Shown one piece after another: positions 1 to 26,070 of a stretch of 26,070 bases of DNA. The notes under the pieces are model-generated. The model was given only the letters and a program-made list of their open reading frames with translations. It was not told the origin of the DNA and did not search any database. The stretch comes from a virus. Within the stretch, counting starts at the first letter, position 1; each line of letters begins with the position of its first letter. A program made the position numbers and the translations under genes. The DNA lies in the IMG/VR virus record IMGVR_UViG_3300045738_000286, positions 1 to 26,070 of that record. One strand, written 5' to 3'.

Positions 1-3000
1 ATCTAGCCAAGAGATTTTTAGCCATGACAAAACCACCTTCTGCTAAACTTGGTGGCTGTGGTTTGCCGGAAGGCGGGTGGAAATGCTGGCCGCCGCCTTC
101 TTTATTGTACCACCGCCCCTGGGGTCCACTGGTTTCATTAGCAGTACTGTGCTTATAGTTAAACGCTTTTAAGTCTGCTTGGTATTGTGCATATCTCGCG
201 TTGTAATCAGCCGTGGGGTCTACCATCGGTGGATCTGGGTCTGAAGTTACAGGTGGCGGGTCGTCTGGATGTGATGTATCTCCCGCTAAAGTATCACGTA
301 TATTTTCTAATAGTTCTACCATCGTTTGAGTATTGATGGCGGTAGCTTGAAGAGGTGCGTTTAGTATTCGATTAGCTGCATCTTCTCCAAATTGTTCTTC
401 TAATTGCGCGGTTTGTAGATCACGCAAGACTTCTAAACCACCGGCAATTGCTTCAAACAAGTCAGCATACTCAAGACCTAATTTATCTATTATGTCTCTA
501 GTAGATATTTGTAAATCATAGATCTGATCGTTATATTCGGTTAAGTTATCTCCAATTTCTCTAGTGGCATCCCTGGTTTCACGCTCGATATCTGCCATAT
601 CTAGTTGGAGATCAAATAAACGCTCTTCTTCACCTATACTCTCTGCGTTATCTCTAATCTCACGTAATTCAGCAACTGTTTGATTAAGAACCTTTTGGAA
701 ATTTGATGATGGACGTTGAAATACTTGTTCAGATAAACTTAGTCTTTCTTCTTCAAGCTGTATTAATCTGTCACCTATAGAGGCTCTACGCTGCTCATTT
801 TCTTCTCCCCTAAACATATTAAGTAAACGAGCTATATCTGCGGTAAGTTCATTTACGCGTTGTTCAGGTCGGTATCCTCGTATTAAACCACCTTCTTTTA
901 ATCTATTTAAAATAGAATCTGCAGACTTTCCTATATTTACCCAAGAAGATATACGGTCTAATTCGTCATTTAATCCTCTAAGTCTAAGATCACTAGCCCT
1001 AGAGATTAACTCAGATTCTCTGCTAAGAGATTCTATATGTCTATTTATATTATCTTGTTTTTGTGTACTTATTATATTTTCAGATCTTATAGCTGCATCA
1101 TAAGATTCTTGTACAGTAGCTGCATATTCTTGAAGTCTTACAAATAATTGTTCAGGTGTTAAACCAGATGGTCCAGGTATTGGAGGATCAAAATCAGGAA
1201 TTACAGACCCACCCTCCCCCGGTCCATACTCTACGTCTTCGCGTCGATAGGTGTTTACATAATCTATAGCTTCATTAAATTTCGCTATAGCTTCTTTATT
1301 GGTTATATCACCGGCGCTTAACGAGTCAGTAATGGTGGGAATCGCCTTGTTTGAAAGCCAGTCATCTTTAAAACCAGGATACTTATTAATAAACTCTTTT
1401 GCTGTGTTTTCAAAATTAAAGTCTTTAATTGGGTCACCTGTAACTTTAGCTATCTGTTCGTGTGCACCTATTAAGTCACCACTCTCTATAAGCTTACGAA
1501 CTATTCTTCCTGCACCAATTACACCACCTTCACCACCCTTGAAAAATACTCGTTCTCTTTGATAATCAAGTCGTTCTCTAGCGGCAGCAGCAGAAGCCAT
1601 GGCCCTGTAAGGGTCTCTTCGTAACTCACCCACACGCTCACGGGTCTGTAAAACTCCAGTAACATATGGCGCATACAACTCTTTTAATTTCTCAAGATTA
1701 CGTTGCATTCTATCACCAAGAACATCTTCAAAAATATCACCAATATCTTGTGAAATATGCCAAGCTTCTTTTAATATAGGAATTAAATTTCCCATGCTTC
1801 CTGCGGCATTTTCAAATTCTGTTTTTAAATTAGAAATTATACCTTGTACTTCGTCAGCAGATAGTACTCTGTCGTCATCTATTGCAGTACGTATGTTATT
1901 TCTTAATGTTTCAAAAAATCCCTCCATAGCTATAGCCATGGGACTTGTTTGAATAAAAGCCTCTGTTAAAGAAGTTTGTAGCTGACTACTTAAAGCTTGT
2001 GCCATACCTTTGAAACTATCAATAACATTGGTTGCATTAAAGGTAGGTGCCGCAAAGATATTAGCAAAAGAAGACTTTGTTACATCTATAGACCCTTGAA
2101 AATCAGATAAGCGTGCTTCAATATCTGCTAATGTAGTTTTAAATGCTGAAATTTTAAGTTCACCAAACTGTATTTCAGGAAGTGTACCAATATCCGTATC
2201 TTTAGACGCAAAGCGTAATAGTTTTAGCTTTTCATTAAAATGTATAAGTGCTCGTTCTAATGAAAGTTCGCCACTTTCTAATTGAGCTACTAAATCAGGT
2301 ATTACATTATTTTGAAGATCTGTAGCGATATTTTGTGTTCCTTCTGTAAAAGAACGTGTTCCTGGATCAATAGCTTTAGTTGTTACTCGTCTGAATTTTT
2401 CAGATGTTACGTCCGCTGCTATGTCTATACCTTTTACTAAAGGATTCAGCTCTTTGAATGATTCTATTAGCACACCAATTTGACCTATATAACCAGCAAA
2501 AACTACACCTGTGCGGGTTATTACACCGCCACGACCAGATAAATTATAATTCCACTTTTCAAAACGTTTGTTTACATCGTCTAAACCGCCACTTAAATCT
2601 GTTACAAGCGTTCTAGTTAAACCAACAATAAATTTGCGTGATGTTTCTGCAGTAGCTCCCATAGTTTCTAGAAGTTTAGTTATGTTGTTTGCCACCCAGA
2701 AGCCTCTTTTAAAGCCGGTAATATCTTTTGATACACCCTTCATCTCATAAAGACCAAATTCTCCACCAAGGGCTTCTGCTCCCGTATGCGTAGCTATTAC
2801 CCGATCTTGACCTTCCTTTGTTCCTCCCTCTAGGCGTGTGTCTGATATATGCCTAACCCTTCCATATTTACCTCCAGAACCCAAAACTGGTGACGTAACC
2901 AGTTCCATATCAAAAAGTGCTTGAATTTGTTTATTAAAGGTTTTTTGCAACCCTCTTCTCTGTTGTTTCCATTCAGAGGGTCCAAACAGGCCACCTATTA

Positions 3001-6000
3001 AGTTACCAAGAAAAGAACCAATCATAGCACCAAGTACGGGTATTGGTATAAGAATTTGCCCAATTATACTACCAATAGCAGAACCTATAGACGCTTGTAT
3101 ATTTTGCTGACCTATCTGTTGGGCAAGTTTATTGCCTATCATACTTCCAATAATGTTTAGGCCAATATTAACAGCACCTGCTGCTATATTTGCTGCACGA
3201 GCACCCACTGTTGCGCCAGTTTCAGCTGCAGCACCAGCAGCTGCTTCACCTGCAGTTGAACCAGAAGCCAGCCAAGCATCCTTTGCGGTGTTAAACTGTG
3301 TCATTTGTGCAGCTGATTTAAAACCTAAGCTACTGGCTTTTATTGCTTGTAGTCCACCCCTTAAACCTCCAACAGCACCTTCCGCTGACATAGCGGCACC
3401 TTTACTAAATAATTTAGCAGTATCTGCAATTCTCGCGGGAAGTGAATGTTGTAAGGCTATTTCCTCTGGCTTAAAGCCAAGCAGTCTACCTATTAATCCT
3501 GCAGGTCCTGCAGTGTCAGACATCATACCACCAAAAATATTACCACCAATGCCTAAAACCTCACTACCCACACCCATCGCAGAGTTAAGTTTATCCATGA
3601 AAGATAACTTTGTAGCTGCACCAGACAGCGTCTGTGCGAGTCCAGTACCAGGCTTAAATCCCCCACTTATTGATCCGCTAACACCAGGAACACCTGGTGT
3701 ATATACCCCAGCAGCAGACAGCGCTTCTTCTTGTGACTTACCTAAACTTAAAGCTTGCTGATATATTTGATCTTGTTCTGGGCTAAGTCCACTTACGCCA
3801 CCGGTTGCTAAGCTCATTAAGTTACCAACTGCACCCTGTTCTGACAGTGTAGGAGCATTAGTTGTTACCTTTGGCGCGGTAGTGTTTGCTGCAATTTGTT
3901 GTAAATATCCAGTCTGTGTTCGTTGTTCTGTTAATACCACATTCTCTGCAGTATCGGCTCCTTCTTCTGCTATTTTTCCGTATTTTTCCCAAAAGCCTAC
4001 ATTCTCTTTCTTTGTTCCTGCTACGTCTACTGCTCCTTCTGCATCTTGCGCACCCATATCGGAGAACAGGCCACTAACCATTCCGGCAGCACTTTTAAAT
4101 ATATCTACAAGTCCACCTTTTTCGGTAAGAATATTCTTTGATACTTTACCTTCCCAATTAAGTTTGTCTTGTATCATAGCGGAAAGCGTTTGTTTCCACT
4201 GCCCTTCCATAGCAGCAGTAAAGCCTTCCCATGCAGATTTAGGTCCTTCTCCTAATAGTGCTTCTGTTATAGCGTCACTAAATGTTTGTTCAATTATTTG
4301 ACCTGTCTGAATTATTAATTCATGTTCTTTTTTCCAGGCAACTCTACGATACTCAAACTCTTTATCTATTAAAGCTTTTCGTTCATTAAATTCACTAATC
4401 CTTCGTGATCTTGTGCTTGCTAAATCGGCCTCTAGCCGTCGCAGACTTTCCGTTTCTGCAGGACGCATATCCGCAGAAGCATCACGTACAGCCTGTCGTT
4501 GATTCTCAACGTTTGACGTTTTTAAACGTATGAGAGATTCAGACTCTCTAAAACTTTTATTTAACTCACGTATTGCTTGGGCATGTTGTATAGTTATTTC
4601 TGCACTAGAACGTTCTTTTTCATTATAAACATCTAAAAGACCTATTTGACTATTTAAATCTGAAATATTATCTCTTATATCAGCAGAGTGTTGTCTTCTT
4701 GCTTCTGCTAAAGAACCTAGAAGATCTATTTCAGACTCTATAGAACTTTTAACCGCGTCGGCTATAGCTTGCTGCTTTAGAGCTTGCATATATGACCGTT
4801 GGTCTTGTGCTGCTTTCTTGGTATGCTCAGCTAATACACCTTCTAAAGCATAGGTATACGCTATATGTCCTTGTGTACCTGCACGTGTTTCTTTTGTATT
4901 TTGAATTATAGCCTGTGTGGAGGTTCGTATCGCTGCCGCAGTCTCTGCCCAAACATTATCACTTTGAAGCTGCGCTTCTATATCTGTTAAAGATCCACTT
5001 AGTTTAGCAAAAGAAATCTGTAGGTTGTGTGATTCTTTCCTAATGTCCTTTAGTCCAGAGTCATCAAAAGATTCAGTATTTATTAAAGTAATCAACCTTC
5101 TAAAGTGTGTTTCCATATCTTCAGCAGCTTGCGCAGCTTCAGGATCTCTCATTATTCTATTAAGTTGTTTACTATTACTAACAAGCTCTTTATACTCAGG
5201 AAGTAACTTTTTAATTGTGTTTAAATGACCAAGTACTAATGGTTGTCCTTCTGCTGCACCTATAGCCTTGTCAAGATCTCCTTCAGTTCTAGATATAACA
5301 CCTGTTACGCCTGTTTTACCTGTTTGGCGTATAGGCCAGTCCCCAATACCTAATAAGTTAGGGAGGGCATTCCTAAGTCCGTGTGCACGAGAGGGAAGAC
5401 CAAAACCACCTTCTCTTTCTTTTTCTGCAGTTATGATAGCTTCTTGTACAAGAATAGTTGCTTTACCTATAGTTAGAGATGGATCACGCGCTATTTCTTT
5501 GCTGGCTAGTTCCTGTAGTTTGTCTGCACCTAATAGCTGAGAAGTACCAACCTTAGCTAGTTCTTGTTGTTTTTTCTTAGATTGATATGCAGAATAAAAA
5601 CCACCAGCAGCAGCAAGTCCCAGTCCCACACCTGTGCTGCGGAGCGCAAATTTTCCTATACTTGTGGCAGCACCTACAGCTTTCCCAATAGTTGCGGGGT
5701 ATGCAACACCTGCCGCACCTGCAGCGCTCATTGCTCTAGAAAGTCCACCTTTACCAACTAGGAAAGTTAATGCTTTTACAGCAACACCAACAGTTGCTAT
5801 TGCACCTGCCATACTGAGAAACATACCAGTAAGGTCTAATATAACCGCGGAAAGTTCTTTAAAAGCACCAAGAGACGTTAAAGCAAATTCAGCTAAGGGG
5901 TTTTCTGTTATAAATCCTTGAAGTGTTGTGAATACCCTAAGCCACCCATTTCTAATTTTCTCTGCGCCTTGCCCCATAGCGATATTTATATTTTCTTGTT

Positions 6001-7177
6001 GGTTCACTAATCGTGTCATAGGGCCTGTAGCCAAATTATCTATAATGAGTGCACTTTTTCCATACGTAAAATTGGTTTTACTTACAAATGCTTCCAAGAA
6101 AGCAGTAGCTTTTTGCGCTCGTGTTAAGGACTGTACTGATCTGTTTAATGACTTGGCATAGTTAGTTTGCGCTAAATCAGCTTCACGTATATTAATACCT
6201 TGTGTTGCTAAAGTTTCAGAATAACCTCTAAAATAATTATTTATTCCTTGAATAACAGTACCGAAATCTTGGCCAGTTACTGTTGCGTAATCAGCAGATC
6301 GTTCAACTAAGTCTTTAATTTGGCTTGCTGCCAGACCTGTGTTTTGTGAAAACTCTAAAAGTACTAAGGATGATTGCGCTACTTCTTGTCTAGCTAAACC
6401 AGTAACACTTGAAACTTGTTTAGAAAGCTCTATAAACTTTTGAGTATTTATTACATTAGCGCCTAATTTTTTGTTATATCCATCAATAGTTGCTGTTAGA
6501 GCAAAAACTGTTTTTTCCCATTGAGCAAAACTAGCAATTGATAGATCATTAGAGCGCCTAAGGTCTTCCGCAACTTTTCTTAATTTTACACCTAGAGCAG
6601 AAGTTAATGCTCCTACAAGTGATAAAAGATTTAACATTCCTATACCTAAACCACTCATAGAAGTGCCGACAACACCTATAGTGCCAGGTAATGTGCCTAA
6701 AGCAGCACCAAACGCAGTAATAGCTACACCACCAGTAAGAAAAGACTTAGCTAGTGCACCTACTTTAGGTATTAAAGTCGCGGGTCCACCTTCAAAAGCT
6801 ACTCTAAAAGCTCTTGAATCGAACAACAGCATAGATTTTTTAAAAAATGATCCTATAGACGAACCTAAAGATTTCATAGATAAGGTAACATTCGTAGCAG
6901 AGGATTCTAACATAGTAAAAGATCTAGAAAGCTTGGGGTGTAGCTTATCTAAAACTTTATAATGTTTAGCTAATAGACCGATGCTTCCAGCTAAACCAGT
7001 AGCACCTAGTACTTTTGTAGTAGTAGATAACGTCTTATTTAAAAACGTAGTCTCTTTATTTATGTTTTTTTCTGTGTCTTGAAAAGACTGAAGATTTTGA
7101 GAAATCTGATCAGTTTGTTGTATAAATTTATCAGCTAAAGGCTTAAATTCAAACTCTATAGTTCCTAACGATGCCAA
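1..7177 (-). CDS. Tape measure protein, partial (runs off the left edge)
   Basis: This protein sets tail length and is ejected with the DNA. The minus strand is open from 7177 to the left edge: 2392 complete codons with no stop, so the C-terminus is outside the window. The TTG at 7177 is chosen because an in-frame TAA lies three codons upstream (7184-7186) and no better start follows closely; it begins 10 bases after the chaperone-fusion stop. The N-terminus reads LASLGTIEFEFKPLADKF. Hydrophobic Gly/Ala/Leu stretches lie near residues 55-70 and 140-195, and a Gly/Ile-rich one near 1350-1395. A segment resembling tape-measure core domains (VTGLARQEVAQSSLVLLEFS) lies near residue 255. Residues about 560-1000 are highly charged and look coiled-coil, and the last part is Pro/Gly-rich (FHPPSGKPQPPSLAEGGF). 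Position after the tail chaperones and extreme length make the call secure; the exact start is less so. Confidence 0.9.
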   Translation of the reverse strand, partial: MASLGTIEFEFKPLADKFIQQTDQISQNLQSFQDTEKNINKETTFLNKTLSTTTKVLGATGLAGSIGLLAKHYKVLDKLHPKLSRSFTMLESSATNVTLSMKSLGSSIGSFFKKSMLLFDSRAFRVAFEGGPATLIPKVGALAKSFLTGGVAITAFGAALGTLPGTIGVVGTSMSGLGIGMLNLLSLVGALTSALGVKLRKVAEDLRRSNDLSIASFAQWEKTVFALTATIDGYNKKLGANVINTQKFIELSKQVSSVTGLARQEVAQSSLVLLEFSQNTGLAASQIKDLVERSADYATVTGQDFGTVIQGINNYFRGYSETLATQGINIREADLAQTNYAKSLNRSVQSLTRAQKATAFLEAFVSKTNFTYGKSALIIDNLATGPMTRLVNQQENINIAMGQGAEKIRNGWLRVFTTLQGFITENPLAEFALTSLGAFKELSAVILDLTGMFLSMAGAIATVGVAVKALTFLVGKGGLSRAMSAAGAAGVAYPATIGKAVGAATSIGKFALRSTGVGLGLAAAGGFYSAYQSKKKQQELAKVGTSQLLGADKLQELASKEIARDPSLTIGKATILVQEAIITAEKEREGGFGLPSRAHGLRNALPNLLGIGDWPIRQTGKTGVTGVISRTEGDLDKAIGAAEGQPLVLGHLNTIKKLLPEYKELVSNSKQLNRIMRDPEAAQAAEDMETHFRRLITLINTESFDDSGLKDIRKESHNLQISFAKLSGSLTDIEAQLQSDNVWAETAAAIRTSTQAIIQNTKETRAGTQGHIAYTYALEGVLAEHTKKAAQDQRSYMQALKQQAIADAVKSSIESEIDLLGSLAEARRQHSADIRDNISDLNSQIGLLDVYNEKERSSAEITIQHAQAIRELNKSFRESESLIRLKTSNVENQRQAVRDASADMRPAETESLRRLEADLASTRSRRISEFNERKALIDKEFEYRRVAWKKEHELIIQTGQIIEQTFSDAITEALLGEGPKSAWEGFTAAMEGQWKQTLSAMIQDKLNWEGKVSKNILTEKGGLVDIFKSAAGMVSGLFSDMGAQDAEGAVDVAGTKKENVGFWEKYGKIAEEGADTAENVVLTEQRTQTGYLQQIAANTTAPKVTTNAPTLSEQGAVGNLMSLATGGVSGLSPEQDQIYQQALSLGKSQEEALSAAGVYTPGVPGVSGSISGGFKPGTGLAQTLSGAATKLSFMDKLNSAMGVGSEVLGIGGNIFGGMMSDTAGPAGLIGRLLGFKPEEIALQHSLPARIADTAKLFSKGAAMSAEGAVGGLRGGLQAIKASSLGFKSAAQMTQFNTAKDAWLASGSTAGEAAAGAAAETGATVGARAANIAAGAVNIGLNIIGSMIGNKLAQQIGQQNIQASIGSAIGSIIGQILIPIPVLGAMIGSFLGNLIGGLFGPSEWKQQRRGLQKTFNKQIQALFDMELVTSPVLGSGGKYGRVRHISDTRLEGGTKEGQDRVIATHTGAEALGGEFGLYEMKGVSKDITGFKRGFWVANNITKLLETMGATAETSRKFIVGLTRTLVTDLSGGLDDVNKRFEKWNYNLSGRGGVITRTGVVFAGYIGQIGVLIESFKELNPLVKGIDIAADVTSEKFRRVTTKAIDPGTRSFTEGTQNIATDLQNNVIPDLVAQLESGELSLERALIHFNEKLKLLRFASKDTDIGTLPEIQFGELKISAFKTTLADIEARLSDFQGSIDVTKSSFANIFAAPTFNATNVIDSFKGMAQALSSQLQTSLTEAFIQTSPMAIAMEGFFETLRNNIRTAIDDDRVLSADEVQGIISNLKTEFENAAGSMGNLIPILKEAWHISQDIGDIFEDVLGDRMQRNLEKLKELYAPYVTGVLQTRERVGELRRDPYRAMASAAAARERLDYQRERVFFKGGEGGVIGAGRIVRKLIESGDLIGAHEQIAKVTGDPIKDFNFENTAKEFINKYPGFKDDWLSNKAIPTITDSLSAGDITNKEAIAKFNEAIDYVNTYRREDVEYGPGEGGSVIPDFDPPIPGPSGLTPEQLFVRLQEYAATVQESYDAAIRSENIISTQKQDNINRHIESLSRESELISRASDLRLRGLNDELDRISSWVNIGKSADSILNRLKEGGLIRGYRPEQRVNELTADIARLLNMFRGEENEQRRASIGDRLIQLEEERLSLSEQVFQRPSSNFQKVLNQTVAELREIRDNAESIGEEERLFDLQLDMADIERETRDATREIGDNLTEYNDQIYDLQISTRDIIDKLGLEYADLFEAIAGGLEVLRDLQTAQLEEQFGEDAANRILNAPLQATAINTQTMVELLENIRDTLAGDTSHPDDPPPVTSDPDPPMVDPTADYNARYAQYQADLKAFNYKHSTANETSGPQGRWYNKEGGGQHFHPPSGKPQPPSLAEGGFVMAKNLLAR

Positions 7178-7187
7178 TTTAGTTTAT

Positions 7188-7972
7188 TTATACCCCAGCG
7201 TTCTTAGAATCTAACCACTCCATATATTCTTTTCCGGTCATTTCCTTAAATTTCTTCTGCGGTACTTCTGCAGGTAGCTTTTTAGTACCTGGACGTGCGC
7301 CAGCAGACGTAGAAGACTGCTGTGCAGCACGTTTCTTTTTAGAGTCTTCTATTTCCTTATTTTGGAAATAACTAATGATCTCAGAACCACAAGAAAGAAC
7401 TATTAACTGTCCTCTTGTGTATCGCTCACAGAGGGTGTGGAAGTCGAGTCCCCAGCGTTCAATGAATCCTGCATACCAGACAAGGTCTGTGTGTAATTGG
7501 TCGTCGATGCTTGATCTCTCACGTCCCTCGCTGACGTCGTCGCCGCTGATAACACTCCTATAATGGCCTGCAACGGCATGAGCAAAAAATCGTCGTCCTC
7601 ATTGATTTTTGCCTGCTCCATAACTATCGCTTTTATTTCAGATAAAGACATGCTTGATTCTACTTCATCTGGAGTTACAGTCTCCAGCTGATAGAATTCA
7701 CCAAGAACCACTACACAATCGCGTAGTGAATCTGCAATTTCTATATCTGCGTTTTTCTGGAAATCTGCAGCTTTCTGTTTGTTCTTTTCATTGAACTTTG
7801 AAACTACAGACTGAAGAGTTCGTGAAAGCTTTTTAGCCCATTTTATAGGTAATGGTTTAAGTTCCACACTTTCACCACAAAATTCGGCAGTGACGGTGCC
7901 GCCGTCGTGAAATAAAACACGATCAACGGCACGGGACATCACTTCATTTACAGCATCTATTGAATCGGACAT
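7188..7972 (-). CDS. Tail assembly chaperone fusion made by -1 frameshift
   Basis: This is the gpGT-like long product. Translation starts at 7972, reads 130 codons to Leu130 (TTG at 7585-7583), slips back one base and continues for 131 codons to TAA at 7190-7188, giving 261 residues. The -1 frame has no independent start. It encodes a well-composed, aromatic-rich domain that cannot be chance: TDLVWYAGFIERWGLDFHTL, then CERYTRGQLIVLSCGSEIIS, a Lys/Arg-rich linker and a C-terminus ending EYMEWLDSKNAGV. The stop sits 10 bases before the tape measure start, which is where the T-domain partner lies in siphoviruses. In lambda-like phages the short and long forms coat the tape measure during tail assembly. 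The slip position is inferred from the heptamer; the open second frame is seen directly. Confidence 0.85.
7403..7972 (-). CDS. Tail assembly chaperone, short (G-type) product
   Basis: This is the 189-residue zero-frame product of the chaperone gene. It starts at ATG 7972 behind a strong Shine-Dalgarno sequence (GGGAGG, 6 bases before the ATG). Residues 1-125 are mixed alpha/beta with a Lys-rich helix (KWAKKLSRTLQSVVSKFNEK). Residues 131-189 turn into low-complexity Ser/Thr/Gln/Asp sequence, typical of a tail that must also carry an overlapping frame. It lies between the tail tube and tape measure genes, the standard place for this family. In lambda the short form is made in large excess over the frameshifted form. 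Assignment rests on position, length and the frameshift signal; the sequence itself is divergent. Confidence 0.8.
   Translation of the reverse strand: MSDSIDAVNEVMSRAVDRVLFHDGGTVTAEFCGESVELKPLPIKWAKKLSRTLQSVVSKFNEKNKQKAADFQKNADIEIADSLRDCVVVLGEFYQLETVTPDEVESSMSLSEIKAIVMEQAKINEDDDFLLMPLQAIIGVLSAATTSARDVRDQASTTNYTQTLSGMQDSLNAGDSTSTPSVSDTQEDS
7583..7589 (-). promoter_or_regulatory. -1 ribosomal frameshift heptamer T TTT TTG
   Basis: Read on the minus strand, GAT TTT TTG contains T TTT TTG in the correct X XXY YYZ phase relative to the ATG at 7972. The -1 frame has a TGA four codons before the heptamer and is then open to 7188, so the heptamer lies near the start of the 181-base frame overlap. 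A slip re-pairs the tRNAs on TTT TTT. Possible downstream stimulators are a short GCC/GGC stem and an ACGTC/GACGT stem with a 7-base loop, both weak; the stimulator is not established. Confidence 0.8.
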
Positions 7973-8036
7973 ATTATACCTCCCGAGATTCTCAATAAGG
8001 TAACGTTATTAAATTAAATTGCTCAATTAATCAGGT

Positions 8037-8927
8037 TCACGCGTATCCAGGAGCAGTAGAGAAAGTAGCAGCCGTATGACTCTTAGGAATCCAGAATCGC
8101 TCGCCTAGTACTTGTTCAGCACCCCAGTTTGAATCTACAGCAGAGAACATTGTCCAGGCACCTGAAATAATAGGTGGTTGTCCTGGCTGTATGTTCTCAG
8201 AAAATTCACCTACAGGTGCGACCTTCTTAAAATAGTGTATTACCTGACTTCCATCTAGAAAGTCTGCTACACCAAGAAGAGCATACCGTGGGTTCTTTGT
8301 AGTACCAAACACCACTTTACTTGCTTCTAGCTTAGCTACGATAGACTTGACCGTTGGTGTAAAATCCAAGTCCTCGTCAAACGTTATTTTATCATCAGTG
8401 AATGCTTCAACCGCAGTAACTTTGCGTATAATTGTAGATTTTTGCAAATCTACAATTGTAGCTACAGCAGGCGAACTAGCAGCATCATCTTTTGCAATAG
8501 CAACAATATCATCAACCGCAAAAACTCCTGTACCAGTTATGGTCATTTCACTTGCGCTATCTGCTGTCGCTGAGTTAACATTGATAGTTCCTACCGAGTT
8601 TTTTACAACATCTGCACCCAAACCATACGCAGCAATAATATTACTGTTTGAATAGAATGCGGCACTAAACTGACCTGACATTCCGGTAACTGCGTCAAAC
8701 TGCAGCACAGACGGAATACCCGTACGTAATTCGAATTTTTCTCTACTGATAGATAGATTAGGACTATCCTCTACGACAGCACCAAGATGTGTGAAACCAG
8801 CTGGCGGTGAGCCAACGTCAATCCTTCCAGGTGTCCATGTTTGAGTGGTATCAGCAATAAGTATCTGTTCTAGCGCGATAGAAACCTCGCGCTCAGTTAT
8901 TGCATTTGTATATGTATTACTAGCCAT
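8037..8927 (-). CDS. Major tail tube protein
   Basis: This is a 296-residue structural protein, placed between the tail terminator and the tail chaperones. It has the profile of siphovirus tail tube subunits, which stack as hexameric rings around the tape measure. The N-terminal part contains VGSPPAGFTHLGAVVEDSPN and SISREKFELRTGIPSVL, followed by beta-rich sequence. Residues about 115-200 (VNSATADSASEMTITGTG and onward) look like an extra beta domain. The C-terminal half has FGTTKNPRYALLGVADFLDG. No sheath gene is nearby, supporting a non-contractile tail. The start is ATG at 8927; its Shine-Dalgarno is weak (AGGG about 11 bases upstream), and a candidate promoter lies in the gap before it. 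Confidence 0.8.
   Translation of the reverse strand: MASNTYTNAITEREVSIALEQILIADTTQTWTPGRIDVGSPPAGFTHLGAVVEDSPNLSISREKFELRTGIPSVLQFDAVTGMSGQFSAAFYSNSNIIAAYGLGADVVKNSVGTINVNSATADSASEMTITGTGVFAVDDIVAIAKDDAASSPAVATIVDLQKSTIIRKVTAVEAFTDDKITFDEDLDFTPTVKSIVAKLEASKVVFGTTKNPRYALLGVADFLDGSQVIHYFKKVAPVGEFSENIQPGQPPIISGAWTMFSAVDSNWGAEQVLGERFWIPKSHTAATFSTAPGYA
8430..8457. repeat. 12-bp inverted repeat inside the tail tube gene
   Basis: ATTGTAGATTT at 8431-8441 and AAATCTACAAT at 8446-8456 are perfect reverse complements with a 4-base loop, and the pair at 8430/8457 extends the stem to 12. It lies in the coding sequence for VVDLQKSTIIRK, in the suspected extra beta domain. There is no T tract on either strand, so it is not an obvious terminator. 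It may be a coding coincidence or a structured mRNA element. Confidence 0.5.
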
Positions 8928-9010
8928 TTTTTTATTACCCTACAATGTGTATTTTTCGAGGTAAAACAGTCTTTATAACCTAGTTTACCGTATAAAACTT
9001 TATCTACTCT

Positions 9011-9039
9011 ATTCTACCTGAATTATGTATCACAGTAAA
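9011..9039 (-). promoter_or_regulatory. Candidate sigma70 promoter in the gap before the tail tube gene
   Basis: On the minus strand, TTTACT (9034-9039) and TAGAAT (9011-9016) are separated by exactly 17 bases. They match the -35 and -10 consensus at 4 of 6 and 5 of 6 positions. They lie in the 8928-9050 gap (123 bases), the longest in the window, just upstream of a tail gene needed in high copy. AT-rich phage DNA yields such matches by chance, so this is tentative. Confidence 0.35.
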
Positions 9040-9050
9040 ATAAAGATTTG

Positions 9051-9461
9051 CTAGTTGCTTAACTTAAAAACTCCTCTTACTACGAAATTTAAAGGAAAAA
9101 CATGTCTATTATTAGAATCTAGATAATGTACTCCAATCAGTGTCGTAGGCTCTATTCTAAATTTAATTGTACTCAAGATATGATACGAACCGTCAAAATC
9201 ATCAAATATTTTCTGAGCATCTGCCAACCCAGAAGTATAACTGGTATTTCTTACTAAACATTGTACTGTATACCCTCTTAATGGATCACCAACACGTGAT
9301 ACAGGTCCACCAGTAGCTAATATAGCTATAGCATTAGTAGGCTTATCTGGCAAGGTAGATATAAATACTTTTCCTCGGTTTCCTATAGTAGACCCAAGGG
9401 TAGTTGCTGTCTGTGTCGCTAACGCATCCAGCACAGTCTTTATACCTACAATTGTTGCCAT
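9051..9461 (-). CDS. Tail terminator-like protein
   Basis: This 136-residue protein follows the neck genes and directly precedes the tail tube gene, the usual position of the tail terminator, which caps the growing tail tube and joins it to the head. It has an alpha-beta pattern typical of that family: an N-terminal helix (IVGIKTVLDALATQ), strands (AIAILATGGPVSRVGDPL, YTVQCLVRN), a helix (GLADAQKIFDDFDG) and C-terminal strands ending VFPLNFVVRGVFKLSN. The start ATG at 9461 overlaps the stop of the upstream gene as TAATG, implying translational coupling. A minor capsid or head-closure role is the alternative. Confidence 0.65.
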   Translation of the reverse strand: MATIVGIKTVLDALATQTATTLGSTIGNRGKVFISTLPDKPTNAIAILATGGPVSRVGDPLRGYTVQCLVRNTSYTSGLADAQKIFDDFDGSYHILSTIKFRIEPTTLIGVHYLDSNNRHVFPLNFVVRGVFKLSN

Positions 9462-9784
9462 TACTTATTAGACACAAACTCACTTGTTTTTCGCTCTGTT
9501 ATTGAATCTACTCCACCTTTGTTAACCAGTGTTATATGTGGTTTACCTTTTATTTTACGAAGAGTAAGTTCAGAAGATTCTCCCTCTTTGTCATCTTCTT
9601 TTAAATAGGAATCTAATATATTTTTAAATTCATCAGTATCTGGTTTTATATTAGTTAATTCTTTTATAAAAACAATGTTTCCATGCTCAAATTTTAGTAT
9701 TAGTTCGCCAAAAAAATCAGAGTCAAGGTGATTAGTTACAAGTTTTGTAACATTATTTATCTGAGATTCTTTACTTATAGCCAT
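9461..9784 (-). CDS. Small DUF2292-like protein in the neck gene cluster
   Basis: This is a 107-residue protein of unknown function. Residues about 24-46 (FFGELILKFEHGNIVFIKEL) resemble the short strand-turn-strand pattern of the DUF2292 family, where a glycine-containing hairpin with 'GxIxIxFxxGxIVxI' is followed by a charged segment. The remainder is acidic and Lys-rich with no membrane segment. It sits one base from the upstream neck gene and overlaps the next start, so it is co-translated with head-tail joining proteins, but nothing shows it to be a virion protein. The DUF2292 resemblance is by eye only. Confidence 0.6.
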   Translation of the reverse strand: MAISKESQINNVTKLVTNHLDSDFFGELILKFEHGNIVFIKELTNIKPDTDEFKNILDSYLKEDDKEGESSELTLRKIKGKPHITLVNKGGVDSITERKTSEFVSNK

Positions 9785-9785
9785 G

Positions 9786-10247
9786 TTATTTCTCAGTAGT
9801 CATTAAGTCTGTTACAGACTTAACAGTATTCATTCTAACTTCTCGTCTACTGGTAACATATGTAGTTATGAATTCCTTAAAAAAATCAATAATTTGTCTT
9901 AAATTATCCGTATAAGCTCTTTCTACAAATTTAGGTCCTTCCATGTTACCTGACTTATTTATATTACCCGTAACAAATGTAGGATCTTCATGATATCTTA
10001 CTGCATTTTCATAATCTACTTTTATTCTAGAGCTATGTGTATCAATATCTGGTTCTGTAAAACGAATACTGTTTTTAAGTTTATTTTTTTCTTCTTCTGT
10101 TTCTCCACGAACAGTAGGCGCATTTTTTTGAGCATTTTCTGTTATAAAAGCCATAACTTCTTTAGTTGATTTATTCAACGCATCGTTAAACACAAGACCT
10201 AAATCATCTGATTGATTAAGTTTAACAGTACCTAAAGTTATTTTCAT
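9786..10247 (-). CDS. HK97 gp10-like neck / tail completion protein
   Basis: This 153-residue protein fits the HK97 gp10-like family that acts at the head-tail interface. An N-terminal helix (NKSTKEVMAFITENAQKNAP) leads into a conserved pattern: an AP dipeptide before a Lys-rich linker, NSIRF as the 'L+xSI' motif, then strand IKVDYENAVRYHE, a glycine-poor 'ExxT' turn (EDPTF) and GPKFVERAY matching the 'xPFLxxA' signature. A C-terminal helical tail follows. It lies between the putative head-closure gene and the tail terminator region, as expected. Family assignment is inferred from the pattern rather than a search. Confidence 0.65.
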   Translation of the reverse strand: MKITLGTVKLNQSDDLGLVFNDALNKSTKEVMAFITENAQKNAPTVRGETEEEKNKLKNSIRFTEPDIDTHSSRIKVDYENAVRYHEDPTFVTGNINKSGNMEGPKFVERAYTDNLRQIIDFFKEFITTYVTSRREVRMNTVKSVTDLMTTEK

Positions 10248-10249
10248 AA

Positions 10250-10624
10250 TTATTGAGCCACGATAGAGGCACGTTTAGCAACAACTCCCTCTACAGGATG
10301 TTGTATAACGTCAAGAGACATTACTGTACCTTCTTTCAAAAGTTTATTTCCCCAAGCATCTACGCCATTTTTAACTTTCCAATCTATAGCGACTTCTACA
10401 GTCGGTCCAAAAGTAATTATAGCATCATATACAATTACTCGATTATTAGAATCTAATACCCTCTTTTTTCGTAGATCTATAAAACAAGGCACCAATTCAG
10501 TATCAGCACCACCCTTTATTATTTCACCATAAGCGTCATAGTGTAATCCGTCAGTATCACGGACAGAGGGTATGACAGTAATTTTATGTGTTGAGACGTT
10601 ATCTATAGTAGAAGATATACGCAT
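10250..10624 (-). CDS. Probable head-closure / head-tail connector protein
   Basis: This 124-residue beta-rich protein lies between the DnaT-like adaptor and the gp10-like neck protein, the usual place for the head-closure (Hc1 or stopper) protein. Visible features are alternating hydrophobic strands (HKITVIPSVRDTDG, ELVPCFIDLRKKRVLD, VIVYDAIITFGP) and a short turn-rich segment (NGVDAWGNKLLKEG). The family signature is not obvious to me, so the role is taken from gene order. Its ATG at 10624 overlaps the stop of the upstream gene as TAATG. Confidence 0.55.
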   Translation of the reverse strand: MRISSTIDNVSTHKITVIPSVRDTDGLHYDAYGEIIKGGADTELVPCFIDLRKKRVLDSNNRVIVYDAIITFGPTVEVAIDWKVKNGVDAWGNKLLKEGTVMSLDVIQHPVEGVVAKRASIVAQ

Positions 10625-11214
10625 TATTCAAACTCAATACTTTGTTCATCTCCACGAGAAATACGTATAGTTCCTTTATAATGATATAACTGCTCCCACG
10701 CGTCTGGGACAAGTACTTGAGATTTACTATATGAATATGATTCTGAAATACCAGCTACACTTCTAGACCAAGACAAAACACCTGATCTTTGTAGATCTTT
10801 GTGTCTCTGATCTAAACCACCTGCTTCACGTTGTTGTAAAAGATGATAAGCCTGTAATGTACAGGCTTTCTCTATTCTTTTTTTCATTCGTTTTTGAAAA
10901 TAGTCGTGTTCTAAAAGAGTAGTGAACACAGAAGAACTAGTAGCTGCCGTACCGAGAATACCTATAGGATGATCAACTCCGGGTGGAGTTCTAGGAAAGA
11001 GTAGACTTTGATTCCAATAAAATTTAGCTCCAGCCCATTTTAAACTATCTATCTGATTCGATGCCATGAGTAACGACCGTTCTCTCATTTCAGTGGAAGA
11101 ATTATCCCACGCATCAGTATTAAAGGTTAATTCATAAATTATAGTAGTAGCATCACTAACACTTACATATGCATTATCTGCGTCACCACCATAGACTACT
11201 GTAAGTGTTGGCAT
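10624..11214 (-). CDS. DnaT-like head-tail adaptor protein
   Basis: This 196-residue protein fits the 'DnaT-like ssDNA-binding' annotation used for phage head-tail adaptors of the gp6/Ad1 type that bind beneath the portal. The pattern is an N-terminal strand with a YVSVSDATTII segment, a helical region with MRERSLLMASNQIDSLKWAG (the 'L+xAxxxLDxxxWxG' motif), then SLLFPRTPPG (the 'LxWPRtg' motif) and a long helix rich in Lys/Arg (DYFQKRMKKRIEKACTLQAY). It lies two genes after the major capsid gene. The 'ssDNA-binding' label is historical; a structural role is inferred from position. Confidence 0.7.
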   Translation of the reverse strand: MPTLTVVYGGDADNAYVSVSDATTIIYELTFNTDAWDNSSTEMRERSLLMASNQIDSLKWAGAKFYWNQSLLFPRTPPGVDHPIGILGTAATSSSVFTTLLEHDYFQKRMKKRIEKACTLQAYHLLQQREAGGLDQRHKDLQRSGVLSWSRSVAGISESYSYSKSQVLVPDAWEQLYHYKGTIRISRGDEQSIEFE

Positions 11215-11220
11215 TTAACC

Positions 11221-11499
11221 TTACGTTTCCCTTTCAAGTTTTTCTATAACACCCTCTAATGTTTCTCGCCAATAACTTAAATTAAAATGTTCTACATTTT
11301 TAAATTCAAACTTCCAAGAATTCCAGGTGTCACACAACTCCTTTAGTTCTGGTAGAACCGTAGTTATGCTTTCCCTCAAATCTTTTATAGTTTTATCATC
11401 AATAGCCTGTGCAAGAGTTTCCTCCTGCACAGGCTTTTTTAATGATTTAACATTAGTAACTTTCTTAGCTTTTTTTAAAGCTTCTAACTTAGAACTCAT
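11221..11499 (-). CDS. Small charged helical protein after the capsid gene
   Basis: I do not recognise this 92-residue protein. It has a Lys-rich N-terminus (KLEALKKAKKVTNVKSLKKP), then an acidic, probably helical half (ELKELCDTWNSWKFEFKNVE, LEGVIEKLERE). It is intracellular with no signal or membrane segment. Translation should be strong: AGGAGG lies 6 bases before the ATG at 11499. Its place between major capsid and adaptor genes suggests a head-assembly accessory or head-tail joining role, but that is inference. The gene carries a perfect antisense terminator-like hairpin in codons about 21-32. Confidence 0.65.
   Translation of the reverse strand: MSSKLEALKKAKKVTNVKSLKKPVQEETLAQAIDDKTIKDLRESITTVLPELKELCDTWNSWKFEFKNVEHFNLSYWRETLEGVIEKLERET
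11404..11440 (+). terminator. Plus-strand intrinsic terminator inside a minus-strand gene
   Basis: AGCCTGTGCA (11404-11413) and TGCACAGGCT (11426-11435) form a perfect 10-bp stem with a 12-base loop, followed on the plus strand by a run of six T (11435-11440). This is a textbook rho-independent terminator, but it points against the only genes present. On the minus strand it has no T tract. It could stop antisense or convergent transcription into the capsid genes, or be fortuitous in the coding sequence for KKPVQEETLAQA. Confidence 0.55.
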
Positions 11500-11539
11500 A
11501 ATATTCCTCCTAATATACTTAGTAAGGTTGTTATTACCT

Positions 11540-12748
11540 TTAGGCAGCCTTAGTGAATCTAGCCATTCCTTCTTCGTTCCTAAGCTCTACAGTGTATTCA
11601 CCGAGAACCATACCCTTAGACGAGTCACCAGTCTTAGCAACAGGCTGGAACTGGAAAGAACGTCCTGACAGAGGAACCACTTTAATGCGATTCTTAGCAA
11701 GAATTAGACCTTCATCAGCAGGCATCCAACGACTAAGCACAACAGCCAAAGAACCATATGTGCTTTCGTACGTGGTAACCACATCACGATAGGCGTTTTC
11801 TTCATTGACAACACGAATCCTGGAACTGTTAAGGCGATCAATTGCCTCCTTAACTTCAGCACCACAAACGATTACATCCAGATCTGTGCCACCATTATCC
11901 CAGGCTGTCTTAATAACAGTATTAAGATTCACTCCGGACGAGTTATCCATAACAACGCTTGTTGGCTTATTCGTATCAATCATACTACGTATGCCCTGCA
12001 TAGTTCTAGAAGCAGTTGCAGCACCTGCACTTCCTGCTACAGCATTACCAGAAGCACCAGTAGCGGCACCACGACCACGTATTACCATCTTTTCTAGATC
12101 ACGTAGAGCTTCACGAGTACGCATCTGAACCTGATAATCAAGCTCGTCAACTATACCGCCAAGGTTACGTACAGAACGCATCGTTCCAGACACGATAACA
12201 TCCTTCTTGAAAATCTGGCACGTATTAGTCTTACGCACACGCGTCTTACTGATATCTTCACGAACATCCGCACCTTCTGTAGTGGACTCGCCAAGTACAG
12301 TTAGTGTTGACGATGCGGCAATAGCAGCAGCTGTTGATCCACCAACAGCACGTTCGATAGTAACAGCAGTGTCACTCGCACGAGCGACAACTTGAATTAC
12401 TTCACCAGTAGCTGTTTCAAGCAATGTACCAAGCATTAAGCTATTAGCACCACTTAGTACGACGAGACCCGTAGCTGACCCATCCAGAGCCGCAGCACTA
12501 ACTGTTAATTCGTTTATATTAAGACTATCTTCAAGCCATTCATGAAGAATACTTTGAGCTGGGAACTCTGCATCTCCAATGAGTGTCAATAACGGAGTTT
12601 CATAAGGAGAAATCATTGAAACAATAGGACTTACATCCTCTGCAATGGTATCATCCGTAGTACCGATCTTACCGGTTATTCCTTGATCGTAGACAGCACG
12701 TCCTGTGAACGTGCTACCACCGAGTTGCGTGTTTAGTACACCTGCCAT
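11540..12748 (-). CDS. Major capsid protein, SU10/DUF5309-like
   Basis: This 402-residue protein forms the icosahedral shell. It resembles the SU10-type (DUF5309) major capsid family: near residues 40-80 it has VSPIVSMISPYETPLLTLIG followed by a HEWLEDSLN segment, then a beta-rich insertion (about 80-155), EDISKTRVRKTNTCQIFKKD, and a helix with a VQMRTREALRDLEKMVIRG pattern. The C-terminal half has LDVIVCGAEVKEAIDRLNSS and strands ending RNEEGMARFTKAA. HK97-fold phage capsids share such a layout. It directly follows the scaffold gene; the start ATG has GTGAGG a few bases upstream, and a hairpin lies in the intergenic gap. No separate prohead protease gene is visible between portal and capsid. 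Confidence 0.85.
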   Translation of the reverse strand: MAGVLNTQLGGSTFTGRAVYDQGITGKIGTTDDTIAEDVSPIVSMISPYETPLLTLIGDAEFPAQSILHEWLEDSLNINELTVSAAALDGSATGLVVLSGANSLMLGTLLETATGEVIQVVARASDTAVTIERAVGGSTAAAIAASSTLTVLGESTTEGADVREDISKTRVRKTNTCQIFKKDVIVSGTMRSVRNLGGIVDELDYQVQMRTREALRDLEKMVIRGRGAATGASGNAVAGSAGAATASRTMQGIRSMIDTNKPTSVVMDNSSGVNLNTVIKTAWDNGGTDLDVIVCGAEVKEAIDRLNSSRIRVVNEENAYRDVVTTYESTYGSLAVVLSRWMPADEGLILAKNRIKVVPLSGRSFQFQPVAKTGDSSKGMVLGEYTVELRNEEGMARFTKAA

Positions 12749-12776
12749 TTTTCTTACCTCACTTAGTAAATATTTT

Positions 12777-12814
12777 TAGTAGTTTAGATAGTGACAGCGT
12801 AGCATAAACTACTA
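12777..12814. repeat. 10-bp inverted repeat between scaffold and capsid genes
   Basis: TAGTAGTTTA (12777-12786) and TAAACTACTA (12805-12814) are perfect reverse complements around an 18-base loop. On the minus strand the 5' arm begins with the scaffold stop codon (TAG, 12814-12812) and the 3' arm ends about 28 bases before the capsid start. There is no T tract on the minus strand, so it is better read as an mRNA structure (processing, 3'-end stability or partial attenuation) than as an intrinsic terminator. Confidence 0.5.
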
Positions 12815-13801
12815 ATTACCACTACCGTCTTTTGATTTTCGTAAATCTGTTAATTTTCTATTAGCAGACATGTATGCTGAAACAGCGCGTGTTTCACCTT
12901 TACTCATCTGTGCTCGATCATAAAGTTCTTTTACTAAAGATTCTTGCTGATTTATATCAGCATCAACAGATTCAGAAGAGGTAGTTTGTTCTTGTGCACC
13001 AGAACCTCCTTGAGAGGAAGCACTTCTTACAAGAACTGGCGGAATATATTTATTTACCGCATCTTCTAGCGGTATATATTCATGTGTCTCGGTAGCTCCT
13101 TTAGGAACAAACATCCAACCAACACCGTCTACATATTTAGACTCAGGAGTAAAATATCTAATTCCTGCCGTCAAATCCGCACAATTAGAACGTGTAAGCG
13201 CGTCGGTCAAAAGATTATCTCTTTGCGTGGTACGCATAGTATCTTCTGCTTTTAAACGAATAGATCGTTCTTCCTGAAGTGTATCTAACGCTTGTTGTAA
13301 TTGTTTTTGATTTTCACTAAGTTGATCTTTAACGTCTGACATTTGATTTTCATGGCCAACGCGTACGCCTTGTACAGTACGCCAAAGTTCACCATTTACA
13401 CCTTTTGGAGGAGTCATCATTTTCACATATTCATCGTAACCTTCTGGTGTAGATGAATAGCGATCTCCATCTGGAGAAATAAGTTCACCTTCTGGTGATA
13501 GCTCAACACCGGCATCTTTAGCAGCATCAGATAGCATGTTTTTTAAAGAAGACATATCTTCTTGCATAGATCCTAGTTGCGTTTTTAAGTCTGTATTTTC
13601 AGATTGTAAAGATCTTCTGTGACTTGCGAGAATTCTATTAAGATCTTCTTGCGTAAAATTTGGATCTGGCTGAGTAGTTTGAGCTACTGAGCTAGCATCT
13701 GTTGTGGTTTCCTGTTGCGTATCTGCGTCAGACACACCGGTCCTAGCATTCTCTATATCCTGTGCAACACTTCTATCTTCATTTGTTTGAACGTCAGCCA
13801 T
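12812..13801 (-). CDS. Capsid scaffolding protein
   Basis: This 329-residue acidic, Gln/Ser-rich protein lies between portal and major capsid genes, the scaffold position. The N-terminal 45 residues are disordered-looking. Residues about 48-90 and 150-200 are strongly coiled-coil (LNRILASHRRSLQSENTDLK; DQLSENQKQLQQALDTLQEE). The middle part (SPDGDRYSSTPEGYDEYVKM) and the C-terminal Ser/Gln-rich and basic segment ending RKLTDLRKSKDGSGN fit scaffolds that contact coat protein through a charged C-terminus. The role is inferred from these features and position; family membership was not searched. Confidence 0.75.
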   Translation of the reverse strand: MADVQTNEDRSVAQDIENARTGVSDADTQQETTTDASSVAQTTQPDPNFTQEDLNRILASHRRSLQSENTDLKTQLGSMQEDMSSLKNMLSDAAKDAGVELSPEGELISPDGDRYSSTPEGYDEYVKMMTPPKGVNGELWRTVQGVRVGHENQMSDVKDQLSENQKQLQQALDTLQEERSIRLKAEDTMRTTQRDNLLTDALTRSNCADLTAGIRYFTPESKYVDGVGWMFVPKGATETHEYIPLEDAVNKYIPPVLVRSASSQGGSGAQEQTTSSESVDADINQQESLVKELYDRAQMSKGETRAVSAYMSANRKLTDLRKSKDGSGN

Positions 13802-13804
13802 TTT

Positions 13805-15520
13805 TTATACCTCTTGTTTTACGGGTGGAGTACCCTGTTGTTTACCTGCTGTTCCTTTATTAACCGGTTCTTGTTCATTTACATTCTGATCCTGATTATA
13901 TTGTTCTTGTTGAGCCAACATACCAGATTCTTCTATTTCTTTAAAAATCTGTTCCGTAATGTCAGAAGATACATTATGTAGAATCTTCTTAACTACACGT
14001 TTTTCCATTTCTTGATGAAATGTAGTAGATCGTACAGCATCTTTAGACGTCATAGCTAAAGTCAACTCTGAATCGAAAGACTCGACACTAAAAGTGTCAG
14101 GATAATCAACAATACCGTCCCAGGTCTTTCCAAGCCACTTAAACCACAATCTGTGTACTTCATTTTCTGCACGTTCTATTTCGTCTGCTTTTTCTGCGAT
14201 TGTTCTATTAGTTTCGTTAAATTCATAAGCATGAGAGACGCCACTACGTTGTGCGTTAAGATCTAATCCAAGACCGCCACCGAGTTTTGCTAGACGAAAT
14301 ATTTCGTCCCGCATTCTATCTATCTGTGTTTGGATAAAAGCTCCGGGGTCGGTTGCTGGTGCTAAAAAGAAAGGAGGAGTAGTTCCATCCCACTCTAAAG
14401 CATTATTAGATCCTATGACGATCTCTTCCTTATCTGACCCCGCACTTCGTTGAATACATAGTATATTTAAACATTTCTGATATATTTCTTCGTCTATTAA
14501 ACTTGACCAATTTAGTATAGCAACATTAATATCCGAAATATCAGAGATCAATGATGATCCATAAAAAGGAAACTTTGTAAGACGCGAATTATATAGTGGA
14601 ACTATAGGTACTTCCCCTAGAGGGTGGGTACCTTGTCCTATTAAAAACGCGCCTTCCTTAGTAACCTTGTGATGGAACCAACCATCACGAGTCCATGTTT
14701 TAAAGTATACTTCTTTTTCACCGTCAAGTAAATGCTCAATACCTGCATTAGCAGTACCTGAAATATAAGTCGTATTTTTTAAAATACTTCTCTTTTCGTC
14801 TGCTTTTTTAGCTTCGAAAGGATCAGAGGTATCAGGGGGAGATTCCTTTATACGCGCCCATATAAGTTTTCCACGATCATCAAGAGAAAAATTAGTTATA
14901 GAGTCAGGATATAAAAGAACCGCATAAGGAGTTACTTCATTATCTAAACGATCTTTTTCTGTAATAATATTCTGTTTTGTTTTTGGCATATCAACTAATA
15001 TATAGGCATGACCATAAACAAGTGAATATTTAGTAGCATTAGACATAAAACGACTAATACCATCACCTTTTCTATTTATATCTTCTAACCAAGACTCCCA
15101 CTCATTTTGTGGGCTAATAGTATTTTCATTACTTGTTTTAGTTACAAAACTAGGTAAGGTTTCACTATTCGCTGCAGAAACACTTATAGAATTTCTATTT
15201 TCTTTTCTTACAGCAGGTTTTGAGAAAATATAATGTGTATAAAGATCTACTATAGGTTCACAATAATTTAGATAATAAGCTCTTTTTACTCTTTGTTGTA
15301 AAGAGGACTTACTTTCACGAAGATGTCGTTTAATGTGTTTAGCCATAGATATACCTTGATAACAATCATGGTATTTTGACCAAAATCCTACATTATTTAT
15401 ATATTGTGGATGTTTAGCTAAAAGAATTTTAGCTAAATCTGTAGGAGTCTTTTGAGACTCTTTCTTAGGCTCAGATTTATCTTTAGAGTCTATAGATTTT
15501 ATTTGTGCTTTTACAGCCAT
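13805..15520 (-). CDS. Portal protein
   Basis: This 571-residue protein forms the dodecameric ring at the packaging vertex. It follows the terminase region and precedes the scaffold. Characteristic features are the N-terminal helix with KRAYYLNYCEPIVDLYTHYI followed by FSKP, the clip/wing region (ISRFMSNATKYSLVYGHAYI, LVDMPKTKQ), VLLYPDSITNFSLDDRGKLI, and the later EVPIVPLYNSRLTKFPFYGS segment leading into the long helix (ISDINVAILNWSSLIDEEIY). GGGLGLDLNAQRSGVSHAYE and a following acidic helix match the tunnel-loop and stem region. The C-terminus is Gln-rich and probably disordered. Length is normal for siphovirus portals of the Phage_prot_Gp6-like or DUF4055-like kind. Confidence 0.85.
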   Translation of the reverse strand: MAVKAQIKSIDSKDKSEPKKESQKTPTDLAKILLAKHPQYINNVGFWSKYHDCYQGISMAKHIKRHLRESKSSLQQRVKRAYYLNYCEPIVDLYTHYIFSKPAVRKENRNSISVSAANSETLPSFVTKTSNENTISPQNEWESWLEDINRKGDGISRFMSNATKYSLVYGHAYILVDMPKTKQNIITEKDRLDNEVTPYAVLLYPDSITNFSLDDRGKLIWARIKESPPDTSDPFEAKKADEKRSILKNTTYISGTANAGIEHLLDGEKEVYFKTWTRDGWFHHKVTKEGAFLIGQGTHPLGEVPIVPLYNSRLTKFPFYGSSLISDISDINVAILNWSSLIDEEIYQKCLNILCIQRSAGSDKEEIVIGSNNALEWDGTTPPFFLAPATDPGAFIQTQIDRMRDEIFRLAKLGGGLGLDLNAQRSGVSHAYEFNETNRTIAEKADEIERAENEVHRLWFKWLGKTWDGIVDYPDTFSVESFDSELTLAMTSKDAVRSTTFHQEMEKRVVKKILHNVSSDITEQIFKEIEESGMLAQQEQYNQDQNVNEQEPVNKGTAGKQQGTPPVKQEV

Positions 15521-15527
15521 TTATACT

Positions 15528-15854
15528 TTAAGCTACGTCAGGAAAAGTTAGAACATCTATATACAATATGCCATCTGCTGAATTTCGTATTGCAGCTATA
15601 GAAGTACTGGAACCTGTATAAAATACTTCAACGGTGTTCGCGGTCAAATAAGTATTTGATGTTGCAGCAGACGTTGATCCATAAGTTCCAAAATTAATAT
15701 GGCAATTTTGAGTTGCAACAACTCTAACAAACGTATTTGCCGCTAAAATAGATGAAATTTCAGCAGTAGTAGATGATAAAGAAATAGACGTTGTTGAACT
15801 TATTTCACCGCCAAGAAAGCCAGTGTTTTGTGCTATATGATAGATTGTATCCAT
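15528..15854 (-). CDS. Small beta-rich virion protein between terminase and portal
   Basis: This 108-residue Ser/Thr-rich protein has an all-beta pattern: SISLSSTTAEIS, ANTFVRVVATQNCHINFG, TYLTANTVEVFYTGSSTSIA and ILYIDVLTF. Small proteins of this shape (strand, 'VRVVATxxCHI', a short ATS loop, then 'I+NSxDGxLYI') recur in tailed phages near portal genes and are often suspected to decorate the head. No enzymatic motif is visible. Its ATG at 15854 overlaps the zinc-ribbon gene's stop as TAATG, and only 7 bases separate it from the portal gene. Function is inferred. Confidence 0.65.
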   Translation of the reverse strand: MDTIYHIAQNTGFLGGEISSTTSISLSSTTAEISSILAANTFVRVVATQNCHINFGTYGSTSAATSNTYLTANTVEVFYTGSSTSIAAIRNSADGILYIDVLTFPDVA

Positions 15855-16186
15855 TAATAAATTATCCTTCCGAATTTTGAACTATTATTACAAAATTTAC
15901 TAGTACAGCTTATAGATCCTATTATCCGCCAACCAGACTTTAATTTCTGTACATTTGTTGATAAATACATTTTATTTCCACAGGAATTACACGTAGTTTT
16001 TGAGATAGTAGAAAGTAGTTCAGTATACTCTTTTTGACGTTTAGTGTCTATTTCTTGTTCTTTTGTTACAGGTTTTCCAGTAGCATACCACGTACAAAAC
16101 TTAGAAATAGAATCAATAAGCACACCAGCGCATTTAGACACACGGTCATCAAATCGCTTTTTTTCATGCTTTTCAGTAGAGTCCAC
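15854..16186 (-). CDS. Zinc-ribbon protein overlapping the terminase gene
   Basis: This 110-residue protein has a basic, Lys/Glu-rich helical N-terminal half and a C-terminal zinc ribbon: C66-N-S-C69-G and C94-T-S-K-F-C99, spaced by about 24 residues of strand-forming sequence, ending in a basic KFGRIIY tail. Such CxxC/CxxxxC ribbons bind zinc and often nucleic acid. The gene starts inside the last 14 bases of TerL, so the two are translationally coupled, which suggests a role in packaging or in regulating TerL. I do not recognise a named family. Confidence 0.65.
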
Positions 16187-17723
16187 GAATATTTGAACTC
16201 TTTAAGCGACCTTCAAGTGTATAAAAGCTATACAACATGTATCTTAATGCATCAACAGCATGATCATCTCTTTTAATTATTACGTCCTTATTTGGAGTAC
16301 CATCTTTTTCAGTTTTATAACAGTACAAGGCGCTTAATTCTTTGATTAGTCGCTCACACCAGTTAAATATTCTAAGTTTAGGATTACCTGCTTGTCCACG
16401 GCGTTGAAACATTGCTTTAAGCTTATTTATTCCTGCGTAAACGTCGTTATTTGCCGGGCGTGAAGGTACACCATATTTCTTCATTTCTAGTATAGCTTGC
16501 CTACCACTAGGATCCGAATAGATAACTTCTTTTGAACTGAATAAAGGACTCCTCTTTATTACCTCCGCATGATCTTCTAAACTTCTATCAACAGTAGTAA
16601 AGTACTCATAAAAAATATACCACGTATCGTCCTGTGGGTCCAAGGCTCCTTTAATATATGCAAAATTACTACCATAATCTATAGCAGAAGCTATTTGCCA
16701 ATGATCAGGTATGTGAAAGGGTTTAACCATCCAAGGGTCTTCTTCCTTAAAGTAATCTCCATAAACTAAAATAGCACCAGATGGTCTAAGATTTCTCCAT
16801 TGAGTATCCCAAGTATCCTTGTCAAGCAACCGAACCTTTTTTATAAAATCTTCAACCTTATACCAGCCACTACATTTATGTGCGACACCGCCACACAACA
16901 TAATTTCTTTACCCTCTTTATCAGTCATACTATACGCAGGACAATCACCATATATTGGATCATTAAAACACAACCTATCACAGTGTTCTAATACTTCAAA
17001 AATACACCAAGAATAAACTTTTATTTCTTTCTCCTCTGCCATATCTAGAAGTTTCTGCATGGTACCTTTCTGCCATTTACGAGTAGAGGTTAAAGTATCT
17101 TGTGCTTTATAACCTTTACGCTCAATAGACATCTGCAAGCCTTCTTGTAAGACTTCCCAAGCCATTAGCTCAATTTCATCTACGCGTGTTTTATTTGGAT
17201 GTGGACTATTGAATCCATGATATGTTCCCGCAATAACTCGACAAAGACTACCATTAGCAAATCTGGTTTCTGATCTTATACTACTAACCACTTCTTGTGT
17301 GAAAAGTGGCTCATTAAATAGCATATCTGTTATGTACTTATATGCCCTATCTGCTTGCTCTGTAATTGCACCGGCAGATGCGATCTCTACTCCAGGTTTA
17401 AAAAAAGCATCCATGACATTAAGAATTGCTACGTTACTAGTTTTACCACCACCACGATTAGCGAAACCAATACTAGTAGCAACTTTTTCAAAAAACTGTT
17501 CGGACACAAATTCGAGAGGTGCACAGTGTTCTGTACATATATTTTCAGTAGCTAAAATATATGGAGTATATTCCTCAACAAAAAACTTAAGTTCTGCCTC
17601 ATTTTCAATGCCTTTCTCCCTAAAATGATGGTACATCATTACACGAAGAGATTCCCTATCAGGTTTCTCTATTACAGGACCCTTGTAATAATCAGGTGCT
17701 TTTATTGTTAGATCTTCACTCAT
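16173..17723 (-). CDS. terL: Terminase large subunit (TerL)
   Basis: This is the packaging motor: an N-terminal ATPase and C-terminal RNase H-like nuclease, 516 residues, which is normal. Walker A is ANRGGGKTS (residues 88-96); Walker B is RVDEIE (180-185) with catalytic Glu183; the coupling motif is LTSTRKW (211-217). The nuclease acidic residues are likely Asp349 (AIDYGSN), Asp404 (YSDPSG) and Asp488/Asp491 (RDDHAVDAL). Between the domains is a cysteine cluster at residues 240, 248, 252, 261, 277 and 284, suggesting a zinc-binding insertion of a kind seen in some phage TerLs. The ATG at 17723 overlaps the upstream stop as ATGA. No recognisable small terminase subunit lies upstream in the window. 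Confidence 0.95.
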
Positions 17724-18529
17724 GCAGCTACAGGGTATTGTTTACCTTCATAAGAAATATGCTTACAAAACATGCCAGTATCAACAATAAAGGGATATTT
17801 CTTTTTATGATGTTTTCTCCAACCCGTGTGCCACAAAACTTTTTCTTTTATAACACGATCACACCACCACAAATCTTCGGTTCCTCCATGGACTCCCCAA
17901 TCCATGCTCTGTGGATCTAACCACAATTCACGTGGTGTAGTAAAAACTTCTCTAACAATTTCACCTGTACGGGTTTGTAACTCTCTGGAGTTTTTATACA
18001 TATATTCCAAAATAGATCTATGTATCAATGTACAGCCCATAGGAATACCATCTACTTCAACAAGATCTCCTGGCTTCCAATCCAAATAAGAGCTGGCTCC
18101 ACGACCTCTAAAGAGTAGAGGATACGAGGGCTCTGCTTTAACATAATATAAACCAGAGATGATAGGGTGTTCTTTCTTTCTCATATACTCTAAAAGTCTT
18201 ATATATAGATCCTGTGTCGGCAATACATCATGATCAAGAAAAAATAACCACTCACACTTACTGTTAATAAAATCTTTTACTATTAAATTACGTGCTTCTG
18301 CAACATGAAAACCTATAGGAGCAGACCAACCGATAGCCGCTGCACGTGTTTTCTGCGCAAAAACTACAGGTATAACAAGTGACATTACCGCAGTATGCCA
18401 TTCATACCTAACAACCCCAGTACTCGGTATACCAAGCATCAATTCAAAAGTATTTTGTACAGTATTAGGTCGTATTCCAATATGAACAGTAGGAACTTCG
18501 GTTAATTCTATATCTTCTTTCTTAGCCAT
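17720..18529 (-). CDS. GT-A type glycosyltransferase-like protein
   Basis: This 269-residue protein has the layout of a GT-A nucleotide-sugar transferase: a Rossmann-like start with [20 protein letters not shown] leading to the DHD metal-binding motif (residues 99-101), a donor/acceptor segment ([17 protein letters not shown]), [11 protein letters not shown] (162-172), and the likely catalytic-base motif [10 protein letters not shown] (216-225), with a late His (257, CKHIS) that could bind metal. It acts in the cytoplasm; the substrate cannot be told from sequence. The gene overlaps the methyltransferase stop (TAATG) and the TerL start (ATGA), so it is in the same transcript. Phage members of this group may modify virion proteins, host surface glycans or DNA; none is shown here. 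Confidence 0.8.
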
Positions 18530-19053
18530 TATTTCTCCCCCATATATTTCTTTAAAATTTTAGGTGTAATATCTTTTGATCCTTTTTTAATTGCTCTCAA
18601 GCGTACTTCTATATTTGCAAAAGAATCCCACACACAGCTAAGTATTTCAAATGGTTTAGTTTTATAAATGTGCCACAAAGGATTACGGTAATCAAAATAG
18701 TAGAAAGAGCTCTCTACAAATCCAGGTCTCATATGTGTTGGATCCTGATAGGCATAAATATTAGATGAGTGTGGCACACTTATCATGAAGGATCCATCAG
18801 GTATAAGCGTGCGCCACGCTTCATCCATGACGTCAAGAAATTTTCTAGGATCTATATGTTCAAGTATATGAGTAGCCAAGAGTATTGCTACAGAATTTTC
18901 GTCTATAGGCCAAGGAGTATCTTCGATATCATGAACAATATCGACAGAATCAAAATACCTTTTATCCAAGCCTAAAAATCCAAGTTGTTTATTAGAACCA
19001 CAACCTAGATCTAAATTTATAGTTTTTAAAAGTTCTTGGCGTATGGGTTTCAT
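18529..19053 (-). CDS. Class I SAM-dependent methyltransferase
   Basis: This 174-residue protein is a compact class I methyltransferase. Motif I is DLGCGS (residues 15-20); an acidic residue follows at the end of strand 2 (LGLDK). Strand 4 is AILLATHILEHID (56-68), typical of the Methyltransf_11 group, and post-motif III is LIPDGSFMISVPH (83-95). There is no target-recognition domain or DNA-methylase catalytic motif (no DPPY or PC), so a DNA modification role is unlikely; small-molecule, sugar or protein methylation fits better. AGGAGG lies 5 bases before the ATG at 19053. The neighbouring glycosyltransferase suggests the pair builds or decorates a glycan, which is inference. Confidence 0.8.
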   Translation of the reverse strand: MKPIRQELLKTINLDLGCGSNKQLGFLGLDKRYFDSVDIVHDIEDTPWPIDENSVAILLATHILEHIDPRKFLDVMDEAWRTLIPDGSFMISVPHSSNIYAYQDPTHMRPGFVESSFYYFDYRNPLWHIYKTKPFEILSCVWDSFANIEVRLRAIKKGSKDITPKILKKYMGEK

Positions 19054-19076
19054 ATCGCCTCCTTATATTTAGTTAT

Positions 19077-19601
19077 TTATGGCAAAACACTATTGTTAAA
19101 AAACTCAATTCGTTTCTGTTTTAGCAAAGCCTTCCTGTTCTTTCCTTCTAAAGTATCGGTAACGGTAGGTTGCAACGCAGTTATAGCAGCCTCTGCTTCA
19201 AGATCACCATCGTCGGCAGCAAGATCATACCAAGCATAAGCTTCTGTCTTATTAACAGGTCCACCAAGTCCCTGTTCATGTATTTGTCCAAGAGCTAATG
19301 CCGCTTTTGAATTTCCGGCTATAGCAGCATCAGTAAAATTTAGTATTGCTCCAGCAACATCACCATTTTCCCTTAGAACTTCTCCAAGATCTTTCTTAGC
19401 ATGAACACGACCATTTTTAAAGGCCTCACCATACCAAAACTCGGCTTGTTTCAAATCTATAGGTGTCTGTTTTTCACCGGTACAATGAAGATGAGCAATA
19501 ATGTGCTGTGAATGAGAATTCCCAGCATCTGCTTCTTTTTTAAAATCAGTATAAGAATTAGGTGTCATAAATAAAAATTGTGTTTTCTTTATCTCAGGCA
19601 T
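19077..19601 (-). CDS. Sel1-like repeat protein
   Basis: This 174-residue protein is made of about three to four Sel1-like (TPR-related) repeats, which form alpha-alpha hairpins used for protein binding. Repeat signatures are KEADAGNSHSQHIIAHLHCT, LKQAEFWYGEAFKNGRVHAK, DAAIAGNSKAALALGQIHEQ followed by GLGGPVNKTEAYAWYDLAAD, and DGDLEAEAAITAL. No signal peptide is evident, so it is probably cytoplasmic or virion-associated. A GAGG Shine-Dalgarno lies before the ATG at 19601. It sits between fibre-type genes and the methyltransferase/glycosyltransferase pair. Sel1 proteins are often host-like adaptors or effectors; the partner is unknown. Confidence 0.75.
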   Translation of the reverse strand: MPEIKKTQFLFMTPNSYTDFKKEADAGNSHSQHIIAHLHCTGEKQTPIDLKQAEFWYGEAFKNGRVHAKKDLGEVLRENGDVAGAILNFTDAAIAGNSKAALALGQIHEQGLGGPVNKTEAYAWYDLAADDGDLEAEAAITALQPTVTDTLEGKNRKALLKQKRIEFFNNSVLP

Positions 19602-19612
19602 TTATAAATCCT

Positions 19613-20140
19613 CTATTGTGAAAATTTTAGTTCATACGTAGCACGAACTTCTTGATCTTGTGACCATGCAGATTCTGCGAAAGTAGTTCCTGCTAACATT
19701 TTATTAGCATTAATGTCTGCGTTAGCTGTATTACTAGTATTATTAAAAATACCAATACCATTAATAGTTGAGTCTTGGGAAATCCAATTAGATGCGGCTA
19801 ACCATGTCGCCTGAAAACGTAAAATAGCACCATTTGAAGTAGCTACAAACTCTGAGGAACAGTTAGCGTTAGTCACAAGTATTCTAGCATTTGACACTGC
19901 AGGTGACGAATCAAAATCTAATTGCGTAGACGTAAAATTTGTATTAGTAAAATAGCCTAAACCTAGACCTTCTGCTGTAATAGGCGTATTACCTGACGCA
20001 CCACCAACAGCCATATATTGAAAACCGGTCTCGGTTATTTTATTCTGTTTCCAGCCAGAATCGCCTACTACAGTACCTGTTGTAGAATCAACGATCTGTA
20101 CTTTAGTAAATCCACGTAATTTAAGTTGTGTATCACTCAT
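19613..20140 (-). CDS. Phage structural protein, fibre/tail-associated type
   Basis: This is a 175-residue beta-rich protein of unknown exact role. The start (QLKLRGFTKVQIVDSTTGTV, then DSGWKQNKITETGFQYMAVG) resembles a recurrent phage structural pattern in which an N-terminal strand pair is followed by 'N.ITxxGL'. The remainder is Thr/Asn/Ser-rich strands, with INGIGIFNNTSN and RATYELKFSQ at the end. It lies with other fibre or decoration genes, behind an AGGTGA Shine-Dalgarno. It is probably a virion surface protein, by context. I see no enzymatic motif. Confidence 0.6.
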   Translation of the reverse strand: MSDTQLKLRGFTKVQIVDSTTGTVVGDSGWKQNKITETGFQYMAVGGASGNTPITAEGLGLGYFTNTNFTSTQLDFDSSPAVSNARILVTNANCSSEFVATSNGAILRFQATWLAASNWISQDSTINGIGIFNNTSNTANADINANKMLAGTTFAESAWSQDQEVRATYELKFSQ

Positions 20141-20147
20141 AATTCAC

Positions 20148-20486
20148 CTATATGCTATCTAGTATTTCTACTTCTATGAACCCATTTGACGGGAATGTTG
20201 ATATCTTACCATCAGAAAACGTAACTGTAAATTCTGCTCTATACGTTCCTGTGGTATCAGTGTCTGCTGCTACCCACACGTATTTAACTACACCATTACT
20301 TGGATCATCAATAGTTGCGGTGGCACTATCTACCTTTGTAGTGTTTCCTCGTTTCATACTAAAAGTTGCAGACGCTCCTGTCAAATTAAGGTAGGTGGCG
20401 TCTGATTCCTTAGTAACTTGTATAGCTATTTCAGGTGCTGTATCTGATTTTTTTATATTAAATGTTTTTTTATAAAACTGCTTCAC
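20148..20486 (-). CDS. BppU-like Ig-fold structural protein
   Basis: This 112-residue protein resembles the N-terminal domain of phage baseplate upper proteins (BppU family) and related Ig-like structural modules. The signature is clear: TAPEIAIQVTKESDATYLNL, TGASATFSMKRGN, then VKYVWVAADTDTTGTYRAEF (the 'V.Y.w...DT...G.Y.AEF' motif) and TVTFSDGKISTFPSNGFIEV. It starts at GTG 20486 with GGAG about 9 bases upstream, right after the repeat fibre gene. As the whole protein is only this domain, it may be an adaptor that anchors the neighbouring fibre to the virion; that is inference. Confidence 0.7.
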   Translation of the reverse strand: MKQFYKKTFNIKKSDTAPEIAIQVTKESDATYLNLTGASATFSMKRGNTTKVDSATATIDDPSNGVVKYVWVAADTDTTGTYRAEFTVTFSDGKISTFPSNGFIEVEILDSI

Positions 20487-20500
20487 TTATAGTACTCCAA

Positions 20501-23329
20501 TTAGTATTTTAATTTTATAATTAGATCATTATACTCTACTTCAATACGAGTGTCATTATGTACTACTTTTATAGCAGAATTGTTATATTCTACTTGTACA
20601 ATGTCTAAAAATTTAAATACGTCTATACCACCAAGCATATAAGTTGGTCCAACTATATTTTCAGCGGAAGATATAGCAGAGACAGATAAAGTTATCTTTA
20701 TGCTTGAAACAGAAGATACGGATTCTTCTGATGCTATAGACGTGGTGATTCTAACAGATTCTTGAATAGATGAAACAGACGATACCGATTCTTCTGAAGA
20801 TATAGAATTAGGTAAGATATCAAGTATTTCTGTAAGTAAATCTGAACTAAAAACTTCTTCGGAAGCTATAGTACTTGGATATACCGCACTAGTTATACTA
20901 GAAACAGAAGATACGGATTCTTCTGAATCTATAGAATCAGGCCTAATATTTACATGTAAAGCGTCAGAACTTATAGTCTCTTCTGACGGAAGTGCATTAA
21001 CAAAAATATTTAACTGTATACTAGAAACAGAAGATACAGATTCTTCTGAATCTATAGAGGTACTAGTTAAATTAGATTGTATTTCATCAGAACTAAATAC
21101 TTCGGCAGAAGATATTGCGGTTACTGAAATAAATGATTTAATACTAGAAACGGAGGATAAAGTTTCTTCCGAATCTATAGCATTGGGAGATATAAGCTGC
21201 GAAATAACAATGTCGCCTATATCTGAGATATAGGAAGCAGTAGGTATTGCGCTTGTTGATATAGAAAATTTAGTGTCAGAAATAGAAGATACTGCTTCAG
21301 AAGAAGGTACCGAATCTGGCAGTATATTAGCTTGTAAATCTGAAACAGAGGATACGGATTCTTCTGAAGATATATTTGTCGTAGATGCACTTGCTTGTAT
21401 TACTGGTATGGTAAAACCAGGATCTATCAAAGCGTGAGTATTTGGTGCAATACTAATACGTAAGACAACAGAAGATATATTTTCGGCAGAGGGTACTAGA
21501 CTCGTCAGTATATTAGCTTGTAAATCTGAAACAGAAGATACTGATTCTTCTGATGCTAGAGCTGTTGGACTTATGCTAGGCTGTATTTCATCTGAACTAA
21601 ATACTTCTGCGGAAGGTATAGCAGACGTTGCAATGTGACTTTTAAAGGTTGTAACATCTGATATGTCTTCAGAAGACGTTACTGTGTTTGTCGAAACATT
21701 TAATTGTATGCTAGTAACAGATGATACTGATTCGTCAGATGAAACAGTTGTAGTAGTTAAACGCGCGTGTAATTCAACGTTACTAAAGAATTCAGAAGAT
21801 ACAATCGGAAAATTAGATGCATCAACTCTAGACTTTGTAACAACTTCCGGTATAGTTTCAGCGGAAGCTATAGAGCTTGGTGTGATACTAAGCTGTATTT
21901 CGTCAGAACTAAATACTTCTGATGAGGCAATACTAGTAGTTGAAAGGCTTAGTTGTACACTAGTAACGTCCTCTATAAGTTCTTGGGACTCAATAGCCGT
22001 TGTTGCTACATGAGAGTGTAAACTAGAAACAGCGGATAAAGTTTCTTCCGAAGCTACAGGTGTAGGAGAAACTCTCTGTAGAGACGAAAGTGTTACAATA
22101 GCAGATACGTATTCTTGTGTATCAATAGATGTTGTTGAAACACTAGATTGAACACTAACTACAGTTGAAATAGATTCTTCTGTATCTATAGAAGTAGTCG
22201 TAAGTTGCGTTAATACGCTAGAAACAGTAGATACGGCTTCTTCCGTAGGTACTAGAGTTGTAGTTAAACTAGACTGTATCTCACTAGAACTAAATACTTC
22301 TAATGAAGTTAATGACTCTGGGACAACACTTTGCTGAACACTTACTACAGAAGAGACATTCTCATCTGTTGGTACTGCCGCAGTAGAGACAGTTTCATGT
22401 ATACCCGAAACGGTAGGTATCGTTTCTTGGGTAGCAATTGACTCTGTGCTTACCTCTGACGATAAAACTAAACCAACAAGTCCTGAATCGCCTCCAGGTA
22501 TTAATTCTTCTGAAGATATAGCTGTAGGACTTAAACTGGTCTGTATTTCGTCAGAACTAAATACTTCTGCGGAAGGCAGAGAAGCGGGTACTATAGAAAA
22601 TTTAGTATCTACTACAGAAGAAACAGATTCCTCTGTTGAAATAGAAAGTGCAGAAACGCGTGATTGTATACTAGAAACAGTAGATACAGATTCTTGTGTA
22701 TCTATAGATGTTGGAATTATATCTAGTATTTCAGTGTATACTGTGCCAAATTCTTCATCAGAAGGTATAGAACTAGGCGTGACACTTGCGTGTACACTAG
22801 AAACAGTAGATACCGATTCTAGTGTTGTGATTGTGTTAGTTTCTACACTGTTTTGTACTGTACTGGAGCCAAAATCTTCTACTGTGGGTACTGAAGTTGT
22901 AGTAACCTGTGCCGTTACTGTAGGAGAACCAAAATCTTCTGCTGTAGGTACTAAAGTTGGTGTTAAAGTAATGCGTGGTAGTACAGAAACGTCTGAAATA
23001 CTTTCGGCAGTTGGAATAGCCGTTGTCGAGATATTAGATTGTATTTCATCAGAACTAAATACTTCGGCAGTATCAATGGTTGTGGTTGAGACACTGCTCT
23101 GTAACGTGGCAGCTTCTGATACGGCTGCTTCGGTATCAATGGTTGCGGGTGATACGCTATTCCTTACAGAAGATACCGTGGAAACAGATTCTTCTGTCCC
23201 TATAGAAGCGGATACAGGCTCATTAGCCTGTACAACGGTAGTGGTAGCTATTGGAGTGGTAGGCTCGGGTATAGCGTCGGGAAGTACCTGTTGGTGACTT
23301 ACACCGCTAAATAATAATAGTAAAGACAT
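20501..23329 (-). CDS. 942-residue Ser/Thr/Glu-rich repeat protein (putative fibre)
   Basis: This is a long, acidic, nearly Cys- and Trp-free protein. It opens with a hydrophobic MSLLLLFSGV, then residues about 35-891 are some 41 degenerate repeats of 20-21 residues of the type [S/N]-[V/I/L]-x-[T/P]-x-x-I-x-[S/T]-x-E-x-[V/F]-S-S-V-x-x-I-x. Two flavours alternate irregularly: TEESVSSVSSIQ-like and SAEVFSSDEIQ-like, and some carry EDFG. The final 51 residues differ and contain a 9-residue mini-repeat. Regular hydrophobic spacing suggests a beta-solenoid or stacked-strand fibre. Repeats with 'SAEAFG'-like cores are known in phage fibre and structural proteins. The short hydrophobic start is not a convincing signal peptide. 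Ser/Thr content makes it a possible substrate for the nearby glycosyltransferase (inference). Role: tail or head fibre, probable. Confidence 0.75.
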   Translation of the reverse strand: MSLLLLFSGVSHQQVLPDAIPEPTTPIATTTVVQANEPVSASIGTEESVSTVSSVRNSVSPATIDTEAAVSEAATLQSSVSTTTIDTAEVFSSDEIQSNISTTAIPTAESISDVSVLPRITLTPTLVPTAEDFGSPTVTAQVTTTSVPTVEDFGSSTVQNSVETNTITTLESVSTVSSVHASVTPSSIPSDEEFGTVYTEILDIIPTSIDTQESVSTVSSIQSRVSALSISTEESVSSVVDTKFSIVPASLPSAEVFSSDEIQTSLSPTAISSEELIPGGDSGLVGLVLSSEVSTESIATQETIPTVSGIHETVSTAAVPTDENVSSVVSVQQSVVPESLTSLEVFSSSEIQSSLTTTLVPTEEAVSTVSSVLTQLTTTSIDTEESISTVVSVQSSVSTTSIDTQEYVSAIVTLSSLQRVSPTPVASEETLSAVSSLHSHVATTAIESQELIEDVTSVQLSLSTTSIASSEVFSSDEIQLSITPSSIASAETIPEVVTKSRVDASNFPIVSSEFFSNVELHARLTTTTVSSDESVSSVTSIQLNVSTNTVTSSEDISDVTTFKSHIATSAIPSAEVFSSDEIQPSISPTALASEESVSSVSDLQANILTSLVPSAENISSVVLRISIAPNTHALIDPGFTIPVIQASASTTNISSEESVSSVSDLQANILPDSVPSSEAVSSISDTKFSISTSAIPTASYISDIGDIVISQLISPNAIDSEETLSSVSSIKSFISVTAISSAEVFSSDEIQSNLTSTSIDSEESVSSVSSIQLNIFVNALPSEETISSDALHVNIRPDSIDSEESVSSVSSITSAVYPSTIASEEVFSSDLLTEILDILPNSISSEESVSSVSSIQESVRITTSIASEESVSSVSSIKITLSVSAISSAENIVGPTYMLGGIDVFKFLDIVQVEYNNSAIKVVHNDTRIEVEYNDLIIKLKY
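20504..20599 (-). repeat. C-terminal 9-residue mini-repeat in the fibre
   Basis: The last 32 residues fall into a nonamer pattern: VQVEYNNSA, IKVVHNDTR, IEVEYNDLI and the truncated IKLKY. Alternating I/V-x-V-x-[Y/H]-N-[D/N] looks like successive beta-hairpin rungs with Asn-Asp turns, so this could be a small solenoid cap or trimerisation tip at the end of the fibre. This is a structural guess from periodicity. Confidence 0.55.
20657..23227 (-). repeat. About 41 in-frame repeats of 20-21 codons
   Basis: The unit boundary is set by the recurring [V/I/L]-x-[T/P]-x-x-[I/V]-x-[S/T]-x-E core. At DNA level most units have diverged, but the block encoding EVFSSDEIQ stays nearly identical at several sites (for example around 21079, 21583, 21895, 22540 and 23040), with spacings that are multiples of 3. 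Conserved protein with variable synonymous positions points to old duplication under selection, with some recent copying of the EVFSSDEIQ type. Confidence 0.75.
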
Positions 23330-23530
23330 CTACACCCTCATGTCTTTACAATAAAAATAAGGAGGTCCGCGCACAGAACGGACCTCCTTATAACACAGAG
23401 AACTATAGGAAAAATTTACAGGTCTTAAAGTATACTCTTTAGAAGATTTGCATACGTGTACAACAGAAGAAACCTTGAAAGTTTCTTCGCTGTTTATAGT
23501 TTCTGGACGTAAGCACAATACTTTAGCCAC
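23330..23530 (-). CDS. Short ORF with a single fibre repeat, reading through a hairpin
   Basis: This is a 66-codon ORF, GTG start at 23530, with no good Shine-Dalgarno. Residues 9-26 (PETINSEETFKVSSVVHV) match one unit of the downstream 942-residue repeat protein. After that the sequence loses the pattern, and the last 20 codons cross a 13-bp hairpin; it stops with TAG directly against the ATG of the repeat gene. It may be a leader peptide, a degenerate 5' fragment of an older and longer repeat gene, or an untranslated leader that only looks coding. The shared repeat argues that at least the first half derives from coding sequence. Confidence 0.4.
   Translation of the reverse strand: MAKVLCLRPETINSEETFKVSSVVHVCKSSKEYTLRPVNFSYSSLCYKEVRSVRGPPYFYCKDMRV
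23351..23391 (-). terminator. Intrinsic terminator-like hairpin before the repeat gene
   Basis: On the minus strand ATAAGGAGGTCCG (23391-23379) pairs perfectly with CGGACCTCCTTAT (23369-23357): 13 bp with a 9-base loop, followed by TTTT, A, TT. It lies 21 to 27 bases before the repeat gene's ATG. Termination here would end transcripts from the upstream gene, yet little room is left for a new promoter. It could therefore act as a partial terminator or attenuator. The 5' arm also holds a GGAGG, which the stem would hide. Confidence 0.65.
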
Positions 23531-23538
23531 TAAACATC

Positions 23539-24069
23539 TTATAGTTTAAAAATATTGTCGCCGTGAATACCAGAACCTGCCCACACGATATCAATAGGCT
23601 GTCCATTAGTTGTACCTGCGGTAAACCCACTGCCAGTATCAATATGGCAGATAAGTGGCCAGGCTGCAGAAGTATTACTGCCCGCCACGGTATAAGACTT
23701 GTATATAATAATACCATCTACCGTCCACCCAGAGCCAATATTATCTACCTCTGTGACATTATAGTTACTTATTCCTGCAACACCATCTGTAGTGGCAAAA
23801 ATAGACGGAGTTCCTGATCCGTTATCTAGAATATCTTGACTTACTGTTGATCCTAAGGATGGGGAAGTTCCATCAGTCAAGATATTAGCGGTAGTGTCTA
23901 TATCTGTCCAGAAGTCATCTGTGGATGTATCTGCAGGTGCATAATTTGCTACGTCTTTGAACGCCACTTTAATAGTGCCTGTAACACCTCCGGCAGGATC
24001 TGAATTATCCCAGCCTAAATCGCCTTTAAGAAAGCTTTCTCTAGCTGAATTATATATGAAAGATGCCAT
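23539..24069 (-). CDS. Phage structural protein (small beta-rich virion protein)
   Basis: This 176-residue protein matches a recurrent phage pattern: SFIYNSARESFLKGDLGW ('xFxYNxxREgFLxGdidW'), a long variable Asp/Thr-rich middle (YAPADTSTDDFWTDIDTTAN), then VDGIIIYKSYTVAGSNTSAA, WPLICHIDTGSGF ('LIAYIDTxTG') and the end PIDIVWAGSGIHGDNIFKL ('itixWxxxGIFKL'). Proteins of this kind occur in structural modules and are usually listed as hypothetical or decoration-like. The start ATG at 24069 follows a GGAG about 11 bases upstream. A good promoter candidate lies about 50 bases before it. The exact virion location is unknown. Confidence 0.7.
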   Translation of the reverse strand: MASFIYNSARESFLKGDLGWDNSDPAGGVTGTIKVAFKDVANYAPADTSTDDFWTDIDTTANILTDGTSPSLGSTVSQDILDNGSGTPSIFATTDGVAGISNYNVTEVDNIGSGWTVDGIIIYKSYTVAGSNTSAAWPLICHIDTGSGFTAGTTNGQPIDIVWAGSGIHGDNIFKL

Positions 24070-24122
24070 AATCTATATCTCCATGATATTGTATAAAAAT
24101 TTTGGTTAAAAACCTTCGTTTA

Positions 24123-24151
24123 AGTATATATCATATGAATGATATCTACAA
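24123..24151 (-). promoter_or_regulatory. Candidate sigma70 promoter with a palindromic spacer
   Basis: On the minus strand TTGTAG (24146-24151) and TATACT (24123-24128) are exactly 17 bases apart, matching -35 at 3 of 6 and -10 at 5 of 6 positions. The spacer is an inverted repeat, ATATCAT-TCAT-ATGATAT (24128-24145), which could be an operator for a repressor or activator, or could cause local DNA distortion. It is in the 24070-24161 gap, ahead of the fibre and terminase block, so it is a sensible start for a late transcript. Confidence 0.45.
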
Positions 24152-24161
24152 TAAATGTTTA

Positions 24162-24452
24162 TTACGGCATAGCCGTGTTAATAGAATCTATTAGACTCTT
24201 TATAGAATCGTTCTTTTCAGATTCTTTAGTATCTCGTTCTTTACGAGCTAAAAGAGTACTTATTTCTCGTTTTAATACTTCAAAAACAAACTCTTCGTCT
24301 GTATAAGATTGAGTTTTTTCAAAATTATATCTTGTAGCAGCATCAGAAAAATAGGTTACTGCATCTATAGGTATAGTAACACAAACTTGCTGTTGTGCCA
24401 TAACCATACTAGGTATAAAGATAAAAAAAGCTGCTAATATTATACGTTTCAT
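24162..24452 (-). CDS. Small exported protein with signal peptide
   Basis: This 96-residue protein has a clear Sec signal (MKRIILAAFFIFIPSMVMA, then QQQ after a likely A-x-A-like cleavage site). The mature part begins VCVTIPIDAVTYFSDAATRY and has a charged helical C-terminal half (FVFEVLKREISTLLARKERD, TKESEKNDSIKSLIDS) with one Cys. It has no lipobox and no other membrane segment. A strong GGAGG lies 7 bases before the ATG. Small secreted proteins of this shape occur in phage genomes near fibre or lysis genes; spanin-like, superinfection-exclusion or virion-associated roles are all possible and none is shown. Confidence 0.7.
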   Translation of the reverse strand: MKRIILAAFFIFIPSMVMAQQQVCVTIPIDAVTYFSDAATRYNFEKTQSYTDEEFVFEVLKREISTLLARKERDTKESEKNDSIKSLIDSINTAMP

Positions 24453-24470
24453 TATTACCTCCGTTACAAA

Positions 24471-24728
24471 CTAAAAAATAATTTGATATTTCCTGATAGC
24501 TACAAGCTCATCCGGTGTTTTTCCCAGCAAGGTTGGCCTATCCCTTGTAGATAAGCCTGTTACATCAACCCCAACCGATTCTAGGTGGTCTAAGAGTCGC
24601 TGGTCGTTAGCAATAATCTCGTCAGCGCAGTTCCCTAATGGGCCACCAGTTTCTACATTTTCACAAGCCAAGACCAAAGACGGGAAAGATAAAAGCACCG
24701 CCAAGGACATCATTCTCAGTATTCTCAT
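24471..24728 (-). CDS. Small exported protein, possible lipoprotein
   Basis: This is an 85-residue protein. ATG at 24728 is preferred over an upstream GTG (24746), because it overlaps the previous stop as ATGA and has GAGGAG 5 bases before it. It opens with a basic MRILR and a hydrophobic core (MMSLAVLLSFPSLVLA) ending in VLAC, an acceptable but not ideal lipobox, so it is either a lipoprotein with Cys22 acylated or a periplasmic protein with a Cys22-Cys35 disulfide. The remainder is acidic with helical character (ADEIIANDQRLLDHLESVGV). Base composition resembles the fibre gene upstream more than the genes downstream. Function unknown. Confidence 0.65.
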   Translation of the reverse strand: MRILRMMSLAVLLSFPSLVLACENVETGGPLGNCADEIIANDQRLLDHLESVGVDVTGLSTRDRPTLLGKTPDELVAIRKYQIIF

Positions 24729-26070
24729 GGCATCTCCTCTATGCACGCTAGGAAGCTACATGACCATTGGCATTGTCCAGTAGGCGCGGTATTCACACTA
24801 GCCCGAAGTGACATCAAATCCCCCTTCGCAATAGAGAAACTATCGGTTGCTGCCCACGCCACGCCACCGGTACCGTCACCGCATTCATGCTCGTTGATAT
24901 TCGTTTCCCCCTTTATGGTGCAAGCTGTTGACGCAACGATGTTCGTAATGTCGGTATCCCAACAAATCGAACTGCCACCGGACGTACTCAAGTAAGTCGT
25001 GCAGTTCTCAGGGTCCGTGACTTTAACTATATCAAACGTCCAATCTATATCCACCTTGGCATCGTTATGGAGCCTACAGTGAAGATTCGTAATAATTATA
25101 TCTGCCGGTGCTTGGTCATACCCTAGTTGCCCGTATAAATTGCCACGACCATAACACTCACTGGTTGCACAGTTACCCCCACCACCAATCTGCAAGGCGT
25201 GGTTATTGAGTATATCCAAGTCTCCATGCCCTAAGAGCATTCCCCACGAATTCTTATTGGTACTCAAAAACCCGTTTCTACCACCCGCCCAGCAAGAACG
25301 CATGGGTAAGGCGTTAGTACCATCACCTATCGTCGCCATTTTGGGGGTCGAGTCATCATCCCACGAAAGCTGACCAGTCGTGGTAGAGAAAGACGCGGAG
25401 TCCACTAGTTGGATAATATCGTCGGACAAGGTGCAGGCCACTCCATTACATGTTGTGTCCGCGATGTGCGCGCCCGCAACAAAAACTTGTGTGCCAGAAC
25501 TGTCGCCAACGTGAATTTCATTAGTGTCGGTTTCCCACTCGATGACTCCTTCAGCTGTAGGACTAGGGTCAGCACTCTGGACAAGAGTAATAGCCGAAGT
25601 CCCGATAGTACCACCTGCAATAGTCAAGGCGTCGGGCACTTCCGCATCGGAGTCCGGGGTGTCGTCGTCAGTGGTGTCACACGAAAATGTCCTAGAAGTC
25701 TGTGAGTAAAGTAACCCATTATCAGCACACTCAGGTATAACACGAATAGTATAATCCAGACCAGGATACCCGTTGCCTACAGGTATTCCACTAGCGGTTG
25801 AGGCTTCTATGTTTTCTAAACCAGCTATTAGAACGCAGGCACCCGAACCATTCATGTAAGTCTGTGTACCACTACACTCGGTGCCGGCATTAGTGTTGGT
25901 ATCCGTGTCAGTACCACAAGTAAAGGTATTAGACGCTTGATCGTAAAGAAGCTTAGAGGTAGATGCCGTATCGCAATCAGGTATAACTACCGAATCGAAA
26001 GTAGAACCGTTCCCAAGTAAAACACCGTCATCCGTGGCTGTTTCGAAATCCTCGGCACCGTTGAGCGTGT
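24725..26070 (-). CDS. Fibre-like protein, partial (5' end beyond the right edge)
   Basis: There are 447 complete codons in the window; the frame is open to the right edge, so the ATG at 25855 is internal rather than the start. The N-terminal visible part has two copies of a module: VVIPDCDTASTSKLLYDQAS with NTFTCGT, then RVIPECADNGLLYSQTSRTF with SCDTT, about 70 residues apart. Next come beta-rich segments (LTIAGGTIGTSAITLVQ; VIEWETDTNEIHVGDSSGTQ) and a C-terminal, Cys-bearing domain (TNLHCRLHNDAKVDIDWTFD ... QCQWSCSFLACIEEMP) suited to receptor contact or head-domain folding. This layout is seen in tail fibres of environmental phages. Base composition is visibly richer in G+C than the left part of the window, suggesting separate acquisition. 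Confidence 0.7.
   Translation of the reverse strand, partial: TLNGAEDFETATDDGVLLGNGSTFDSVVIPDCDTASTSKLLYDQASNTFTCGTDTDTNTNAGTECSGTQTYMNGSGACVLIAGLENIEASTASGIPVGNGYPGLDYTIRVIPECADNGLLYSQTSRTFSCDTTDDDTPDSDAEVPDALTIAGGTIGTSAITLVQSADPSPTAEGVIEWETDTNEIHVGDSSGTQVFVAGAHIADTTCNGVACTLSDDIIQLVDSASFSTTTGQLSWDDDSTPKMATIGDGTNALPMRSCWAGGRNGFLSTNKNSWGMLLGHGDLDILNNHALQIGGGGNCATSECYGRGNLYGQLGYDQAPADIIITNLHCRLHNDAKVDIDWTFDIVKVTDPENCTTYLSTSGGSSICWDTDITNIVASTACTIKGETNINEHECGDGTGGVAWAATDSFSIAKGDLMSLRASVNTAPTGQCQWSCSFLACIEEMP

Follow-up and report, generated by a model that had tools for sequence, protein, structure and literature searches.

In the triple beta-spiral of adenovirus, short repeated units of about 15 residues, each comprising two strands and a turn, form a long stalk with a rise of about 1.3 nm per unit. 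Beta-solenoids rise by 4.8 Å per coil, which gives about 0.5 nm per unit. Phages carry another repeat family, referred to here as SAEAFG (PHROG 13352, "minor tail protein"), which has units of the form I-x-S-x-E-x-F-G and whose members are annotated as minor tail proteins in Mycobacterium phage records. Our literature search found nothing on this family, no Pfam model matched the SAEAFG repeats tested, and no solved structure was related by sequence to these proteins or to the protein described here. Arrays of this type are widespread: a search with a synthetic SAEAFG consensus found them in at least 196 viral contigs, from which 80 loci were kept, and in bacterial genomes (or their prophages), where 12 loci were recovered. 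In the following sections, we describe a long serine-rich array and compare it with these systems.

Genomic context of the repeat gene

The analyzed DNA (hereafter, the window) is a virus record of 26,070 bases, apparently a fragment, with its main genes on the minus strand. The repeat ORF (20501–23329, minus strand) starts with ATG and encodes 942 residues. Family matches and synteny place it among tail and structural genes. Transcription runs from a fibre-like gene through a PHROG 644 gene (23539–24069, minus strand) and the repeat gene to a BppU_N-type gene (baseplate upper protein N-terminal domain; 20148–20486, minus strand), which lies directly downstream of the repeat gene and has homologues in loci L058 and L098. 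These are followed by a gene for a 175-aa protein (19613–20140, minus strand), a Sel1 gene, a methyltransferase and a glycosyltransferase-like gene (together 17720–19053, minus strand), and then by the large terminase, the portal, a scaffold-like gene, the major capsid gene and, further on, a gene of 2392 aa that runs off the window and is probably the tape measure. The glycosyltransferase match is below the Pfam cut-off. The terminase, used as a search seed, retrieved no relative.

A strong intrinsic terminator-like hairpin of 14 pairs with a T tail (23357–23391, minus strand) lies just before the repeat gene. The 66-nt stretch that contains it folds at −25.2 kcal/mol (z −6.7), and the hairpin ends about 28 bases before the ATG, a distance that leaves no room for an ordinary promoter. 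The hairpin may limit the amount of fibre made. The same region holds a 66-aa ORF (23330–23530, minus strand), which is in frame with the repeat gene, ends directly before it and contains a single unit of the same kind (PETINSEETFKVSSVVHV); it is either a remnant or a one-unit gene.

A divergent member of the SAEAFG family

The repetition is pronounced at the protein level. The autocorrelation of its residues is highest at lags of 21, 41, and 62 (0.20–0.22 versus about 0.10), and a self-trained profile with dynamic programming placed 39 units over aa 40–882 (20684–23212, minus strand), or 90% of the protein, with a score of 944, whereas 20 shuffled proteins averaged 3 and did not exceed 8. Units are spaced by 20 or 21 residues, apart from two longer gaps of 28 and 41. 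Two degraded terminal units recognized by eye (E37 in VVQANEPVS and E889 in AISSAENIV) bring the total to 41, in agreement with the preliminary description, which had counted about 41 units of 20–21 residues over more than 90% of the protein. Tandem Repeats Finder reported nothing at the repeat gene, which indicates that the repetition is a property of the protein. Within the units, position 0 is Glu in 36 of 39, position +2 is hydrophobic in all 39, position −4 is Ile, Val, or Leu in 37, and position −2 is Ser or Thr in 38. Gly at +3, a typical but not a defining trait of the family, is retained in only three. The Ser content is 25% and the Gly content 1.3%, and Ser and Thr together make up 37% of the array.

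On sequence grounds, the window protein is a divergent member of the SAEAFG family. An HMM built from 48 rows of relatives, with no row from the window, gives it a score of 190.6 bits (E = 3e-58), while the best of 700 shuffled or block-shuffled versions reaches 1.0 bit. The reciprocal HMM, made from the window alone, matches every SAEAFG ORF. PHROG 13352 matches parts of the protein (E = 3e-8 for aa 715–942, and 1e-5) as well as its relatives, and the array shows the family core of tandem 20–23-residue units with I-x-[ST]-x-E-x-hydrophobic. The repeat is therefore real and belongs to a common phage family, as the first reading of the sequence had recognized when it noted a core similar to that of SAEAFG repeats. 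Since compositional bias hides the link, whole-protein scans of PHROGs, Pfam, and a phage collection found no relative at the usual thresholds, and the family becomes visible only with protein fragments or a dedicated profile. Searches with seeds of the window's own type were less productive: a V-type DNA pattern hit 14 contigs, none with an array, a mixed seed found one ordinary SAEAFG tail protein (L141), and direct seeds from the window protein found no relative among viral contigs, so that none of the three kinds of window-type seed turned up a further array like this one. The protein has drifted far, with Gly nearly gone, while the I/S/E/hydrophobic register persists, which points to these residues as important for the fold.

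Two unit lineages and a probably copied core block

The array contains two unit types, as originally described, which differ in the +2 residue, spacing, and codon usage. Units with Phe at +2 (10 typical ones and the odd unit 23) are mostly spaced by 20 residues, and the 28 units with Val, Ile, or Leu mostly by 21. Ser at +3 is encoded by AGT in 7/7 units of 19–20 residues and by TCN in 17/17 of the 21-residue units (p = 3e-6, one-sided Fisher test), a split that marks the types as separate lineages. The three units that retain Gly at +3 encode it by GGT or GGC, and AGT is one transition away from GGT; judged by these codons, the Ser of the F-type units is probably derived from the family Gly, and the TCN lineage is separate. 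The irregular interspersion noted earlier is confirmed, as the order of types is near random and, if anything, slightly over-dispersed (21 runs versus 16.8 expected, p = 0.07). On the favoured reading, the two types are lineages that spread as units were copied and recombined with one another, rather than functional modules in alternation.

A similar history probably explains the most conserved part of the array, the EVFSSDEIQ block. EVFSS occurs in seven copies, of which five agree exactly over nine residues. The block is found in units 3 (23039–23065), 11 (22541–22567), 21 (21893–21919), 26 (21581–21607), and 33 (21077–21103), and as EVFSSSEIQ in unit 15 (22274–22300), all on the minus strand; the longest exact DNA repeat, of 38 bp, is shared by units 3 and 33. 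The preliminary description had held that the block is better conserved than the rest, also in DNA, and codon counts agree: Glu is GAA in 7/7 copies, Phe TTT in 7/7, Ser AGT in 7/7, and Ile ATA in 6/6. This agreement between synonymous codons exceeds expectation (expected pairwise identity 0.27 for AGT and 0.48 for ATA) and stops at the block edges, with no excess in the seven preceding residues. Protein-level selection alone predicts no such sharing, which therefore indicates recent copying or conversion between units. A further proposal makes the block a functional site, for docking, metal binding, or a receptor, that recurs along the fibre, a reading that the seven copies and their five exact matches would favour. 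We consider it very improbable. The shared synonymous codons inside the block and their absence from the flanks are what recent copying predicts, EVFSSDEIQ occupies the position of the family core E-x-F-G-x-x-x-V, its spacing along the array is irregular, and searches of viral contigs with EVFSS[DS]EI and other window-derived seeds found the block in no other virus. The conservation is thus real but by itself no evidence of a binding site.

Domain architecture of the relatives

The relatives place SAEAFG arrays between domains of recognizable function. A lectin-like Laminin_G_3 domain lies N-terminal to the array in L006, L018, L020, L043, and L074, and a Phage_attach/head closure domain lies C-terminal to it in L018 and L043, so that in these two proteins the array is placed between the two domains. 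In L056 the array is followed by a minor tail domain (PHROG 1885), and in L141 by tail-fibre repeats (PHROG 892); the L141 array is also preceded by a gene that appears tape-measure-like by eye and by a PHROG 644 gene. PHROG 644 genes are found near the array on the same strand at 22 of the 80 loci, upstream in 18, and their product may be an assembly partner of SAEAFG proteins. Since the arrays link lectin-like domains with domains for head closure, minor tail, or tail fibre, they are best read as virion stalks. In terms of domain order, the array of the relatives is a connector, in keeping with a tail or neck stalk that presents a domain to the host.

In the window protein itself, no lectin or anchoring domain is recognizable. 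Its ends are short, and the tip could be provided by a separate protein or by the end of the array. The N-terminal lead (aa 1–27; 23249–23329, minus strand) begins with MSLLLLFSGVSHQQV, which by eye can be compared with MLLLLLSTPAAQ of L072 and with MSWFLFFVPQQL of the syntenic protein in L098. An N-terminal secretion signal was considered and dropped, as the hydrophobic run, judged by eye, spans only about five residues. The C-terminal cap (aa 908–942; 20504–20608, minus strand) follows a 9-residue pattern (VxVEYNNxx/IKVVHNDxx/IEVEYNDxx). Similar 9–10-residue patterns with N/D-rich turns (EYNNSAIKVVHNDTRIEVEYND) also end the repeat ORFs of L006 and L020. The 9-residue pattern occurs in 3 of 63 SAEAFG ORFs compared with 3 of 1303 control ORFs, a suggestive link with too few cases to build on.

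A seemingly exchangeable gene slot in related phages

A related phage (L095/L098, a 101.7-kb record), which resembles the window in its terminase (53–61%) and capsid (45%), keeps the BppU_N gene, the 175-aa gene beside the slot, the methyltransferase, and the glycosyltransferase-like gene, and carries a different protein next to its BppU_N homologue. This slot (16952–18040) encodes 362 aa of 22-residue repeats (PLxIxxxDTxTxxDxVxKLxxN) with 13% Ser and Thr. No SAEAFG match was found anywhere in the L098 record, while control records matched. The whole slot protein scores 12.7 bits against SAEAFG, with all shuffled and permuted controls at or below 9.7, and its repeat core alone scores 6.3 bits, a value beaten by 3 of 200 permuted repeats, which is too little to call these repeats homologous to SAEAFG units. 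A second relative, L100, shares these modification genes, and close to them it encodes a further protein of 22-residue repeats, again a different one (11729–13519); the genes are thus kept whatever repeat accompanies them. The repeats of the two relatives are VYDEILSITEDVTPVITELYVS-like in L100 and PLLIAVSDSPVFQDAVVRVLIN-like in L098; the family match is marginal for the former and absent for the latter. Repeat arrays thus seem to be exchangeable parts. A bolder proposal is that the slot swaps whole arrays of unrelated or barely related 20–22-residue repeats, all of which form a trimeric shaft of unsolved fold. We regard this as a tentative idea, with the odds against it; if true, the serine type would be one end of a large sequence space whose members all fold into the same stalk.

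Predicted fold and alternative models

Single-chain AlphaFold predictions were made on alignments of in-phase units, for one stretch of the window protein and one of L064. The window stretch gave short strands every ~21 residues (pLDDT 57, pTM 0.36), with the C-terminal cap, a beta meander, as the most confident part of the model. The regular L064 stretch, modelled with the cleaner alignment of the family, came out as an extended chain without secondary structure (pLDDT 63), which is compatible with a triple beta-spiral without proving it. Foldseek found no fold match at E ≤ 0.001 in the two libraries searched, and among solved viral shafts there was neither a sequence nor a fold match to the window protein.

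The preliminary description had proposed a long solenoid. As a single chain, each 20–21-residue unit would then form one coil of a beta-solenoid, giving a rod of about 20 nm, and the regular units with their two strand-like segments, together with the periodic strands of the first model, are in line with such a fold. The low confidence of that model, the extended chain obtained from the cleaner alignment, and the missing library match make it unlikely. An obligate multimer would be expected to give a lone extended chain, but so would a disordered protein. The disordered alternative is a mucin-like linker whose Ser and Thr residues would be glycosylated by the product of the glycosyltransferase-like gene of the phage. 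It would agree with the 37% Ser and Thr of the array and with the two genes, glycosyltransferase-like and methyltransferase, that lie a few genes downstream. We judge it even less likely than the solenoid, because disorder is disfavoured by the strictly kept hydrophobic register: full disorder without periodic strands, named beforehand as an outcome that would count against the fibre reading, does not, as far as the sequence shows, fit an array with hydrophobic +2 residues in 39/39 units and Ile, Val, or Leu at −4 in 37/39. In addition, the glycosyltransferase match falls under the Pfam cut-off, and L098 keeps both modification genes beside a slot protein low in Ser and Thr, which argues against these genes serving to modify a fibre rich in Ser and Thr. 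Sugar attachment, raised in the preliminary description as one possible role of the EVFSSDEIQ block, was for this reason dropped as the main purpose of the protein.

Taken together, these results favour a structural tail-fibre or appendage protein, and the window protein is probably one in which the array of ~41 units forms a long stalk from a virion-attached to a host-facing end. Most likely, the array is a spacer that extends in the direction of the host cell, and not a series of specialized binding sites. In such a stalk, which would be located in the virion, each unit would contribute two short beta segments, I-x-S-x-E-x-F/V and then V/I-x-x-V/I. Since a single chain is predicted without a stable fold, the chains would associate, most likely as trimers by analogy with other viral fibre shafts. 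The surface rich in Ser/Thr and Glu could keep a very long fibre soluble. For 41 units, the predicted length is about 50 nm as a triple beta-spiral or about 20 nm as a solenoid.

Comparison with known systems

The slot protein of L098 is similar to the window protein in its position by BppU_N, its hydrophobic N-terminal lead, and its strand-like C-terminus. Its 22-residue units also begin with P-L-x-I-x-x-x-[DE], a likeness to the window units, but the repeat sequence itself is different. Adenovirus-type trimeric shafts share with the predicted window stalk the principle of short repeated two-strand units that make a long stalk, but their unit has about 15 residues compared with 20–21 here.

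The closest resemblance is to the SAEAFG proteins (PHROG 13352 and 8501), which share the register P-x-x-I-x-[ST]-x-E-x-[F/V/I/L], tandem units of 20–23 residues, and the recurrent PHROG 644 neighbour. They also mix F and V/I/L flavours in one array (L059), with an aliphatic +2 residue in 84 of the 627 units of relatives. The window protein differs from them in several respects. Gly occupies +3 in 617/627 units of the relatives (98%) compared with 3/39 here, and the Gly content is 8–17% in the fetched relatives compared with 1.3%. Units of 21 residues make up 14/627 in the relatives but more than half in the window protein, and Ser reaches 4–17% in the fetched relatives compared with 25%. None of the 80 viral SAEAFG loci fetched has a longer array; the others reach ~30 units. 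The contrast with the relatives may be overstated, as these were fetched with a Gly-containing SAEAFG seed that favours arrays with Gly. What is new here is thus a variant, in which Gly is nearly lost, Ser rises to 25%, the 21-residue unit is almost confined to this protein, and the array exceeds all others seen in length; the window protein is unusual in length and composition, but ordinary in kind.
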